The notes under the pieces were generated by a model that saw only the letters and a program-made list of their open reading frames with translations, was not told where the DNA came from and searched no databases. From assembly GCA_019637295.1 (NCBI GenBank), contig JAHBVX010000002.1:434001-498000 (forward strand): 64,000 nucleotides of DNA, written 5' to 3'. The stretch is from Polyangiaceae bacterium. GTDB taxonomy: Bacteria > Myxococcota_A > Polyangia > Polyangiales > Polyangiaceae. How positions within the stretch are numbered: the stretch's first letter is position 1; every line of letters begins with the position of its first letter. The translations under genes and the position numbers were made by a program. Below are positions 1 to 64,000 of the stretch, one piece after another.

Positions 1-634
1 CGGCGTCGCGAGCCAAGGGGACCGTGGGCGCCAACGGGCTCAGCATCGTGGGCGCTTCCAGCGGATCCTGTTCGAACCGCTCGGCGTCCGTCAGGGCGGA
101 GGCAGCGCGTTGCCGGAGTCCGTCGACGCGGGCGACGGCCTCCGGCACCCGCGCCGGGTCGGAGACGGGCAGCTCGATCGTCCCGCGGGGCAGCTCGAGT
201 CGCACCGACGCGCCAGAGCCAGGCGCCACGGCCGTGACCTCCCCCAGCGCATGGACCACGAGCCGCGGCTCGCGCGCATCGACCACGTTGGCGGGGAAGA
301 GGTAGATGCCCGGCGCGAAGGGCAGCGCGCCGACTCGCGCGCGCCAGGCGAGCACATGCAGCACGCCGCCCACTGCGACTGCCGCCAGGCCGACGTGTGC
401 CGCGGTGGCAGGGATGGGGTGCAACGCGAGCGCGCTGGACAGATCACCGAGCCCGATGAGGAACAGCGCCAGCCATGCCCCGGCTGCGAGCGCGCTGATC
501 AACAGGCCGAGCAGGTGCCGCCGATTCGGACCCGGTCGCAGCAGCACGGGCTCGGGCACTCCGCGTCCAACGAGCGAGTCGACCAGACGATCCTGCTGCG
601 GCCGGGGCAGGCTGTAGAAGTCCAGGGCTCGCAT
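1..634 (-). CDS. Membrane-anchored hypothetical protein (C-terminus beyond window)
   Basis: Reading the minus strand from ATG at 634 gives 211 residues without a stop up to the window edge, so the C-terminus is missing. A soluble N-terminal stretch (about 1-38, with LPRPQQDRLVD near the start) is followed by two hydrophobic segments at about 40-60 and 76-93. A hydrophilic, beta-rich part with FAPGIYLFPANVVDA comes next and could be a PH-like membrane-protein domain; that is inference. Codon use is strongly GC3-biased, as in the neighbouring genes. It is divergent from the hydrolase gene that begins about 30 bp away. I do not recognise the family and assign no function. Confidence 0.7.
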   Translation of the reverse strand, partial: MRALDFYSLPRPQQDRLVDSLVGRGVPEPVLLRPGPNRRHLLGLLISALAAGAWLALFLIGLGDLSSALALHPIPATAAHVGLAAVAVGGVLHVLAWRARVGALPFAPGIYLFPANVVDAREPRLVVHALGEVTAVAPGSGASVRLELPRGTIELPVSDPARVPEAVARVDGLRQRAASALTDAERFEQDPLEAPTMLSPLAPTVPLARDA

Positions 635-663
635 GGGGCGGCCTTGGATGATACAAGAGGATC

Positions 664-1467
664 GTGCCCTGGGTAGCGGTGAAGCGGCTCGGCGCTTTTG
701 CGGCCCTGACTCTGTGTTTCGGCGGCGTCGCGCGCGCTGACGACGCCGCGACGCCCGAGCCGCCGGGAGATGCCGGCTGGTGCTACGACGGGGATGGCAT
801 CGAGTCGCTTGCTCCGGACATGTGCCACTTCTCACCTCAGTTGCCGAGCGGCGCATCGCCCGACACGCTCGTGGTGTTCTTGCATGGCGTCACCAAGGTT
901 GGAACGAACTGGCAACACTCGGGACAGCGCGCGATCGTCCGCGCTGCCCGAGCCCATGGCTTCTCCGTGATCATGCCGCGGGGACCGCTGGGTGCCGGGT
1001 CGGAGCGCTTCGCGGATCACTACAACTGGCCTACCTCGGTCCGCGGCCAGACGGAGCTGGAGGCAGGGGTGCTCGAGAAATGGAGTGACGCACGGGGGGC
1101 GCTCGAGGAGCGCAACGGACAGCCGTTTCGCCAGCAGTTCGTGTTCGGCTTCTCTGCCGGCGCCTACTACGGCGCATCGCTCTTGCTTCGTGGCCGCGTC
1201 CCGGTCCAAGGCTACGCAGTGTTCGCCGGGGGCGGTGCGCCCGCGGGCGTCGAGCGATGGGCGCGAGGGACACAGCCCAAAGTTCCGATCTACGTCGGCT
1301 ATGGACGCAAGGACCGCGCGTGGCGCGATCCGGAGCGACTCGGTCACGCGCTGGCTCGAATGCGTTGGCCGGCCCGAGTGGTGATGCGTCCGCGCGTGGG
1401 TCACTCGATGACCGACGCGCAGGTGCGGGAGGCGATCGAGTTCCTACGCAAGCACTCGCAGCGCTGA
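664..1467 (+). CDS. Secreted alpha/beta-hydrolase (esterase/phospholipase-like)
   Basis: This 267-residue protein has an N-terminal signal peptide (hydrophobic core, then GGVARA before ADDAA) and an alpha/beta-hydrolase fold. The nucleophile elbow is GFSAGA (Ser, about residue 161). A likely acid lies in YGRKDRAW and the catalytic His in RVGHSM near the C-terminus; LVVFLHGV supplies the oxyanion-hole strand. The order fits the carboxylesterase/phospholipase family, acting in the periplasm or outside the cell. Substrate is unknown. The start is GTG 664; GTG 679, which begins VKRLGAF, is an equally good signal-peptide start. Confidence 0.8.
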   Translation: MPWVAVKRLGAFAALTLCFGGVARADDAATPEPPGDAGWCYDGDGIESLAPDMCHFSPQLPSGASPDTLVVFLHGVTKVGTNWQHSGQRAIVRAARAHGFSVIMPRGPLGAGSERFADHYNWPTSVRGQTELEAGVLEKWSDARGALEERNGQPFRQQFVFGFSAGAYYGASLLLRGRVPVQGYAVFAGGGAPAGVERWARGTQPKVPIYVGYGRKDRAWRDPERLGHALARMRWPARVVMRPRVGHSMTDAQVREAIEFLRKHSQR

Positions 1468-1481
1468 GGGCGGGTCAGCGG

Positions 1482-2195
1482 TCAGTCGATGTTGACTGTC
1501 ACCGCGAGCGGGCGCTTCTCGATCAGGCACTTGTCATCGGTGCACACCGAGAAGGACAGGGTCCCGCTGACGGTTCCTTTGCCCTTCTGGGTAGCCGAAA
1601 AAGGCACACTCATCGTCGACGTCTTCTCCGCGATGGACATGCTGCGCACTACCGCGGTCGGATAGCTCACGCCGCTGCCTGGCGCGTCCAGCGTGAACTT
1701 GTACGGGTACTTCAGGTTGCATTTGAAGGGCGCCTTGGCGCTGAGCACGATGGTGGCGCTCGCGGTCTCGCCTTGCCTCACGGGGCTCGGCGCCTGGATC
1801 GACAACGCGAAGCTGTCGGCCGCGTGGGAAGAGCCGCGCACGGTGGAGACCTTGCGCGGCGGCGGCTCCGGCTCCTGCTCGGCGGTGGCCGGCGCCTCCG
1901 CTGTCGCCGTCGCTGTTGCGGTAGGCTTGAGCGCTGCGACCTTGGGCGCCGCCGTGGCGGCGGGGGCGTGGGTCACGACGGGCGCAACCTCCGGCGGCGG
2001 CGAGCCGCTCTCGAGCGCGCTCGGTTGCGTTGGCTCTTGCGCCTCGACGACCCCGCCCCCCGCTGGGGACTCCTCCGCCTGCGGGCTGGGCGCCGTCGTC
2101 GGCGCGGGTTCGGGTGTTGGTTTCGGAGACTGGTCACACGCGGCCAGCAGGGCGGCGGTGGCCAGGGCGAGGCAGCTAGGGACGATCGCGTTCAC
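1482..2195 (-). CDS. Lipoprotein with DsbD-alpha-like C-terminal domain
   Basis: The GTG start at 2195 gives 237 residues with a lipoprotein signal (ALLAAC, Cys 20). A low-complexity Pro/Thr/Ala/Glu linker (about 25-125) follows, then a compact beta-rich domain. That domain holds a FKCNLKYPYKF segment and a C-terminal CTDDKC pair followed by LIEKRPL. The CxxxxC pair in this setting resembles the N-terminal domain of DsbD-type thiol:disulfide interchange proteins, so a periplasmic redox or protein-interaction role is possible. The likeness is by eye and function is inferred. Longer in-frame starts up to 2465 would place coding over the divergent gene and lack a signal peptide. Confidence 0.75.
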   Translation of the reverse strand: MNAIVPSCLALATAALLAACDQSPKPTPEPAPTTAPSPQAEESPAGGGVVEAQEPTQPSALESGSPPPEVAPVVTHAPAATAAPKVAALKPTATATATAEAPATAEQEPEPPPRKVSTVRGSSHAADSFALSIQAPSPVRQGETASATIVLSAKAPFKCNLKYPYKFTLDAPGSGVSYPTAVVRSMSIAEKTSTMSVPFSATQKGKGTVSGTLSFSVCTDDKCLIEKRPLAVTVNID

Positions 2196-2278
2196 TCCAC
2201 TGTTCTGCGGGCCCAGGTCCGCCGCGTCAACCGCCGCCTGGGTCGACCGTCGCGGAAGGGTCGTGATAGCGTCCGGGC

Positions 2279-3019
2279 ATGATGCGGACCGGTCATTGGA
2301 CTTCGCGTGCCGCGCTGGCAGGCTTGCTGCTGGCTTGGCTCTCGTCGCCGGCAGCGGCTCAGCCCGAGCCCGAGCCCGAGGTTGACGCCGAGCCGAGCGC
2401 AGAGGCCCCGCCCCCACCGCCAGGGGCTGCCCCCGTCGACGCCCCCGGCGGGCCCCAGCCCGCACCGTACGCGCCTGGCCCCGCCCCCGGCCCGGTGTAC
2501 GGCCCCGGGGCTGGGGCTTCAGCAGCCCAGGAGCTCCAGCCTCGGAACGTCTCGCTGACGCTCTCGCCCATTCACCTGATCTTTCCCGTGCTCGAGCTCA
2601 CGGGCGAGGTGAGGCTGACCGATCACTTCGGGCTCGCCGGCATCTTCGGCTACGGCAGCATCGAGGCATCGGACGGGCTCGAGACTCACCGCTTCAAGGT
2701 GCTCGAGGCTGGAGGGCAGCTCTCGGGCTACGTCCTGGCGCCCTTCGACAGCCTGCACTTCGGGCTCGAGCTCCTGTACGTGAACGTCTCCGGTGACAAC
2801 CGCACTGGCACCGTCAGCGGAGTCGGCGAGGGAGTCGCCGTCGGGCCGTTCGTTGGCTACAAGCTGATCACCAGCGGGGGCTTCACGTTCGTTGCCCAGG
2901 GGGGCGCGCAGTACATGGCGGTACGCGCGGAAGCCAAGGACACGGCCGGCAACACGGACAGCGCGGAGCAGAAGAGCGTGATCGCGCTCTTGAACCTCAA
3001 CATCGGCTGGTCCTTCTAG
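2279..3019 (+). CDS. Outer-membrane beta-barrel-like protein
   Basis: This 246-residue protein has a signal peptide (ALAGLLLAWLSSPAAAQ) and a Pro/Ala-rich linker (about 30-80). About 160 residues of alternating hydrophobic/polar strands follow, ending in aromatic phenylalanine (NLNIGWSF), the usual C-terminal signature of outer-membrane barrels. Strands such as FGLAGIFGYGSIE and GFTFVAQGGAQYMAV fit an 8-stranded OmpA/OmpW-size barrel. No cargo or enzymatic motif is visible. It is divergent from the lipoprotein gene upstream, with about 80 bp between starts. Confidence 0.75.
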   Translation: MMRTGHWTSRAALAGLLLAWLSSPAAAQPEPEPEVDAEPSAEAPPPPPGAAPVDAPGGPQPAPYAPGPAPGPVYGPGAGASAAQELQPRNVSLTLSPIHLIFPVLELTGEVRLTDHFGLAGIFGYGSIEASDGLETHRFKVLEAGGQLSGYVLAPFDSLHFGLELLYVNVSGDNRTGTVSGVGEGVAVGPFVGYKLITSGGFTFVAQGGAQYMAVRAEAKDTAGNTDSAEQKSVIALLNLNIGWSF

Positions 3020-3041
3020 GCTCGCGTCCCGCCGAGGGGCG

Positions 3042-3341
3042 TCAGCCGGCCTGTGCGAGCTGCGGCGCGGTCTGCTCGAGAGTCGCCCGCAGCGCCTCGA
3101 CCAGGCTCTCCGCGTCGTCGATGGCTCGCTCGGCGTCGTAGACGTTCCGAAACGCCTTGCGCGATCGCTTGCGACGCTTCAGCCGACCGAGCGCTTCTCG
3201 CTCGAGCGCCTCGGGCGTGAGCCAGTACAGTACGTCGACGGGTAGCCAGAGGGTGGCATGGGGGGAGAGCCAGCGGCTCCCGCTGTGGAGCCAGCCGCGC
3301 TCGATCAGCTCGCGGACCAAGATGAGGTTGATGGGGGACAT
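3042..3341 (-). CDS. Small hypothetical protein
   Basis: ATG at 3341 gives a 99-residue soluble protein beginning MSPINLILVRELIERGW. It has a helix-rich C-terminal half with a basic patch (GRLKRRKRSRK) and acidic helices (DAERAIDDAESLVEAL). No known family is recognised. The reading frame continues upstream to about 3488, but that extension reads as the low-quality mirror of another frame, so the internal ATG is preferred. It is convergent with the beta-barrel gene. Confidence 0.55.
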   Translation of the reverse strand: MSPINLILVRELIERGWLHSGSRWLSPHATLWLPVDVLYWLTPEALEREALGRLKRRKRSRKAFRNVYDAERAIDDAESLVEALRATLEQTAPQLAQAG

Positions 3342-3504
3342 GGGGGCTTTCGGTGTATGGCGGGGACGCCAGCGGCAAAGAGCAAGACCCGAGCCAACCC
3401 AGAAACTCGCATCCCCTCGGCGCGAAATCCTGCGCGGAGCGTCGAGCGCGAGACACGCGGTCACCGGACCCGCCGCGACGCGACACAATGTCAGCGCGGC
3501 CGAC

Positions 3505-5169
3505 TCAGCGCGTGGCCCTGCAGCAGCGAAAGCCGGTCTGCATGCCGGCGTACAGCTCGCTGTGGCGATCCGTCGCCGCGCGGCAGCGGTTACGACCGAT
3601 CAGCCACCATCCCCCGCGCAGGATGGAGCGCCGTGGGGGCTTCTGATTGTAGCGGGTCGTCCACTCGTCCACGTTGCCCACCAGGTTGAACACGCCGAAG
3701 GGGCTCTTGCAGTCGGGCAGGGCGTCCCGGGCCACGCGCCGGTCGATGAAGTTGTCGGGTGTCGTGACCAGCTGCTCCTCGGGGAAGTCGTGGTTACAGC
3801 GCTTGGCGTCTCGGACGTAGCCGTAGGGGTAGGGGAGCGCATCGGGGCCTTCGCAGGCGAACTCCCACTCGTCCTCGAAGCACAGGCGTTTGTCCATGCC
3901 GCGACACAAGTTCTGTGCTTCGGACCAGTTGACATGGGTCAGCGGGTAGCGATAGCCCTCGGGCTGAAACTCGTATCGGTCGATGCAGTAGTTCAGCTTG
4001 CGGCGCGCGCTCTTGCACTCGGTCGGCTCCTCGAACTCGGCGCAAGCGATCTTCTGTCCGGCGGAGAGGCGAGGCAGCCAACGCTTGCACTTCTGGACCG
4101 GCACGGAGCAACGCAAGCCCTCCACGTGCACCATGTCCACGGGGCACTTGGCAGTCGACGGCTCGTAGGCTGGAGGGGAGACCTTGGGCAGTCTGCCGGT
4201 GGGGTCCAGGAAGCTTCGCATCCCGGCCGGGTCGCGGGAATCGTCCGTCGCGCGAGGGACGGGCAGCGGCGGCGCGCCCGAGAGCGCGCCGAGCGCGGCC
4301 TTGTCTGGCTTCTTGCAGCAACGAAAGCCCGTGGTGAAGTCGTGGTACTGGGCGCCGTGGGCGCTCGTCACGTAGCTGCACCCCGCGCCATGCGTCGCGC
4401 CGTCCAGGTAGAACCCGCCCATGGCCAGCGGGCGCACATAGGTGCTGCGGGTCCACTCGAGCAGGTTGCCGTGCAGGTCCATCACGCCTTCGGGCGTCGC
4501 GCAGCGCTCGAACTCGCCGGTCTTGGCCACCGTGTCACTGAGTTGATTGAGACGAGGGTTGTTCAGCGACACGGCGTCGGTGCGGTGCTGGCCTCCGGTC
4601 AGGCGCGTCATGGGGTGTTCCCGCCGCGCGATGTTGCACGCGCCCTTCTGCAGCTTGGCGCCATAGGGAAACACGCGCTTGGGACGCGCCGGTCCTTGGC
4701 AGCCGAGCAGCCACTCATCGGTGGTGCACAGTGTCTTGTCGGCGCGCCGGCAGGCCTTCTCGGCTTCCTCCGCGGCGATGTGAGCTTGGGGTACCACGTC
4801 GGGTCGACTGACGGCGCGCACCTTCTTGGCGCGTACGGGGTGGTAGGGTGAGTGCGGCTCGCCGGACTCGTCCACCAGGCTCGCTTCCCAGCGGTCGATA
4901 CACACCGCCTCGCCGATCAGCGCCATCTCGGGCGGGCAGGGGCTCGGCAGCGCGGCGGCGTCCGCGTCGCTGCCGTCATCCCCGTCGCTGCCGTCGCTGA
5001 TACTGCTCGGGGTGGCGTCCGCTTCCGCGGCGGTCGCGTCGGCTTCGGTCGCAGCCTGGGGCGGGTCGGGCGCCGGTCGAGCTCGCAGTCGGCCGAGCGC
5101 GTCGCACGCCGTGACGAGCGCCAGCGCAACGACGCCGAGGACGGTCACCGCCGCGGTCGCTCGCGTCAT
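3505..5169 (-). CDS. Lipoprotein with two tandem SUMF1/FGE-sulfatase-like domains
   Basis: ATG at 5169 gives 554 residues. A lipoprotein signal (LALVTAC, Cys 22) and an acidic Asp/Ser/Ala linker are followed by two SUMF1-type domains (about 78-290 and 345-554). Each carries family hallmarks: CIDRWEAS / CIDRYEFQ, a KTLCTTDEW / KRLCFEDEWEFAC segment, GNLLEWT / GNVDEWT, and a closing TGFRCC. True formylglycine-generating enzymes use a pair of Cys near the C-terminus. Here domain 2 reads WWLIGRNRC, keeping only the second position, so it is probably a non-catalytic binding scaffold, as in many myxobacterial lipoproteins. Longer in-frame starts lie in the antisense of phoX-like DNA and are rejected. 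Confidence 0.85.
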   Translation of the reverse strand: MTRATAAVTVLGVVALALVTACDALGRLRARPAPDPPQAATEADATAAEADATPSSISDGSDGDDGSDADAAALPSPCPPEMALIGEAVCIDRWEASLVDESGEPHSPYHPVRAKKVRAVSRPDVVPQAHIAAEEAEKACRRADKTLCTTDEWLLGCQGPARPKRVFPYGAKLQKGACNIARREHPMTRLTGGQHRTDAVSLNNPRLNQLSDTVAKTGEFERCATPEGVMDLHGNLLEWTRSTYVRPLAMGGFYLDGATHGAGCSYVTSAHGAQYHDFTTGFRCCKKPDKAALGALSGAPPLPVPRATDDSRDPAGMRSFLDPTGRLPKVSPPAYEPSTAKCPVDMVHVEGLRCSVPVQKCKRWLPRLSAGQKIACAEFEEPTECKSARRKLNYCIDRYEFQPEGYRYPLTHVNWSEAQNLCRGMDKRLCFEDEWEFACEGPDALPYPYGYVRDAKRCNHDFPEEQLVTTPDNFIDRRVARDALPDCKSPFGVFNLVGNVDEWTTRYNQKPPRRSILRGGWWLIGRNRCRAATDRHSELYAGMQTGFRCCRATR

Positions 5170-5222
5170 GGGGAGAGTCTCGCAAGCCCCGGCCAAGGCG
5201 CCAAGTTTAGCGACCAGCCGCG

Positions 5223-6452
5223 TCAGGCGAGCAGATGAAACGGTCCGCTGACCTCGTACGTGACGCCGTTGCCGTCGGAGCCGCGCTGGGAGCTGAAGTA
5301 GAGCCGCGTGCCGTAGGGATCGAACGCGGGGCCCGTCACCTCCGAGCTCGGGTGGCCGTCCACCTGCACCACGGGCTTGAGGCTCCCGTCCGGCAGGATC
5401 GCGACGATCTCCATGTCGCCGCCGTCTTCCGCGACCAGGATGTCGCCGCAGCAGGTGCCCGTCAGGTTGTCCACGCCCTTGAGGATGGGGTTCTGTGCGG
5501 TGGCGATGTCGTAGATCACGCCCAGCTTCTGCGTCTCGAGATCGAGCGCCCAGACGCGATTGTCTCCCTTCGTGGAGAAGTAGACCACGTCGTCGATGTA
5601 GAAGATGCCCTCGCCGCCGTCGAAGGGCGTCGCCTCGGCCACCTGTAGTCGGGTGGGGGTGGAGCCCTCCAGGGTGGGATCGGGCAGGGCGTGCCAGCTC
5701 ACGGTGTCGTCGCTGCCGACCTGCATCACCTCCAGCGTCCCGCTGGCCAGCGACGGGTACGCCTTCGGCACGAAGCGGTAGAAACAGCCATCGCCCTCGT
5801 CTTCGGTCAGGTAGATGACCTTGCGCACGGGATCGACCGCAGCGGCCTCGTGCTTGAAGATCCCGAGCGCGCTGCGGTGCACGCCCTCGCGTTTGCCGAG
5901 CGGGTCGCACTCCCACACCTTGCCGGCTCCCACCTCTTCGCACGACAGCCAGGTGCCCCAAGGTGTCGCGCCGCCGGCGCAGTTGACGTTGGTGTTCTTC
6001 AAGATGGGGTAGGCGTCGACCAGCACTCCATCCTTGTCGAAGCGCAGCGCCCCGACCCCGCCCACCAAGGGAAACTCCGAGTTGGACACGTACACCCAGC
6101 CCCCGTCGGGTTGCAGGAAGGTGGCTCCGCCGTCGGGCGCCATGTGCCACAGGTAGTCGCCGCCCAGGGGCGCCTGGTTGCTCGTCGCCAGGATCCGCGA
6201 CGTGAAGCCGGGCGGAAGTCTCAGGCCGTCGGCGTTGGGCGCCTCGAGCGGGCCAAGGGCATCGAGGTTGGAGCGAAGCTTGGGCAGCTCGGGGAGCGAG
6301 GGCGACTTGGGCTTGGCCGGTTCTTCGGAGCTGCAGGCCACCAGCTCGGGCCCCACCATCATCGTGATCAGCCCGGCGATACCCCGGCCCATGAAGGTGC
6401 GGCGCGGAAGCTGAAATTGACGCTGAGGAGGCAGGGGGCGGAGCCGTGACAT
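5223..6452 (-). CDS. PhoX-type (DUF839) Tat-exported phosphatase-like protein
   Basis: The 409-residue product from ATG 6452 begins with a twin-arginine signal (PRRTFMGRG) and a lipoprotein-like VACSS. The body has DUF839/PhoX landmarks: LPPGFTSRILA, the TPWGTWLSCEE segment that supplies metal ligands in PhoX, YLTEDEGDGCFYRFVP, and a propeller-like C-terminus ending in TYEVSGPF. PhoX enzymes are Ca/Fe-dependent periplasmic alkaline phosphatases. Membership is clear, but whether this member is a phosphatase is inferred. It lies 53 bp upstream of the SUMF1-like gene on the same strand, and a shared transcript is possible. Confidence 0.85.
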   Translation of the reverse strand: MSRLRPLPPQRQFQLPRRTFMGRGIAGLITMMVGPELVACSSEEPAKPKSPSLPELPKLRSNLDALGPLEAPNADGLRLPPGFTSRILATSNQAPLGGDYLWHMAPDGGATFLQPDGGWVYVSNSEFPLVGGVGALRFDKDGVLVDAYPILKNTNVNCAGGATPWGTWLSCEEVGAGKVWECDPLGKREGVHRSALGIFKHEAAAVDPVRKVIYLTEDEGDGCFYRFVPKAYPSLASGTLEVMQVGSDDTVSWHALPDPTLEGSTPTRLQVAEATPFDGGEGIFYIDDVVYFSTKGDNRVWALDLETQKLGVIYDIATAQNPILKGVDNLTGTCCGDILVAEDGGDMEIVAILPDGSLKPVVQVDGHPSSEVTGPAFDPYGTRLYFSSQRGSDGNGVTYEVSGPFHLLA

Positions 6453-6504
6453 GACCGAGAGCCTGCCACAGATGACCACTATGACAAACGACTGGCGACC
6501 GGCG

Positions 6505-8874
6505 TCAGCCCTCCGGCTCCTCCAGGGGAGCGAACAGGTCCTCCAGGTCGTCTGGCAGCAGGCGGACGGTCGCCACGTCGCCGCCGAGCAGCGTGTCCGC
6601 GAGGGTACGCTTGCGGTGCTGCAGCGCCAGCATTCGCTCTTCCACACTGCCGCTGACCACGAGGTTGTGGACGAACACGGGCTGGGTCTGACCGATGCGA
6701 TGCGCGCGGTCCGTGGCCTGCATCTGCGCGGCCGCGTTCCACCAGGGATCGTAGTGGATCACGGTGTCCGCCCGGGTGAGCGTCAGCCCAGTACCCCCCG
6801 CCTTGAGGCTGATCAGGAACACATCCACCTCGCCGCCCTGGAATCGGTCTACCAAGCGGTGGCGCTCTTGGGACTGCCCGGTCAGCGTGACGTGCGGGAT
6901 ACCGCGCTCTCGTAGTCCGGCGCCGAGCAGCGCCAGCATGCGCGCGAACTGGGAGAAGACCAGCACCCGGCGACCTCGCCCGAGCTGCTCCCCGAGCAGC
7001 GAGTAGAACGCCTCGGCCTTGGCGGAGCCGGCCACCTCGCGTGCTCTGTCCACCGGCACGAGCCGAGGGTCACAGCACACCTGCCGCAGCTTGGTCAGGG
7101 CATCGAGGATCATCACGCTCGACGCCGCGAACCCTTGACGCCGGATGACCGTGCGCACCTCGGTGTGCGCGGAGACGCGAATGCTCTCGTACAGATCACG
7201 CTGACCTTGCCCGAGCTCGACGTGACGGACCAGCTCCGTCTTGGCCGGGAGGTCGCGGGCGACGGTCTCCTTCAAGCGGCGCAGCACGAAGGGGGAAACC
7301 CGCGAGCGCAAGACGCTCAAGCGCGTCTCGTTGCCCTCGCGCTCGATGGGGTGGCGAAAGCCAGCGCGGAACCGCTCTCTGCTGCCCAGCAATCCTGGCA
7401 CGACGAACTCGAACAGACTCCAGAGTTCGTCCAAGTTGTTCTCGACCGGCGTACCCGTCAGCGCCAGCCGATGGCGGGCCTCGAGCGTGCGCGCCGCGCG
7501 GCTGGCCTGGCTGCGTGCGTTCTTGATGGCCTGGGCCTCGTCCAGGATGACGTAGTGATAGGCGTGCTCGCGGAAGCGCTCCAGATCCCGGGCGAGCACC
7601 GAGTACGTCGTCAGCACGACCTCGGCGCGACCAAGCTCGGAGAACGCATCGTGGCGCTTCTTGCCGTGCAGCACCGTGACGCGGATGTAGGGTGCGAACT
7701 GGGCGATCTGTCGGCGCCAGCCCTCGACCAGGCTGGTAGGAACGACGATCAGGGTCGGCAGGTCCATCCGGCGCGACTCCTTCTCCACCGACAGCAGCGC
7801 GATGGCCTGCAGCGTCTTGCCCAGACCCATGTCATCCGCGAGTACGCCACCCACGCCGTGATCGCGCAGATGACAGAGCCAGGTGAGCCCGTCTTGCTGG
7901 TACGGTCTCAGATCGGCCTTCAGCGCGATGGGTTTCGGCGCAAAGGTCGGCCCCGCGCCCAGCGTCCGACCGCGTTCCACGGCGTCGAGACGCCCCTTCC
8001 AGCGGACGGCGCCGGGTGTGCCCGCCAGGGCGCGCTCGAGTCGCTCCACGCAGGCGAGGTTCGTCTCGTGCAGCTGGAGCCGGCGACCGTGCGTGCCGTC
8101 ATACATCTCGCACAGCACGTCGAGCACGGGTTCGAGCCGCTCCCAGGGGATGGCGACGTAGCGGCCGTCCCCCACCGGCAGGGCCCGACAGCGCGCGGCG
8201 TGTCGGGACAGCACGGAGAGGCGTGCCCCCTTGGGCGCTTCTTCGAGCAGCCGGATCAGCGCGGGCACCAGATCGATGCGCTCCCCGCCTACGTCGAGGC
8301 CGAGCTCGAGCTGGAACCACGAGCCCTCCGCCTTGCGCTCGACGAGCGAGGCGACCCAGTCGTGCTGGCCACCGACGACGCGGTAGGGAAAGGCGTCGTC
8401 CACCTCGACGTCCCAGCCCCGCTCCCGGAGTTCGTCCGCCGCAGGACCCGAGAACGAGCAGATGGCGTGCACGTTGTCGTCTACGCTGATGATGTAGTCG
8501 GCGACGGAGTCGTGAGCAGGTGCCACCGTGTCCACGCAGGACAACTCGACGGCGCCATACCGCTCCAAGATGGCCTGCGCGCTGCGTTCGGCGCGCTCGT
8601 CGCGCTCGAGGCCCAGGTCCGTGTGCGCGGCGGGGAGGTCGAAGTCGTCGTCGAGCCCGACCGACAGCTCGCTGCTGCCGACCGGACGCAGCTCCACGCC
8701 ACCGTAGACGAAGCGCAGGGACAGCACCGCCACGGCCTTCTCTCTCCAGCGTCCATCGCTGGATTCGACCAGCATTCGCTCGGAGAGCAGCCGCAGCTTG
8801 AGTTGGAACGGACGTGCCCGCTCGCTGGGGGCGGGCCGGGTGCAAACGGGGTCGTGGACTGAATGTGCCTCCAA
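6505..8874 (-). CDS. SNF2-family ATP-dependent helicase/translocase
   Basis: The C-terminal two thirds is a complete SNF2 motor: Walker A DDMGLGKT (about residue 345), DEAQ box (about 443), LTGTPVENN, then the helicase-C lobe with VFSQFARML, SLKAGGTGLTLT and DRAHRIGQ (about 720). Such bacterial Swi2/Snf2 proteins remodel or translocate on DNA; the partner is unknown. The N-terminal about 300 residues are poorly conserved. The start is uncertain. TTG 8874 has GAGGGAG six bases upstream and gives 789 residues, whereas TTG 8958 is the farthest possible before an in-frame stop at 8983-8985. The family is often longer, so the N-terminus may be shortened. Confidence 0.88.
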   Translation of the reverse strand: MEAHSVHDPVCTRPAPSERARPFQLKLRLLSERMLVESSDGRWREKAVAVLSLRFVYGGVELRPVGSSELSVGLDDDFDLPAAHTDLGLERDERAERSAQAILERYGAVELSCVDTVAPAHDSVADYIISVDDNVHAICSFSGPAADELRERGWDVEVDDAFPYRVVGGQHDWVASLVERKAEGSWFQLELGLDVGGERIDLVPALIRLLEEAPKGARLSVLSRHAARCRALPVGDGRYVAIPWERLEPVLDVLCEMYDGTHGRRLQLHETNLACVERLERALAGTPGAVRWKGRLDAVERGRTLGAGPTFAPKPIALKADLRPYQQDGLTWLCHLRDHGVGGVLADDMGLGKTLQAIALLSVEKESRRMDLPTLIVVPTSLVEGWRRQIAQFAPYIRVTVLHGKKRHDAFSELGRAEVVLTTYSVLARDLERFREHAYHYVILDEAQAIKNARSQASRAARTLEARHRLALTGTPVENNLDELWSLFEFVVPGLLGSRERFRAGFRHPIEREGNETRLSVLRSRVSPFVLRRLKETVARDLPAKTELVRHVELGQGQRDLYESIRVSAHTEVRTVIRRQGFAASSVMILDALTKLRQVCCDPRLVPVDRAREVAGSAKAEAFYSLLGEQLGRGRRVLVFSQFARMLALLGAGLRERGIPHVTLTGQSQERHRLVDRFQGGEVDVFLISLKAGGTGLTLTRADTVIHYDPWWNAAAQMQATDRAHRIGQTQPVFVHNLVVSGSVEERMLALQHRKRTLADTLLGGDVATVRLLPDDLEDLFAPLEEPEG

Positions 8875-8982
8875 GAATTGCTCCCTCGAGTGGCCTCCGA
8901 ACGGGGCCGATGTGCTGCGACGTGGGTCCGAGAAACTACGGCTCCGGCTCGGAATCAACTTTCTGCGACTTCGACCTGGCGC

Positions 8983-9090
8983 TTAGATCACACTTCCGAA
9001 AGGCTTGTCGATCCCCAAAGTGAATGGTGCACCGCCGGGGATCGCGCTTCGGACGGGTTAGATCAAACCTCGACCGATCTGTCGATCCCC
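8983..9090. repeat. Pair of imperfect direct repeats upstream of the SNF2 gene
   Basis: Two related 33-34 bp blocks start at 8983 and 9058. Both open with TTAGATCA and end with TGTCGATCCCC; the middle is diverged. They occupy the non-coding gap 8875-9138 upstream of the SNF2 helicase start, so they may be operator sites for a dimeric regulator. That role is inference. No other copy was noticed in the window. Confidence 0.5.
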
Positions 9091-9138
9091 CTCGTGAGAC
9101 AATCGACTCCGCTCGGGCCGGGGGAACCGCCCGTCGGG

Positions 9139-10323
9139 TCAGCGGGAGGGGGCCAGCGTTCGCCTCGCGCCGAGGATCAGGACGACGAGCACGACGCCCA
9201 GCAGCCCCGCGCTGAACATGTAGGGATAGGTCGGATGCAGTTGGTACAGCCCTGCGCCCGCCAGCGGGCCCAGCATGCGCCCGAGCGCGGACGAGGAGCT
9301 GCTCAGCCCCGCCACCGCGCCCTGCTCGTCGTCGTCCACCGCAAGGGAAAGCGCCGCGCTGACACCGGGGAGCGCGAGGCCCTGGCCGAAGCCCTGTATG
9401 GACAGGGCGAGGGTCATCGACCAGAAATCCTTCGACAGCACCAAGCCCACGAACCCCAGCAGGGCGATGGGCACGCCAACGCGCAGCAGCACGAGCGGCG
9501 ACCAGCGGACCCGCCGCACGATGAAGCCCTGCACCAGGACCGCGACCACCCCATAGCAGACCAGCGCGGCGCCTACCGTGCGCGCCGTCTGTTGAGGCGC
9601 CAGCGACAGCCGGTCCTGGTAGTAGAAGGCGACGGTCTGCTCCATGGCGACCGAGGCCAGCGTCACCGCGAAGCCGACCGTCAGCAGCGGCCAGACCCGC
9701 CCGCTGAGCGCCGGAGCGCTCGCTTTGGGAGCATCCAGAACGCGGCGCGTCGTGTCCGGTAGGAAGAGCCAGACGAACACCGCGTTGAGCAGGGCGAAGC
9801 CCGCGGAGAAGTACACGGGCGCGAGCAGCGACAGACCCGCGAGCAGGGCGCCGATGGCCGGGCCGAACACGATACCCAGTCCAAACGCCGCGCCCACCAG
9901 GGCCATGCCCGCGGTGCGGTCGGCGCGCTCGGTGGTGTCCGCGATGTAGGCCTGCGCCGTGGGGAGGGTCGCCGAGGAGAACGCGCCGCCGATCACCCGG
10001 GCGACGAGCAAGCCGGCGAAGACCGGCCCCGGACCGAGGGCTCCTCGCAGGCCGAAGTGCGCGACCGCGCCGAACAGGAAGAACGCGGCGGCGAACCCGA
10101 GCACGCCGATCAGGATCACTGGCTTGCGCCCGACCCGCTCGCTGCGCCGACCCCAGTAGGGACTGAGGACGAACTGCATCAACGCGTAGGTTGCGGACAA
10201 CGAGCCGATCTGGACTTCGCTCAGGTCGAGCGAGCGCCCGAGGGGCGCCAGGATCGGGAACAGCACGGACAAGCCCAGGATGCTGTTGAAGACGGTCACG
10301 AAGAGCAGCGCCCGGGGGCTCAT
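9139..10323 (-). CDS. MFS efflux transporter (DHA1/TetA-like)
   Basis: This 394-residue protein from ATG 10323 has 12 predicted membrane segments and major-facilitator motif A between TM2 and TM3 (YWGRRSERVGRKPV). A motif-C-like Gly-rich stretch lies in TM5 (GAAFGLGIVFGPAIGALLAG), typical of drug:H+ antiporters. A second, weaker motif A copy lies in the C-terminal half (VRRVRWSPL). It acts in the inner membrane as a proton-coupled exporter; the substrate cannot be told from sequence. No linked regulator is seen. It is divergent from the small basic protein gene. Confidence 0.9.
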   Translation of the reverse strand: MSPRALLFVTVFNSILGLSVLFPILAPLGRSLDLSEVQIGSLSATYALMQFVLSPYWGRRSERVGRKPVILIGVLGFAAAFFLFGAVAHFGLRGALGPGPVFAGLLVARVIGGAFSSATLPTAQAYIADTTERADRTAGMALVGAAFGLGIVFGPAIGALLAGLSLLAPVYFSAGFALLNAVFVWLFLPDTTRRVLDAPKASAPALSGRVWPLLTVGFAVTLASVAMEQTVAFYYQDRLSLAPQQTARTVGAALVCYGVVAVLVQGFIVRRVRWSPLVLLRVGVPIALLGFVGLVLSKDFWSMTLALSIQGFGQGLALPGVSAALSLAVDDDEQGAVAGLSSSSSALGRMLGPLAGAGLYQLHPTYPYMFSAGLLGVVLVVLILGARRTLAPSR

Positions 10324-10452
10324 CGCTCGGCAGCCTATCTCACCGCTCTCGATCCCGCGACAGGCGCTGAGCGCCGCCGGGCGTCGCCGGCATTGCGATC
10401 GCAGGCTCGGCCCGTATAGAGTGCGCGAGCGATTCACCCCCCGAGCCCCGCC

Positions 10453-10791
10453 ATGCTGAGAAAAGCTCTGAAGTTCAAGCGCGATCAGACTCGCCCGGTC
10501 CCTCGCGCGCCGACCACCAAGAAGAAGGCGAAGAAAGCGCAAAGCGCCGACACCGCGCTGCCCAAGACCAGCGCGACGGACAAGCGAGCTGGCGGCGCGT
10601 CCACGGCCGAGCGAAATCGGTCGTCGGCAGCTGGCAAGAAGGCGGCGTTTGCGCTGGAGGACTCCAAGACCTCGCCGTCTCGCAAGTCGACCCGAAAGAG
10701 CGGCAACCGGCAGAAGCCCGACAGCCAACTGAAACGACGAGAGACCCGGCGCCAAGCTGCGCCCACGACCCGCGCCCGCCGCGGGAAGTGA
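10453..10791 (+). CDS. Small Lys/Arg-rich basic protein
   Basis: This 112-residue, highly basic, low-complexity protein (MLRKALKFKRDQTRPVPRAP..., with runs such as TTKKKAKKAQ and LKRRETRRQ) has no signal peptide and almost no acidic residues. Composition resembles histone-H1-like or RNA-binding tails, so nucleic-acid association is plausible but not shown. The sense frame has normal GC3 bias. It sits 106 bp before the glycosyltransferase-like gene. No named family is recognised. Confidence 0.5.
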   Translation: MLRKALKFKRDQTRPVPRAPTTKKKAKKAQSADTALPKTSATDKRAGGASTAERNRSSAAGKKAAFALEDSKTSPSRKSTRKSGNRQKPDSQLKRRETRRQAAPTTRARRGK

Positions 10792-10897
10792 GCGAGTGGC
10801 GTCCGGCTCCGCGGTGGGCGCGCCCGGACCGGGCGCGGCCTGGCTCGCGGAGGACTTGGGTGGACTTGTGGGCGGGACTTGTACATCCTCTCGCGCC

Positions 10898-13555
10898 GTG
10901 AGGACCGGTTCGCGCGCCGAGCGCATCGCAGCTTCTAGCGGCTTCTGGGGTCGAGCGCTCGCGCTGCTCTGCTTGGCAGGGCTGCTCGTCACGAGCCTGG
11001 TGACCCTGGCTACACCCGCCGGAGCTCAAGAGGACTCGAGCACCAACCTGTTGGCCGGAAGACTACCCATCCGCAGCGCCGGCGTTCCGCGCGCGGAGCG
11101 ACTGACGGATGGACTGGCGGCCACGTTCGGGGATCACTGGAAGACGGATCGGACGGCCGTGTTCCACTCGACCGGCTCCTTCGTCGAGTTCGACTTGGGT
11201 GAGGTCGTCGCCCTGCGCGCCGCGTATCTGCTGGCGGACAACAACGATACCTACAGCTTGAGCGTCTCGAAGGACGGGGAGGCGTGGAGCCCACTCTGGG
11301 AAGCGGGCCCCGCGAGCGGTCGAGGTCTGCAGCCGCGCACCAACGACCGACTCGACGCCGAGGCACGCTATCTGCGCATCACCGCCAGCGCCGGTGATGC
11401 GTCCTACGCCATCAGCGAGGTGCAGGTCTTCTCGGCCAAGCCGGAGCCGTTCCCCCCGTTCGTGCCGTCGCGCCCAGGCATTCCGCCGGACGAGCGGCTC
11501 AGGAACCTCGCGCTCACCTTTGGTCTCGCCCTCGCGGCCTTCGCCTTGGTGGCGTATCGCGGCGCGCCGATCTGGTGGTTGTTACTCACGGCGCTGTTGC
11601 CGCTGTTCGCCGGCTGGGAGTTGGCGTCGGCGGTACAAGATGACTGGCCCGTGGGGCAGCGCGAGGTGGCGATCCTGCGCGGCATGGTGGCGCTCACCGC
11701 CATGCTCGTCGTACTCCGGGAGGCCTTCGCCCCGCTGAGGTGGAAGGCCAACGCCGCTGCCACCCTGTCGGTGCTCGGGATTTGTGCCGTCATCGCGGTG
11801 GCGTGCTTCTTCAACCTCGGCCGCCCCCAGTACATCGATCACGGGCTGCAAAAGCCGAGCTACGTCCACAACTTCGACATGCGGGTCTATTACCCCATCG
11901 CGAAGTACTTCAAAGAGTTGCGCTACGACGGTCTGTACATGGGCAGCGTCGCCGCCTACGTCGATGACGACCCCGCCGTGACGCTGGACTCGCTGTCCCA
12001 CGTCGGGTTTCGAGATCTGAAGACGCACGAAATGACGAACGTGGCCAATCGGCGCCACGAGATCGAGGCGGTGAAGGCGCGGTTCTCGCCGGAGCGCTGG
12101 CAGGCGTTCGTCGAGGACATGCGCTACTTCCGGCTGAACATGGGGGTGCGAGACTACTTGGGCAGCATGCACGACCACGGCGGCAACGCGACGCCGGTGT
12201 GGTTCACGCTCGTGCACTACATGTACAGGGCCACGACCGCGAGCAATGAGACGCTATTCCTCGGGGCGATGCTGGATCCGTTGCTCTTACTGATCGGATT
12301 CTTGGCCATCGGGCGCACCTTCGGGCTGCGCACCATGTTCGTCTCGATGATCCTGTGGGGTGCCAACGACTTCTACATGTTCGGCACCAACTGGGCTGGA
12401 GCCACCCTGCGGCACGACTGGATGGTGTACCTCGCGCTCGGGCTGTGCGCGCTCAAGACTCAGCGCTGGGTGCTGGGGGGCGCGCTCTTGGCGCTGGCGG
12501 CGATGATCCGCGCGTTCCCGGCGACCGGTCTGGTGATCCTGGGCGTGGTCGTGCTGTGGTGGCTGGTGGACTACGTCGGCACCCACAAGAAGCGCCCTTC
12601 TCTCGCAGAGCTGCGCCGGGCCCAGGAGCCCTTCCTGAAGATCGCGCTGGGCGCCACCCTCACCGTGGTCGTGCTGCTGGGCATCTCGTCCGCCGTGCTG
12701 TCGTTCGGTGCCTGGTCCGAGTGGCTCGACAAGGTGCATTTGCTCAACCGAGATCCGCACGTCAATCACGTCAGCTGGCGGGGGCTAGTCGCCGGACCCG
12801 ACGGGGTGCACAATCGCATCTTGCGCGGGCGCACGCCGGTGTACATCGCGGGCATCGTCTTCTACATCGTGCTCATCGCGCTGGCGGCGCGGCGGCGCAG
12901 CATCGCTCAGACCTCGGCGCTGGGCCTGCTGCTGATCCCGATCGTGTTTCACCCCGCGAACTACTACGTGCACTTCGTGTTCCTGGTGCCGCTCATCGCG
13001 CAGGAGCGGGGTCGCCGCAGCGAGGCGCGCGCGTTGTCTTTCGGGGACGGCATGCTCTGGGCGTCGTTTCTCGGGGTGTGCGCGGCGCAGTACTGGACCG
13101 TGCGGGAGAGCGACTTGGGGCTGCACTTCCACTTTGCCAGCGCGCTGCTCTTCGGCGGCCTGACCCTGGGCCTCGCGGCGCTCCTGGTCCAAGACGCGCT
13201 CGAGCGCTCCGGCGCCGCGCGCCTGCTCGAGCCGGCGCTCGCGGGGCCGCCAGACCCGGTGGCAACGCCCCCCGCAGCCGAGCTCGCGTCGGACCAGTCC
13301 GTGGCAGAGCCCGCGGTGGACGAGCCGGCGCCCGCGGTGGCGGAGCCCGCGGTGGACGAGCCGGCGCCCGCGGTGGCGGAGCCCGCGGTGGACGAGCCGG
13401 AGCCCGCGGTGGCGGAGCCCGCGGTGGACGAGTCCGCGTCCGCGGCCGAAGTACCGCCAGAATCCGGGCGCACCGCGGAGCCGGCGAGCGAGCCCGCCGA
13501 AGCCGCGGCTCCGGTGGATCGAGCGTCTCAGCCCGACGACGAGCCGCAGTCCTGA
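10898..13555 (+). CDS. Discoidin-domain polytopic membrane glycosyltransferase-like protein
   Basis: The 885-residue product from GTG 10898 starts with a signal/TM segment. An F5/8-type-C (discoidin-like) sugar-binding domain follows (about 45-185, with FVEFDLGEVVALRAAYLLAD and ARYLRITAS). Then come about ten TM helices with extracytoplasmic loops containing YIDHGLQKPSYVHNFDMRVY. This layout resembles GT-C/GT87 polyprenyl-phosphate-dependent transferases, though no DD/DxD catalytic pair was pinned down. The C-terminal about 110 residues are cytoplasmic-looking, acidic and include a 12-residue tandem repeat. GTG 10796 is a longer alternative start but adds a Gly/Ala segment without a clear role. 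Confidence 0.75.
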   Translation: MRTGSRAERIAASSGFWGRALALLCLAGLLVTSLVTLATPAGAQEDSSTNLLAGRLPIRSAGVPRAERLTDGLAATFGDHWKTDRTAVFHSTGSFVEFDLGEVVALRAAYLLADNNDTYSLSVSKDGEAWSPLWEAGPASGRGLQPRTNDRLDAEARYLRITASAGDASYAISEVQVFSAKPEPFPPFVPSRPGIPPDERLRNLALTFGLALAAFALVAYRGAPIWWLLLTALLPLFAGWELASAVQDDWPVGQREVAILRGMVALTAMLVVLREAFAPLRWKANAAATLSVLGICAVIAVACFFNLGRPQYIDHGLQKPSYVHNFDMRVYYPIAKYFKELRYDGLYMGSVAAYVDDDPAVTLDSLSHVGFRDLKTHEMTNVANRRHEIEAVKARFSPERWQAFVEDMRYFRLNMGVRDYLGSMHDHGGNATPVWFTLVHYMYRATTASNETLFLGAMLDPLLLLIGFLAIGRTFGLRTMFVSMILWGANDFYMFGTNWAGATLRHDWMVYLALGLCALKTQRWVLGGALLALAAMIRAFPATGLVILGVVVLWWLVDYVGTHKKRPSLAELRRAQEPFLKIALGATLTVVVLLGISSAVLSFGAWSEWLDKVHLLNRDPHVNHVSWRGLVAGPDGVHNRILRGRTPVYIAGIVFYIVLIALAARRRSIAQTSALGLLLIPIVFHPANYYVHFVFLVPLIAQERGRRSEARALSFGDGMLWASFLGVCAAQYWTVRESDLGLHFHFASALLFGGLTLGLAALLVQDALERSGAARLLEPALAGPPDPVATPPAAELASDQSVAEPAVDEPAPAVAEPAVDEPAPAVAEPAVDEPEPAVAEPAVDESASAAEVPPESGRTAEPASEPAEAAAPVDRASQPDDEPQS
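13301..13444 (+). repeat. 36-bp tandem repeat, four copies
   Basis: Four consecutive 36-bp units encode VAEPAVDEPAPA (the third unit has E and the fourth S substitutions near the end) in the C-terminal tail of the preceding membrane protein. Units 1-3 are almost identical in DNA, which suggests recent slippage expansion. Copy number may vary between strains. Confidence 0.9.
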
Positions 13556-13563
13556 GGTGCAGG

Positions 13564-15105
13564 CTACTCGCCGAAGCTGCGCACGAGCCTCACGAGCGCG
13601 TCGACGGCTTCCGGCTCGCGCTTCAGATCGAGGTTGCCCGGCATGGCCGGACTCTTGCCGACCGCCGCGCCGCCCTCCAGGATGACCTTCCGCAGATACT
13701 CGTCGGTGACGCCCTTTTGCCACCCGGCGTCGGAGAGCGCGCGGGGTTTGGGCGACAGGGTCTGGGCCGCCGCGCCGTCTCCGGCGCCCCGGGAACCGTG
13801 GCAGACCGCGCAGCGTTGCTCGTAGACTTGTCGAGCGCGGGCCGCGGGGTCGCTGGGCGCGGCGGGGGAGGGCGCGCTCGTCGTCGCGGCCTTGGCGCTC
13901 GGGCCGCCGCCTGGGCTGCCGTCGATGCGCGCGCCCTGAGCGATCCAGCGGCCGAGGGTCTGGCGCTCTTCGGTCGTCATCTGGGTGCGGTTGCCCAGCG
14001 GCATGCTCTGCGTGAGGACCGCCCGCTGGTTGATGGCCTCGGCGAACGCGCGGATCTGCTCGGGCGTGTCGTACACGACGCCGCTGGGGGGTGTCGTGAA
14101 GATCGCGTCCGTCGGGCTCGACGAGTGGCAGGTGGCGCAGCGTGTGCTGACGATGTTCCACACTGTCTCGAAGGCCACCGGCTCACCCTCCGCAGACGCG
14201 GCGCGCGGGCGAGAGACCACCGCCAGGGCCAACATGCCCAGCGCCGCGACCGGCAAGATCCACTTGTTCCGGTGGCCCTTGTTCTTCAAGTTGAACCAAT
14301 GCCGCGTACCTGCGCCGAGCACCGACAGCGCCGCCAAGACGGCCCAGCCGTGCGTGTGATCGAAGGTGATCGGGTAGTGGTTGCTCACCATGATGAACAG
14401 CACCGGCAGCGTGATGTAGTTGTTGTGTAGCGATCGCTGCTTCGCGCGCGCACCAGCCCGTCCGTCCGGCTCCTTGCCGGCCAACATGGCGTCCACCATC
14501 CGGCGCTGCCCGGGGATGATCACGAAGAAGACGTTGGCGGCCATGATGGTGCCGAGCATGGCGCCGACGTGGATGTAGGCGGCGCGATTGGTGAAGACCT
14601 GCGTCAGCCCGTAGGCCAGCAGCGTGACCAGCACGAACCCAAGGCTCGCGAACGCGACTGGTCGATCGACCAGTCGAGTATCGGCGAGCCCGTGGTACAC
14701 GAGCCAGCCGAACAGCAGCGACAACACCCCGATGGCGACGCCGGTGGATGGGCCGACCGGAGACGAGCCCTCGTCCAAGAGGTAGGCCGCACCGCCCATG
14801 TAGTAGACCAACACCAGCAGGCAGAAGCCCGAGAGCCAGGTCGTGTACGCTTCCCACTTGAACCAGTGCAGGGTCTTGGGCAGCTCGCTGGGCGCTACCG
14901 AGTACTTCTGCACGACGTAGAACCCGCCGCCGTGCACGCTCCACAGCTCCCCGGCCAGACCTGCTTCGTCGACCTTACGCTCGGGCTTGCGCAAGTTGCC
15001 GTCCAGCCAGTTGAAGTAGAACGAGCTGCCGATCCAGGCGATGCCCGTGATGACGTGCAGCCACCGCACGAAGAGCGAGAGCCACTGTTGGTAGTGCGGG
15101 TCCAT
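13564..15105 (-). CDS. puuD: Membrane urate oxidase PuuD with two cytochrome c sites
   Basis: The 513-residue protein from ATG 15105 has eight TM helices (about 1-310) with the PuuD/DUF989 signature: WLHVITGIAWIGSSFYFNWL at the start, HGGGFYVVQKY, and conserved His in TM6 (SNHYPITFDH). A periplasmic c-type cytochrome follows, with CATCH at about 323 and MPLGN as the likely distal Met. A second domain has CAVCH at about 430 and MPGN. Known PuuD oxidises urate to 5-hydroxyisourate and passes electrons to the respiratory chain through its fused cytochrome; the second heme domain is an addition. It starts 5 bp after the regulator gene, so it is operonic. Confidence 0.9.
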   Translation of the reverse strand: MDPHYQQWLSLFVRWLHVITGIAWIGSSFYFNWLDGNLRKPERKVDEAGLAGELWSVHGGGFYVVQKYSVAPSELPKTLHWFKWEAYTTWLSGFCLLVLVYYMGGAAYLLDEGSSPVGPSTGVAIGVLSLLFGWLVYHGLADTRLVDRPVAFASLGFVLVTLLAYGLTQVFTNRAAYIHVGAMLGTIMAANVFFVIIPGQRRMVDAMLAGKEPDGRAGARAKQRSLHNNYITLPVLFIMVSNHYPITFDHTHGWAVLAALSVLGAGTRHWFNLKNKGHRNKWILPVAALGMLALAVVSRPRAASAEGEPVAFETVWNIVSTRCATCHSSSPTDAIFTTPPSGVVYDTPEQIRAFAEAINQRAVLTQSMPLGNRTQMTTEERQTLGRWIAQGARIDGSPGGGPSAKAATTSAPSPAAPSDPAARARQVYEQRCAVCHGSRGAGDGAAAQTLSPKPRALSDAGWQKGVTDEYLRKVILEGGAAVGKSPAMPGNLDLKREPEAVDALVRLVRSFGE

Positions 15106-15110
15106 TGGCG

Positions 15111-16400
15111 TCAGAGCTTGCGAGGTCGAGGCAAGTTGTACTGGTCGAGGCGATTGACGAGGGTCCGGCGCGAGATCCCCAGCAGCTTCGCGGCGCGGGT
15201 CTGGTTGCCGCCCGCCTGCTCCAGGGCGCCAAGCACGCGCGCACGCTCGTCGTCGAAGTCCCCCGAACCGGTCGAAGGAGCGCGGAGACCTGCGTCCGTC
15301 AGCAGCAAGTGCTGCGGCTCGATCACCGCGTCGCTGCACAGCACGAGAGCTCGCTCCATCACGTTCTTGAGCTCCCGCACGTTCCCGGGCCACGCATGTG
15401 CGCGGAGCGCGGCGAGAGAGGCGTTCGACAGGTTGGGCGCGGATCGGCCATGGCGAGCGGACGCTTCCGTCAGAAAGAGTCGCGCCAGCGCGGGGATCTC
15501 GAACAGGCGCGCCCGCAGCGGAGGGATGCGCAAGGTCAGCCCAGCCAGGCGGAAGTAGAGGTCACGGCGAAACGCACCGCTCGCCACTAGCTCCTCGAGC
15601 GGACGATTCGTGGCGGCGACGAAGCGGACGTCGATGGGTTTGGGCACCACGCTGCCGACGCGCAGGATGGTGCGGGTCTCGATGGCGCGCAGCAGCTTGG
15701 CCTGGGTCGAGAGCGGCAGCTCCGCCACCTCGTCGAAGAACACGGTCCCGCGGTGCCCGGCCTCCAGCAAGCCGACCTTCGCGCCGTGGGCACCGGTGAA
15801 GGCGCCGCGCTCGTGCCCGAACAGCTCGCTCTCGAGCAGGCTCTCGCTGAGGGCGGCGCAGTTGAGGCTGACCAGCGGGCCGCCGGCCCGCGGGGAGGCG
15901 CGGTGGATGCGCTCAGCCGTCACGTCCTTGCCCACGCCCGTCTCGCCCAGCAGGATCACGCTCAGGTCGCTGCGGCTCACCCGCTCGATCAGCGCGTCGA
16001 GGGTCTCGCGTTCGGGGCGGCCTTCGCCAGTCGGCCGGGTGGACTGGACGGACAAGAACGCCCCGCCCAAGTCGATGACGTCCCCCGGCGCCACGACCGC
16101 GCGCTCCCCCGCGCGCAACACGACGCTGCCAACGCGGGTGCCGTTGTGACTACCCAAGTCCACGATGCTGATGTTCGCGTCCACGACGATGCGCGCGTGC
16201 TCTCGAGACACGGAGGGGTGATCAATCGAGAGATCTGCCGTGCGCGACCGGCCCACGACGAGTGCGCCGCGCGTGGGGAGCGTTGCCGCGGCGTAGCCGC
16301 CCTCCCAGAACGCGATCACGCGCTCCTCGGGGGCGTCGGCGCCGAGCTCGACTCGCGTTCGCGTCTTCTGATCGTCGGTAGTCACGCTGGCGGTGGCCAC
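15111..16400 (-). CDS. FHA-domain sigma-54-dependent transcriptional activator
   Basis: This 429-residue enhancer-binding protein has an N-terminal FHA domain (about 25-115: GALVVGRSRTADLSI, SVSREHA, LGSHNGT) that should bind phosphothreonine. The AAA+ domain has Walker A GETGVGKD, the sigma-54 contact loop GAFTGA, FFDEVAEL and a GNVRELKN sensor. A Fis-type HTH ends the protein (GGNQTRAAKLLGISRRTL). Such proteins are usually controlled by Hanks-type kinases, and a kinase gene starts divergently 99 bp away. The stop lies 5 bp before puuD, so it probably heads that operon, possibly linking urate oxidation to phosphorylation signals (inference). Confidence 0.92.
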   Translation of the reverse strand: MATASVTTDDQKTRTRVELGADAPEERVIAFWEGGYAAATLPTRGALVVGRSRTADLSIDHPSVSREHARIVVDANISIVDLGSHNGTRVGSVVLRAGERAVVAPGDVIDLGGAFLSVQSTRPTGEGRPERETLDALIERVSRSDLSVILLGETGVGKDVTAERIHRASPRAGGPLVSLNCAALSESLLESELFGHERGAFTGAHGAKVGLLEAGHRGTVFFDEVAELPLSTQAKLLRAIETRTILRVGSVVPKPIDVRFVAATNRPLEELVASGAFRRDLYFRLAGLTLRIPPLRARLFEIPALARLFLTEASARHGRSAPNLSNASLAALRAHAWPGNVRELKNVMERALVLCSDAVIEPQHLLLTDAGLRAPSTGSGDFDDERARVLGALEQAGGNQTRAAKLLGISRRTLVNRLDQYNLPRPRKL

Positions 16401-16499
16401 GATACCAGCCCCGGGCGTGAGAGCGGGAGCCGGTTTGACCCCCGCTGCCGCGCCCCTCCTTGCATCCCGAGCCAGAAGCGGGGAAAGTTCCGGATCAGG

Positions 16500-17954
16500 A
16501 TGCCCGTGCGTTCCGAGTCGCTGCTGTCGCCCGGCGAGCGCCTCGATCGCTACCAGCTCGTGCTACCGCTCGCGGCCGGCGGGATGGCAGAGGTCTGGCT
16601 CGCCCGCCTGCGCGGCAAGCGCGGCTTCGAGCGGCTGTTCGCCGTCAAGACGGTGCTGGCCGAGCTGTCGAAGAGCCCCCGGGTGCAGCGCACGTTCGTG
16701 ACCGAAGCGCGGATCGCCGCGGCCATCCGCCATCCCAACGTCGCCGAGATCATCGACGTTGGGGAGCACCGCGGGCACCTGTACTTGGTGCTCGAGTACG
16801 TCGAAGGCGGGTCGCTCTCGCAGCTGCGCCGCAAGCTGGCGGACGCCGGTGAAGCGTTCCCCTTGGGGGTGGCCCTGCGGGTGGCATCGGACGTCAGCCG
16901 CGGACTGCACGCCGCGCACACCTTGCGCGGTGACTCCGGCACGGCGGTGCCCGTAGTCCACCGCGACGTCTCACCCCAGAACGTGCTGGTGGGGCGTGCC
17001 GGCGGAGTGAAGCTGATCGATTTCGGGATCGCGAAGGCTGTGCATACTGCGGCGGAAGAGACGGGGGTCGGGATGGTGGCCGGCAAGGTCTGGTACATGG
17101 CGCCCGAGCAAGCGCTGAGCGGGGGCGTCGACGCGCGCACGGACGTGTGGGGAGTCGGCGCGGTGCTGCACCATCTGCTCGCGGGTCACCCGCCGTACAT
17201 CTCGTCGAGCGAGGGCGAGGCCATGGCGGCGCTGTGCTCGGGCGAATCGCCGCCCCGGCTGACGACGGTGCCCGACGTGGTCTCCGAGGTGCTCGCTCGG
17301 TCGCTCGCGTACGAGCCCCGGGATCGCTACTCGAGTGCACATGAGCTGCACATCGCGCTCGAGAGCGCCATCTCGGTCACCGTGGGTGCAGCTCCGGCCA
17401 GCGAGGTGGCCGCGCTCGTGGAGCGCGTGCTGCGAGCCGAGTTGGAGGACATGCGAACGCGCATCGCGTCGGCGCTGTCCAGCATCGAGCACTCTGCGCC
17501 CGAGCCGGAGGCGAGTCTGCGGCCTGCCCCGGTCGCTGCGCCGGAGGCAGCCGAAGCCGCGCCGCCACGGCCACCTCCTCAGTCGCTAGCAGGGCTTCCG
17601 GGGTGGACGCCTCGTGCGGACCCGAAGCCCAGAGGCAGCCTGGTGTGGGTGGGCGTGGCGGTCGGCTGCATGGTCTTCGCGCTCGGCGTGCTGCTGTCGT
17701 TCGTGCGCTCCCGGCCCGAGGCGCCAGCGCTGGACCCGGCGCCCGTGCAAGCGCTCGCGGAGCCTGGCGCGGAGGCGGTGCCGACCGCGGAAGTCGAGAG
17801 ACCTATCGTCGTGGTGGGTGGGGCGGCAGAGCCCGAGCCCGTCGGCCAGGATGCCAAGGTAGTCGCGCCGTCCTCGCGCCGCGTCGCTGTCCCTCCCAAG
17901 AAGCCAGCCCAACCCAAGAGCGTGATCGATGTCCTGGGCGAGACGCGCAAGTAG
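16500..17954 (+). CDS. Hanks-type Ser/Thr protein kinase with TM anchor (module A)
   Basis: The 484-residue product from ATG 16500 has a kinase domain (about 20-290): Gly loop LAAGGMAEVW, AVKTV lysine, catalytic loop VVHRDVSPQN, LIDFGIAKA and the MAPEQ activation end. The catalytic-loop Lys of HRDxK is Ser here (HRDVSPQN), a variant common in myxobacterial kinases and thought active. A Pro/Ala-rich linker and one TM helix (about 382-404, VWVGVAVGCMVFALGVLLSF) precede a 75-residue extracytoplasmic tail. It overlaps the next TPR gene by 26 bp. Possible targets include the FHA activator transcribed divergently. Confidence 0.92.
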   Translation: MPVRSESLLSPGERLDRYQLVLPLAAGGMAEVWLARLRGKRGFERLFAVKTVLAELSKSPRVQRTFVTEARIAAAIRHPNVAEIIDVGEHRGHLYLVLEYVEGGSLSQLRRKLADAGEAFPLGVALRVASDVSRGLHAAHTLRGDSGTAVPVVHRDVSPQNVLVGRAGGVKLIDFGIAKAVHTAAEETGVGMVAGKVWYMAPEQALSGGVDARTDVWGVGAVLHHLLAGHPPYISSSEGEAMAALCSGESPPRLTTVPDVVSEVLARSLAYEPRDRYSSAHELHIALESAISVTVGAAPASEVAALVERVLRAELEDMRTRIASALSSIEHSAPEPEASLRPAPVAAPEAAEAAPPRPPPQSLAGLPGWTPRADPKPRGSLVWVGVAVGCMVFALGVLLSFVRSRPEAPALDPAPVQALAEPGAEAVPTAEVERPIVVVGGAAEPEPVGQDAKVVAPSSRRVAVPPKKPAQPKSVIDVLGETRK

Positions 17955-18858
17955 CATCGCGGCTGGTGCGGCGCTCGGACTGACGCCGCAGCTGGCGAGC
18001 GCCAGCGAAGCCGAGGCTCGGGCTGACTCCTTGTTCCGGGAGGGCAAGGCGCTGTTGGAGCGCGGTGAGATCGCCGCCGCGTGCGAGCGGCTGGCGCAGA
18101 GCCAAGCGCTCGATCCAGGGCTCGGCACCCTCGGCTTGCTGGCGCTGTGCCATGAGCGACAAGGCAAGACCGCCAGCGCGTGGCGCGAGTACCGCGCCGT
18201 CGCCGAGCTCGCGCGCGCGCAAGGGCAAGCCGAGCGCGAACGCGTAGCGCTGACGCGGGCGCGCGAGCTGGAGCCCAAGCTGGCGAAGTTGACGGTGCGC
18301 GTCCCCCGGCTGGTGCCGAACCTCGTCGTCGAGCTCGACGGCGAGGCCATCGAGCCGGGTGATGCGCTGCCCGTGGATGCGGGGTCGCTGGTACTGCGAG
18401 CGCGCGCGCCGGGACATCGGGATCACGAGCAGGTCGTGCGCGTCGCCGCCGGCCCCGGCGAGCAGTCCGTGACGCTGCCCGCGCTCGAGCCGAACCCGCC
18501 GGCTGAGCAGCCCGAGCGGGCCCCGTCGTTCCTCGAGCGCAACACCGTCGCGTTGACCGCGCTGGGCGTCGGGGTCGTCGGGCTCGCGGTGGGGACGGCC
18601 TTCGGGCTCAGCGCGCGCTCCAAGCACCAGGAGTCCGACGCCTTCTGCGACGCGAGCAATCGCTGCGATCCGCGCGGGATCGAGCTCCGGGACGCAGCGA
18701 TTGCGCGAGCCACCTGGTCAACGGTGGGCTTCGCCGTGGGGGTCGCTGGTGTGGCCACGGGGACGACGCTGCTGGTGCTCGAACGCGGTCAGTCGGGGCG
18801 GGCCGTGCGGCTCGAGCTATCGGCGGGTCTGGGCGCCCAGCTCGCGGGTCGGTTTTGA
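17929..18858 (+). CDS. TPR/PEGA-like periplasmic protein (module A)
   Basis: This 309-residue protein has a signal peptide (AAGAALGLTPQLASA) and TPR-like helices (about 28-115: REGKALLERGEIAAACERLA, LGTLGLLALCHERQGKTASAW). A PEGA-like beta sandwich (about 120-180: VRVPRLVPNLVVELDGEAI) and two C-terminal hydrophobic helices (about 205-225 and 262-282) follow. Between the helices is a small Cys-containing loop. It is translationally coupled to the kinase and is paralogous to the protein at 20359-21351. I infer a sensor or scaffold that works with the kinase's outer tail; the exact role is unknown. Confidence 0.8.
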   Translation: MSWARRASSIAAGAALGLTPQLASASEAEARADSLFREGKALLERGEIAAACERLAQSQALDPGLGTLGLLALCHERQGKTASAWREYRAVAELARAQGQAERERVALTRARELEPKLAKLTVRVPRLVPNLVVELDGEAIEPGDALPVDAGSLVLRARAPGHRDHEQVVRVAAGPGEQSVTLPALEPNPPAEQPERAPSFLERNTVALTALGVGVVGLAVGTAFGLSARSKHQESDAFCDASNRCDPRGIELRDAAIARATWSTVGFAVGVAGVATGTTLLVLERGQSGRAVRLELSAGLGAQLAGRF

Positions 18859-18928
18859 GCGCCCCTGGCTCACCCCGGGGTCCGCGTGATACCTTTGCCG
18901 GGCGGCCAAATAGCCTTCCTTCCAGGTC

Positions 18929-20359
18929 ATGACGGGCACAGCGGAAATCACTCCGGGGACGGTCGTTGCGGCGCGCTACCGCCTCCTGCGGCGTCTTGGC
19001 CAAGGGGGCATGGGCTCGGTCTACGAAGTCGAACACCAGGTGACCGGCCAGCGGCTCGCGCTCAAGCTGCTCGACCCGAGGCTGACCACGGACAGCGTCA
19101 TGCTCGAGCGCTTCCGTCGCGAGTCCCAGGCCCCGGCCCGCATCGACAGTGACCACGTGGTGAAGGTCACGGACGCGGACGTGGCCCCCGAGCTCGACGG
19201 TGCCCCCTTCCTCGTCATGGAGCTGCTGCGCGGAGAGAGCTTCGACGATCTGCTCAAGCGCCGGGGTCGCCTGCCGGTGGATGAAGCGCTCGTCTACCTG
19301 CGACAGATGGCGCGGGCGCTCGACCGCGCGCATCGGATCGGCATCGTCCATCGCGACATCAAGCCGGAAAACCTGTTTCTGACCGAGCGCGAGGACGGCA
19401 CGCCGCTCGTCAAGCTGCTCGATTTCGGGATCGCGAAGCTGACGGAAGCCGGTGGCGGACTGCAGTCCAAGACGGCGACCGGCGAGGTGTTCGGCACGCC
19501 GCTCTACATGTCGCCGGAGCAGACGCTGGGTCGTGTGGACAAGATCGCGCCGCAGACCGACGTCTGGGCGCTCGGCATCTTCGCCCACAAAGTGCTGGTG
19601 GGTGACGAGCCCTGGACGGCCGAGACGCTGCCTCACCTGATCGCGCAGGTCGCGTACGAGCCGCTCCCGGTCCCGAGCGAGCGCGGGTCCTCGCTCGGAC
19701 CTGGCTTCGATGGCTGGTTCGCTCGGGCTTGCGCGCGCGAGCCGTCCGAGCGGTTTCCGTCGGCAGGCGAGGCCGTGCGTGAGCTGGCGGACGCCCTCGG
19801 GCAGCCGGACCTGGGCGTGCACTCCCGCGATGGAGGCGAGGTGTCGAGCGCACTGCGCTCGTCGTCGCGGGACGTCGCGTTCGCGGAGACCGCCCTCGGC
19901 GGCACCGGCGGCTCCCTCGGCACGGACACGCTGACGGCGCAGGTCGCGCCGGGGAAGCCGCGTTCTCGGGTGGTCGTCGCTGCAGGCGCAGCGGCCGCCA
20001 TCGCCGCCGCGGTGGTCGCGTTGGTGGCGATGCGACCTGGAGCGGTCGCCGAGAGCCCCGAGCCCGCGGCGTCCACGGGCGCCCATGGCGCTGCGAGCGA
20101 GCTGACGTCGCCCGCGACGGCCCCCGCTGGGCCGGTGGTAGAGCTTGCTGCCGAGTCCGACGCGGCGGACGCCGCCGTCGCGCTCGAGGTGCCCAAGGTC
20201 GCCGGGCCTCGCCCCAAGGTCGGCGGCCCGCTGGCCACGACCAAGGCTACGGCTGCGACCACGGCGGCGACCGCTGCGCCGCCCAGCACCGCCCCGCCAA
20301 CCGCTACCGCGGAGCCGCCGAAGCCCCCGGTGCAAGGACTCCCCGAAGGACGCCACTGA
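18929..20359 (+). CDS. Hanks-type Ser/Thr protein kinase with TM anchor (module B)
   Basis: This 476-residue protein has a canonical kinase domain (about 12-285): LGQGGMGSVYEVEH, ALKLL, IVHRDIKPENLFL, LLDFGIAKL and TPLYMSPEQTLG. All catalytic residues are present. A linker follows, then one TM helix (about 350-372, VVVAAGAAAAIAAAVVALVA) and an Ala/Thr/Pro-rich extracytoplasmic tail. Its stop overlaps the start of the next TPR gene (ATGA), so it heads a chain of five coupled genes that ends in the selenoprotein. Family activity is phosphorylation of Ser/Thr on cytoplasmic targets; the target is unknown. Confidence 0.93.
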   Translation: MTGTAEITPGTVVAARYRLLRRLGQGGMGSVYEVEHQVTGQRLALKLLDPRLTTDSVMLERFRRESQAPARIDSDHVVKVTDADVAPELDGAPFLVMELLRGESFDDLLKRRGRLPVDEALVYLRQMARALDRAHRIGIVHRDIKPENLFLTEREDGTPLVKLLDFGIAKLTEAGGGLQSKTATGEVFGTPLYMSPEQTLGRVDKIAPQTDVWALGIFAHKVLVGDEPWTAETLPHLIAQVAYEPLPVPSERGSSLGPGFDGWFARACAREPSERFPSAGEAVRELADALGQPDLGVHSRDGGEVSSALRSSSRDVAFAETALGGTGGSLGTDTLTAQVAPGKPRSRVVVAAGAAAAIAAAVVALVAMRPGAVAESPEPAASTGAHGAASELTSPATAPAGPVVELAAESDAADAAVALEVPKVAGPRPKVGGPLATTKATAATTAATAAPPSTAPPTATAEPPKPPVQGLPEGRH

Positions 20360-21351
20360 TGATGGGAATCTCGAGGCAACTGCTGCCCGCGAGCGTGCTG
20401 ACCCTCGCCCTGCTGGCCCCCGGCCGCGCTCACGCGACCGATAACGCCGCCGCCGCGGAGGTGCTGTTCAACGAGGCGAAGCAGCTGCGCGAAGCGGGAA
20501 AGCTGGATCAGGCCTGCCCCAAGTTCCTCGCCAGCTACAAGCTGGACCGAACCCTCGGCACGCTCATGAACCTCGCCGACTGCCGCGAGCAGATCGGCCA
20601 GATCGCGTCGGCCTGGGCCGACTGGAGCGAGGCCTTGGAGCTTGCCACCAAGCAGCAGGACGCGCGCGCGGATTTCGCCAAGTCGCGCCGCGACGCGCTC
20701 GCGCCGCGCCTGCCCAAGCTGAAGGTGGAGATCCAGAAGCCCGTCGCCGGGCTCGACGTGTATCGCGGGGACACCAAGCTGGAGCCGGGCGCCTACAACC
20801 TGGCGCTGCCCGTCGATCCCGGTAACCAGGTGCTCGAGGTGCGTCGCGGGAGCCGCGTGCTCGAGCAGAAGTGGTTCGACGCCAAGGAGCAGCAGGAGGG
20901 AAGTGTCAGCTTCGATCTCGCAGCGCTCGACAAGAAGTTCCCGCCGCCGAAGGACTCGGCGCCGGGCGGCGGCAGATCGGGGCCGACCGCGCCCGTGGAC
21001 TCGACGCAGAAGACCATCGGCTACGTGGTCGGCGGCGCAGGTGTTCTCGGGCTGCTTGTCGGCGGAGGCTTCACCGTCATGTCGCTGGTCAAGAAGAGCG
21101 AGGCCGACGAGTCGGACGCGTGCGTGCAGAAGTTCTGTACGAACAAGGGCCTCGACGCGGCAGATGACGCCAAGACCTACGCGAACGTCGCGCAGTGGGT
21201 AGGTATCGGCGGGGTGCTGCTCACCGCCGTGGGCGCCACGCTGATCTTCACCGCGCCAAGCGCCGAGCGGCAGGCGAAGAGTCGGCGGGTGGTCGCCTCG
21301 CCGTGGATTGGCGCCGGCGCCGGCGGCGTGATGGTCGGGGGCCAGTTGTGA
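20359..21351 (+). CDS. TPR-like periplasmic protein (module B)
   Basis: This 330-residue paralogue of the module A protein has a signal peptide (TLALLAPGRAHA) and TPR-like repeats (about 28-110: LFNEAKQLREAGKLDQACPKF, LGTLMNLADCREQIGQIASAW). A PEGA-like segment (KLKVEIQKPVAGLDVYRGD) and two C-terminal hydrophobic helices (YVVGGAGVLGLLVGGGFTVM and WVGIGGVLLTAVGATLIF) frame a CVQKFC loop. It starts at ATG 20359 inside the kinase stop, and its own TGA overlaps the next GTG. Function is unknown; context suggests an envelope partner of kinase B. Confidence 0.8.
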   Translation: MMGISRQLLPASVLTLALLAPGRAHATDNAAAAEVLFNEAKQLREAGKLDQACPKFLASYKLDRTLGTLMNLADCREQIGQIASAWADWSEALELATKQQDARADFAKSRRDALAPRLPKLKVEIQKPVAGLDVYRGDTKLEPGAYNLALPVDPGNQVLEVRRGSRVLEQKWFDAKEQQEGSVSFDLAALDKKFPPPKDSAPGGGRSGPTAPVDSTQKTIGYVVGGAGVLGLLVGGGFTVMSLVKKSEADESDACVQKFCTNKGLDAADDAKTYANVAQWVGIGGVLLTAVGATLIFTAPSAERQAKSRRVVASPWIGAGAGGVMVGGQL

Positions 21352-21698
21352 CGTCTCGCTCGGGAGCTGCCGCTCTCGTGGCGCTGCTGAGCTCCTGCGC
21401 GTCGGTGCTCGGCGTCGACGACGAGCGCAGGAGCGCCGTCGACGCCGTCTGCGAATGCTACGACGACGAGCAGGACTGCCGGAAGCACGTCTCGACGCGG
21501 CTCGACCGGGCTCTCGCCGCGGACAGGGAGGCGTGGCTCCAGAACTTTCACTCGGATGCCTGCGGGCAGGGCAGCTGCAGCCAGGTGAGCGCCTGCCTGG
21601 ACTTGGAGCCCACCTGCGGGGTGCAATACGACAAGTGCGAGGACGAGTTCGCGCTCTGTTGTCCTGGCTTCACCTGCGTGGACGGAGCGTGCCAGTGA
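21348..21698 (+). CDS. Short Cys-rich lipoprotein
   Basis: GTG 21348 overlaps the preceding stop (GTGA) and gives 116 residues with a lipoprotein signal (LVALLSSC, Cys 17). The mature part is Cys-rich (CECYDDEQDC, CGQGSC, CLDLEPTC, CCPGFTC). It is a short relative of the N-terminal third of the next protein: both share a DREAWLQNF / DRSAWLEQF helix, then CGQ and CLD..P.C. The Cys are probably disulfide-bonded in the envelope. A longer in-frame start at 21195 is the antisense-like overlap of the TPR gene and is rejected. Confidence 0.7.
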   Translation: MTSRSGAAALVALLSSCASVLGVDDERRSAVDAVCECYDDEQDCRKHVSTRLDRALAADREAWLQNFHSDACGQGSCSQVSACLDLEPTCGVQYDKCEDEFALCCPGFTCVDGACQ

Positions 21699-23002
21699 GG
21701 TTCTCGACGCTGCTGCGCCTGGTCGCGCTGCTCGGCATGGTCGTGCTCGGCTGCAGCAGCATGCTCGGACTAGACGACTACGAGAGCGCGCCCGAGCGCC
21801 TCTGCGAGCTGTCGGTCAAGTGTTCGACGGAGTGCCCGAGCGGAGACAGCCTGTGCCGCCAGGGCCTGCTGGCCGAGTGTCTCGCTCGCATCGACCAGTC
21901 CCTCGGCCAGGCCGAGAGCGCGGATCGCTCTGCGTGGCTCGAGCAGTTCGTGCGCGGGCGCTGCGGGCAGCAGTGCACTGGGGCGCGCCGCTGCCTGGAC
22001 TTCCCCCCGGTTTGTGAGGGCACCTTCGATGCTTGCGCGCGCGACGATCACTGTTGCGGCTTCTTGAAGGGCAAAGCCGGCTGCGACGGCAAGCCGGGGC
22101 AGTGCTGCATCTCGGCCGGAGTGGCCTGCACGGACGACGGCCAATGCTGCGGCGGGCTGCCCTGCGTGAGACAGGCGGGCGAGACCAAGACCTGCGGCGG
22201 GACCGTGTGCTTCGACGAAGGCGAGCTCTGCCAAGAGAACGCCCAGTGCTGCACCAACCGCTGCGTCTCGGGCGTCTGCGCGCTGGAGATCTGCAGCGGG
22301 CTGGGCTTCGAGTGCCAGGGCGACAAGTGCTGTCCGGGTCTCGAGTGCCAGGCCGGCAAGTGCGGCGTGCCTGCATGCCTCGAAGAGCGCGCACCGTGCG
22401 ATCCCGACGCGTCCCAGTCCACCTGTTGCGACGGCACCGAGTGCAAGCAAGTACTGCCGGACGACCCTCTGGGCAAGCAGCTCGCCGGGCTGTGCCTCAA
22501 GGTGGTCGAGCAGTGTCTGCCCGTCGACGTGCCGTGTGACCGACTGAACGACGGGCTCGGCTGTTGTGACGGGCTGGCCTGCGCGGCGGCGACCAAGACC
22601 TGTAGCGCCGTGTGCACGCTGGACGACGCCTTCTGCACCAACGATCAGGAGTGCTGCAGCAAGTTCTGCGACTCGGCGACCAACAAGTGCGGCTCGTGTA
22701 CGACGGGCTTCTGCCTGAGCGACGCCGACTGCTGCTCACTCAACTGCGTGCGGTCCAGCGGCGCTACCCAGGGCACCTGCGGCTTCGACTGCAAGCCCCC
22801 GAGTTGCCACGGCGTCAAGAGCGTGGGGCCGCCCCTCGGCAGCAAGCTCGACTCCGAAATCACCCCCAGCTGCACCGATCCCCCGACGGTCGCCTGCATC
22901 TTGGCGATCTGCGCGCTGGATCCGTATTGCTGCTGCAGTGCGTGGGATCAGACCTGCGTGAGCAAAGCAGAGAATCACGCCAGCTGTAGCCAGCTGCCGT
23001 GA
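21695..23002 (+). CDS. Large Cys-rich lipoprotein with CC-repeat modules
   Basis: GTG 21695 again overlaps the previous stop (GTGA). The 435-residue lipoprotein (LGMVVLGC, Cys 20) has an N-terminal domain shared with the upstream small lipoprotein. At least eight short modules follow, in a C-x-x-x-x-x-C-C-x(3-5)-C-x(4-6)-C pattern (for example DDHCCGFLKGKAGC, DGQCCGGLPC, NAQCCTNRC, QECCSKFC, DADCCSLNC). This is the dickkopf/colipase-like disulfide pattern common in myxobacterial surface lipoproteins. The C-terminal domain has a CCCSAWDQTC signature. It should need oxidative folding, which makes a coupled redox protein downstream suggestive (inference). Confidence 0.82.
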   Translation: MRFSTLLRLVALLGMVVLGCSSMLGLDDYESAPERLCELSVKCSTECPSGDSLCRQGLLAECLARIDQSLGQAESADRSAWLEQFVRGRCGQQCTGARRCLDFPPVCEGTFDACARDDHCCGFLKGKAGCDGKPGQCCISAGVACTDDGQCCGGLPCVRQAGETKTCGGTVCFDEGELCQENAQCCTNRCVSGVCALEICSGLGFECQGDKCCPGLECQAGKCGVPACLEERAPCDPDASQSTCCDGTECKQVLPDDPLGKQLAGLCLKVVEQCLPVDVPCDRLNDGLGCCDGLACAAATKTCSAVCTLDDAFCTNDQECCSKFCDSATNKCGSCTTGFCLSDADCCSLNCVRSSGATQGTCGFDCKPPSCHGVKSVGPPLGSKLDSEITPSCTDPPTVACILAICALDPYCCCSAWDQTCVSKAENHASCSQLP

Positions 23003-23541
23003 GCGACCTGATGCGCGCCGCGGCCTTTCGGCTCGAGGGCCTGGATGGTCGAGTCCACCGGCTGGAGGACTACGCCGGGCGCTGGCTCTTGCTCGTGATG
23101 CATCGGCATCTCGGCTGACTGCCGTGCCGAGAGCACCTGTCGCAGTTGCGACAGCAGCAAGCACAGCTCGACGAGCTGGGCCTTGCGGTGTGCGTCGTGA
23201 CGTTCTCGACTCTGCCGGCGGCCCGCGGCTACGTCGAGGAGACGGCCGTCGATTGGCCCATACTGATCGACACGGACCGGAGCCTGTATCGCGCGTATGG
23301 GATGGACTCGGCTCCACGCTGGCGCGTCTATGGTCCGCGCACTTGGCTGGCCTACGTTCGCCTCGTGCTGCGGGGGCGTCGGCTTGCCGCCGCGAGCGGG
23401 CAAGACGTCACTCAGCGCGGCGGCGACGTGCTGATCGATCCCCAGGGTGCCGTGCGGCTGCTCCACGTCGGGCGCGATCCCGCCGATCGTCCTCGAGTAT
23501 CGGCGCTGCTCGACGTCGTGCGTCGCCACACGCGCCGCTGA
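22999..23541 (+). CDS. Prx-like2 (AhpC/TSA-2) selenoprotein, UxxC, Sec at TGA 23116-23118
   Basis: GTG 22999 overlaps the preceding stop (GTGA). The frame gives 180 residues if TGA at 23116-23118 (codon 40) is read as selenocysteine. Before it lies a normal redoxin N-terminus (AAFRLEGLDGRVHRLEDY, WLLLVMHRHLG). After it the frame continues as LPCREHLSQL, the alpha-1 start of the family, then VTFSTLPAARGYVEET, WPILIDTDRSLYRAYGM and a final GGDVLIDPQGAVRLLHVG strand. The TGA falls exactly where these redoxins have the first Cys of CxxC, giving U-L-P-C. A hairpin with bSECIS geometry follows. The relatives include SelL (UxxU). The role is thiol/peroxide redox chemistry; Sec decoding is strongly inferred, not proven. 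ATG 23011 is an alternative start. Confidence 0.88.
23137..23154 (+). promoter_or_regulatory. Putative bacterial SECIS hairpin
   Basis: Positions 23137-23143 (CTGTCGC) pair perfectly with 23148-23154 (GCGACAG), leaving the tetraloop AGTT. The loop begins 25 nt after the last base of the TGA and has G as its second base. Known bacterial SECIS elements have the apical loop roughly 16-37 nt after UGA with a G among the first loop bases, bound by SelB. The hairpin lies inside coding sequence, as required. Confidence 0.8.
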
Positions 23542-23988
23542 TCACAGCAGCGAGAGTACGACGATCACGAGCAGCATCACCGCCGTGCCGCCAAGCACCA
23601 GCCCGAGGCAGCCTAGGGTGACGACCAGTGGCCGTTTGTCCTTGGGTGCGGCTGGCGGGGGCGTGCCCGTCGCCCACGCCTGGCGGTGGTTCTCCAGGTG
23701 CGCGCTGAACACGTCCAGCGCACCCCCGAGGAAGCCGAAGGGGTCGACCAACGCCAGGATGCTTGCCTCATACACGACCGAGCAGCGCTGCTCGTCGACC
23801 GGGGTGACCGTCACGATGACGTCCATGGGGTTGGTCAGGCCGAAGCCTCGGCTGAACTTGGCGAAGCCCGCCGTCGGGTTGTCGATCACCAAGCGGAAGC
23901 TGCCGATTTCGCTGCCCGCGGCGCGCGCGAGCCCATACGTGATGTGCGCGGGCGCGTCGACGAACAGCTCCCTCTTCTTGGATGCCAC
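23542..23988 (-). CDS. Hypothetical protein with C-terminal membrane anchor
   Basis: GTG 23988 gives 148 residues beginning VASKKRELFVDAP. The soluble domain of about 105 residues (NPTAGFAKFSRGFG, DVIVTVTPVDEQRCSVVYE) resembles a small SRPBCC- or DUF-type beta fold. A Pro/Lys linker and one C-terminal TM helix follow (VVTLGCLGLVLGGTAVMLLVI). The frame extends to ATG 24129, but that start would overlap the ribosome-binding site of the divergent EF-hand gene. Its stop abuts the selenoprotein stop (convergent). No function is recognised. Confidence 0.6.
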   Translation of the reverse strand: MASKKRELFVDAPAHITYGLARAAGSEIGSFRLVIDNPTAGFAKFSRGFGLTNPMDVIVTVTPVDEQRCSVVYEASILALVDPFGFLGGALDVFSAHLENHRQAWATGTPPPAAPKDKRPLVVTLGCLGLVLGGTAVMLLVIVVLSLL

Positions 23989-24135
23989 GCCCAGAGCCTC
24001 CGATCTCGGGCTGCCCGCTACAAGACCCGCCTGCCGGCCTGGTGGCCGGTGGCGGCGCACGAAAATCAGCGCCAGCTCCGTAGGGGAGGGGCGCGGGCGG
24101 GCGTCGGTTGGATTGTAACGAGGAGACATTCGACC

Positions 24136-24492
24136 ATGAGAACGACGATTCGCCTGATAGTTGCTGCACTGTTCGTGGGGTTGACGTCGACGGCGCTAGC
24201 CGCTGCGGCACCTGGCCAGCAGGGCGAGCGCAGGGAAGCTCGCGACGGCAAGGGCAAAGGCAAGGGCCAGTGGTTTGCCAAGCTCGACGCCAACAAGGAC
24301 GGATTCCTGACGCGCGCCGAGGTCGGCGAACGACGCTGGAACAGGATCCAGGTGGCAGACGCCAACAAGGACAACAAGGTCTCGAAGGCCGAGCTCCAGA
24401 AGGCGAAGGCCGACGGCAAGCTGGGCAAGGGCAAGGGCAAGGGCAAAAAGGCCAAGGATGCCGCCCAGGCCCGCGGCAAGGCGCGCTCCTGA
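24136..24492 (+). CDS. Secreted EF-hand protein
   Basis: ATG 24136, preceded by GAGGAG, gives a 118-residue protein with a signal peptide (VAALFVGLTSTALAAAA) and two EF-hand loops: DANKDGFLTRAE (about 53-64) and DANKDNKVSKAE (about 77-88). The calcium ligands at loop positions 1, 3, 5 and 12 are mostly conserved. Both flanks carry GKGKGKG repeats, making the protein very basic. It probably binds calcium or anionic polymers in the periplasm or outside; the role is unknown. The much longer upstream in-frame extension is antisense to the neighbour and rejected. Confidence 0.8.
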   Translation: MRTTIRLIVAALFVGLTSTALAAAAPGQQGERREARDGKGKGKGQWFAKLDANKDGFLTRAEVGERRWNRIQVADANKDNKVSKAELQKAKADGKLGKGKGKGKKAKDAAQARGKARS

Positions 24493-24597
24493 GTCGCTCA
24501 CGGCGCGAGGTCACCCAACCGGGAGGCCTCGCGCCGAGCGCGTCGGCGGGCGCGAGGACTTGCTCGCGACGCTGACGTCTTGGGGTAGCGTCCGGGG

Positions 24598-25455
24598 ATG
24601 CTCGGCGCCGTCGTGGGTACCCTCGGAGCGTGGTTCATCTACGCGCTCATCGGTGTGTTTGGACGGAGGTACCCAGCGTCCGAGATCGCCTGGCTGGTCG
24701 GTCCCCTCGGGGGCGACACGATCGGCGACCGGCCCTACGAAGAGACGGCCCGCGCCGAGGGATTGACCTTGGTGCGGGACGCGAGCGAGGGCGGGCTCAT
24801 CCCCGAGTTCGACGTGCTGGCCAGCGAGGCCTTCGACCCACAGCGGGTGCACCCGAAGATCCGCGACTTCTACCAGAACACGTCTGCGTATCGCCTCGAC
24901 ACCTGGGCCAGCACCTACTTTCCTGCGAACGTAGCGCTCTGGCTGCTGGTCATGACCATCAGCCGACGAGTTCAGCAGCTGAACTTCCCGCTCGATGGAC
25001 TCGACACTGCGCACGGTATGACGAGTGAAATCATCCTGCTTCGCGAGCCTGACGGGAAGATCCGCTACACGGGCTGGTTCCGCAAGCTCGCGCGCAAGGC
25101 GCAGGTCATCTACACCGGGTTCTACATGACCACCCGCGTCCCGCACGCGCCGGGTGCCTGCGTCAAGGTGGTGTTCCCCATGCCGAACGGGAACGCGACG
25201 GTGATCCTGCGCCCCGAGAACGACGACGATTCGGGCCTACGCCTGGTCTCGGCCGGACGCCGCTTCGGGGATGCGGGGTTCTATCGCGTCCAGCGCTCGG
25301 GGGACTCGCTCCGCGTGTGGCGCATCGGCAGCCTGCACGAGATCTTCGCGCTGTACGTCGAGGCCGACGGCACCCTCCGGTGCGAGCACGCGATCCGCTT
25401 CCTGGGTTTTCGCGTGCTGACATTGCACTACCGCATCGCTGCGGCGAGCGGGTAG
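24598..25455 (+). CDS. Hypothetical membrane-associated protein
   Basis: This 285-residue protein begins with an N-terminal TM helix (GAVVGTLGAWFIYALIGVF). A conserved-looking region (FDVLASEAFDPQRVHPKIRD, FYQNTSAYRLDTW) leads into a second hydrophobic stretch (ANVALWLLVMTI), and the C-terminal half is globular and beta-rich. Similar proteins occur in actinobacteria as unannotated families, as far as I recall. I assign no function. Monocistronic, convergent with the next gene. Confidence 0.7.
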   Translation: MLGAVVGTLGAWFIYALIGVFGRRYPASEIAWLVGPLGGDTIGDRPYEETARAEGLTLVRDASEGGLIPEFDVLASEAFDPQRVHPKIRDFYQNTSAYRLDTWASTYFPANVALWLLVMTISRRVQQLNFPLDGLDTAHGMTSEIILLREPDGKIRYTGWFRKLARKAQVIYTGFYMTTRVPHAPGACVKVVFPMPNGNATVILRPENDDDSGLRLVSAGRRFGDAGFYRVQRSGDSLRVWRIGSLHEIFALYVEADGTLRCEHAIRFLGFRVLTLHYRIAAASG

Positions 25456-25465
25456 CACTCGCTGG

Positions 25466-27004
25466 TCAAGGCAGCACGTTCCCCGTGGCTAGGTCCAGCC
25501 GGATCTCACGCACGATCCGGGGCTGGTGGCACAAGACGGCCGGCTGAGAGCCCTTGACCTGCTTGCGCACGAGCTTCTCGATCTTCTGACCCATCGCCAG
25601 GGTGGGGACGAAGGCGCCGAAGTAGCGCTTGCCGTTGTCCTCCGTCTCCGCGAACTTCGCTCCGGCGAGATCCAGGTGCCCGGCGATGGCCTTGCGCGTC
25701 AGCGGAAAGTCGTAGTCTTTCGGCGTGACTCGCGTGATGCCGTACATCAGCACGAACACGTGTTGGCAGCCCGCGGTTGCTGCTTTCGGGATGCGTAGCG
25801 CGCCGGGGAACTGCTGGCCGTACTCCCAGCGCAGGGGCTGGGGTTCACCCGCTGGCGGCGAGCTGCGAAACAGGGAGGTGTCCGCGGTGAGCCAGACCTC
25901 CTTCGCGCTGGCGTGGACGCTCACCGGCAGCCGTGCGCCCGAGGGCAAGGGCACCTCTTGCCAGTCCCCTCCGCGACTGCGGCGGAAGACGCCGCCGACG
26001 ACGTTGTTGCTGTCGTGCAGCTGCGAGGAGACGACCCACAGTGTTCCGTCGGGTCCGAGCGAAGCGGAGACGACCGGATGCTTCAGTGGATGGGGGAGCT
26101 CGCGCCAGGCGGTGCCGTCGAAGTGCACGACCGAGCGCGCGCTCCAGGAGTCGCCGATCACCCACACGTGATCCGGGGAGCCGGCCAGCACATAGGTCTC
26201 GTTGTGAGGCGACGGCGCGTCGAACCGCTCCACGTTGCCCCGCGTCTCACCGGCCCGCCACCACTCGATGGCGAACTTGTCGTCGTCACAAGTCGCGCCG
26301 GCCGCGAACACCTCGCCGCTCGGCAGCGCGGCGAAGGCCGACGCCTTGACCAACGTCCCGCAGCTTGACTGGGACGGCAGCGGGAGCGCGCCTTTTGCCA
26401 TCTTGCCTAGCCGGCGAAAGCGAACGGGCTGCTGGGTGTCGAACGGCATCACGTTGAAGCTCATGGTGAGCAGCGACCCCCCGACCCAGGGTGAGGCGCC
26501 GGTGTACAGCCATCGCTGTGCCAGATCCGCGCCCTCGACCTTCCAGGTTCGACCGTTCCAGCGCCGGAGCCCGCCCCAACCGACTCGCCCGTTGCTCAGG
26601 GTGATCAGCGCCCAGGCGTCGTCCGGGAAGTGCCCCGCGAGGCCGCGCAGTCCGATGAAGCCCTCGAGTCCCTTGCCGTACCGTTCGTCCTCGATGACGC
26701 GGTCTCCCTCCACGAGCGCGAGCGGCATCCCTCCGCCGCGCACGAAGAGCGTGTCTCCAAGGGGCACGAGCTCGAGCCGGTGCTCCGCCTGCGCTAGCCG
26801 GAAGAACTGGGGCGGGGCTTCGGGCGCGGCGTCGTCCGGCGCGGGCGGAGGGTCCGTGGCTTCAGCGGTGCCGGGCGGAGGCGCTGGGAGCTGACTGGAC
26901 TCGGCGCCGCCCTGCCGGGGCAGCGGGGTATCGAGCGGAGGCGGGGCGCACGCCCCCACCGCGCCGGCGGTGAGGCTCAGGACGAGTCGGAACTGGGAAC
27001 TCAT
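25466..27004 (-). CDS. Lipoprotein with beta-propeller-like repeats
   Basis: The 512-residue product has a lipoprotein signal (TAGAVGAC, Cys 19), a Pro/Ala linker, and WD/YCF48-like blades spaced about 45-60 residues (WGGLRRWNGRTW, SARSVVHFDGTAWREL, LGPDGTLWVVSS). The C-terminal about 130 residues (QHVFVLMYGITRVTPKDYDF) are a different domain. It starts at ATG 27004, overlapping the stop of the pentaheme gene (ATGA), so the two are translationally coupled and may share an envelope complex. The enzymatic role is unknown. Confidence 0.7.
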   Translation of the reverse strand: MSSQFRLVLSLTAGAVGACAPPPLDTPLPRQGGAESSQLPAPPPGTAEATDPPPAPDDAAPEAPPQFFRLAQAEHRLELVPLGDTLFVRGGGMPLALVEGDRVIEDERYGKGLEGFIGLRGLAGHFPDDAWALITLSNGRVGWGGLRRWNGRTWKVEGADLAQRWLYTGASPWVGGSLLTMSFNVMPFDTQQPVRFRRLGKMAKGALPLPSQSSCGTLVKASAFAALPSGEVFAAGATCDDDKFAIEWWRAGETRGNVERFDAPSPHNETYVLAGSPDHVWVIGDSWSARSVVHFDGTAWRELPHPLKHPVVSASLGPDGTLWVVSSQLHDSNNVVGGVFRRSRGGDWQEVPLPSGARLPVSVHASAKEVWLTADTSLFRSSPPAGEPQPLRWEYGQQFPGALRIPKAATAGCQHVFVLMYGITRVTPKDYDFPLTRKAIAGHLDLAGAKFAETEDNGKRYFGAFVPTLAMGQKIEKLVRKQVKGSQPAVLCHQPRIVREIRLDLATGNVLP

Positions 27005-28083
27005 GGTGGCTCTCCCTCGTGCGCGGGGAGAATGCCCTGCGCGATGGTCACTTCGCTCTCGACCACGGCGTGGTCATCGTCGTCCCCGGCGGGGTGCGCC
27101 AAGCGTTGATAAGCGACCCGCCAGGCGATGGGAAGGGGCGCGGCCGCTTGCCCCAGCGGCAGGCGAACGACGCGCACGGTCTGGCCGTCGGCCCCGAGGC
27201 GGTCGTCGTGCCTCTGACGCCGAGGAGCGCCGGACTTGCCCGCTGGGTGGAAGTGTCGCGTCAAGTAGCGCGCGTCCTCAGCCACGCGAACGTACTCATC
27301 CGAGAACGCCTCGGCGGAGATCTCGATGCGACGAAACAGATCGCCCGTCGGCAGCGCATGCCCGACCCCGCGCAGCTCCAGGCGGACCTCGACGCTGCCC
27401 TGGGGCAGCCTCCGGCTCGCGACGACGATGGCATCGCGCAGCGCAGCCGTTCGATCCTCGCGCGAGAACCCGTGGTGTCTCCGACCCTCACCGCGCGCGG
27501 GCATGTGGCAGCTCGCGCACGGTACGTGGCGATGCTCGCTCGCGGCGTGCTCGCTGACGGTGGACTGCATCAGCGCATGGTCCGCGCGCAGCGCACCGTC
27601 CGGAAAGGGGAACTCGTGGCAGCCGGCGCACGCGCCGGCCCCGGCGAAGGCTGGGACGCGTCGGATGGGGTGTGGAGCGATCTCTCGCGTGAGCTCCTGG
27701 GAGCGTGGCGCGGCGAGCACCGTGTCGCCGCTCAGGTGACACGTCACGCACCCGACGCCCAAGAGCGAGAGAGGCTCCGGAGGCTCTCGACGCGGATCCG
27801 CCTCGGGCGCGTGGCAGCCGCGGCACATGGCCAAGGGCTCGCGCGAATAAGCGCGCCGGTAGGCCTCGCCCCGATCCGAGCGCTGGTGGGGCGAGCCCTG
27901 CCACTCCGCGGCGACGTCCGGGTGGCAAGCGGCGCACTGCTGGTTCCGCTCTGCCATGGTCGGCCCCCGCCCGCGCATTGGTCCGGGCAAGGTGAGCGAG
28001 GCGTGGTCGGACGACGGCAGCGGCGCCGGCGAGGTGCTCGCGCAGGCGACCAACAGCGCCGGGAGCAGCGATCGCCCTCTCAC
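27001..28083 (-). CDS. Pentaheme c-type cytochrome lipoprotein
   Basis: GTG 28083 gives 360 residues with a lipoprotein signal (ALLVAC, Cys 14). Five CxxCH heme sites occur in the first 215 residues: CAACH, CRGCH, CVTCH, CAGCH, CASCH. The spacing resembles octaheme/tetraheme cytochrome c554-type domains. The C-terminal beta domain (VEVRLELRGVGHALPTGDLFRR) is seen in other multiheme proteins. It should act as a periplasm- or surface-exposed electron carrier attached by lipid. It is translationally coupled to the propeller lipoprotein. The reductase partner is not encoded here. Confidence 0.85.
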   Translation of the reverse strand: MRGRSLLPALLVACASTSPAPLPSSDHASLTLPGPMRGRGPTMAERNQQCAACHPDVAAEWQGSPHQRSDRGEAYRRAYSREPLAMCRGCHAPEADPRREPPEPLSLLGVGCVTCHLSGDTVLAAPRSQELTREIAPHPIRRVPAFAGAGACAGCHEFPFPDGALRADHALMQSTVSEHAASEHRHVPCASCHMPARGEGRRHHGFSREDRTAALRDAIVVASRRLPQGSVEVRLELRGVGHALPTGDLFRRIEISAEAFSDEYVRVAEDARYLTRHFHPAGKSGAPRRQRHDDRLGADGQTVRVVRLPLGQAAAPLPIAWRVAYQRLAHPAGDDDDHAVVESEVTIAQGILPAHEGEPP

Positions 28084-28093
28084 GAGCGCCTGC

Positions 28094-28666
28094 TCAGCGC
28101 GCGTCCTTGCGCGCCTGCTGCCGCCGCCCGCGCGCCGCGACGTGAGCGCGGGTGCGGAGGTCCGCCGTTCGCTGTTTCTGCCGGTCGTCCCGCGCGATGG
28201 CCATCGGACGTTCGCCTCCCGTCGCTGCCGTAGTCGACTTCCGTCGCTTCGGCTTCGCCTTCTTCGCCGCCGTTGCCGCGCGGACTTGCGCCACGCGTTT
28301 CGCGGTGGCCTTCTTCTTCTCACGCTTCGCTTGCTTGGCCTTCTCTGCCTTGCGCGCCGCGCCTCGGGAGCGCAGCTCCGACTGCAGCCGGCCGATCGCC
28401 TCGTGGAAGATCTCCGCGCGCTTCGCGCTCGCCGCGCTGCGAGCGGCGGTGGTGCTGCTGGGCGCCGCTCGCCCCTTGCCTCGTGCGCTGCGCGACTGCC
28501 GCTTGGCCGCGTCCCGATACTTGTCCCGAAGCTTGCGCGCGCGCTCGATCTTGGACTTGATTCGTCCCTCGGGCAGGCCCGCGAGCGCTGGCCGGAAGGT
28601 CTGCGCCACGAGGGCGAGTTCGGATGTACCGAGCAGTGGCTGGATTTGAGCGAGCTTGAGCGGCAT
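28094..28666 (-). CDS. Basic helical protein, possibly nucleic-acid binding
   Basis: ATG 28666, with GGAGGA about 10 bases upstream, gives 190 residues. The first about 45 form a conserved-looking helical start (LAQIQPLLGTSELALVAQTF). The rest is very rich in Lys, Arg and Ala (KAEKAKQAKREKKKATAKRV) with coiled-coil character. There is no signal peptide, so a cytoplasmic RNA/DNA-associated role is plausible but unproven. ATG 28696 is possible but leaves no SD. It lies 10 bp upstream of the pentaheme start on the same strand, possibly co-transcribed. Confidence 0.6.
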   Translation of the reverse strand: MPLKLAQIQPLLGTSELALVAQTFRPALAGLPEGRIKSKIERARKLRDKYRDAAKRQSRSARGKGRAAPSSTTAARSAASAKRAEIFHEAIGRLQSELRSRGAARKAEKAKQAKREKKKATAKRVAQVRAATAAKKAKPKRRKSTTAATGGERPMAIARDDRQKQRTADLRTRAHVAARGRRQQARKDAR

Positions 28667-28779
28667 TGGGCTTGGTCCTCCTGGAGTCTGGGCCAAAGGC
28701 GACGGCGGCAGTCTAAATCAACACGTCCTATTCGGCGACCACCCTGGCGCGGCCCGGGGACCGATCGAACGCGAGAAAG

Positions 28780-29916
28780 TCAGCCTCGTCGCTCCAGCAA
28801 GACGAGGCACTCGTAGTGTTCGGTGTGGGGAAACATGTCCAGTACGCGCGCGCTCTTGGGACGAAAACTCGAGAGCCGGCCCAGATCGGTGCTCAGGGAC
28901 GCGGCGCTGCAGCTCGAGTAGAGCACGTGGGACGCGGCCGAGCCTTCGAGGCTGGCGCACAGGGCGCTGCCAAGCCCGCGGCGTGGGGGATTGACGATGA
29001 CCAGATCGGCTTGGGGCAGGGGCTCGAGCGCGGTCGCGTCGCGGCTCTCGAAGCGGACCCGCTCGAGCTGCAGCGCGCGCTTTGCGCTGTGCGCGGCGGC
29101 CACGGCTGCCGCAGACAGCTCGACGCCGAGCACGTCGCGATCGGGACCCGCGACGTGCAGCGCGAAGCCGCCGATTCCACAGAATAGATCGAGGACGTTC
29201 GCGGGCTGCTCCCGAAGCACCCAGTCCCTAGCTTGACGATAGAGCGCGGCTGCCACCCAGGTGTTGGTCTGGAAGAACGCACCTGGCGGCAACAAGAGCT
29301 CGATGTCGTTGAGCCGAACTGGAAGAAACGGCCCGCCTGCGAGCAACACCTCTTCGTCTCCCTCGACGATGGCCTTGTGCTCTGGCTGTAGGTTGGCCGA
29401 GATGACGCGGCAGCCAGGCAGGGCGCGGGCGAGCCGAGGGAGCTCCGCTTCGAGTCGGGGCAAGAAGTCCCGCGAGCGCAGCACGAATCGCAGCATCGAC
29501 TCGCCCGAGTGCTCCGCCACCGTGAGCAGCACGTACTTCAGCTCGCCGCGCGCTCGACGGACGTCGTAGGGTGGCACCTCGGTCCGATCGATGAACTCGA
29601 CGATGGGTGGGAAGGCGGCTCGCAGCGCGGGTGGGTACAGCGGACACGCCGTGAGATCCTCGGTGTCCCCAGCAGCGCTGCGGAGCCCGAGTCGCACTCG
29701 CCCCGGCGAGCCACCGACGACCATCTTCGCTTTGTTGCGGAACCCGGACTCCGGGCTAGCCGCCGCCGGCAGCCACTCGACGGCCTCGGTGCCACCGACG
29801 GCAGAGCGGGCCTGGGCTTCCTTGCGCGCGAGCTGTTCGGCGTAGGGCACGGGCAGCAGCGTGCAGGACCGGCAGCGCGCCGCGTCGTAGTAGTTGCACC
29901 TCAAGGCGGCGTGCAC
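28780..29916 (-). CDS. rlmC: 23S rRNA (uracil-747-C5)-methyltransferase RlmC
   Basis: GTG 29916 gives 378 residues, close to the 375 of E. coli RlmC, and aligns from the first residues. An iron-sulfur cluster motif opens the protein (CNYYDAARCRSC, with a later C in LTACPLYPP), then ESGFRNKAKMVV and RGELKYVLLT. The AdoMet site is DLFCGIGGFALH, followed by VIVNPPRRG. The catalytic Cys lies in YSSCSAASL and the protein closes with DMFPHTEHYE. It methylates U747 of 23S rRNA in gamma-proteobacteria. The family is clear; the exact target base here is inferred. Longer in-frame starts to 30057 would cover the divergent promoter. Confidence 0.9.
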   Translation of the reverse strand: MHAALRCNYYDAARCRSCTLLPVPYAEQLARKEAQARSAVGGTEAVEWLPAAASPESGFRNKAKMVVGGSPGRVRLGLRSAAGDTEDLTACPLYPPALRAAFPPIVEFIDRTEVPPYDVRRARGELKYVLLTVAEHSGESMLRFVLRSRDFLPRLEAELPRLARALPGCRVISANLQPEHKAIVEGDEEVLLAGGPFLPVRLNDIELLLPPGAFFQTNTWVAAALYRQARDWVLREQPANVLDLFCGIGGFALHVAGPDRDVLGVELSAAAVAAAHSAKRALQLERVRFESRDATALEPLPQADLVIVNPPRRGLGSALCASLEGSAASHVLYSSCSAASLSTDLGRLSSFRPKSARVLDMFPHTEHYECLVLLERRG

Positions 29917-30007
29917 GCTAGCGCGGTCCGCTCGGGCGGGCCACGTCCGCTTTGGCAAGCGCAGGGCCCGCGTGTCAAGCTGCGGTCGTGACCCAAGGAG
30001 ACCGTCC

Positions 30008-30844
30008 GTGACGTCGAGGATGGGGCGTCGGGGGCTGCTGCTCGGGGCGGGCGCCATGGGCGGAGCACTGCTGGTGGACGCGGTGGCGCTCGAGCCCCGT
30101 TGGCTCGATGTGTCGCGCCAGCGCGTGCCGGTTCGCGGGCTACCCGCGTCGCTGCGTGGCCTGACGCTGGCTCAGGTGACGGACGCGCATCTCGATCGTC
30201 TGGGCTGGCTGCAGGACTCCATCGTCGCCGCGGTGCAGCGAGAGAGCGCCCAGCTCGTCGTCTTGACGGGCGACATCGTGGAGCACCCGAGCAAGCTCGG
30301 GGTGCTCACCGAGTTCTGCCGCGCGCTCGTCGCCACGGGGGCGAGCGTGTTCGGGACTCCAGGCAACTGGGAACACTGGGGCGGCGTCTCCCTCGACGCG
30401 CTCGGCGCGGCCTACCAGCGCGCCGGCGCTCGCCTGCTCGTGAACGAGAACCTCGTCACCGGCGGTGTGACCCTCGCGGCCACCGACGACGGGCTCGTCG
30501 GTGCGGCGCGGTTCGCCCGGGCGTTGTCGGGGGTCGGCGGCTCGGGCAGCGACGTCGCGCTGCGTCTCTTGCTCACGCACAGCCCCGCAGTGCTCGACTC
30601 CGTCGCTGCGTCGGCGGCTCCCCCGCGCTTCGCGCTCACCTTGGCCGGTCACACCCACGGCGGCCAGGTCCGACTGGGCTCGATCGCGCCGCTGCTCCCG
30701 CCCGGCAGCGGGCGGTTCGTGATGGGTTGGTACCAGACTGCGTTCGGCGCGACCTACGTCAGCCGTGGGACCGGGACGAGCGTCGCGCCGGTGCGCTTCA
30801 ATTGTCGCCCGGAGCTGCCCGTGTTTCGCTTCGACGCGGAGTGA
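30008..30844 (+). CDS. Membrane-associated metallophosphoesterase
   Basis: GTG 30008 has AAGGAG seven bases upstream and gives 278 residues. An N-terminal Tat-like or TM segment (RMGRRGLLLGAGAMGGALL) precedes a calcineurin-type phosphoesterase with its metal ligands: VTDAHLD, VLTGDIVEH, GNWEHW, and GHTHGGQV. The YkuE/LpxH-like class acts on phospholipid or nucleotide phosphoesters. A periplasmic-face lipid phosphoesterase is the best guess. Its stop is followed within 6 bp by the next gene. Confidence 0.88.
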   Translation: MTSRMGRRGLLLGAGAMGGALLVDAVALEPRWLDVSRQRVPVRGLPASLRGLTLAQVTDAHLDRLGWLQDSIVAAVQRESAQLVVLTGDIVEHPSKLGVLTEFCRALVATGASVFGTPGNWEHWGGVSLDALGAAYQRAGARLLVNENLVTGGVTLAATDDGLVGAARFARALSGVGGSGSDVALRLLLTHSPAVLDSVAASAAPPRFALTLAGHTHGGQVRLGSIAPLLPPGSGRFVMGWYQTAFGATYVSRGTGTSVAPVRFNCRPELPVFRFDAE

Positions 30845-30849
30845 CGCGC

Positions 30850-31695
30850 ATGCGACCGAGTCACGCGGCGTGCGTCGGGGTGGCGGCCAGCCTGGCGCTG
30901 GTCACCGGATGTCGGGCCTCGACGCCCGGGGCGACGGCGCCTGACGAGCCGCCCGCCCGGTCCGTCCGGCCCGACGCCGGTCTCACCCCGGCGGACGCAG
31001 GGCCCGTCGCGGCACGAGCCGCGCCCCAGCACGCCGTCGACCCTCCTGCTGCGCGTAAGCGGGTGGCGGAGTTCGTCGAGCTGGCGGGCGCGCCGGGGGC
31101 GCTGCTTCACCCGCCCCGGGTGGCCATCGAGAACGCCCCGCTGGTCGTGTTTCTGCACGGCATGTGCGCCAACCCGCACTGGGAGTGTCCAGTCTTTCGC
31201 GCTGCGGCAGCCGAGGCGTGGCTTCTCTGCCCCAAGGGACCAACGGCGTGCGCGGGCGACGGCGCGATGTGGACGGGCACGACGCGGGGGCTGCTGTCCC
31301 AGCTCGAGCGCGCAACTGACGCGCTCGACTCCTCCGATCCGCCCGACCTCGAGCGCCGAGCCATCGTTGGCTACTCCCTCGGCGCCACTGCTGCGCTGCG
31401 CGTCGCTCTCGCCTCGCCCGGCCGCTTTCGTCGGATGATGATCGTCGGCGCCAACGTGGTGCCGAACCCCAGCCAGCTCCGCTCGGCAGGGATCGACCGA
31501 ATCGCGTTGGTCGCCGGCGAGCACGACGGCGCCGCCCGCGGCCTGCGGCGCGGGGCAGGCTCCCTCGCCGCCGCCGGCGTCGACGCCCGCTTCTTCAGCT
31601 TGGGCGCCGTCGGGCACTTCTTCGACGCCAGCACCGAGGCGCGACTGGAGGAATCGTTGAGCTGGCTGACTGCGGACTTTCATCTTCGGGAATGA
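30850..31695 (+). CDS. Alpha/beta-hydrolase lipoprotein
   Basis: The 281-residue protein has a lipoprotein signal (SLALVTGC, Cys 21) and a linker. An alpha/beta-hydrolase fold follows: LVVFLHGMC strand, nucleophile elbow VGYSLGAT, acid in AGEHDGA and His in GAVGHFF. It is similar in layout to the hydrolase at 664-1467 and lies directly after the phosphoesterase gene, so both may act on the same envelope substrate (inference). GTG 30841, overlapping the previous stop, is an equally good coupled start three codons upstream. Confidence 0.8.
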   Translation: MRPSHAACVGVAASLALVTGCRASTPGATAPDEPPARSVRPDAGLTPADAGPVAARAAPQHAVDPPAARKRVAEFVELAGAPGALLHPPRVAIENAPLVVFLHGMCANPHWECPVFRAAAAEAWLLCPKGPTACAGDGAMWTGTTRGLLSQLERATDALDSSDPPDLERRAIVGYSLGATAALRVALASPGRFRRMMIVGANVVPNPSQLRSAGIDRIALVAGEHDGAARGLRRGAGSLAAAGVDARFFSLGAVGHFFDASTEARLEESLSWLTADFHLRE

Positions 31696-31737
31696 CGCGG
31701 AACGGGAGTTGCTTGCTAGGGGAGAGGAGGTGCCCCC

Positions 31738-32007
31738 GTGCCCAGTGACCGTGACCGACAGCGAGTGACCTGCGACGACTGCGGACGCGAAGTCGGCCGT
31801 CCCGGCGCCCGGGGCTTCGTCTCCGGAACGGCGACGTTTTGCCGCCAATGCGCGGAAGCACGGGGTGGAGCGTACGACTTCATCCACGGTGTTTGGAGCG
31901 ATCCGCCCGACCTCAGCCGGCCCTCGACGCCGCCGCCGCCCCGACAGGGCGCGCGCCCACTGGCCAAGGGCAGCAGCCCGCCCGGCCGAAAGTTTGCAGA
32001 AGGGTAG
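31738..32007 (+). CDS. Small zinc-ribbon protein
   Basis: GTG 31738 has GGAGAGGAGG seven bases upstream and gives 89 residues. A CxxC...CxxC knuckle (CDDC, then CRQC about 27 residues later) in the first 45 residues should bind one zinc; the rest is Pro-rich and disordered. There is no signal peptide. The role is unknown; small zinc ribbons often mediate protein or nucleic-acid contacts. Confidence 0.6.
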   Translation: MPSDRDRQRVTCDDCGREVGRPGARGFVSGTATFCRQCAEARGGAYDFIHGVWSDPPDLSRPSTPPPPRQGARPLAKGSSPPGRKFAEG

Positions 32008-32059
32008 CGGAACCGCGCACCCTGTGCGCGTTCGCGACAGTTGCCGGCAGATGGGCCCC

Positions 32060-32250
32060 GTGTTACCTCGTGGCTGTCGATTCGAGCCCCTTCGGGGCGG
32101 AGGCCAGCATGGCCTTCGATGGGAAGCCGGTGCGAGTCCGGCACGGAGCCGCCGCTGTAACCCTCGGCCAAGTTAGCTCGGCACAAACGCCACTGGTCGC
32201 AGAGACTGGGAAGGCAGTCCGGGCGAGGGAAGTCAGAAGACCTGCTCGAC
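32060..32250 (+). ncRNA. Cobalamin (B12) riboswitch aptamer
   Basis: The core matches the B12-box consensus: GGGAAGCCGGTGCGAGTCCGG (32121 onward) followed by CCGCCGCTGTAA to 32160, then GCCACTGG (32189-32196), GGGAAGGC (32218-32225) and AGTCAGAAGACCTGCT (32231-32246). A closing P1 stem can form between GTCGA near 32077 and TCGAC near 32247. It should sense adenosyl- or other cobalamins and repress the lipoprotein/receptor operon that starts at 32320. The aptamer occupies most of the 312-bp gap 32008-32319. Confidence 0.93.
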
Positions 32251-32253
32251 GAC

Positions 32254-32308
32254 GCCGCGGCGAACCCGCCGCGGCAGACCCAAGCACGGGCGCGAGCCTC
32301 GCCCGAGG
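32254..32308 (+). promoter_or_regulatory. Riboswitch expression platform with SD-sequestering hairpin
   Basis: Directly after the aptamer is a perfect 9-bp stem (32254-32262 with 32267-32275, loop AACC). A second short hairpin, CCTCG/CGAGG at 32297-32308, covers the GAGGGA that would serve as ribosome-binding site for GTG 32320. No U-tract follows, so translational control is more likely than termination (inference). Confidence 0.55.
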
Positions 32309-32319
32309 GAGTCGAAGCC

Positions 32320-33114
32320 GTGAGTGCCACCCGGCGCGTTCGAGCGCCAAACCGAGTTCTTCCGTTCCTGATCGCTGGGGCGCTCTTCGCGTGTGGTCCC
32401 GCCGAGCCAGCCGCGTCCCTGGGGGCTGGCGGTCAAGCCGGTGCCGCCGGCGGGCAGAGCACTGGCGGCAGCGGTGCAACCGCGCTCGACGCAGGAGCGG
32501 ACGACGCCAGCGCCGGCTGGATCCCCCCCACTGAGCCTTTGAGCTGCGATGGCGCCGGCGCGAGGTTCGTGACCGCCGCCGTCGCGACCGCCTTTGGCCC
32601 TGGTCAGAGCGTGGGGCAGGATCGCCACCCTGAGCCCATCCTCGGTCCGCCGCGTGGGGCCGGCTGCTGCGAGGGCTCCCTGGACGTGGTCAGTCTCGGC
32701 AATGGCGGGATGGTGACCGTCGAGTTCGCCGGAAACGGCATCGTCGACGGTCCCGGGCCCGACTTCGTCGTATTCGAGAACGCGTTCTTCGTCGGCGGCG
32801 ACGAAGCGCTGCCGTTCGCCGAGCTCGCGACCGTGGAGGTCAGCGAAGACGGCGTCGATTGGCATGCGTTTCCCTGCGTCGCATCGTCGCCGCCCTATGG
32901 CACCTGCGCCGGGTGGCGACCCGTGTTCTCGCACCCGGACAACGGCATCGATCCGCTCGACCCGAGCGTGAGCGGTGGTGATCCGTTCGACCTCGCCGAC
33001 ATCGGCGTCGAGAGCGCGCGCTACGTGCGCATCACCGATCGGGCAGACCAGCAGGGCCAAGGTGGCGTGTTCGATCTCGACGCGGTGGCGATCATCAGTC
33101 CCGCGTGCCCGTGA
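32320..33114 (+). CDS. B12-regulated surface lipoprotein, probable cobalamin-uptake partner
   Basis: This 264-residue lipoprotein (IAGALFAC, Cys 25) has a Gly/Ala linker and then a globular domain with FGPGQSVGQDRHPEPILGPP, GIVDGPGPDFVVFENAF and a C-terminal YVRITDRAD segment. Such discoidin-like surface proteins recur beside BtuB-type receptors. It lies directly behind a cobalamin riboswitch and overlaps the receptor start, so it probably helps capture cobalamin at the outer membrane. That is inferred from context; no binding residues can be named. Confidence 0.82.
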   Translation: MSATRRVRAPNRVLPFLIAGALFACGPAEPAASLGAGGQAGAAGGQSTGGSGATALDAGADDASAGWIPPTEPLSCDGAGARFVTAAVATAFGPGQSVGQDRHPEPILGPPRGAGCCEGSLDVVSLGNGGMVTVEFAGNGIVDGPGPDFVVFENAFFVGGDEALPFAELATVEVSEDGVDWHAFPCVASSPPYGTCAGWRPVFSHPDNGIDPLDPSVSGGDPFDLADIGVESARYVRITDRADQQGQGGVFDLDAVAIISPACP

Positions 33115-35090
33115 TGCGTGTCCGCTTCGTGCCGGTCGTGCTGCTCTTCGCGGGTAGTGCTCGGGCGACGCCGGCCGAACCTGCCGAAGCCTCGGAGCAA
33201 GACACGATCGAGGTCACGGTCTCCGCGGACCGGAGCTCGCCCCGCGCGAGCAGCGATCCCACCTCGTCCTCCACGCGAGTGGATCGGGAGCGCCTGCGCC
33301 GACCGGGAGCGTCGAGCGCCGACGTGCTGTCGGAGGTGGCGGGCGCGCAGGTGTCCCGCACGGGTTCGTCTTCGGAGCTGTCCACGGTGTCGCTGCGTGG
33401 CGCCTCGAGCAGTCAGACGGCGGTATTTCTCGCGGGCATTCGCCTCAACGACGACGTGACCGGCACCGCGGATCTGTCTCGACTGCCGCTCTGGGGGATG
33501 GACCGGATCGAGGTCCACCGCGGCGCGTCCCCCGCGTTCCTGGACGCCTGGTCGATGGGTGGGGCCGTGTTGCTGGAGCCTCGGATCGCGAGGCGAACCG
33601 CCGTCGAGGGACGCGCGGGGGTCGGCAGTCTTGGGCATCGGGGAGTCGCCCTCGGCGCCTCGGCCGGCGACGGTCGAAGCGGTGCTCTGGTCTCCCTGGA
33701 GCACGAGCGAGCCGACAACGACTTCAGCTACCTAGATGACGGCGGGACCGGGTTCGATGCCTTGGATGACCGCGTGGTTCGACGACGAAACGCGGATCAT
33801 CGGCACACGGAGGCTTGGGTCGTGGCGGCCCTGTCGCCGCTCCACCGCGTGCACACCACGCTGCTGATGAACGCCTTCGAGCGCGAGCAGGGTACGGCGT
33901 CAGTGGCGCTGCTCCCCGCGTTGCGCGCCCGCTCCCGCACTCGTCGGCAGCTCTTCGGCGTGCGCAGCGTCGTGCCGTGCTCGGCGACGTCGAGCTGTCA
34001 GCTCGACTTGACCACGCACGCGTTGCTCGGGCGCCATCGGGTGTACGATCCCGACGACGAGCTGACCTTGGGCGCGTCCCACACCGACAGCGATGGTCTG
34101 CGTCTGGGGCAGTCGGCCCGCGCGCGGTTGGAGCTCGCGCCGTTGACCGTCACGCTCGGTGCCAGCGCGGAGTCGGCGCGGATCGAGGTCAGCGGGGCAG
34201 AACGCCTGGTCGTGCGTCGGTTGTCCGCGCGCGCGAGCGGCAGCGTGGTAGCCGCGGTTCAGCAGCGGTTGACCGTGCAGGGGATGATCGGCGCGACGGC
34301 GCACGACACCCGCGGGCCTTCGCGCTCCACGACGGACCCGCTGCCCGACGGCCGCCTCGGCGCGGTGCTCGCGGCCCACTCGCTGCTGGCGCTGCGCGCG
34401 AACGTGGGTCACGCGCTGCGCCCGCCAAACCTCGGTGAGCTGTACGGAGTCTCGGCGGGAGTGCGCGGCAACCCGGCGCTCCGTCCCGAGCGCGCGTGGT
34501 CCGCCGACGCCGGCGTTTCGCTGACCGGCAAGGGCTCGAGCGGCTCCGGGTCACTCGACGCGACGCTGTTCCAGCGCTGGGCAGACGATCTGGTCGCCTA
34601 CCGACGCTCCAGCTTTGGTGCGCTCACGCCGTACAACGTGGGTCGGGCCCAGTTCTTCGGCGTGGAGCTGCAAGCGCTCGCCGAGGCGTACCGCGTCGTG
34701 CGCCTGCAGGGGTCGCTCACCTGGCTCGAACCCCGAGACACGAGCGAGCAGCGCACGACGCGCAATGCTCTCGTCCCCTTTCAGTCCCGCCTGGTGACCT
34801 TCACTCGGCTCGGGGTTCGGCACGACGTCGGTCGAGCGCCGCTCGACGCCGTGGAGTTCGGACTCTCGGCGCGCACGCGCTCATCCCGGGTTGCCGATCC
34901 AGCAGGTCTCATCGTCCTGCCGGCCAATCAGCTGCTCGGGGTCGACGCGCTCGGGGCGCTGTTGGCCGAGACCTTGGTTTTGCGCGTCGCGGTGGACAAC
35001 GTGCTCGACCAGGTGCAGGTGGACCAGCTCGGTTTTCCCCTGCCCGGTCGCAGCGTGTTCGCAACGGCGACCCTGACCGTTGTGCCCTGA
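33114..35090 (+). CDS. btuB: TonB-dependent outer-membrane receptor, BtuB-like
   Basis: This 658-residue protein has a signal peptide and a TonB-box-like DTIEVTVSA after the mature N-terminus. A plug domain (about 45-160: DVLSEVAGAQV, VSLRGASSSQTAVFLAG, LWGMDRIEVHRGAS) is followed by a beta-barrel with repeated strands and the receptor signature NVGHALRPPNLGELYG. Size and riboswitch control fit vitamin B12 transport through the outer membrane powered by TonB. No inner-membrane BtuCDF is in the window. ATG 33114 overlaps the previous stop by one base; GTG 33111 is an alternative. Confidence 0.88.
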   Translation: MRVRFVPVVLLFAGSARATPAEPAEASEQDTIEVTVSADRSSPRASSDPTSSSTRVDRERLRRPGASSADVLSEVAGAQVSRTGSSSELSTVSLRGASSSQTAVFLAGIRLNDDVTGTADLSRLPLWGMDRIEVHRGASPAFLDAWSMGGAVLLEPRIARRTAVEGRAGVGSLGHRGVALGASAGDGRSGALVSLEHERADNDFSYLDDGGTGFDALDDRVVRRRNADHRHTEAWVVAALSPLHRVHTTLLMNAFEREQGTASVALLPALRARSRTRRQLFGVRSVVPCSATSSCQLDLTTHALLGRHRVYDPDDELTLGASHTDSDGLRLGQSARARLELAPLTVTLGASAESARIEVSGAERLVVRRLSARASGSVVAAVQQRLTVQGMIGATAHDTRGPSRSTTDPLPDGRLGAVLAAHSLLALRANVGHALRPPNLGELYGVSAGVRGNPALRPERAWSADAGVSLTGKGSSGSGSLDATLFQRWADDLVAYRRSSFGALTPYNVGRAQFFGVELQALAEAYRVVRLQGSLTWLEPRDTSEQRTTRNALVPFQSRLVTFTRLGVRHDVGRAPLDAVEFGLSARTRSSRVADPAGLIVLPANQLLGVDALGALLAETLVLRVAVDNVLDQVQVDQLGFPLPGRSVFATATLTVVP

Positions 35091-35115
35091 GGGCCGACCG
35101 GGCATACTCCTGCGC

Positions 35116-35649
35116 ATGATCGCCTTACGCCGTGTGCTCCTCGCTCCGCTGCTTGGCTTGATCGTCGGGTGCGGCAGCGATGGCGACACCCAGGGTTCGG
35201 GTGGAACGGCTGGATCGGACGCCAGCACGGGCGGCAGCAGCACGGGTGGCAGTAGCACCGGGGGCACCAGCTCCGGTGGCAGCAGCGGCGGCGGCGGAGC
35301 CAGCGGTAGCAGCGGGTCGGCCGGCACCAGCGGTTCCGCGGGAGCGAGCGGAGCGGCGGGCGCCGGTGGTGCAGGCGGGGGCACCGGTGGGGTGAGCACC
35401 GGCGGGACCGGCGGGATCACTGGCGTGGGCGGCTCCGGTGGCTTCGGGTTCGGCGGCTTCGGGACCGGCGGGACCGGCGGCTTCATCGGCGTGGGTGGCT
35501 TCGGCGGCTTTGGGTTCGGCGGCTTCGGGACCGGTGGGACGGGCACCGGCGGTTTCATCGGCGTGGGCGGCTTCGGCGGCTTCACCGGTGTGGGCGGCTT
35601 CGGTGGCTTCACCGGTGTGGGCGGCTTCGGGTTCGGCGGCAACCCCTGA
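35116..35649 (+). CDS. Gly-rich repeat lipoprotein
   Basis: ATG 35116 gives 177 residues with a lipoprotein signal (LLGLIVGC, Cys 19). Almost the entire mature part is low complexity: Gly/Ser/Thr first (TGGSSTGGTSSGG), then phenylalanine-containing repeats of the type GVGGFGGFTGVGGFG to the last residue. DNA repeats of about 18-27 bp are evident at 35440-35640. No globular domain remains. It might be a surface structural or adhesive protein, or a drifting repeat. It is 25 bp after the receptor gene but outside clear B12 logic. Confidence 0.6.
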   Translation: MIALRRVLLAPLLGLIVGCGSDGDTQGSGGTAGSDASTGGSSTGGSSTGGTSSGGSSGGGGASGSSGSAGTSGSAGASGAAGAGGAGGGTGGVSTGGTGGITGVGGSGGFGFGGFGTGGTGGFIGVGGFGGFGFGGFGTGGTGTGGFIGVGGFGGFTGVGGFGGFTGVGGFGFGGNP

Positions 35650-35656
35650 CCCGCCG

Positions 35657-37039
35657 TCAGAGCAGCGCGACGCAGACCACCGAGACGATCAGCGCGCCGA
35701 GCAGGTTGAGCAGTAGGCCGGTGGAGGCCATGCGCCGTGAGGTGACCCGTTCGGTGCCAAACACGATGGCGTTCGGCGCCGTCGCCACCGGCAGCATGAA
35801 CGCGCAGCTCGCGCTGAGCGCTGCCGGTATCATGAGCAGCGCCGGCTCGACACCGACACCGAGCGCGGTGGCCGCGAGCACCGGCATCAGCAGGGTGGCG
35901 GTGGCGGTGTTGCTCGTCACCTCCGTCAGGAAGGTCACCGCCAGGCAGATGCCGAGCACCATCACGAACACGGGCAGGGCCGCGACCCCCGCGAGGGCTT
36001 GACCGAGCGCCTTGGAGAGCCCCGACTCTTCGAACCCCCGAGCGAGCGCGATCCCCCCGCCGAACAGCAGCAGCAGCCCCCAAGGGATCTTCGCTGCGGT
36101 TGGCCAGTCGAGCAAGGCACCACCGCGGCCGTCAGGCACGAGAAAGAGCAGCGTAGCTGCGGCCAGCGCGACGGTGCTGTCGCTCGCGCCCGTGATGCCT
36201 AGGAGCCCGGCCCACCCGCCGAAGGGTTCGGTGCGCGTGATCCAAGCGAGCGCCGTCAGGGCGAAGGCGATCAGCACCCGCCGCTCGCTCGCGTGCCAGG
36301 GGCCGACCGTCGGCAAGGTCAGCTGCAGGCGGGCGCTCAGTCGCCGGGTGACGACCCACCAGGCGACCGGGAGCAGGATCACGACGACCGGTACTCCGAT
36401 CCGCATCCAGTCGAGGAACGACACTTCACGCCCGGTCACCTCCCGGTACACGCCCATGAAGATCACGTTCGGCGGCGTGCCGATGGGGGTTCCCAAGCCG
36501 CCGATGCTGGCGGCGTAAGCCATGCCGAGCAAGAGTGGTGGCCCGAGGGAACCATCGTCGCGCTCGAGCAACGCCAGCGCCACCGGCAGCATCATCAAGA
36601 CCGAAGCCGTGTTGCTGATCCACATGCTCGACAGACCCGTGGCGAGCATGAAGCCGAGCACCAGGCGCCGACCCGAGCGCGCGCCGACGAGGCGAACCAT
36701 GCCCAGGGCGAGGCGTCGATGGGCGCCGCTCTTCTCCAGCGCCGTCGAAATCATGAACCCGCCGAGCAACAGCAGAATCAGCGTATGCCCGTAGGCCGTC
36801 GCCACCTGTCCGTGGTCAACGACGCCGAGCAACGGAAACGCGGCGAACGGCAGCAGGCTGGTAGCCGGGATCGGGATGGGCTCGAGCACCCACCAGGTCG
36901 CGCACAGCGCGGTCACGGCGGCAGTCCAGGCAGCGGCACGGGGCAGGTCGAAGTGAAGCGCCAAGCCAAACGCGATAGCGGCCAGGGCCGGACCCAGGGC
37001 GAGGGCGCCGGCCCGATTCGAGAGCAGCCCTCCCGCCAT
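35657..37039 (-). CDS. DASS/SLC13-family sodium-coupled anion transporter
   Basis: This 460-residue protein has about eleven TM helices and both family SNT motifs: WISNTASVLMM in the first half and TEVTSNTATATLLMP in the second, which form the Na+/carboxylate sites. GLGTPIGTPPNVIFMG and LPVATAPNAIVFG are the matching inverted-repeat segments. The family imports di- and tricarboxylates or sulfate with sodium. Substrate cannot be decided here. Single gene, convergent with the Gly-rich lipoprotein. Confidence 0.92.
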   Translation of the reverse strand: MAGGLLSNRAGALALGPALAAIAFGLALHFDLPRAAAWTAAVTALCATWWVLEPIPIPATSLLPFAAFPLLGVVDHGQVATAYGHTLILLLLGGFMISTALEKSGAHRRLALGMVRLVGARSGRRLVLGFMLATGLSSMWISNTASVLMMLPVALALLERDDGSLGPPLLLGMAYAASIGGLGTPIGTPPNVIFMGVYREVTGREVSFLDWMRIGVPVVVILLPVAWWVVTRRLSARLQLTLPTVGPWHASERRVLIAFALTALAWITRTEPFGGWAGLLGITGASDSTVALAAATLLFLVPDGRGGALLDWPTAAKIPWGLLLLFGGGIALARGFEESGLSKALGQALAGVAALPVFVMVLGICLAVTFLTEVTSNTATATLLMPVLAATALGVGVEPALLMIPAALSASCAFMLPVATAPNAIVFGTERVTSRRMASTGLLLNLLGALIVSVVCVALL

Positions 37040-37114
37040 GGCTCAGCGCGGCACCGGGCCCTGTGCGAAAACGGGTGATCCCACGGCGCGACGCTAGCAT
37101 GCTCTAGGGCGTCG

Positions 37115-37888
37115 ATGCCCCGCCTTCGAATTGCCAGGCTGCTCTCCCCGGTCGGCGCTCTGTTCGCGATCGGGCTGAGTCTGCTCGTCGTGTCGCCGTC
37201 GGTCGAGGCAGCGGGTGAGCGACAGCTGCCGGCGAAGTTTCGTCACTCGCCGTACACGCTGATGTCGCTCTCCGTCGGTTACCCCAACGCGGGCTGGCAG
37301 CTGCGTGCCAAGCGGCTCAAGAAGAAGCCGTACCTGGCGATCAAGGCCGGGAGCGAAGATCTCGTGTATGGACACCCGGCGCTGGTCTTGATGCTCGAGC
37401 GCAGCTCACGCGCAGTGTCACGGGCGGCGCGGGGTTCGGTGATGTTGGTGGGTGACTTGTCTCGGCGCGACGGGGGAGCACTGGCTGGCCACCGCTCGCA
37501 CCAGAGTGGTCGCGACGCCGACATCGGCTTCTATGTCGTCGACGCCCAGGGCAGACCCACGCTGCCCTCGCGCTTCGTCAGCTTCGATGGGCGAGGCGAG
37601 GCAACCGACGGCAGCCGCCTGCGCTTCGATGATCACCGCAACTGGCTGCTGGTGGAGCAGTGGACGCTCGACGCGCGCGCCGGCATCAGTCACATCTTCA
37701 TCTCCCGTCCCCTGCGGTCGCGTCTGATCAAGTACGGGCTCAGTCGTCCCGCGTCGCGCAAGTTCGTGCCCGAGGTCGTGCGCTTGCTGAAGCAACCCGA
37801 GGAGAGCAGCGCGCACGACGACCACTTTCACGTGCGCATCGCCTGCCCAGCACGGCACGACGGGCTCTGCCACGCGGAGTCACGCTGA
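37115..37888 (+). CDS. M74-type penicillin-insensitive murein endopeptidase
   Basis: This 257-residue secreted protein (signal peptide GLSLLVVSPSVEAAG) carries the MepA/peptidase M74 zinc site: HRSHQSGRDADIGF (His and Asp ligands) and HDDHFHVRI near the C-terminus. E. coli MepA is 274 residues. The enzyme cleaves D-Ala-meso-DAP crosslinks in peptidoglycan. Its last 9 bp overlap the end of the convergent dehydrogenase gene. Confidence 0.88.
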   Translation: MPRLRIARLLSPVGALFAIGLSLLVVSPSVEAAGERQLPAKFRHSPYTLMSLSVGYPNAGWQLRAKRLKKKPYLAIKAGSEDLVYGHPALVLMLERSSRAVSRAARGSVMLVGDLSRRDGGALAGHRSHQSGRDADIGFYVVDAQGRPTLPSRFVSFDGRGEATDGSRLRFDDHRNWLLVEQWTLDARAGISHIFISRPLRSRLIKYGLSRPASRKFVPEVVRLLKQPEESSAHDDHFHVRIACPARHDGLCHAESR

Positions 37889-38836
37889 GCCGGGCTCGAC
37901 CAGCACCTTGAGCGCGCCGCGCGTGCAGGCGTGCTGGAACGCCTGCTCGGCCTGGTCGAGCGGGTACCGGGCGGTGATGAGCGGTGTGGGGTCGACCTGG
38001 TGCAACAGCTCGAGCGCACGGCTCATGTCGCCGCAGCGAGAGCCCACCACGGTAAGCTCGTTCACGACCACCGGCGACAGATCGACGGGGGTTGGTCCCG
38101 CCACGGTCGTCTTCAGCACCACGGTACCCCGGGGTCGAGTGAGCGCGATCGCGAGCGCGATCCCCCGCGCGCTGCCGGTCGCATCGACGCTCGCGTCCGC
38201 GAGCAGCGCGCGCGTGTCGACAGCGCTCTCGAGCTGGGCCTCGGCGCCGAACAGGCGTGCGATCTGGAGCTTCTGCTCGTGATGGCCCACGACGCTGACC
38301 TGGTGTCCGCCCAGGATCAGCGCGCGGGCAGTGAGGAGGCCGAGCTTGCCATCGCCAATCACGACCACACGCTCGGGGCCGACTGACAACGCGTCGAGCA
38401 CGTGCGCCGCGGCCGCGAGCGGCTCGGCGAACACGGCGTGGTCGTCGCGGATGGCGTCCGGGACGGCGCGCAGGCAGCGCTCCGGCACGACGACTTCTTC
38501 GGCGAGTGCGCCGTCGCGCCCGAGGATGCCGACGACAGTGCGGGTCGGGCAGTGGTGACCGTCTCGCTGCAGGCACTCCGCGCAGCGCCCGCACCCGGCG
38601 TTGATGTCGGCGACCACGCGTCTGCCCAGCCACTCGGGCTCGTCACACTCGGTCACCTCGCCCACGTACTCGTGGCCCAGCACGCCTCGGAATCCCATGT
38701 AGCCGCGTGAGAGCTGGATGTCCGTGTCGCAGATGCCGGCGAGCCGGACTCGGATGCGCGCGGCGCCCGCCGGGCGGCTGGGGCGGGGGTGGTCGGTCGC
38801 CAGGCGTACCCGCTCGTCCATCACCAGCGCTCGCAT
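37880..38836 (-). CDS. Zinc-dependent medium-chain alcohol/polyol dehydrogenase
   Basis: ATG 38836 gives 318 residues. The GroES-like domain has the catalytic zinc ligands (GICDTD Cys; GHEYVGEV His-Glu) and a structural-zinc lobe (CGRCAECLQRDGHHC). The Rossmann part has GDGKLGLLTA for NAD(P), and the C-terminus is usual for the MDR superfamily. It is slightly shorter than typical 340-residue members. Substrate is unknown. The ORF runs upstream to 39046 but that is antisense to the ferredoxin gene. Confidence 0.88.
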   Translation of the reverse strand: MRALVMDERVRLATDHPRPSRPAGAARIRVRLAGICDTDIQLSRGYMGFRGVLGHEYVGEVTECDEPEWLGRRVVADINAGCGRCAECLQRDGHHCPTRTVVGILGRDGALAEEVVVPERCLRAVPDAIRDDHAVFAEPLAAAAHVLDALSVGPERVVVIGDGKLGLLTARALILGGHQVSVVGHHEQKLQIARLFGAEAQLESAVDTRALLADASVDATGSARGIALAIALTRPRGTVVLKTTVAGPTPVDLSPVVVNELTVVGSRCGDMSRALELLHQVDPTPLITARYPLDQAEQAFQHACTRGALKVLVEPGSA

Positions 38837-38899
38837 GTGACGGCGACTTTGATCCCGCGGGGGCTCCCGCGTCGAGGTATTTCGACCTAGGCTGTCGGT

Positions 38900-39205
38900 G
38901 TGCCGAGAGTCGTGTTCGAAGGCAACCTGCTCGGACGCGAGAAGAGCGTCGACGTGGAGGCGGAGACGCCCTTGGTGGACCTGGCCGACCTGGTCCTCGC
39001 GCCCATCCCGTTCTCTTGCCGTTCGGCGACCTGCGCCACCTGCCAAGTCGACGTCGTCGCGGGCGCCGAGCTGCTGCTGCCCGCGGGGGACGAGGAGCGC
39101 GAGCTGCTCGCGCTCCTGCGCTGCCCGCCCACGACGCGCCTGGCCTGTCAGGCGGTGGTGCAGAGCGGGTTCGGCACGCTGCGCGTCAAGCCTGCCGGCA
39201 CCTAG
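38900..39205 (+). CDS. [2Fe-2S] ferredoxin
   Basis: This 101-residue protein begins with GTG 38900. Cluster ligands follow the plant-type pattern Cys-x4-Cys-x2-Cys (FSCRSATCATC) with the fourth Cys in TRLACQAVV. It is a cytoplasmic electron carrier. It is divergent from the dehydrogenase (63 bp apart) and convergent with the Ppx/GppA gene; neither gives a firm partner. Confidence 0.88.
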   Translation: MPRVVFEGNLLGREKSVDVEAETPLVDLADLVLAPIPFSCRSATCATCQVDVVAGAELLLPAGDEERELLALLRCPPTTRLACQAVVQSGFGTLRVKPAGT

Positions 39206-39208
39206 CGC

Positions 39209-40768
39209 TCACGCGCTCGCCGCCGTCACCGCGCCGGCTTCGACAGCGATCTCGATCTTGCGGCGCAGCACCTTGCCCAGCAGCTTCACCTTGCGGCGCG
39301 CGCCCCAGATCTCGAGCTCCGCATCGCCCACGGCGTGAGCGACGAGGCGCACCGCTCCCGCGTCGAGCTCGACCTCGACCGAACGGACAAGCTGATGGTG
39401 ACTGCGGTCGAGCCCGTCGGCGACGCGCAAGATGGCCGCCAGAATACGCACGGCTCGCCGCCTGGGCAGGGGCAGCGCGGTGAAGTCCGCGTGCGCGCGA
39501 CGCGGCCGGGCCTTGCGGTGGTAGCGGGCGATGAGGGCGAGCTGCTCCCGCTCGAGCTCGCTGAAGCCGCGCAGCTCTCCGTGGCGAATGATGTAGGCGG
39601 CGTGATGCTCGTGCTTCTCGTAGCCAATGTGTTGACCCACGTCGTGCAGCAGGCTCGAGTACTCGAGCAGCCGCCGGTCCTCCTTGGTGAGCCCATGCAC
39701 GCTGGCGGTCTGGTCGAAGATGCCGAGGGCCAGGGCCGCCACGTGCTCCGGGTGCGGGCCGGTCTGCCCGCAGCGTGTGGCCAGCTCCATCACGCTGTGA
39801 CGGCGGATGTCGCTGACGACCTCGTAGGAACGGATCCGGTCGGCCTTCTGCTCCAAGAAGTCGAGCACTAGGCCCTCTCGCAGAGCGGCGTCACACAGAG
39901 TCAGCTCGTCGACCTTGGCTAGCTCGAGCAACGTACAGAGCAGAACGGCGCCAACGTGCAGGGAGTCGGCTCGCTTCGCGTCCACGCCGGGCAGGAGGGC
40001 TCGCTGCTCGGGGGGCAGGGCCACCAATCGGTCCGCGAGTGCCCTCAGCTCGGAGAGCTGAATCACCTGCCCGGTGGGACTCTGCCGGGGGACACGGCCG
40101 AGCCCCGCTTGCACCGCCGCGCCCAGCGCCAGGATGGTGCCGCTGGTGCCGATCACACACTCGAAGCCGGCATCTCGCGCGTCGCGAAGGGCCGCTTGAG
40201 CCAGCACCCGAACGTGGTCCTCGAGCTGCTTGCGATCGCGCTTGCCGAGCGCTGCGCCGCGGCCAAACTCGGCGCGTAGGCGCTGGACACCCAGCTTGAG
40301 GCTGTGACCGAGGTGCATGCGCTGAGCGTCACCGACGATGGCCTCGACGCTGCCGCCGCCGACGTCGAGGATCAGGCCCCGGCGCTCGGAGAGGTCCACG
40401 GCGTTGCGCACGCTGAGGTAGATGTAGCGTGCTTCCTCCGCCCCGGAGATCACCTGGGGCACGATGCCCGTGGACTCGGCGATCGCATACAGGAACTCGC
40501 CGCCGTTGCTGGCCTCGCGAGTTGCGCTGGTGGCGACTGCGCGTATTTCGGACACCCCGTGACGCTGCGCGAGCTTCGCGAACTTCTGCACCGCTCCGAG
40601 CCCGCTCTCGAGCGCGCTCTCGGTGAGGCGGCCGTGCTCGAACACGCTCTTTCCGAGGAACACCATCTCCTTCTCGCGATCGATGACCTCGAAGGAGTGG
40701 CCGCTGCCCAGCTCGGCGATGATCATGTGGATCGAGTTGGAACCGATGTCGATCGCTGCGAGTTTCAC
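39209..40768 (-). CDS. ppx: Ppx/GppA exopolyphosphatase with C-terminal HD domain
   Basis: GTG 40768 with GAGGCAGA upstream gives 519 residues, starting VKLAAIDIGSNSIHMI (the family N-terminus). Domains: an ASKHA phosphatase (about 1-300, with SATREASNGGEFL, LILDVGGGSVE, FECVIGTSGTILAL) and an HD-type helical domain (about 320-460, LLHDVGQHIGYEKHEHHAAY). Such enzymes hydrolyse polyphosphate and/or pppGpp, linking phosphate storage and stringent response. Which activity dominates is not decidable. ATG 40834 is a longer alternative. Confidence 0.92.
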   Translation of the reverse strand: MKLAAIDIGSNSIHMIIAELGSGHSFEVIDREKEMVFLGKSVFEHGRLTESALESGLGAVQKFAKLAQRHGVSEIRAVATSATREASNGGEFLYAIAESTGIVPQVISGAEEARYIYLSVRNAVDLSERRGLILDVGGGSVEAIVGDAQRMHLGHSLKLGVQRLRAEFGRGAALGKRDRKQLEDHVRVLAQAALRDARDAGFECVIGTSGTILALGAAVQAGLGRVPRQSPTGQVIQLSELRALADRLVALPPEQRALLPGVDAKRADSLHVGAVLLCTLLELAKVDELTLCDAALREGLVLDFLEQKADRIRSYEVVSDIRRHSVMELATRCGQTGPHPEHVAALALGIFDQTASVHGLTKEDRRLLEYSSLLHDVGQHIGYEKHEHHAAYIIRHGELRGFSELEREQLALIARYHRKARPRRAHADFTALPLPRRRAVRILAAILRVADGLDRSHHQLVRSVEVELDAGAVRLVAHAVGDAELEIWGARRKVKLLGKVLRRKIEIAVEAGAVTAASA

Positions 40769-40941
40769 TCTGCCTCGGCTGCCAGGGATCGAGTGGAGCC
40801 ACCGCACCCGAGCCGCTGTCTGAAGTTCGTGCATCCTTGGATCATCCCGGCCCCGGTTGGGCCAGGGCGGACCCTGCTCCCGCTCCGTGACGGCTCGGTG
40901 ACGGACGAGCTACTAATACGAAACCAGCAGGCGCACAACGC

Positions 40942-42072
40942 TCAGAGCCCCAGGCTCTTGGCGATGATCTCATTCATGATTTCGCTCGTGCCGCCGCCGA
41001 TCGGGAGCAGGCGCGCGTCTCGGCTGAGTCGCTCGACGCGAGTCTCGCGCATGAAGCCCATCCCGCCGAAGATCTGGACGGCGTCGTAGCAGACCTCGTT
41101 GGCGATCTGCGCAGAGAAGTTCTTGGCCATGCTGACCTCCCCGACCAGGTACTCGCCCGCCGCGACCCGCTCGGCCAGTCGGTAGTTGAACGTTCGAGCC
41201 GCCGCCACCTTGGTGGCCATGGCCGCCAGCTTGTGGCGGGTGACCTGAAAGCCGGTGAGGGGTCGACCGAATGCCGAGCGCTCCTTGGCGTAGGCCAAGG
41301 CGTCCTGAAGCGCGAGCTCGGCGGTGGCGTGGCCATAGAACGCCAGCGCCAGCCGCTCTCCTTGGAAGTTCTGCATCAGCGCGACGAAACCGGAGCCCTC
41401 CTCGCCGATGCGGTTGGCCTGCGGGACCCTCACCTCGTCAAAGGACAGCTCCGCGGTGTCGCTCGCCCACCAGCCGGTCTTCTCGAGCGCGCGGGACACC
41501 GTGAAGCCCGGCATGCCTCGCTCGACTACGAAGAACGTCAGGCCACCGTGTTTGTCCGGTCCGGTTCGGCACAATACGCTCACGAGGTCCGCGCGCACGC
41601 CGCTGGTGATGAACAGCTTGGAGCCAGAGATGACGTAATCCGTGCCGTCGCGCACGGCGCGCGTCGTCAGCGACGCGACGTCGCTGCCGGTACCCGGCTC
41701 GGTGATGGCGAGGGCTGCGATCTGCTCGCCGGCCAGCACCGGCGGGACGAAGCGTCGCTGTTGCTCCGGCGAACCCATCTTCAGGATCGGTGGCAGCGCG
41801 ATGCCGTGAGAGCACAGGCTCGCCACCACCCCGCTCGACCCGCCGTGGAGCAGCCCCTCGATGCCAACCAGCGCGTGGAGAGGGTCGCCGCCACCGCCGC
41901 CGAGGTCCTCGGGGTAGCCCGCGCCGAGGATGCCGGCTCTCGCCGCGTCGCGGTACAGCTCACGCGGAAACTCGCCGGCCTCTTCCCACTCGTAGCAGAA
42001 GGGAGCGATCTTCTCCTCGGCGAAGCGGCGGCAGGTCGCGCGAAAGAGATCGTGGGACTCGTCGAAGGCCAT
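40942..42072 (-). CDS. Acyl-CoA dehydrogenase
   Basis: This 376-residue flavoenzyme begins with FDESHDLFRATCRRF. It contains ALAITEPGTGSDVASL and FITSGVRADL for FAD/substrate contacts, and the C-terminal IGGGTSEIMNEIIAKSLGL. The YEG base of medium-chain enzymes is replaced by IGG, while QGERLALA supplies the alternative catalytic Glu used by long-chain and isovaleryl-type enzymes. It performs the first oxidation of acyl-CoA in beta-oxidation or branched amino-acid breakdown. No other fatty-acid genes adjoin. Confidence 0.92.
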   Translation of the reverse strand: MAFDESHDLFRATCRRFAEEKIAPFCYEWEEAGEFPRELYRDAARAGILGAGYPEDLGGGGGDPLHALVGIEGLLHGGSSGVVASLCSHGIALPPILKMGSPEQQRRFVPPVLAGEQIAALAITEPGTGSDVASLTTRAVRDGTDYVISGSKLFITSGVRADLVSVLCRTGPDKHGGLTFFVVERGMPGFTVSRALEKTGWWASDTAELSFDEVRVPQANRIGEEGSGFVALMQNFQGERLALAFYGHATAELALQDALAYAKERSAFGRPLTGFQVTRHKLAAMATKVAAARTFNYRLAERVAAGEYLVGEVSMAKNFSAQIANEVCYDAVQIFGGMGFMRETRVERLSRDARLLPIGGGTSEIMNEIIAKSLGL

Positions 42073-42094
42073 GGTCACTCCGCTCTGCGCCTCC

Positions 42095-42250
42095 GCGCCC
42101 CTTGGGCGCTCAAGAGCTGTCGAATAGTCGACAGCTCTCTCATTCTTTCACTGGGGAGGCACGCGCCTCCCCGCCCCGCCGAAGTGAATTCGTCGGGGCC
42201 CCACCCCACGCGGGCCGGCTCCGCCGGCGCAACCTGGGTCAATTCTTGAC
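42095..42250. repeat. Cluster of five perfect inverted repeats in an intergenic gap
   Basis: Five perfect stem-loops lie in 156 bp: GCGCCC/GGGCGC (42095-42109), AGAGCTGTCGA/TCGACAGCTCT with loop ATAG (42113-42138, 11-bp stem), GGGGAGGC/GCCTCCCC with loop ACGC (42153-42172), GCCGGC/GCCGGC with loop TCC (42214-42228), and GTCAA/TTGAC (42238-42250). They lie between two minus-strand genes. One or two could be terminators of the upstream lipoprotein gene; the group looks like a REP/MITE-type palindromic element (inference). Confidence 0.75.
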
Positions 42251-42256
42251 AGCCCT

Positions 42257-42670
42257 TCAGTGACAATTGTCGAACGTGAGTCCAGCGACAATCGTGTGAC
42301 CGCCGCCGGTGCAGTTCGCGCTGACCGTGCCCTGGATGTTCGACACGTTGTTCACCTTGCTGTTCTTGCGCGTGATGCTGACGGTGCCGCAGTCCTCCCC
42401 CACATGGTTGCCGGTGGCGGCGCCAGGCTGGAACAAGAAGGTGCGGACCTTGCCGTCGGGCTTCGCCAAGAACCGCACGCGGCGGCCGCCTGAATCGAGC
42501 AGGTCTACTCCTTCGAAGCTGGGTACGTTCGCCTCGCCGGAGCGACAGGTGTCGATGGCGAAGGCGGCGCCGTCCACGGTCAGCGTGCCACCCGTCTTGC
42601 TCTTGCACGCCAAGAGCGCGAGCAGAGCCACGCAGCCGCACGCGCCCAGGGTCTTGTTCATCGCCCGCAT
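42257..42670 (-). CDS. Small lipoprotein, unknown function
   Basis: ATG 42670 gives 137 residues with a lipoprotein signal (VALLALLAC, Cys 22). The mature domain of about 110 residues is beta-rich with Cys at four positions (IDTCRSGEA, GEDCGTVS, SANCTGGGHT, FDNCH), probably two disulfides. Comparable small CKS-type lipoproteins are common in myxobacteria. The alternative start ATG 42661 differs by three codons. No role is known. Confidence 0.7.
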   Translation of the reverse strand: MRAMNKTLGACGCVALLALLACKSKTGGTLTVDGAAFAIDTCRSGEANVPSFEGVDLLDSGGRRVRFLAKPDGKVRTFLFQPGAATGNHVGEDCGTVSITRKNSKVNNVSNIQGTVSANCTGGGHTIVAGLTFDNCH

Positions 42671-42741
42671 CGGCTCATGATTACCAGCGCCCCGCCGCCG
42701 ATGCAACGCTTCTCGTTTTTCCTGCCCCCCAGCGCGTGCGC

Positions 42742-43596
42742 TCACTCGAGCGCGCGGAGCAGCAGCGCGTTGACCTCGTCGGGCCGCTCTTGGTGTACGA
42801 AATGCCCGGCTCCAGCCACGATGTGGACCGTGAGGTCTCGGACGAACCGCGTGAGCCCGTGGTTCAGCTCCGGGCCCAAACAGCTGTCGCGCTCGCCCCA
42901 GATCACCGTCACCGGGACTTCGATGGGATCGAGGTGCAGCTCGTCATCGCGCAGCAAGGCGGCTGCGTTGTCCCGCAGCGCGGTTCGGTAGTAGGCCAGC
43001 GCTGCGCCCAGCGCGCCAGGCTCCAGCAGCGCGAGTCCCTCGGCCTCGACGATCGCCGCGGTGGCCGCCGACGCCAGCGGCCAGTCCGGGCGAAACATGC
43101 GCGCGATGTTGCGTCCAGCGCGCCGCGCGAGCCAACGCTCCGGCAGGCTGGGGAGCTGAAAGAAGAACATGTACCAGCTGCGCGCGAGCTGCCTCGGGTT
43201 GCGTCGCAGGGCGCGAGCCATCAGCGCCGGATGTGGGGCGTCGAGGATCACGGCGCGGTCGACCAGAGGCGCGTGGCGCGACAACAGCTCCCAGGTCACC
43301 ACGCCGCCCCAGTCGTGTCCGACGACGGCGACCGGCCCGCGATCGAGCTGGCGAATCACCGCGGCGACGTCGTCTGCGAGCGTGGGCAGGTCGTAGCCGC
43401 TCGAAGGTCGGGCGCTCCGCCCGTAGCCACGCAGGTCGAGGGCGATGGCTTGAAACCCGCGCTCGACGAGCGCGCCGGTCTGCTGCTCCCAGGAACGATG
43501 GGTCTCCGGGAATCCATGCAGGAGCACGACAGGCCGGCCACGGCCCCGCGTTTCAGCGACCAGACGCACGCCCGAGCTGTCGAAGGAGCGGTCCAC
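42742..43596 (-). CDS. Alpha/beta-hydrolase (epoxide hydrolase / dehalogenase type)
   Basis: GTG 43596 gives 284 residues. HGFPETHRSW is the oxyanion motif, the nucleophile is Asp in VVGHDWGGVV, the acid is in GERDSCLG, and His is in GAGHFVHQERP. An Asp nucleophile in HDWGG points to epoxide hydrolases or haloalkane/haloacetate dehalogenases rather than esterases. Start extensions further upstream are antisense to the divergent regB gene. Confidence 0.88.
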   Translation of the reverse strand: MDRSFDSSGVRLVAETRGRGRPVVLLHGFPETHRSWEQQTGALVERGFQAIALDLRGYGRSARPSSGYDLPTLADDVAAVIRQLDRGPVAVVGHDWGGVVTWELLSRHAPLVDRAVILDAPHPALMARALRRNPRQLARSWYMFFFQLPSLPERWLARRAGRNIARMFRPDWPLASAATAAIVEAEGLALLEPGALGAALAYYRTALRDNAAALLRDDELHLDPIEVPVTVIWGERDSCLGPELNHGLTRFVRDLTVHIVAGAGHFVHQERPDEVNALLLRALE

Positions 43597-43656
43597 GGTG
43601 GCCTGGTCACCCAGCCTAGCATCGGCGCTCCTGCGGTGGCAGCGTGCTCCGCGGTC

Positions 43657-44910
43657 ATGGAACCGCTCCGCATTCACCTGGCGTGGCTGATCCGGCTCCG
43701 CTTCGGCTTGTGCCTCGTCGAGGTCGGGGTCGCGGCCGCTGCGGCCTGGGGCTTCGCGCTCACCGTCCAGCCGGTGGTGGTGGGGGGGGTCGTGGTCGCC
43801 ACGCTGGTCACGAACCTGCTGGCGCGTTGGTTGGAGCCGCGGGTCGCGCGCATCCATCCTGGGCACCCCGCGTTGCTGGTGGCCCTCGACATCGTGTTGT
43901 TCACCGTGGTGTTGCACGCCAGTGGAGGTCCGGAGAACCCGTTCGGCTTCATCTACCTCGTGCCCATCTCGCTCGCAGCCTACATGTTGCCGCCGGCGTG
44001 GATGTGGTCGCTCGTCGCGCTGATCCTGGCTGGCTCTGGCGCGCTCTTCTGGCTGCAGCCCGCGGAGCCGCACGCTGGACACCACGGGCACGGGGGGCAT
44101 CAGGCCTATGCGCTCCACATGCAGGGGATGTGGGTCGCGCTGGGCGTCGCGTCGATCTTCATCGTGATGTTCGTAGGCAGGCTCGGGGCTGCCCTCCGAG
44201 ACCGCGACGCGGAGCTGGCCAAGGAGCGCGAGAAGGCGGAGGCCGCGGCGCGGCTCGCGGCGCTCACCACGCTCGCGGCGGGTGCGGCGCACGAGCTGGC
44301 CACGCCGCTCGCGACCATCGCGGTGGTCAGCCAGGAGCTGGCCAAGCGGCTACGCGACGCCAACGTGCCGGAGGCGCTCGCCGCAGACGCTCGGCTCATT
44401 CGTGAGCAAGTGGCGCGTTGCCGCACCATCCTCGATCGGATGGGCGCCAAGGCGGGGCAGAGTCGGGGGGAGGGCAGGACGCACGAGCGAGTCGCAGGCT
44501 TGTTCGCCGCGGCGCTCGAGGAGTTGCCCGACGCCGGACGCGTCGAGCAGCGCGCCGAGGGTCTCGATGGGGCCGACGTGTGGGTACCGAAGGCCATCGT
44601 GGTCACGGCGCTCCGCGCGCTGCTGCAGAACGCGCTCGACGCCTCCAGTGACCGGGTCTTACTAGGCGCCGCGCTCAGCTCGGACGAGCTGACGCTGTCG
44701 GTGGTCGATCGCGGCTCCGGGATGGACGCTGCAACCCTCGAGCACGCGCGCGAGCCGTTCTTCACGACCAAGGAGCAGGGCATGGGACTCGGACTGTTCC
44801 TGGCGGCGAGCGTCGCCGATCAGCTCGGGGGGCGTCTGGAGATCGAGTCGGCCTCGGGCCGCGGGACGACCGCGCGGCTGACGATTCCCGTCGAGGCTCG
44901 CACGCCGTGA
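43657..44910 (+). CDS. regB: RegB/PrrB-family redox sensor histidine kinase
   Basis: This 417-residue protein has about six N-terminal TM helices with the quinone-site heptapeptide GGPENPF, the RegB GGxxNPF motif. The phospho-acceptor His is 212 in AHELATPLAT. Cys 255 in EQVARCRTIL corresponds to the redox-active Cys of RegB. The ATPase domain has NALDASSD, DRGSGMD and MGLGLFLAASV. In other bacteria it reads quinone redox state and phosphorylates RegA. Its partner follows after 85 bp. A His-rich loop (HAGHHGHGGHQ, about 145-155) between TM segments is unusual and could bind metal. Confidence 0.92.
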   Translation: MEPLRIHLAWLIRLRFGLCLVEVGVAAAAAWGFALTVQPVVVGGVVVATLVTNLLARWLEPRVARIHPGHPALLVALDIVLFTVVLHASGGPENPFGFIYLVPISLAAYMLPPAWMWSLVALILAGSGALFWLQPAEPHAGHHGHGGHQAYALHMQGMWVALGVASIFIVMFVGRLGAALRDRDAELAKEREKAEAAARLAALTTLAAGAAHELATPLATIAVVSQELAKRLRDANVPEALAADARLIREQVARCRTILDRMGAKAGQSRGEGRTHERVAGLFAAALEELPDAGRVEQRAEGLDGADVWVPKAIVVTALRALLQNALDASSDRVLLGAALSSDELTLSVVDRGSGMDAATLEHAREPFFTTKEQGMGLGLFLAASVADQLGGRLEIESASGRGTTARLTIPVEARTP

Positions 44911-44921
44911 CCGCGGTGCAT

Positions 44922-44936
44922 GCGACAATTTGCCGC
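44922..44936 (+). promoter_or_regulatory. Putative RegA-type binding site
   Basis: The 15-mer GCGACAATTTGCCGC between regB and regA matches the RegR/RegA consensus GNGRCRTTNNGNCGC at all but one specified base. A 7-bp inverted repeat, GCATGCG (44918-44924) and CGCATGC (44945-44951), overlaps it. It is placed 60 bp before the regA start and could mediate autoregulation. The consensus is short, and chance matches are expected in GC-rich DNA. Confidence 0.35.
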
Positions 44937-44995
44937 GCCGTCAGCGCATGCCTCGGAGCTACGCTCCAGCGCTCTCCGGCGGACGAGAGTGAAGC

Positions 44996-45538
44996 ATGAC
45001 TGCCCAGCTCGATGATCGGTTGACCGTGCTCGTGGTCGATGACGACGACGTGCTGCGCGCTGTGCTGGTTCGCGCCTTTGACGCGCGGGGCTTCTCGGCC
45101 TCGGGAGCCAAAGACACGGAATCCGCCCTCGCGCTAGCCAAGGACGAGCCCCCCGAGTACGCCGTGGTCGATCTCCGACTCGGCGGGGAGAGCGGGCTCG
45201 CGCTGGTCGCGGCCCTGCTGCGGGAAGAGCCCGAGACCCGCGTCGTGGTGCTGACCGGGTATGGCAGCATCGCCACGGCGGTGGAGGCGACCAAGCTCGG
45301 CGCGGTGAACTACCTGACCAAACCGGCAGACGTGGACGACATCCTGCGAGCCCTGCAAGGTGACGCGTCACTCGGCGTGGACGCGGAGGCGGAGGTACCG
45401 TCGCTGGCGCGCATCGAGTGGGAGCACATCCACCGTGTGCTCGCGGACGTGGGCGGCAACGTCTCGGAAGCAGCGCGCCGGCTCAAGATCCACCGTCGCT
45501 CGCTGCAGCGCAAGCTGAGCAAGCACGCCCCACCGTGA
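44996..45538 (+). CDS. regA: RegA/PrrA-family response regulator
   Basis: The 180-residue regulator has a receiver domain with the acidic pocket VVDDDD (15-18), phospho-acceptor Asp 59 in VVDLRLG, Thr in VVLTGYGS and Lys in YLTKPAD. A Fis-type HTH follows (GGNVSEAARRLKIHRRSLQRKL), nearly identical in pattern to RegA/PrrA/ActR. It should activate or repress respiratory and redox genes when phosphorylated by RegB. Convergent with the cytochrome cluster, which is a plausible target. Confidence 0.93.
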   Translation: MTAQLDDRLTVLVVDDDDVLRAVLVRAFDARGFSASGAKDTESALALAKDEPPEYAVVDLRLGGESGLALVAALLREEPETRVVVLTGYGSIATAVEATKLGAVNYLTKPADVDDILRALQGDASLGVDAEAEVPSLARIEWEHIHRVLADVGGNVSEAARRLKIHRRSLQRKLSKHAPP

Positions 45539-45556
45539 GCGCGTGGGATCAGCGCC

Positions 45557-45901
45557 CTAGCGCGTCATCCACACGCTCCACTCGTGCTGGGCGACGAACG
45601 CCAGCGCGAGCGCCAGACTACCGACCCCGAGCGCCGCGAGGGCTCTGGGCAGCCAGCGAGGTGGGTCTCGTCGCACCAAGCCCGCGGCGAAGTGAGCGAG
45701 CCCGAACGCGAGCACGCCGGACGCCAGCGACCAGGCCGAGCGCCCATACCAGTGCATGGCCACGCCGCCGGGTACCTTCTCCCAGCGCCAAGCGGGATCC
45801 AGCGGATAGTAGATCGGAGCGGACGGTGCCATCACGTGGACGACGCATGCCGTGACGACCGCAGCGCATACGGCGATCCCGACTCGGTCTTCCGCGCGCA
45901 T
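45557..45901 (-). CDS. Small three-TM membrane protein of redox cluster
   Basis: This 114-residue protein has three hydrophobic helices (VGIAVCAAVVTACVVHVM, WSLASGVLAFGLAHFAAGLV, LAALGVGSLALALAFVA). It has a periplasmic loop with aromatic residues (IYYPLDPAWRWEKVP) and His residues in or near the helices. It begins 2 bp after the four-TM gene and ends the minus-strand redox cluster. It may be a heme b or quinone-binding subunit, but no certain ligands can be named. Confidence 0.65.
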   Translation of the reverse strand: MRAEDRVGIAVCAAVVTACVVHVMAPSAPIYYPLDPAWRWEKVPGGVAMHWYGRSAWSLASGVLAFGLAHFAAGLVRRDPPRWLPRALAALGVGSLALALAFVAQHEWSVWMTR

Positions 45902-45903
45902 CG

Positions 45904-46365
45904 CTACACGCTCCTCAGGGTGCCGAGGTACCACCCGACGCAGGCGTTGAATACCAGCACACACATCACCAGCACACTCAGGCCGAGCAGCAAAGGAGAG
46001 TGCGGCGGAGCCTGCCGTTCCGACCGCGAGAGCAACGGGCGAGATAGCAGGAAGATCCCCACGACCGGCAACAGCGCGAGCGTTGCAGCGTGCTCCTTGA
46101 CCTCGAACAGGCCGGTCGCCCACGGGTACACGCGATCCAAGAACTCCGCGCGCACGCGGACTCGGAAGGTCGGGTACACCAGCGAGCCCAGGGTGTAGAC
46201 GGCGAGGTAGGCGACGAGCAGAGTCCGCGCGTGAAGGTAGACGCGCCTGTCGACGCGGGACTTGGTCAGGCGCACGATCAAGTGAACGCACGCCGCGAGG
46301 CAAGTGATCGCGGCCACCCAATGCAAGAAGTGCAGCACCTTGACGAAGGACTCGAAGACGATCAT
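45904..46365 (-). CDS. Four-TM membrane protein of redox cluster
   Basis: ATG 46365 gives 153 residues with four TM helices and His residues at helix ends (HFLHW in TM1, VHLIVRL, YLHARTLL, EVKEHAATLAL). The pattern of membrane His pairs recalls b-type cytochrome subunits or DUF2231-like proteins; heme binding is inference. It is followed 2 bp later by the three-TM gene and preceded by a triheme lipoprotein gene, so it may carry electrons between the membrane and periplasmic hemes. Confidence 0.7.
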   Translation of the reverse strand: MIVFESFVKVLHFLHWVAAITCLAACVHLIVRLTKSRVDRRVYLHARTLLVAYLAVYTLGSLVYPTFRVRVRAEFLDRVYPWATGLFEVKEHAATLALLPVVGIFLLSRPLLSRSERQAPPHSPLLLGLSVLVMCVLVFNACVGWYLGTLRSV

Positions 46366-46435
46366 GGGTGCCCGCGGACCACGACAGCTATAGTGCTGGC
46401 GTTCTGTACCATCAATCGGAGACTCGGCAGCGCGA

Positions 46436-47461
46436 TCACGGCGCCCAGATCTGATGATCCGGAAGGGCGTGACAGTCGGCGCTGTTGCAGGAGGCCTTGT
46501 GCTCCTTGTCGTCGGGCATCGTCTTCTCGCCCAGCTCGCTGCGCGCGCGGGTCTCGACCGCGCTCCAGTTCGGCTCGGGTTGCCCCGCGGCGCGCAGGAA
46601 GAAGAAGCCCAGGCTGTCGGTGCAGGTGTAGTGGAAGGTGTCCCCGTCGCGCAGCCCGATCTCGATCCCCGGGGCGCCCTGCTTCGCGCCCCACTCCCAG
46701 ACCATCCCGGCGATGAAGAACTCCTGGCCCGGGCCCGCTTCACCCCCCGCCGCGTGGCAGCCCATGCAGTCCTCCGCGACCAGCGCGAGGTGATCGACGG
46801 GCGCGGGCTTCTCCGGTTTGCAGTCGGGATCCCAGGTGCACGGCCAGAAGTCGTCGTCGAAGCACACCACCCCGCCGCCGCCGCCGGAGCCACCTGCGCC
46901 CAGGCCGCCGGTCCCGCCGCTGCCGCCGGTCCCGCCGCTGCCGCCGGTCCCGCCGCTGCCGCCGGCCCCGCCGCTGCCGCTGAAGCCGGGCGGCTTGGCC
47001 AGCTGTGAAGCCGCGAAGCAGGTCTTGGCGTCGACCTCGCCAGCCACCCAGGACATCAGGCACCGGTCGGTGGCGTCGTCGAGCGCGCGGCCACCGACGT
47101 GGCTCTCGAGCTGCCGCCCCTTTCGGAACAGCGTCAGCCGCTCGGGCTGGCGTCCGCCCTCGCGGACCACCCGGTGCATGAGCTCCGGCTCGAGGGCGAG
47201 GATGGCGGCGTAGTTGGCTTCGTGCTCGGCGATCGTGTCCTGCCGCCCGCCTGCCACGTCGTCGGGCGCGAGCCGCAGCCCGAACTTGCCGTGGAGGCGC
47301 AGACTACGCTCCGAGCCGCCGTGACAGTCGAGGCTGCCGCAGCGTGCGGCGAGCGCCGCGCTGACGTGGCGAAAGTTCTCCTGCGGCGGCGCGTTGAACG
47401 CGAGCGGCTCGGTGGCGACCGAGCAAGCTCCGGCGAGCAGCACTCCGAGCACGCGCTTCAC
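46436..47461 (-). CDS. Cytochrome c-type lipoprotein with CX4CH sites
   Basis: GTG 47461 overlaps the previous stop (GTGA). The 341-residue product has a lipoprotein signal (LLAGAC, Cys 13) and one CxxCH (CMGCH, in VAEDCMGCHAAGG). Two CX4CH sequences (CGSLDCH and CNSADCH) resemble the extended heme motifs known in cytochrome c3. A Gly/Ser/Thr repeat (GGTGGSGGTGG) joins the two halves. A role as periplasmic electron carrier in the DUF3570/DUF4266 cluster is likely; whether CX4CH sites bind heme here is unproven. Confidence 0.75.
   Translation of the reverse strand: MKRVLGVLLAGACSVATEPLAFNAPPQENFRHVSAALAARCGSLDCHGGSERSLRLHGKFGLRLAPDDVAGGRQDTIAEHEANYAAILALEPELMHRVVREGGRQPERLTLFRKGRQLESHVGGRALDDATDRCLMSWVAGEVDAKTCFAASQLAKPPGFSGSGGAGGSGGTGGSGGTGGSGGTGGLGAGGSGGGGGVVCFDDDFWPCTWDPDCKPEKPAPVDHLALVAEDCMGCHAAGGEAGPGQEFFIAGMVWEWGAKQGAPGIEIGLRDGDTFHYTCTDSLGFFFLRAAGQPEPNWSAVETRARSELGEKTMPDDKEHKASCNSADCHALPDHQIWAP
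46910..46981. repeat. 18-bp tandem repeat, four copies
   Basis: Four 18-bp units (ggtcccgccgctgccgcc on the plus strand, the last with two changes) encode the GGSGGT-type linker in the cytochrome lipoprotein. Nearly identical units suggest slippage-driven length variation of the linker. Confidence 0.85.
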
Positions 47462-47946
47462 GGGTCCTCCAGCAGGTAGATGTGTCCTGCGCTGCTGGGT
47501 CCGGCGGGATCCCGATGACATCCGGCGCAGGAGCGCTCGCGGCGCAGCGGGGTCTGCATGGCGCGGAGCTGGCCCTGCCCCTCGAGCTTCACCCACAGGG
47601 GGTGGGACAGCCCGAGCTCGCCGCGACGAAAGAAGAAGTTGCCTGCATCGTTGGTGAGCGCCGAGCGCTGCTTGCCGTCGGGACCGAACAGGCGCACGCG
47701 CACCGACGTCGCCGGAGCCCGCGAGCCCGGCCGGAGAAAGATGGTCCCTGCCAGCTCGAAGGGCTCGGCGTTGCCGCCCTCGGAGTGGCACCAAGTGCAC
47801 GGCTGCCCGGGTCGGTGGTTCGGGCCTACCGGGTAGTCTCCCGGCTCGGGACCGAGCGACTCGATGCGCGCCGCGGAGGTCGGATCCTCGCAGCCGGACG
47901 CGAGCAGGGCCGTGAGCAGTCCGAGCGAGCAGCAGCGGCGTGTCAA
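47458..47946 (-). CDS. Diheme c-type lipoprotein
   Basis: TTG 47946, inside the end of the DUF3570 gene, gives 162 residues with a lipoprotein signal (LLTALLASGC, Cys 19). Two CxxCH sites are present: CTWCH (about 53) and CAGCH near the C-terminus (RRERSCAGCHRD). Between them lies a beta domain (RVRLFGPDGKQRSALTND). No better start exists in frame, and the downstream gene overlaps the stop by GTGA. It is an electron carrier of the cluster. Confidence 0.72.
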   Translation of the reverse strand: MTRRCCSLGLLTALLASGCEDPTSAARIESLGPEPGDYPVGPNHRPGQPCTWCHSEGGNAEPFELAGTIFLRPGSRAPATSVRVRLFGPDGKQRSALTNDAGNFFFRRGELGLSHPLWVKLEGQGQLRAMQTPLRRERSCAGCHRDPAGPSSAGHIYLLEDP

Positions 47947-49136
47947 CGAAACCTCGTGCTGAAGCCTGCCACGACGAAGGTCGCCCAGCGATGGTCGATG
48001 TAGAGGGTGTCGGGGAACTCGGTGTACGCGCCGTCCAGCTGCAGGCTCAGGCGTGAGTCGCGAGCGGGCTCCACGGCCACGCCGGCGCCGAGGGTCGCGG
48101 TCCACAAGCGTCCGTGCTCGCGGTCTCCGGTGCGGAAGGAGGGGACGTCGACCCGACCGTCTTGAAACCGCCCCACGTAGGCGCGACGCCAGAACGTGAC
48201 CGCCGACTGATTGTGCAGCCGAAGCGCCGGCCAGACCGAGAGCCTGGGCGCCACGTCGAACACCCAGCGCGCGTCGGTCGTGTTCGCCAGCATGCCCCAA
48301 CCATCGGCGTAGGCTCGCTCCCAGAGCACCAGGGTCGAGCGGCGGAAGCGATGCGCGAGGCGCGCGCTCGCGGCCACTCGCCGGCGGCGATCCGGGAGCC
48401 GCTCGGCCATGCGCCCCGGCAGGCGCAGCCGATCGACCAGCTCGATGGACGCACCCGGGGGCACGCGGTCTGCGGTCTCGTCGTCGAACACCGGCAGCCA
48501 GCGATAGGGCTTCTCCTGACGGCCGGACTCGAACATCACGTCGAGGCCCGGCGTGAGCGTCGTGGCGGGGCCCAGCACCAACTCCAGCCGAGCGTCGACG
48601 GTGTGTCGGTCCGAGCGCAGAGCGTACACGGCGAACGGCGTTCCGGTGCGGCCGGCGATGTTTCGCTGGTAGCCGTAGCCGAGGGAGAGCCTGGCGTGCT
48701 TGTCTGCGAACGCGCGTGAGAGCTGGAGCCCTGCCGACCAGGAGACGTAGTCCGGCTCCATGGAGGCGACGCCGGTCGCTGCCAGGCCGGTCACGCCGTC
48801 GTCGTAGCCGGCGCCGAGGTTGGCGGCGTGACGCACCTCGGTCCAGCGGGGGCTCGCCGTCGAGACGATGTCCACGGACGCCGCCGAGACGATGTCGATC
48901 AGGTAGCCGCCGCTGGCCGACCACCCCGACGGCGTGCGCGCCCTCGCCCGCGCGGCGGGGGTGAAGACCGTGACATGGTCCGAGTCGTGGTAGCCGCTGA
49001 CTTCCGCGCTGCCGTCCCAGCGCACCGCCGACGGGTCCGGGCTCGGTGGCGCCTGCGCGTTCACGGTGGCTCCGATCAGCAGGGCGGCGTACGAGAGCCG
49101 CCTGAGTCGAGCGGGCGCGGGGTTCGGAAGAGCCAC
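47943..49136 (-). CDS. DUF3570 outer-membrane beta-barrel protein
   Basis: This 397-residue protein has a signal peptide (LLIGATVNAQA) and the DUF3570 hallmark SGYHDSDHVTVFTPA, then GYLIDIVSAASVDIVSTASPRW. Repeated amphipathic strands lead to a C-terminal aromatic end (FVVAGFSTRFR). DUF3570 proteins occur beside DUF4266, thioredoxin-like and FMN-transferase genes in a conserved but uncharacterised cluster; here cytochromes take the place of the last two. An outer-membrane conduit or scaffold for electron transfer is possible (inference). Confidence 0.85.
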   Translation of the reverse strand: MALPNPAPARLRRLSYAALLIGATVNAQAPPSPDPSAVRWDGSAEVSGYHDSDHVTVFTPAARARARTPSGWSASGGYLIDIVSAASVDIVSTASPRWTEVRHAANLGAGYDDGVTGLAATGVASMEPDYVSWSAGLQLSRAFADKHARLSLGYGYQRNIAGRTGTPFAVYALRSDRHTVDARLELVLGPATTLTPGLDVMFESGRQEKPYRWLPVFDDETADRVPPGASIELVDRLRLPGRMAERLPDRRRRVAASARLAHRFRRSTLVLWERAYADGWGMLANTTDARWVFDVAPRLSVWPALRLHNQSAVTFWRRAYVGRFQDGRVDVPSFRTGDREHGRLWTATLGAGVAVEPARDSRLSLQLDGAYTEFPDTLYIDHRWATFVVAGFSTRFR

Positions 49137-49148
49137 GATTCGGTGAGG

Positions 49149-49355
49149 TCAGTTGCAGCCGCAGCCGCTCGTTCGAGTCCCCACGCCGCCGATCGCGCCC
49201 TCCTGCACGGCGTGCAGTCCCGCTCGGCCTGGGCCCTGGTCCGCGCTGGGGTCCATGCTCGGATGAGCCAACCGGCCTCGGGCGTAGGGCGCGACTCGGG
49301 CGCAGCCGGCGGAGAGCAGCGCGACGGCGATCACGGCAGGCAGGCAGCGAGCCAT
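49149..49355 (-). CDS. DUF4266 small lipoprotein
   Basis: This 68-residue lipoprotein (VALLSAGC, Cys 18) matches DUF4266: YARGRLAHPSMDP, then LHAVQEGAIGGVG and the C-terminal GCGCN. It lies 12 bp upstream of the DUF3570 gene and heads the minus-strand cluster. Function is unknown; the conserved terminal Cys pair might bind a metal or heme. The promoter must lie in 49356-49527, shared with the divergent gene. Confidence 0.88.
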   Translation of the reverse strand: MARCLPAVIAVALLSAGCARVAPYARGRLAHPSMDPSADQGPGRAGLHAVQEGAIGGVGTRTSGCGCN

Positions 49356-49527
49356 GCGCACGAGGGTAGAGGCTCTGCTGCCCGGAGGGAACACCGCGCC
49401 CGTTCTGCGATCCCAGAACTTTGCGCTCGAGCTGTCCCTGCCCCGCGACACTCGATGCGGGGTGGTTTTGCGGCGCTGCCGTCGCGCCACCGCGTGCTAG
49501 ACTGAACGAGCGGTATCTGGAGGCTCC

Positions 49528-51039
49528 ATGAGAAAGCTCGCTGGTTGGTCGGTCGTCGTGGCGGTGTCGGTCGCATTTGGCGCTTGCGGGTCGGACGGCG
49601 ACGGCGTCGCGGACAACAACTTCGCGGTGGGCGGCAAGTCCGGCTCGGACTCGGGCACCGGCGGTGGCGCGGCGACGGTGGGCACCGGTGGCTCCATCAA
49701 CGTCAACTGCCCCATAGGCATGAAGCAGTGCAGCGGCAACACCCCGCAGACCTGCGAGACGACGGGCTGGGCCAGCGGCAACGAGTGTCCGTTCATCTGC
49801 GATCAAGGTGAGTGCGTCGGCTCCTGCAAGCCCGGCTCCACGAAGTGCAACATCGACTTGCTGCAGACATGCGACGCCAAGGGCGCCTGGGAGAAGCCCA
49901 CGGCGTGCGAGTTCGGCTGCGACGCCGCCGCCACTGGCTGCAAGTCGAGCTGCGCGGCCGGCGAGTTCAACTGCTATGGCAACCAGGTGCGCCAGTGCGA
50001 TCCGGGTCCGCCCGCGCAGTGGGTGCCGGTCAGCCCCGCGCTGGTGTGCAACGCCGCGTCGGGCCAGAAGTGCGACGCGCAGACGGGGACGTGTCAGACC
50101 GTCCAGCCCATCGGCGGCACGACGCCCAACGGCAAGTACTACCAGTACGCCATCTTCACCAAGGGCACGTCGGATTTCCTGGGTGGCTACGACGTGACGT
50201 CCTTCGGAGACTTCATCTACGTCAATCGCAGCGCTCAGTACCTGGACGTGTACAAGGTGACGCTGCACGACTCGGACAACGACGGCAAGCTGCAGCCGAA
50301 CCAGCACCCAGACAACCCGAACGCGCAAGGTCCGATGGAGCAGCGCACCCTCGAGCTCGTTCAGACCTATACGAAGGCGACCGAGAGCGCTCCCCTGGCC
50401 ACCGCGTCTCAGTGTTCACTGTACGCGTGGTCCAACGATCGCGTCTTCTCCCTGGGCCCGGTTCGCAACGGCAGCGTGACCGAGTATGTGTTCGGCACGC
50501 AGGCGACCCAGGTCGTGGCCCAGCCCGCTGCGGCCACGCCGGTGATGTCCTTCCTGGGCTACGGCCACTGGGAGGGACGCTGGTACGCGGGCAACGAGTC
50601 CGCGCGTCGCGTGTTCTCCTTCCACGAACCCACCAAGTCTTGGGTCGTCGAGTTCATGTACCCGAACCTCGCCGGCAGCCACATGGACGGCCTCGAGGTC
50701 GTGGTGTCGCCCAAGACGGGCGAGCAGTTCGTGTACGTCACCGACATGACCTCGGACTTCATCGGCCAGTACGTCCGGCGCCCGACCGGCTGGGAACAAG
50801 AGGCGCTCTTCGAGTACAACGACTCCACGTCGTCGGCCATCGAGGGCTTCGGCTTTGGCGCTCTGAACCACTTCTGGGCGACGAGCGGCAACCACCTGTA
50901 CGAGCTCGGTGGTGGTGACTTGCAGGACGACCTCGAGCCCTGCCCCGAGGGCGAGCAGGCGTGTGGCCCCGAGTTGCCGGCGTGTGGCATCGGGCAGACC
51001 TGCAAGGAAGGCTGCTGTAGCGGCGGCCCCGTGCGCTGA
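49528..51039 (+). CDS. Cys-rich lipoprotein with beta-propeller-like domain
   Basis: The 503-residue product from ATG 49528 (GGAGG upstream) has a lipoprotein signal (SVAFGAC, Cys 20) and a Gly/Ser linker. Three to four short Cys modules (about 55-185: CPIGMKQCSGNTPQTCETTG, CKPGSTKCNIDLLQTCDAKG) lead into a propeller-like domain of about 280 residues and a final CGIGQTC...CC tail. The module form xCxxGxxxCxxxxxxxC is typical of myxobacterial surface lipoproteins. Function is unknown. The next lipoprotein gene starts 24 bp later. Confidence 0.78.
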   Translation: MRKLAGWSVVVAVSVAFGACGSDGDGVADNNFAVGGKSGSDSGTGGGAATVGTGGSINVNCPIGMKQCSGNTPQTCETTGWASGNECPFICDQGECVGSCKPGSTKCNIDLLQTCDAKGAWEKPTACEFGCDAAATGCKSSCAAGEFNCYGNQVRQCDPGPPAQWVPVSPALVCNAASGQKCDAQTGTCQTVQPIGGTTPNGKYYQYAIFTKGTSDFLGGYDVTSFGDFIYVNRSAQYLDVYKVTLHDSDNDGKLQPNQHPDNPNAQGPMEQRTLELVQTYTKATESAPLATASQCSLYAWSNDRVFSLGPVRNGSVTEYVFGTQATQVVAQPAAATPVMSFLGYGHWEGRWYAGNESARRVFSFHEPTKSWVVEFMYPNLAGSHMDGLEVVVSPKTGEQFVYVTDMTSDFIGQYVRRPTGWEQEALFEYNDSTSSAIEGFGFGALNHFWATSGNHLYELGGGDLQDDLEPCPEGEQACGPELPACGIGQTCKEGCCSGGPVR

Positions 51040-51063
51040 GCGCGGCGCCTCGAGTCTCGACGC

Positions 51064-52914
51064 ATGACGCGGCTCTACGGCGTCGCGCTCGTGGCTGCGC
51101 TGCTCTCCGGCGGCTGCCGCGCGCAAGAGCGAACTGCTGGGGCGGCGTCTGCGTCTGCGTCTGCATCCGGCACTCCGCCCCGGACTCCGGTCGCGGCGGC
51201 GCGGATCATCGACGTCGTTCCCATCGACAATCCTCCGCTCTGCCTCGACGACGGCTGGTGCTGGAAGAGTCCGCTTCCGCAGGCCAACGGCATCAACGGA
51301 CTGTGGGGCTCGGCGGAGCGCACCTGGGCCGTCGGCAAACACGGGACGATCCTCATGCATGACGGTCGCACGTGGGCACGTCAGGAGAGCGGCACCGACG
51401 CCGAGCTCATGGCGGTATCGGGCACGAGCGAGCAGGACGTGTGGGCAGCGGGGGGGCGCGGTATGGTCCTGCGCTTCGACGGCCAACGCTGGCGGGCGCT
51501 CAGCTCGGGGCTCGACCAGAAGCTGACGGGGATCTCGGCCTTGGGTCCGGGTCGCGCGGTGGTGGTTGGAGTCGATGGACTGGTCGCCGTGTGCCAGGAG
51601 CAGTGCGCGCGAAAGGCGTCTGGCACCGAGTCGGAGCTCAAGGGCGTGTGGGGGTGGGGCGAGCACGTGTTCGCGGTCGGGCGCGACGGCAGCGTGGTGC
51701 GAGCCGTGGGGGACGACTGGTCGATGCATACCATGGGGGGCACGCCCTACTTCAGGGCCGTGTGGGGCACGGGCCCGAGCAACGTCTTCGCCGTGGGCAC
51801 GCCCGGCAGCCCCATTCACCGCTTCGACGGCAAGCGCTGGCGCGCGGAGCCCGGGGGGTCGGAAGAGACCCGGCGGGCGATCGGGGGCAACGGTCCCTCG
51901 AGTGTCTGGACGGTGGGTGAACACGGGGAGCTCGCACACTTCGATGGCGCGCGCTGGAGCGTGACCGGACGCCTGGGGCCGCCGCGCATCGACGCCCTGT
52001 GGCAGTCACCCAACGGAGCCATCACCGCGGCGGGGCCGGGCGGTGTGATGTTCCGGCGCGAGGCAGGGCGCTGGGCGGGCTACCCGAGCCCGACCACTTC
52101 CCGACTCCTCGCGGTGTGGGGCACGAGTCCCACGGACGTGTGGTTTGCCGGACGACATGGCACCCTGGTGCACTACGATGGCAAGACGCTACGGCGGCAC
52201 GACTCGGGGACCCGCGAGTACCTCGCGGCGGTCGGCGGTAGCAGCTCGACGGACGTGGTCGCAGTGGGCCTCGGGGGCACGCTACTGCACTACGATGGCA
52301 AGGGCTGGCGTGCCGTCGATAGCGGCGTGAAGGAACCCCTCTCGGCGGTGCGAGCGCTCGGGCCAGCCCTCGCGTTCGCCGTGGGGCGGGGTGGGACTGT
52401 GCTGCGCTACGACGGCAAAGCGTGGAAGGCGGAGCCCTCCGGCACCCGACAGTGGCTCTACGGGCTGTGGGCTCATCGAGCAGACAGCGTCATCGCGGTC
52501 GGAGCGGCCGGGACCATCCTGCACTACGACGGGAAAGGCTGGCGCGCCGCGCCCAGCAACACCCGAAATCACCTGACCGCCGTGTGGGGCAGCGGTCCCA
52601 AGGACGTCTACGCAGTCGGCCACGACGCGACCGTCTTGCGCTATGACGGCAAGGCGTGGAGGGCGATTGGCGCGGGGCTCGAGTCGCTGGCCAAGAAGGA
52701 CGAGCTCTTGCACGGCGTGTGGGGCACCGGCCCGAAGGACGTGTGGGCCGTCGGCTCGAGCGGTGTCATCGTTCACTACGATGGCAAACGCTGGAGACGG
52801 TCTACGAGCAGCGGTGGGCTGGTGCTCACGAGCGTCTGGGCGTCCGGCGACGAAGCGTTCGCGGCAGGTTGGGACGGTACGATCTTGCACCGGCGCGTGT
52901 CGCGCCCACCGTGA
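51064..52914 (+). CDS. Beta-propeller repeat lipoprotein
   Basis: The 616-residue lipoprotein (AALLSGGC, Cys 18) consists almost wholly of about thirteen blades of 40-46 residues with the consensus VWGTGPKDVWAVGxxGxxxHYDGKxWR. Such WD/YCF48-type propellers in myxobacteria are thought to bind ligands or partners at the surface; no enzymatic residues are evident. An SASASASAS stretch follows the lipobox. It ends one base before the convergent macroglobulin stop. Confidence 0.85.
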   Translation: MTRLYGVALVAALLSGGCRAQERTAGAASASASASGTPPRTPVAAARIIDVVPIDNPPLCLDDGWCWKSPLPQANGINGLWGSAERTWAVGKHGTILMHDGRTWARQESGTDAELMAVSGTSEQDVWAAGGRGMVLRFDGQRWRALSSGLDQKLTGISALGPGRAVVVGVDGLVAVCQEQCARKASGTESELKGVWGWGEHVFAVGRDGSVVRAVGDDWSMHTMGGTPYFRAVWGTGPSNVFAVGTPGSPIHRFDGKRWRAEPGGSEETRRAIGGNGPSSVWTVGEHGELAHFDGARWSVTGRLGPPRIDALWQSPNGAITAAGPGGVMFRREAGRWAGYPSPTTSRLLAVWGTSPTDVWFAGRHGTLVHYDGKTLRRHDSGTREYLAAVGGSSSTDVVAVGLGGTLLHYDGKGWRAVDSGVKEPLSAVRALGPALAFAVGRGGTVLRYDGKAWKAEPSGTRQWLYGLWAHRADSVIAVGAAGTILHYDGKGWRAAPSNTRNHLTAVWGSGPKDVYAVGHDATVLRYDGKAWRAIGAGLESLAKKDELLHGVWGTGPKDVWAVGSSGVIVHYDGKRWRRSTSSGGLVLTSVWASGDEAFAAGWDGTILHRRVSRPP

Positions 52915-55900
52915 CTACTCGACGATCACGCGATCGCCGGCGCCGCGGCCGAAGGTCTCCGGCTCGTACATCTCTTCCGCCTTGGGCGGTGGCACCACGA
53001 ACACGCCCGGGATGGTGGCGCGGGACACGTAGGTGTACTCGTAGGTGCCTCCGTACACGATCGACGCGAACGCCTCGGCGCGCTCGTCGCGCAGATTCTG
53101 GTGTTCGTACCACGCGCGCGACCACCACCATGGCGTGCCGCCGCCCGCAGCTGGTGTCGGATCAGCCGGCACACTGGGCGTGGCAGCCAAGGCAGGGTTC
53201 TGCGCCTCGAAGCCCGCCGGCAGCCAGTCCACGAGCGCCACGTGGTAGCGCCGCCCGGGCGCGACCATCGTGACTCGCGTGCGTACCAGCGCGCCGGCCT
53301 TGACGCGCCAGCTGCCGTCGCGGTCCCGGCGTACGTCGCCCGGGCTGTCGACGCCCTCGTAGCGACGGTTGACCGAGAAGCCGTGCTCGGCCGGGGGCGG
53401 CCGCAGGTCAGCGGGTGCGTACTGCATGCCCACCCGGTAGTACAGGCGCCCTTTGCCGTCCTTTTGCAGCGTGAGGGAGGTCTTGCGACCCGTCTTGGCC
53501 AGCCACCCGAGCGGCACCTCGGTGTGCTGTCGATCGACGGACCGACCTCGGAACGGATGGTCGAGCGCGAGTAGGTCACCGAGCCAGGCCCGAGCCACGA
53601 AGTCTGGCGTGATGTTCTCGTACTTCTCGAAGTAGCGGTGGAGCGCGAGCAACACGAACACGTTGTCCTGCGTGCTGCCCCAGTGACCCCGCTTGCGGTG
53701 ACCCAAGAGGCCCCGGGCGAGCTTGGGGATGGCGTCGTAGTCCGGACGATCGTCGATGAACGCCTCGAGCAAGATACCGTCCGTGCGGCGATCCGAGGCC
53801 AGGGTCACGTGCTTGTCGTCGTTGTAGCGAGTGACGAAGTGCGCGCGCCCGGCCGTCTCGGTGATGCGATTGTCGAGGTGGCGCCGCACGCGCTCGACGT
53901 CCTCCTGGGCCGTCGGATCTCCGGACAACACCGCGAGGAGCCAACCCAGCGCTTCGATGGACCGTTGCTCCGGACCGCCCCCTTCGTTCAGCAGCTGGCG
54001 CGCTCGCGTGCGATCTGCGTCCTTCGCGCGGTGGCGCACGTACAGGGCGTAGGCCTCGATCGTCCGGCGGGTCTCCGGGTGATAGCTGTGCGGCATGTGG
54101 TTTCGCACGTTGCGCGTGAAGCGTAGGGCCCCGTCGGAGAGTTGCTTGGGGACCGCGTAGCCGCGCTCTTTGGCACGCAACAACGCGTGGAGCACGTGCA
54201 CACTCACGAACGGAACTGGCGGGCGGTCCTTGCGCCAGTAGTCCCAACCTCCCGAGTAGTGCTGCCTTGCGGCGAGGCGCTCGAGATCTTCCGCCATGCT
54301 CTGCTTGAGCGCGGCGCGGGAGGGTAGGCCTGCCGCCTGGAACGCCCCGAGCACGGGCTCGAGCGCCGCCAGGCTCAGGATACGCGACGAGATCTGCTCG
54401 TTACACTCGAAGGGGTACTTCGCCAAGTAGATGACCGCGTCCGTCAGCCCCTGCAGCGCCGTGGACGAGGTCGTCACCTCGAGGGCACCGAAGTCGAGCA
54501 CGACGTTCGACGGAACCGAGATGGCCTGCAGGGCGGGCGGACCGTCGATCTCGCCGTAGGTGGCGAACGCCTCCGTCGTCGCGGGCGTCCAGACCGGAAC
54601 GTCGACGCTCTGCGCGTCGCTGCCGACGCGTGAGCTGGCGCCGATCTGGAAGTGCGCCGTGCCCGGTGACGCGGCCGCGGCAGGGAAGCGCAGCTCCACC
54701 CGATCCGCGGCGGGCACCGTCACGCGCAGCCCCGGTGGCCCCGTCAACTTGGCGTTGGCTGCGCGCGCCACCACATCGACCGAGACCGGCTTGGTGGTCT
54801 GGTTCTGCAGCACGACGGGCAGCGCGAAGGTGTCGCCATAGTTGAGAAAGCGCGGCGTCTGGGGCCTGACCATGAGCGGAAGTCGCGCCGTGATGGCGCT
54901 CTCGCCGGCGCCGAACGCACGCTCGTCGTGTGAGGCCACGGCGTACACCCGGTAGCGGGTCAGGTTGTCCGGTAGCTTGACGCTGGCGCTCGCTCTGCCC
55001 GCGGCGTTCGTGCGCAAGCCGGGGACGAAGGCCGCCAGCGGGTTGAGGTCGCTGCGGACCTCGATGGGCTTGTGGTCCGGCGCTGACGACTCCTCCTTGA
55101 TCGCCATCTCGTCGAGCGAGATCGACCGGGCGGAGGCCAGGGGACGAGGGGCGGCCATGGGCTCGGACGCCTTCATGCGCGCCGGTTTGGCGGCCGCCAT
55201 CCCATACCGCTTCCCTCCGCCGTTGTACGCGTTCATTGGCTCGGCCTTCTGCTTGGCTCGCACGGCGAACGCGCTCGCGTCCGGGATGCCGAGGGCGATG
55301 CGGAGTCGCGCCTCGATCTCGCTCACCCCGCTGCCCCGAGCCGGGTACAGCACGGTCACGGGATCCGGCGTCTCGAAGCCCGCGAGGGCGAGCACGGACT
55401 CGTCCACCACCACGAGGGCGACCGCCGCACCCGGCGCCGGGCGACCCCCGGCGTCGCGAACCTCGATGTCGACGCTCGTGCGCGCTCCGGGCGACAGCGC
55501 GCGGCTCCGCGGCTTGACGTCGAGCGAGAGCTCTCGGTCCTTCGGGGGGATCTTGATGCTCGTGCTGCCCGTGGCGACGGCCGGCCGGGGGGGCAAGGCC
55601 GCGCTCTCCTCTCCGCGCTCGTTCTCCCGCGGCCGACTGCCGACCAGGTGGACGCGAACGTGCACGTTGGGTACCCACGCCGGATCCAGTCGCAGGCGGA
55701 GGGTGTGGCTGCGCGTCGTGGTCGTAAAGCGCTCCACCTGCGCGATGCCGTCGCGCTCGACCACCAACACGCCTTCGGCCGGCGCGAACGGCGCAGTCAC
55801 GAGCAGGGTCGCCGTCTCACCGCCGGCGTACTCTTGCTTGTCCGTCATGAGCTCGGCGCGATCGCGCTCGAGGGGCGGCAGCTCGGCGGGATTGTCCGAG

Positions 55901-58900
55901 AGCACCCACACGTCCAGCTCGCTGTGGCTCTTGCGGCCGTGTCGATCCGTGACCTCCGCGCTGATGCGGTGGATGCCGCCTTGCTTCGTCTCGAGCAGGC
56001 ACTTCTCGGCCTGCTCGGTGCTCTGCAGCGTGCAGTTCGCGACGTCCTTCTTGGACTCGACGGTGCGGGAGCCGCGCCAGGTGCGCTCGATGCGCGCGCT
56101 CTTGATCGAGACGGTCCGCCCCGAGGCGGCCTTGCCTTCGAGGTCGGTGACCAGGACGCCGAGGACGATGGGATCGCCCGCGCGCACCATGCGCGTCTCT
56201 TCGCGCAGCCCCACCGTGACGTTCGCTGGGTGAACGAGCAGGGAGGTGCGCGCGGCCCAGCTCTGCCGATTGACGTCCGTGACGCTCGCTTCGAGCTTCA
56301 GGCTCCTGGGATACGCCGGGTCGAGGGCGTCGAAATCGACGCGCAGCCGGTGACTCCCCTCGCCGTTGGTGGTCGACTTCCACGTTTCGCGCGCGCTGCG
56401 GCTCGCTTCGTCCGAGCGCGACCACCAGAAGAACTGCGGCCGCTTGCCGAAGTGGTAGCCCGGTCGCCCGGGCGGCGCGAAGTGTCCGTCCTCCGCGCTG
56501 ACGGTCCAGCTGACCTCGCTCTCGGGCAGCCCACCACCGGCATAGTAGGCGGCGTTCACCGTCGCGATGGCGTGGCCGCCCACCGCGTGCGGACCTTCAG
56601 TCGTCGTCGCGCTGACCTCGAACTCGGGGCGCCTGAACTCCTGGATCTGGTAGCCGTGGGCGTGGCTCGCGCCCCGCGGCTCGAGATAGAAGCGCACCTG
56701 GGCATTGCCGAGGTTGGCCGCGTCGGGCACCGGGAAGGAGAGCTGGAAACGACCGTCTTGGTCGACGCTCGCGTTGCCTTCGGCGATCACGTTGCCGCGC
56801 GGATCCCGCGCCTCGTAGCGGACGGCCTTCGCCTCGCGTGACGACAGCTTCACCAGGTCTCCGCGTGGCCCGGCGCTCGACAGGCGAACCCAGCCGGCCA
56901 TGTTGACCGTCTCTTTGGGCTTGTAAAGCCCTCGGTCGCTGAACACGAACCAGCGCACGGCCTCGTGCTCCGCGTGGGACGACAGGCCGGCGGGGACGAA
57001 CACCCGGTCCGCGCCTTGGCTCGCGACCAGGAGCGAGCCCTGGGAACCGAGCGCCAGGGTTCCGAGCCCGTCGGCGCTGGTCTTGGCCACGCCCGAGCCC
57101 GGAAAGACGCTCAACGCCACGTCGCCACGTGGCTTTCCCGTCAGCAAGTCCGAAGCGAAGCCGACCGCGGTACGTTGATCTCGAAAGGCGCTCAGTCCCA
57201 GCTTCGTGGCTTGCACCCAGACCCGCACCCACTCTCGTTCACGCCAGCGCCAGCGTTCGTTCGCTGGCGGCGGGGGCCGCTGGTTCGGTGGCTCCACGAT
57301 AGCGAGCAGCTGCCCCACGCCATCCTTCAGGTACGGCTTCAGCTCGAAGCGAGTGTGGGTCAGCTCGTCTTGCACGTGCTTGGTCTGCACCAATTTGTTC
57401 ACCACCAGCCGCCCCGGCGGCGCGGTGAGTCGACCGTCCCAGTCCCAGTTCCGGCGGAAGGTCTGGTAGCGGTCGAACTCCTCCGGGCTGACGGCGTAGA
57501 GGCGCACTCGCAGGGTCGGCCGATTGATGCTGAACACGCTCAACTCCGGCTCGTAGGCAGGATCGAGGATCTGCATCTCGCTGCGCTCGGCGAACAGCAT
57601 CGGCTCGGCCGAACCCACCACGATGGAGTGTTCGCGCGTTCCCTCCAAGGTCTGTCCGAAGCGGTCCTTGAGCGAGGGATCGACGCTGACGGTGTACGTC
57701 GTACGGCCCTTGCTGCGACCTTGAATGGTCAGGTAGCGACCGCTGACGCTCACCTTCATCCCGGCCAACTCGGGCTTCACGGTGACCTGCGCTGGGTCGA
57801 AGGCCTCGGCGTCGAGGGAGTTGGTGAAGGTGGCGGTCCAGCTCGCGAGCGGCGGACAGCCGGACCACCCGCAGTTCACGGCCTGGAAGTTGAGCGGTCC
57901 GTGGGTGCTGAAGGTGACGTCTCGGTCCGACTCGGTCGGTCGTGGGCCTTCGGCGGACCGGGTCCCCCTCGGCACTCGCACGGTGACCCGGGTGGACTTG
58001 GGGAGGTCGGCGGTGGGCTTGACGACGATGAAGCGGTCGGACTCTTCGCTCTGGATCGCGCGCCGGATGTCCTCGTCCTTCTCGATCTCGTCCTCGGTCG
58101 CGAGACGCAGGTGGGTGCCCCCGACTGGGTCCCTGGGCTCGAGCACCAGAGAAGCGAGGAGTTGGGTGCGATCGATGCGCTGGTTGAACTTGATGAACAC
58201 CAGCGGCGACAGCTCGGTTGGGTCGCCCCACGGGTGAGGGTAGCGCCCCACGATGTCCAGCGTGGGGGTCTCGAAGTCGAAGCTCAGCGCCTTGGGCAGC
58301 GCCTTGCCGCTGACCGCGCGTATGCCGGCTGGTACCGAGATCTTGAACCGCGAGCTCATCGGGAAGCGATCGCCCGCCGGTTCGAAGAGCACGGTCTGCG
58401 TACCGATCCAGCGGAACTTGCCCGGAGGCTGGGGCTCGAGCGTGACCGGCGCGGCCGCCGCAGCGAGATCGTCGTGGGAGGTGATGGGCACCATCGCCTC
58501 GCTGAAGGTGAGGCTCAGGTTCTTCGCGACCTCGATCGCGCCAGTCGGTGCGTACCGGAGCACGCTGAGCTCGCCACCGCTCACCGCGGGCGGGGCACGC
58601 CCGTCCTGGGGCGGCGGGAACGCTGTCTGGATGGTCTTGCCCGGGCGGGGCGCCGGCAGCGACTTGCTCCGCAGCGCAAAGGCCTTGGTATCCGCGGGGG
58701 GTAGCTTGGGCAGGCGCGCGACGACCTTGGCCGCGTCGGCTTCGGACAGCACCTCGCTGCTCGCGAGCTTCGACTTGGGCGCGGGATCGGGATCGGCGTT
58801 GCTCAGCCGAAAGCCAAGTCCCGACTTCGACTCGCGCCAGGTGACCGGTGCTTCCTTGACCGCCGCCGGCGTGGGAGTCGCGGGTGGCGCCTTGGGTGGC

Positions 58901-58968
58901 GGCGACCCTGGGCAAGCTGCGCTCACGAGTCCGAGCAGTACGAGTCCCAGGGTAGATCCCTTGTTCAA
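52915..58968 (-). CDS. Alpha-2-macroglobulin-family lipoprotein
   Basis: This lipoprotein of about 2,017 residues (GLVSAAC, Cys 19) shows the bacterial A2M order. N-terminal MG domains include LSLTFSEAMVPI and VFIKFNQRID. MG7-8 and the bait region are central. ADVRLPDNLTRYRVYAVA-like ANA-ANF linkage precedes the thioester domain with CNEQ (Cys about 1522, in KYPFECNEQISSRI), ending with a receptor-like domain. The thioester traps proteases that cleave the bait region. The usual partner PBP1C is not adjacent. TTG 58968 has GGAGGAGG four bases upstream; GTG 58998 is an alternative. Confidence 0.92.
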   Translation of the reverse strand: MNKGSTLGLVLLGLVSAACPGSPPPKAPPATPTPAAVKEAPVTWRESKSGLGFRLSNADPDPAPKSKLASSEVLSEADAAKVVARLPKLPPADTKAFALRSKSLPAPRPGKTIQTAFPPPQDGRAPPAVSGGELSVLRYAPTGAIEVAKNLSLTFSEAMVPITSHDDLAAAAAPVTLEPQPPGKFRWIGTQTVLFEPAGDRFPMSSRFKISVPAGIRAVSGKALPKALSFDFETPTLDIVGRYPHPWGDPTELSPLVFIKFNQRIDRTQLLASLVLEPRDPVGGTHLRLATEDEIEKDEDIRRAIQSEESDRFIVVKPTADLPKSTRVTVRVPRGTRSAEGPRPTESDRDVTFSTHGPLNFQAVNCGWSGCPPLASWTATFTNSLDAEAFDPAQVTVKPELAGMKVSVSGRYLTIQGRSKGRTTYTVSVDPSLKDRFGQTLEGTREHSIVVGSAEPMLFAERSEMQILDPAYEPELSVFSINRPTLRVRLYAVSPEEFDRYQTFRRNWDWDGRLTAPPGRLVVNKLVQTKHVQDELTHTRFELKPYLKDGVGQLLAIVEPPNQRPPPPANERWRWREREWVRVWVQATKLGLSAFRDQRTAVGFASDLLTGKPRGDVALSVFPGSGVAKTSADGLGTLALGSQGSLLVASQGADRVFVPAGLSSHAEHEAVRWFVFSDRGLYKPKETVNMAGWVRLSSAGPRGDLVKLSSREAKAVRYEARDPRGNVIAEGNASVDQDGRFQLSFPVPDAANLGNAQVRFYLEPRGASHAHGYQIQEFRRPEFEVSATTTEGPHAVGGHAIATVNAAYYAGGGLPESEVSWTVSAEDGHFAPPGRPGYHFGKRPQFFWWSRSDEASRSARETWKSTTNGEGSHRLRVDFDALDPAYPRSLKLEASVTDVNRQSWAARTSLLVHPANVTVGLREETRMVRAGDPIVLGVLVTDLEGKAASGRTVSIKSARIERTWRGSRTVESKKDVANCTLQSTEQAEKCLLETKQGGIHRISAEVTDRHGRKSHSELDVWVLSDNPAELPPLERDRAELMTDKQEYAGGETATLLVTAPFAPAEGVLVVERDGIAQVERFTTTTRSHTLRLRLDPAWVPNVHVRVHLVGSRPRENERGEESAALPPRPAVATGSTSIKIPPKDRELSLDVKPRSRALSPGARTSVDIEVRDAGGRPAPGAAVALVVVDESVLALAGFETPDPVTVLYPARGSGVSEIEARLRIALGIPDASAFAVRAKQKAEPMNAYNGGGKRYGMAAAKPARMKASEPMAAPRPLASARSISLDEMAIKEESSAPDHKPIEVRSDLNPLAAFVPGLRTNAAGRASASVKLPDNLTRYRVYAVASHDERAFGAGESAITARLPLMVRPQTPRFLNYGDTFALPVVLQNQTTKPVSVDVVARAANAKLTGPPGLRVTVPAADRVELRFPAAAASPGTAHFQIGASSRVGSDAQSVDVPVWTPATTEAFATYGEIDGPPALQAISVPSNVVLDFGALEVTTSSTALQGLTDAVIYLAKYPFECNEQISSRILSLAALEPVLGAFQAAGLPSRAALKQSMAEDLERLAARQHYSGGWDYWRKDRPPVPFVSVHVLHALLRAKERGYAVPKQLSDGALRFTRNVRNHMPHSYHPETRRTIEAYALYVRHRAKDADRTRARQLLNEGGGPEQRSIEALGWLLAVLSGDPTAQEDVERVRRHLDNRITETAGRAHFVTRYNDDKHVTLASDRRTDGILLEAFIDDRPDYDAIPKLARGLLGHRKRGHWGSTQDNVFVLLALHRYFEKYENITPDFVARAWLGDLLALDHPFRGRSVDRQHTEVPLGWLAKTGRKTSLTLQKDGKGRLYYRVGMQYAPADLRPPPAEHGFSVNRRYEGVDSPGDVRRDRDGSWRVKAGALVRTRVTMVAPGRRYHVALVDWLPAGFEAQNPALAATPSVPADPTPAAGGGTPWWWSRAWYEHQNLRDERAEAFASIVYGGTYEYTYVSRATIPGVFVVPPPKAEEMYEPETFGRGAGDRVIVE

Positions 58969-59077
58969 ATGGCCTCCTCCGCAGCGCGAGCCACGCACGG
59001 TCGGGGTCTAGAGTAGAGCGGCTCAGTTCCGGATGGAACCGCCCAGTCGGCTTGGGATTTGGCGTATGCTCGCCGTC

Positions 59078-60610
59078 ATGGCGGTTCTCACGGCCAGCTG
59101 CCCGGGCTGCGGCGCACCCCTCGAGTTCTCCATCGGCCAGAGCGCGGCCAAGATCTGCGGCTTCTGTCGCACCACGGTGGTGCGCACGGATCACGGGCTC
59201 GAGAACCTCGGGAAGGTGGCGGCGCTCGCCGCCACGCCTTCGCTCATCGCGGTGGGGGACTCGGGCACGCTCGGCGGGCGGCCCATCGAGGTGCTCGGGC
59301 GAGTGCAGCTCGACCACGGCGAGGGGCCCTGGGACGAGTACTACGTCAGCTTCGACTACGGCGCGGCTTGGGGCTGGCTCGCGTTCGCCGAGGGTCGCTG
59401 GTACGTGACCAGCGAGGCGCCCGGGGTCGCGCCTCCTCCCCTCGAGGCGCTCTCGCTCGAGCAGGACGTGCCCCTCGCGGGAGCGGCCTACCGCGTCGCG
59501 GAGATCAAGCAGGGCACCATCGTGTCCAGCGAGGGCGAGCTACCAGCCGCGTTCCCCGGCGGATTCGTGCGTCGCTATGCCGACCTGTTCGCTCCCGGCG
59601 GCGGCTTCGCCACGCTGGACTACGGCGACGGCCGCGCTCGGCCTCAGGTGTTCACGGGCTTCGCGTTCGAGGAGCACCAGCTCGTGGTGCAGCAGCTCGG
59701 AGAGCGCAGCGCGAACAAGGTCAAGGTCGACCAGCTCCAGTGTCCCAGCTGCGGTGGGGAATTGCCCAAGCTGACCGGCGAGCGCGCGGAGCGGCTCGGG
59801 TGTCCCTACTGCGGCGCCGTCAGCGACGTCGCGCTGCAGCAGGTCGTCTACCAGCAGGAGAAGCTGCGCCAGGACCCGCAGATCCCGCTCGGCTCGCGCG
59901 GGATGATCGACGACGTGGAGTGGATCACGGTCGCCTACATGCGCCGCAGCACCTCCTTCGACGGCGAGCTGTTCTCGTGGGAGGAGTACCTGCTCTGGAG
60001 CCCGGCGGCGGGTTTCCGCTGGCTCGTCAAGGACGAGGGCAAGTGGTCGTGGGTCGTGAGCCAGAACCTGGCCGAGCTGGATCTGTCACGGATGCCTGCC
60101 AGCGTCGGGAGAGGCGGCAAGGTCTTCCGCAAGCGCAACGCCAACGACGCTCGCGTGGAGTATGTGCTCGGCGAGGTCTACTGGAAGTGCCGCGTGGGCG
60201 AGACCACGGCCGTGATGGACTTCACCAGCGGGGACGACGTGCTCAGCCGTGAGGCGAGCGACTCGGAGGTGCGCTGGAGCTACTCGACGCCCATCTCCTG
60301 GCTGGTGATCGCGCGCGCCTTCGCGCTGGCGCTGGCCGGCCGGGGCGAGAAGCTGCCGCCGCCGCCGCGCAGCGGCGCGCGCATCGCGGCGCTGCTCGGG
60401 TCGCTCACGGTCGGCTCACTCATGTCCTGCGGGCTGATGACCTGCGGGGGCTGCAATCCGACGCGGAGCTACGTCGCGAGCACGTACGCCACCGGCGTCT
60501 ACAGCTACCCGCAGCGCTACTACGCACCCTCGACCAGCGGCGGCTCCGGCACTTCCGGCAGCGGCAGCTCGTACCGCGGCGGCTCCTCGAGCTACAGCGG
60601 CGGCAAGTGA
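59078..60610 (+). CDS. DUF4178 protein with two zinc ribbons
   Basis: ATG 59078 gives 510 residues. Zinc ribbons lie at the N-terminus (CPGCG...CGFC) and at about 227-256 (CPSCGG...CPYC). Two DUF4178-type domains (LGRVQLDHGEGPWDEYYVSF and VAYMRRSTSFDGELFSWEEY) are each followed by a Trp-rich GWLAFAEGRWYV / RWLVKDEGKWSWV strand. One TM helix precedes a Ser/Gly/Tyr-rich tail. DUF4178 proteins often accompany spermidine synthase-like and secretion genes; none is adjacent. ATG 59033 adds 15 residues. Confidence 0.8.
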   Translation: MAVLTASCPGCGAPLEFSIGQSAAKICGFCRTTVVRTDHGLENLGKVAALAATPSLIAVGDSGTLGGRPIEVLGRVQLDHGEGPWDEYYVSFDYGAAWGWLAFAEGRWYVTSEAPGVAPPPLEALSLEQDVPLAGAAYRVAEIKQGTIVSSEGELPAAFPGGFVRRYADLFAPGGGFATLDYGDGRARPQVFTGFAFEEHQLVVQQLGERSANKVKVDQLQCPSCGGELPKLTGERAERLGCPYCGAVSDVALQQVVYQQEKLRQDPQIPLGSRGMIDDVEWITVAYMRRSTSFDGELFSWEEYLLWSPAAGFRWLVKDEGKWSWVVSQNLAELDLSRMPASVGRGGKVFRKRNANDARVEYVLGEVYWKCRVGETTAVMDFTSGDDVLSREASDSEVRWSYSTPISWLVIARAFALALAGRGEKLPPPPRSGARIAALLGSLTVGSLMSCGLMTCGGCNPTRSYVASTYATGVYSYPQRYYAPSTSGGSGTSGSGSSYRGGSSSYSGGK

Positions 60611-60612
60611 GC

Positions 60613-61935
60613 TCAGCTAGCTTCGCGCAGCTTGCGCGGCGTCACGTCGAAATAGAACAGGGGGATGCCGTACAGCCAGAGCACTTGCTTGTCCGCGGGG
60701 GTGAGCACGACGGGCAACTCGATCACGGGTGACGCCAGATACGGCGCGACCGGAACCGGCAGCGACGAGCTCGGCAGCGCGGCGGGGTCGCCGTCGAGGC
60801 CGAACGCGAGCACGAGTTGATCCTGATAGAAGTCGCCGACCACGCCGCGCAGCGCGCCAACCACGATCTTCGGCGATGCCTCGGTCTCGGACACCTTCAA
60901 TCCCGCGCTACGCAGGAGCCCGCGGACGCTCTCCAGCATGGCATAGCGCAACGTGTTGCTCTTGGTCAGGTTGGGGTGAACCTCCAGGAAGACGGCCACG
61001 TCCTGGCCGCGGTACTTGTCCACGAGCTCCTTGCGCAACCCATCGGCGATCTCGAAGGTGGCCTGCAAGCCGCGCGTGGCGAGGCTCACCCGCTGGCTGG
61101 CGAGCAGCGCGTCGAGCTCCGCGGACGTGAGCAGCCCCGGGTGCTGCGTGGCGGCGAAGAGCAAGGCGTCGCGCTGGCCATCCGTGAGATCGCCAGCCGC
61201 CGCGAGCTGGCCGGCGAGGGGCCGCGCCTCGGCCAGGTTCGTGAGTCCGAGGCGGAAGCTCCCGCTCGGCGCGCGCCGGATGACCGAGCCGATCCAGTCC
61301 AGCGCGGGATCGGGTCGTGCCTCGGCGCCCAGTAGGGCGAGCAGCACCCGCCGCTCGCTCGGTCGGGTGGCATCCGTCAGGAGCGCGCCGCCGCGCGACT
61401 TGCGGCCCGCGCTGCGCCACACGGCGCGCGTCATCTGCTTGGGCCAAGTGCCCGAGGTCGGGTCCGCCGCGAAGTGAGGCTCGAGCTCCCGCTCGAGCCG
61501 GCTGGTCAGCGTCGCGTCCCGCAGCACCTCCTTGCCGATGGTCGGATCGTCGGCGAGGTGGTCCTCCACCTTATCGTGTGCGAAGCCGATGGACGAGCCG
61601 TTCTTCAGATCCGACAGCACCACGCTGTCGCGCAGTCCCGGGAAGTGCATGACCCCGAGCACGCACACCACGCCGATGAGGGAGAGGGTGGTGAGCGCGA
61701 CCGTGACCGTGCGGTGCCGGATCCGCGTCGTGAAATCCAACAGGACGATGAACAGCAGCGGCATGAACGCCGCGCCGATTGGCCACATGGCGATCACGTT
61801 CCAGCCGATCGAGCCCGTCTCCCGCAGCAACACACGGAACAGCACCGCCAGCATCATCCACGCGCTCGCCGACGTCGCGAGCAGCAAGAAGTCCCAGAAC
61901 AGGGAGTAGGTCGGGCGGTGGGGCTCGGCGGTCAC
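60613..61935 (-). CDS. Hypothetical membrane protein
   Basis: This 440-residue protein has three N-terminal TM helices (LLLATSASAWMMLAVLF, AMWPIGAAFMPLLFIVLL, VALTTLSLIGVVCVLGV). A large extracytoplasmic part follows, with helical repeats (LLTSAELDALLASQRVSL) and an alpha/beta end containing FLEVHPNLTKSNTLRYAM and KIVVGALRGVVGD. No recognised family. Its stop lies 2 bp from the convergent DUF4178 gene. The role is unknown. Confidence 0.7.
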   Translation of the reverse strand: MTAEPHRPTYSLFWDFLLLATSASAWMMLAVLFRVLLRETGSIGWNVIAMWPIGAAFMPLLFIVLLDFTTRIRHRTVTVALTTLSLIGVVCVLGVMHFPGLRDSVVLSDLKNGSSIGFAHDKVEDHLADDPTIGKEVLRDATLTSRLERELEPHFAADPTSGTWPKQMTRAVWRSAGRKSRGGALLTDATRPSERRVLLALLGAEARPDPALDWIGSVIRRAPSGSFRLGLTNLAEARPLAGQLAAAGDLTDGQRDALLFAATQHPGLLTSAELDALLASQRVSLATRGLQATFEIADGLRKELVDKYRGQDVAVFLEVHPNLTKSNTLRYAMLESVRGLLRSAGLKVSETEASPKIVVGALRGVVGDFYQDQLVLAFGLDGDPAALPSSSLPVPVAPYLASPVIELPVVLTPADKQVLWLYGIPLFYFDVTPRKLREAS

Positions 61936-62114
61936 CGGGGTCGAGTGTCGCCCGAGCCGCGGTCACGGCAAAGTGCAATCCGGCCGGTCGCTCGCCCGCG
62001 GCGGTGTCCGGACACGCGGGCGACGCCGGTCCGGAAATCTGCGCGAGCGACCCGAGCTGGCCGCGAATTCGTCGGATCCTCGGCTGCGGCACGCGCTGTG
62101 CATCGAGACCAGCC

Positions 62115-62477
62115 ATGGAACAGCGCAACAGTCCGCGAACCCGAACCAGCTTGCCCGTGACCGCGCGTCGGGGCGACGTCATCCTGCAGGCTCGCTGTGT
62201 GGAGCTCTCTCAGACCGGCATGCTCCTGCGTGCGCCGCGCGCCCTGCACGCGCACGCCTGGCCTTACTTGTCAGCGAAGCTGCTCCTGCCCAGCGGACCG
62301 GTTACCGTACTGTGTCGCCGCGTGGGGGTGCGGGCGGACAAGGTGGCGTACGCCTTTCAGGTCCTCGACGCCGTGAGTCAGCAGCGCCTCACCGACCACC
62401 TGTTCGACTGCCTGCACGCCGAGGCCCAGAAGCGCGGCCGTCGGGCGCGCGGGCCCTCCCTGCGTCGCGCCTCTTGA
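62115..62477 (+). CDS. PilZ-domain protein
   Basis: ATG 62115 gives 120 residues with PilZ features: a basic N-terminus (RNSPRTRTSLPV, resembling RxxxR), then a VELSQTGMLLRAP segment (D/NxSxxG), and LCRRVGVRADKVAYAFQV. PilZ domains bind cyclic di-GMP; the RxxxR is imperfect, so binding is uncertain. It is single, 179 bp after the divergent membrane gene, a gap in which I see nothing else. The longer frame to 61779 is antisense to that gene. Confidence 0.75.
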   Translation: MEQRNSPRTRTSLPVTARRGDVILQARCVELSQTGMLLRAPRALHAHAWPYLSAKLLLPSGPVTVLCRRVGVRADKVAYAFQVLDAVSQQRLTDHLFDCLHAEAQKRGRRARGPSLRRAS

Positions 62478-62546
62478 GCCCGCGGCTCGCCCCCAGCTCA
62501 CGGCTCTTGCGTCGGAGGTGGTCAACCGGATATCCCTCTCGCGTCC

Positions 62547-63125
62547 ATGCCTCTCGCCGAAGATGAACTGATCGACACCGTGCTCGGGCTCGATACGCTG
62601 AGCGAGCTCCCCCGCACGGGTTGGCTGTTGCGCGGCATCCGGCCTTGCGAGAGCATCGCGGACCACACCTGCGGCGTCGCGCTCGTCGCGATGCTGCTGA
62701 CGGACCGTGTCCGCGGGGCCGGCCACGCAGTGAACGGAGAGCGCGTACTGCGGCTCGCCCTCGTGCACGACGCGCCCGAGGCACGGCTCGGGGACGTGCC
62801 CATGCCGGCCAAGACTGCCGAGGCCGCGCGGGCGTTCGATGCCCTCGAGGAGCGGCTCGCCAGCGAGCTCTTGCCCGAGCCCTACCTCGAGCTGTGGCGC
62901 GAGGCGGAGCGAGGAGAAACCCTCGAAGCGCGCATCGTGCGCGCCTCTGACAAGCTGCAGATGATGCTCAAGGTGCTGGCCTACGAGCGCAGCGGTCGCG
63001 GCGAGCTCGGAGAATTCTGGGCCAATCCGAAGAACTTTCGCCACATGGAGCTGCCCGAGGCGCGCGCGGTGTTCGAGCGCATCTGCCAACGCGCGGGCCG
63101 CGAAATGCCGGTCGGGGCCGGCTAG
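62547..63125 (+). CDS. HD-domain 5'-deoxynucleotidase (YfbR/HDDC2-like)
   Basis: This 192-residue protein has the HD order: RGIRPCESIADHTCGVAL (first His), LVHDAPEARLGD (HD pair) and IVRASDKLQMMLKV (final Asp). Length and motifs match HDDC2/YfbR-type 5'-nucleotidases that dephosphorylate dNMPs. Cytoplasmic and probably metal-dependent. No operon partner. Confidence in family is good; substrate is inferred. Confidence 0.85.
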   Translation: MPLAEDELIDTVLGLDTLSELPRTGWLLRGIRPCESIADHTCGVALVAMLLTDRVRGAGHAVNGERVLRLALVHDAPEARLGDVPMPAKTAEAARAFDALEERLASELLPEPYLELWREAERGETLEARIVRASDKLQMMLKVLAYERSGRGELGEFWANPKNFRHMELPEARAVFERICQRAGREMPVGAG

Positions 63126-63229
63126 CGTCGCCTGGAGCAGCTTGGGGCGCTCCGATCGCGATCAGCGAAGGAGGCCAGAACCCACGTTACGAACCGGCGG
63201 GGCCGGCGCCGCCCGGCGTCGCTCTGGGT

Positions 63230-64000
63230 TCATCGTTCCCGCTTGCCCACGACCAGCCGTGCTCGGAGGCCGAAATGATCCGAGGGCCACACCTCGCCGT
63301 CGGGCCCTTCCGCGCTCGTGCAGAAGGCCAGCTCGGTGTGTGTGGGCTCGCCACGGAAGTAGCGGTCGGGCCCGCGCACGAAGATGTAGTCGATCCGCCT
63401 CGGCGGCTCGTGGGCTAGGGCGGCATAGTGGTTTCTGCGATCGAAGGTGTAGCCCGGCGATCCGTCGGCGCCGTACACCCAGGCGTCCGCGAAATAGACG
63501 CTGCGTCCGTCCACCACGGCGAAGCCGCGCAGAAAGCGGATCTCGTCCGAGTCTGGCTCGGCGTTGAAGTCGCCCATCAACACCGGCGGCAGCGCCTGCT
63601 CGTCGAGCGGGCAGACCGAGAAGATGGTGTCCACGATGGCTCGGACCTGATCGAGCCGGACCGCGCCGTGGTGAAGCTTCCAGTTCAGATGCGTGACGAA
63701 CACGGGCAAGGCGCCGGCGGGCGTGTCGAGCCGCGTGTAGAGCAGGGAGCGGGTCTCGCCGCTGTCCTTGCCAGGTAGCTCGAAGACGCGCTCCTCGAGC
63801 AGCGGGTGCCGCGACAGCACGGCGTTGCCGAAGAACAGGCCGCCCCCGTAGTCCGCGGCGCGCCCGAACGCGACGTGATAGCCGAGGCCCTCGGCGATCT
63901 CCCAGGCCTGGCAGGTTGCCGCACCCGGCGGCGCGCCGCCGAAGCGCAGCACCTCTTGCAGCCCCAGCACGTCTACCGCGCGCTGGGCGAGCTCGCTACG
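63230..64000 (-). CDS. Endonuclease/exonuclease/phosphatase (EEP) family protein, 5' end beyond window
   Basis: The frame is open to the window edge, so the N-terminus is missing; about 256 residues are visible. Motifs are LGLQEV (Glu ligand), THLNWK, VLMGDFNAEPDS, RRIDYIFVRG and WPSDHFGLRA, covering the Mg-dependent active site of DNase I/exonuclease III-like enzymes. Substrates in this family range from DNA to phosphoinositides and sphingomyelin; the SDHFG ending resembles the phosphatase-like branch. GTG 63970 is not needed as a start because the frame continues upstream. Confidence 0.85.
   Translation of the reverse strand, partial: RSELAQRAVDVLGLQEVLRFGGAPPGAATCQAWEIAEGLGYHVAFGRAADYGGGLFFGNAVLSRHPLLEERVFELPGKDSGETRSLLYTRLDTPAGALPVFVTHLNWKLHHGAVRLDQVRAIVDTIFSVCPLDEQALPPVLMGDFNAEPDSDEIRFLRGFAVVDGRSVYFADAWVYGADGSPGYTFDRRNHYAALAHEPPRRIDYIFVRGPDRYFRGEPTHTELAFCTSAEGPDGEVWPSDHFGLRARLVVGKRER

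What the first reader, a model, noticed from the sequence alone, without database searches (positions are those of the whole stretch)
22999..23541. Unannotated selenoprotein: Prx-like2 redoxin with UxxC motif in a kinase-led operon
Seen: one frame from GTG 22999 to TGA 23541 is interrupted only by TGA 23116-23118. Both flanks read as one redoxin, and the TGA sits at the first Cys of the family's CxxC (HRHLG-U-LPCREHL). A perfect 7-bp stem (23137-23143/23148-23154) with loop AGTT starts 25 nt after it, with a G at loop position 2. Known: bacterial SECIS loops lie about 16-37 nt from UGA, and Prx-like2 proteins include SelL with UxxU. Inference: Sec is inserted. A pseudogene or sequencing error would not be expected to put the stop exactly on the catalytic position with a correctly spaced hairpin.
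Basis: partly seen in the sequence, partly recalled or inferred. Interest (0 to 1): 0.94.

Follow-up and report, generated by a model that had tools for sequence, protein, structure and literature searches.

The report
Selenium-containing redox enzyme gene, SelL-related
A gene that looks broken by a stop codon is almost certainly read through to make a selenium-containing redox enzyme, a new example of a selenoprotein family that databases already know.

Summary
One frame, GTG 22999 to TGA 23541, is broken only by TGA 23116-23118. Read through, it scores 180 bits to NCBIfam NF040769 'SelL-related redox protein' (cut-off 120). The own genome has selA, selB, selD and tRNA-Sec. A scan with the part after the UGA found 11 relatives (44-54% identity; Thermodesulfobacteriota, Planctomycetota); the 10 that hold the codon all have TGA there. 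Over 116 distinct related loci that codon is TGA in 67, TGC/TGT in 48, ACG in 1 (partly chosen for TGA). The hairpin lies at the same distance from the UGA in 39 of 52 Sec-type genes against 2 of 30 Cys-type genes, and its stem covaries in the window's clade. Sequencing error or gene decay is excluded for practical purposes. Sec itself has not been seen chemically. Family, UxxC motif and decoding are known: a new member of a known kind, isolated in its own order and perhaps horizontally acquired. The 'kinase-led operon' is not conserved in the relatives examined.

The parts
22999..23541 (+). SelL-related redoxin gene, 180 residues, GTG start, TGA stop (23539-23541), internal UGA read as Sec
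   Evidence: NF040769 180 bits; PF00578 58.9 bits
22999..23002 (+). GTGA overlap: start codon of this gene with the stop of the upstream ORF 21455-23002
   Evidence: sequence
23116..23118 (+). UGA codon 40, read as selenocysteine
   Evidence: TGA in 10 of 10 near relatives that hold the codon; TGA or TGC/TGT in 115 of 116 distinct related loci
23116..23127 (+). UxxC redox motif (Sec40-Leu-Pro-Cys43)
23137..23154 (+). SECIS-like hairpin: stem 23137-23143/23148-23154, loop AGUU 23144-23147

Best explanation
The gene encodes a 180-residue thioredoxin-fold redox enzyme of the SelL-related / Prx-like type in which UGA 23116-23118 is decoded as selenocysteine. Shown by computation: the reading frame, the Sec/Cys exchange at this codon among relatives, the conserved covarying hairpin at fixed spacing, and selA, selB, selC and selD in the same genome. 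Inferred: SelB with Sec-tRNA-Sec binds the AGUU-loop hairpin and inserts Sec; Sec40, just before helix 41-52, is the attacking nucleophile and Cys43 resolves the intermediate as a selenenylsulfide that thioredoxin or another thiol reduces. The substrate (protein disulfide, peroxide or endoperoxide) is unknown; a thiol:disulfide or peroxide reductase is the most likely activity.
For: NF040769 180 bits, cut-off 120, and 11 of 11 clade members match it. Machinery: tRNA-Sec 70 bits, SelA 479 bits, SelB 272 bits, SelD 309 bits, each over its cut-off. TGA at the codon in 10 of 10 near relatives holding it and in 67 of 116 related loci, TGC/TGT in 48. Hairpin register: at least 6 of 7 pairs in 39 of 52 Sec-type and 2 of 30 Cys-type genes; excess over synonymous recoding z = 10.5 and 1.0. 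Loop Leu codon TTG in 37 of 38 Sec-type genes with Leu there, 0 of 21 Cys-type. Covariation in the clade. The four bacterial SECIS constraints printed in PMC13188914 are met. Of 10 order genomes with a Sec-type gene among the loci read, 9 have selB over cut-off, against 45 of 173 others. AlphaFold2 pLDDT 91.7.
Against: No protein or selenium evidence. For the window alone the hairpin is not significant (6.5% of synonymous recodings equal it; region z = -1.1). 13 of 52 Sec-type genes do not form at least 6 of 7 pairs at this register. One of the 10 genomes, G031, has only a selB fragment below the cut-off. The structure was taken from one of its own rows.
Confidence: 0.95

Rival explanations
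1. The TGA is a sequencing or assembly error, or a decayed gene, in a Cys-type redoxin.
For: A single in-frame stop in one genome is the usual look of this; the reads were not seen.
Against: TGA at the same codon in 10 of 10 near relatives holding it and 67 of 116 related loci; hairpin conserved and covarying; Sec machinery present.
Confidence: 0.01
2. The UGA is a real regulatory stop, or is read through at low level by an ordinary tRNA; the main product is a 39-residue peptide and Sec is not inserted.
For: Premature stopping competes with Sec insertion in known systems (recalled); no product has been measured here.
Against: The 140 residues after the UGA are conserved as a redoxin; Cys is the alternative residue in relatives; the hairpin and TTG codon mark Sec-type genes and not Cys-type ones.
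Confidence: 0.03
3. An overlapping ORF (22975-23529 or 22736-23317 on the minus strand, or 23124-23621 on the plus strand) is the real gene.
For: These ORFs are open and about as long.
Against: None of the three matches any Pfam family at E <= 1, while the redoxin frame scores 180 bits to NF040769.
Confidence: 0.01

Closest known systems
NCBIfam NF040769, SelL-related redox protein (subfamily model)
   Same: 180 bits over a cut-off of 120, residues 7-173 on model positions 3-172.
   Different: Nothing tested sets it apart; the model's own notes on Sec were not seen. In the own order only 6 of 183 genomes pass the cut-off.
Prx-like thiol:disulfide oxidoreductase selenoproteins (PF00578, UxxC/UxxU) of the catalogues in PMC1794560, PMC9312934 and PMC13188914
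   Same: PF00578 domain, UxxC motif, occurrence in Geobacter and other former Deltaproteobacteria.
   Different: The catalogue's reference protein (WP_010940744.1) was not aligned, so identity of the two groups is not shown.
Selenoprotein L (SelL)
   Same: Prx-like redoxin with Sec at the first motif position; one relative, L047, has UxxU.
Human prostamide/prostaglandin F synthase (PDB 9usa)
   Same: Fold: TM 0.77/0.84, rmsd 2.7, 20% identity; the entry title names Cys44 and Cys47, a CxxC spacing.
   Different: Cys instead of Sec; substrate in bacteria unknown. Bcp/PrxQ peroxiredoxins and ResA score alike, so the fold does not single out one activity.

Membership tests
Bacterial selenoprotein | In-frame UGA at a column where homologues have Cys | tested here: met
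   TGA 67, TGC 39, TGT 9, ACG 1 of 116 distinct loci
Bacterial selenoprotein | SECIS by the model in PMC13188914: loop 3-9 nt, upper stem 4-16 bp, G in the first two loop positions, 16-37 nt from UGA, MFE <= -7.5 | tested here: met
   Loop 4 nt, stem 7 bp, G at position 2, 25 nt, -10.5 kcal/mol
Bacterial selenoprotein | SelA, SelB, SelD and tRNA-Sec in the genome | tested here: met
Bacterial selenoprotein | Sec in the protein | not testable with these tools
   Needs mass spectrometry or selenium labelling
SelL-related redox protein (NF040769) | Score over the curated cut-off | tested here: met
   180 bits, cut-off 120
SelL proper | UxxU motif (recalled) | tested here: not met
   UxxC in the window
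Prx-like thiol:disulfide oxidoreductase selenoprotein | PF00578 domain with UxxC or UxxU | tested here: met
   PF00578 58.9 bits, cut-off 26; UxxC
Prx-like thiol:disulfide oxidoreductase selenoprotein | Groups with the catalogue's reference protein WP_010940744.1 | not tested
   That sequence was not fetched
Typical Sec peroxiredoxin (Prx) | TxxU motif (table in PMC13188914) | tested here: not met
   Residue 37 is His, not Thr

The most novel reading that the evidence does not exclude
The window gene and its ten nearest relatives form an all-Sec branch of the SelL-related family spread over three phyla, in which gene and SECIS travel together as a portable unit: the hairpin is overlaid on a near-invariant Gln-Leu(UUG) pair of the protein itself. 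Cys-type relatives mostly use CUC or CUG there and lack the hairpin, so the family is a natural series for asking how Sec and its SECIS are gained and lost together.
Probability: 0.55. Interest if true: 0.42.

Novelty: new member of a known kind. Interest (0 to 1): 0.3.

Why it matters
It corrects a gene that stop-obeying annotation would cut to 39 residues or drop. It gives strong comparative support for Sec in a SelL-related protein of this genome. It also offers a family in which Sec and Cys forms, with and without the SECIS hairpin, occur side by side, useful for testing what Sec buys over Cys. It does not change the known picture of bacterial Sec decoding.

Tried and rejected
Sequencing error or pseudogene: rejected on recurrence of TGA at one codon and on hairpin conservation.

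Overlapping ORFs as the real gene: no Pfam match at E <= 1 for the three tested.

Functional meaning of the 'kinase-led operon': the gene ends a run of same-strand ORFs with two Ser/Thr kinases. I scanned 20 selected neighbouring ORFs of 13 related loci; not every neighbour was scanned, and L125 not at all. Annotated domains include citrate synthase, ArgJ, Fic, amine oxidase, aldolase, aldo/keto reductase and two different ABC transporters. A kinase domain occurs in 3 of the 13 loci (L133 downstream, 153 bits; L104 and L105 upstream, frames cut by the locus end, 31.4 and 31.3 bits, just under the 31.7 cut-off). The L105 one shares 40% over 60 residues with the window kinase. I take this as background in kinase-rich genomes (recalled), but a weak link is not excluded.

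Rfam: only sub-threshold matches around the gene. The UGA-proximal 63 nt as a whole are not unusually stable.

Literature: no held paper has 'SelL-related', 'NF040769' or 'selenoprotein L-like'; other searches were made, seen as listings. Of PMC13188914, PMC9312934, PMC2398784, PMC1794560, PMC1088965 and PMC12013277 I saw term-found passages, some with table rows, no whole text. Most subscription papers are not covered.

Rows dropped or selected: one search held 117 rows; the window gene appears twice (WIN, L039) and is counted once. L131 and G315:C128 do not hold the codon and were left out. Of the 30 best loci were read. One search fetched 20 more places from the listings, 18 of them because the table showed a TGA, and one search added L070 and L071; weaker hits were not read. 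So 67 of 116 is not an unbiased proportion. The hairpin and tree sets keep rows by motif (R-H-F/L/Y for 52 Sec rows; R-H/Q/D-F/L/Y/V for 30 Cys rows). 15 further Sec loci (R-G-x-W/F-U types) were kept apart; they do not show this hairpin register (0 of 15 with at least 6 of 7 pairs). The other 19 of the 116 were in no set. Alignment A3 held selected rows and was not used for counting.

Full report
What is there. The frame GTG 22999 - TGA 23541 is open except for TGA 23116-23118. Read through, the 180-residue protein matches NF040769 'SelL-related redox protein' at 180 bits (cut-off 120), PF00578 AhpC-TSA at 58.9 bits and PF13911 at 52.8 bits. The TGA occupies the first position of the active-site CxxC: HRHLG-U-LPC. 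GTG 22999 overlaps the stop of the upstream Cys-rich, putative lipoprotein gene (GTGA).

Decoding machinery. The window's own assembly (7.65 Mb, 25 contigs, 98.47% complete, 1% contaminated by the tool's figures) has tRNA-Sec (70 bits, over cut-off; ARAGORN SeC, anticodon tca), SelA (479 bits), SelB (272 bits, over cut-off) and SelD (309 bits). SelD lies on the window's contig and itself has an in-frame TGA, at GGG-U-ARK. A second SelL-like gene with TGA at the same column lies about 7 kb from selD (L070). In the order, 54 of 183 genomes have selB over cut-off. Of 10 genomes with a Sec-type SelL-like gene among the loci read, 9 do; the tenth (G031) has only a 241-codon fragment near a contig end, below the cut-off. 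Of the other 173, 45 do (Fisher p = 8e-5, not corrected for kinship). Of 17 genomes with a Cys-type gene, listed by hand, 8 do.

Relatives. All 10 that hold the codon have TGA there, with HRHL[GAS]U[LP][PT]C. Over 116 distinct related loci, the codon is TGA in 67, TGC in 39, TGT in 9 and ACG in 1. Part of these loci were fetched because a TGA was listed, so the proportion is biased, but the place of the TGA is not. In-frame stops elsewhere occur in 4 loci, all at least 103 codons further on, towards the C-terminal end; L047 has a second TGA three codons on, that is UxxU. On a quick maximum-likelihood tree of 52 Sec and 30 Cys rows, with the codon masked, the Sec/Cys label needs 8 changes (3 forced by starred branches; shuffled mean 24.7), so Sec and Cys have replaced each other more than once. 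The window gene sits in an 11-row all-Sec branch (SH-aLRT 99) whose other members are Thermodesulfobacteriota and Planctomycetota. In its own order the best other match is 36% identical, and in other orders of its class 40-41%. The gene is thus isolated in its order, by horizontal transfer or by patchy retention. This is inference: the tree is quick and the sampling uneven.

SECIS. The window hairpin (7 bp, AGUU loop, 25 nt from UGA, -10.5 kcal/mol) meets the four constraints of the bacterial SECIS model printed in PMC13188914. Taken alone it is not remarkable: 6.5% of synonymous recodings do as well, and the 63-nt region folds with z = -1.1. The family is what convinces. At exactly this offset at least 6 of 7 pairs form in 39 of 52 Sec-type genes and in 2 of 30 Cys-type genes. 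Pairs exceed synonymous recoding by z = 10.5 in Sec-type genes and by 1.0 in Cys-type genes; rows are related, so z is not a clean probability. The Leu codon that forms the 3' part of the loop is TTG in 37 of 38 Sec-type genes with Leu there, in 0 of 21 Cys-type genes with Leu there, and in 101 of 1011 other Leu codons of the Sec-type genes. In the 11-row clade (all rows that hold the codon) the stem covaries: 94.8% of cells paired, 13 cells with double changes, covariation score 0.527 against a shuffled mean of 0.193 (0 of 500 as high). Two measures are weaker, pairs with double changes (15 of 500 as high) and further pair types (18 of 500). Slid registers score 0.104 at most. The structure was taken from the window row. 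Thirteen Sec-type genes lack the stem at this register; by eye some have it shifted, which I did not score.

Function. AlphaFold2 with the clade alignment gives mean pLDDT 91.7 and pTM 0.89; residue 40 sits just before helix 41-52, after strand 29-34, the usual thioredoxin-fold active-site place (the comparison is recalled). Foldseek's best solved structures include Bcp/PrxQ peroxiredoxins, ResA and human prostamide/PGF synthase 9usa (TM 0.77/0.84). The Thr of Sec peroxiredoxins (TxxU) is replaced by His37, and Cys43 is invariant in the clade. A two-residue selenol/thiol redox cycle of the thioredoxin or Prx-like2 type is therefore most likely; substrate and reductant are unknown. The neighbouring genes scanned give no hint.

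Known or new. Bacterial Prx-like UxxC/UxxU selenoproteins have been catalogued since the 2000s (PMC1794560, PMC9312934, PMC13188914; passages and table rows seen). Selenoproteins of Anaeromyxobacter dehalogenans are in the 2006 list; that this organism is a myxobacterium is recalled. NF040769 is already a curated model. The finding is correct but is a new member of a known kind.

Noticed in passing
L070 (G000:C12:897660-898151) and L097 (G000:C12:904961-905884): A second SelL-like gene with in-frame TGA in the own genome lies about 7 kb from selD, and selD itself has an in-frame TGA followed by a hairpin.
   Followed up: partly
L047 (G062:C191:29600-30079): A relative with two in-frame TGAs in the motif, read as UxxU.
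   Followed up: partly
L074-L078, L080-L082, L085-L091: Fifteen loci of related genomes with TGA in a R-G-x-W/F-U-x-x-C motif, a different Prx-like group without the hairpin register of the SelL-like genes (0 of 15).
   Followed up: partly
window 21725-23002 (+): Cys-rich, putative lipoprotein gene just upstream. Its only Pfam hit, Conotoxin_I2 (19.8 bits, cut-off 27), is below the cut-off and looks like Cys-pattern chance.
   Followed up: partly
window 15753-20359 (+): Two Ser/Thr protein kinase genes in the same-strand run upstream of the redoxin gene.
   Followed up: partly
window 23120-23193 (-): Sub-threshold Rfam hit to Twister-sister ribozyme (25.5 bits, gathering 34) on the strand opposite the SECIS; probably chance.
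   Followed up: no
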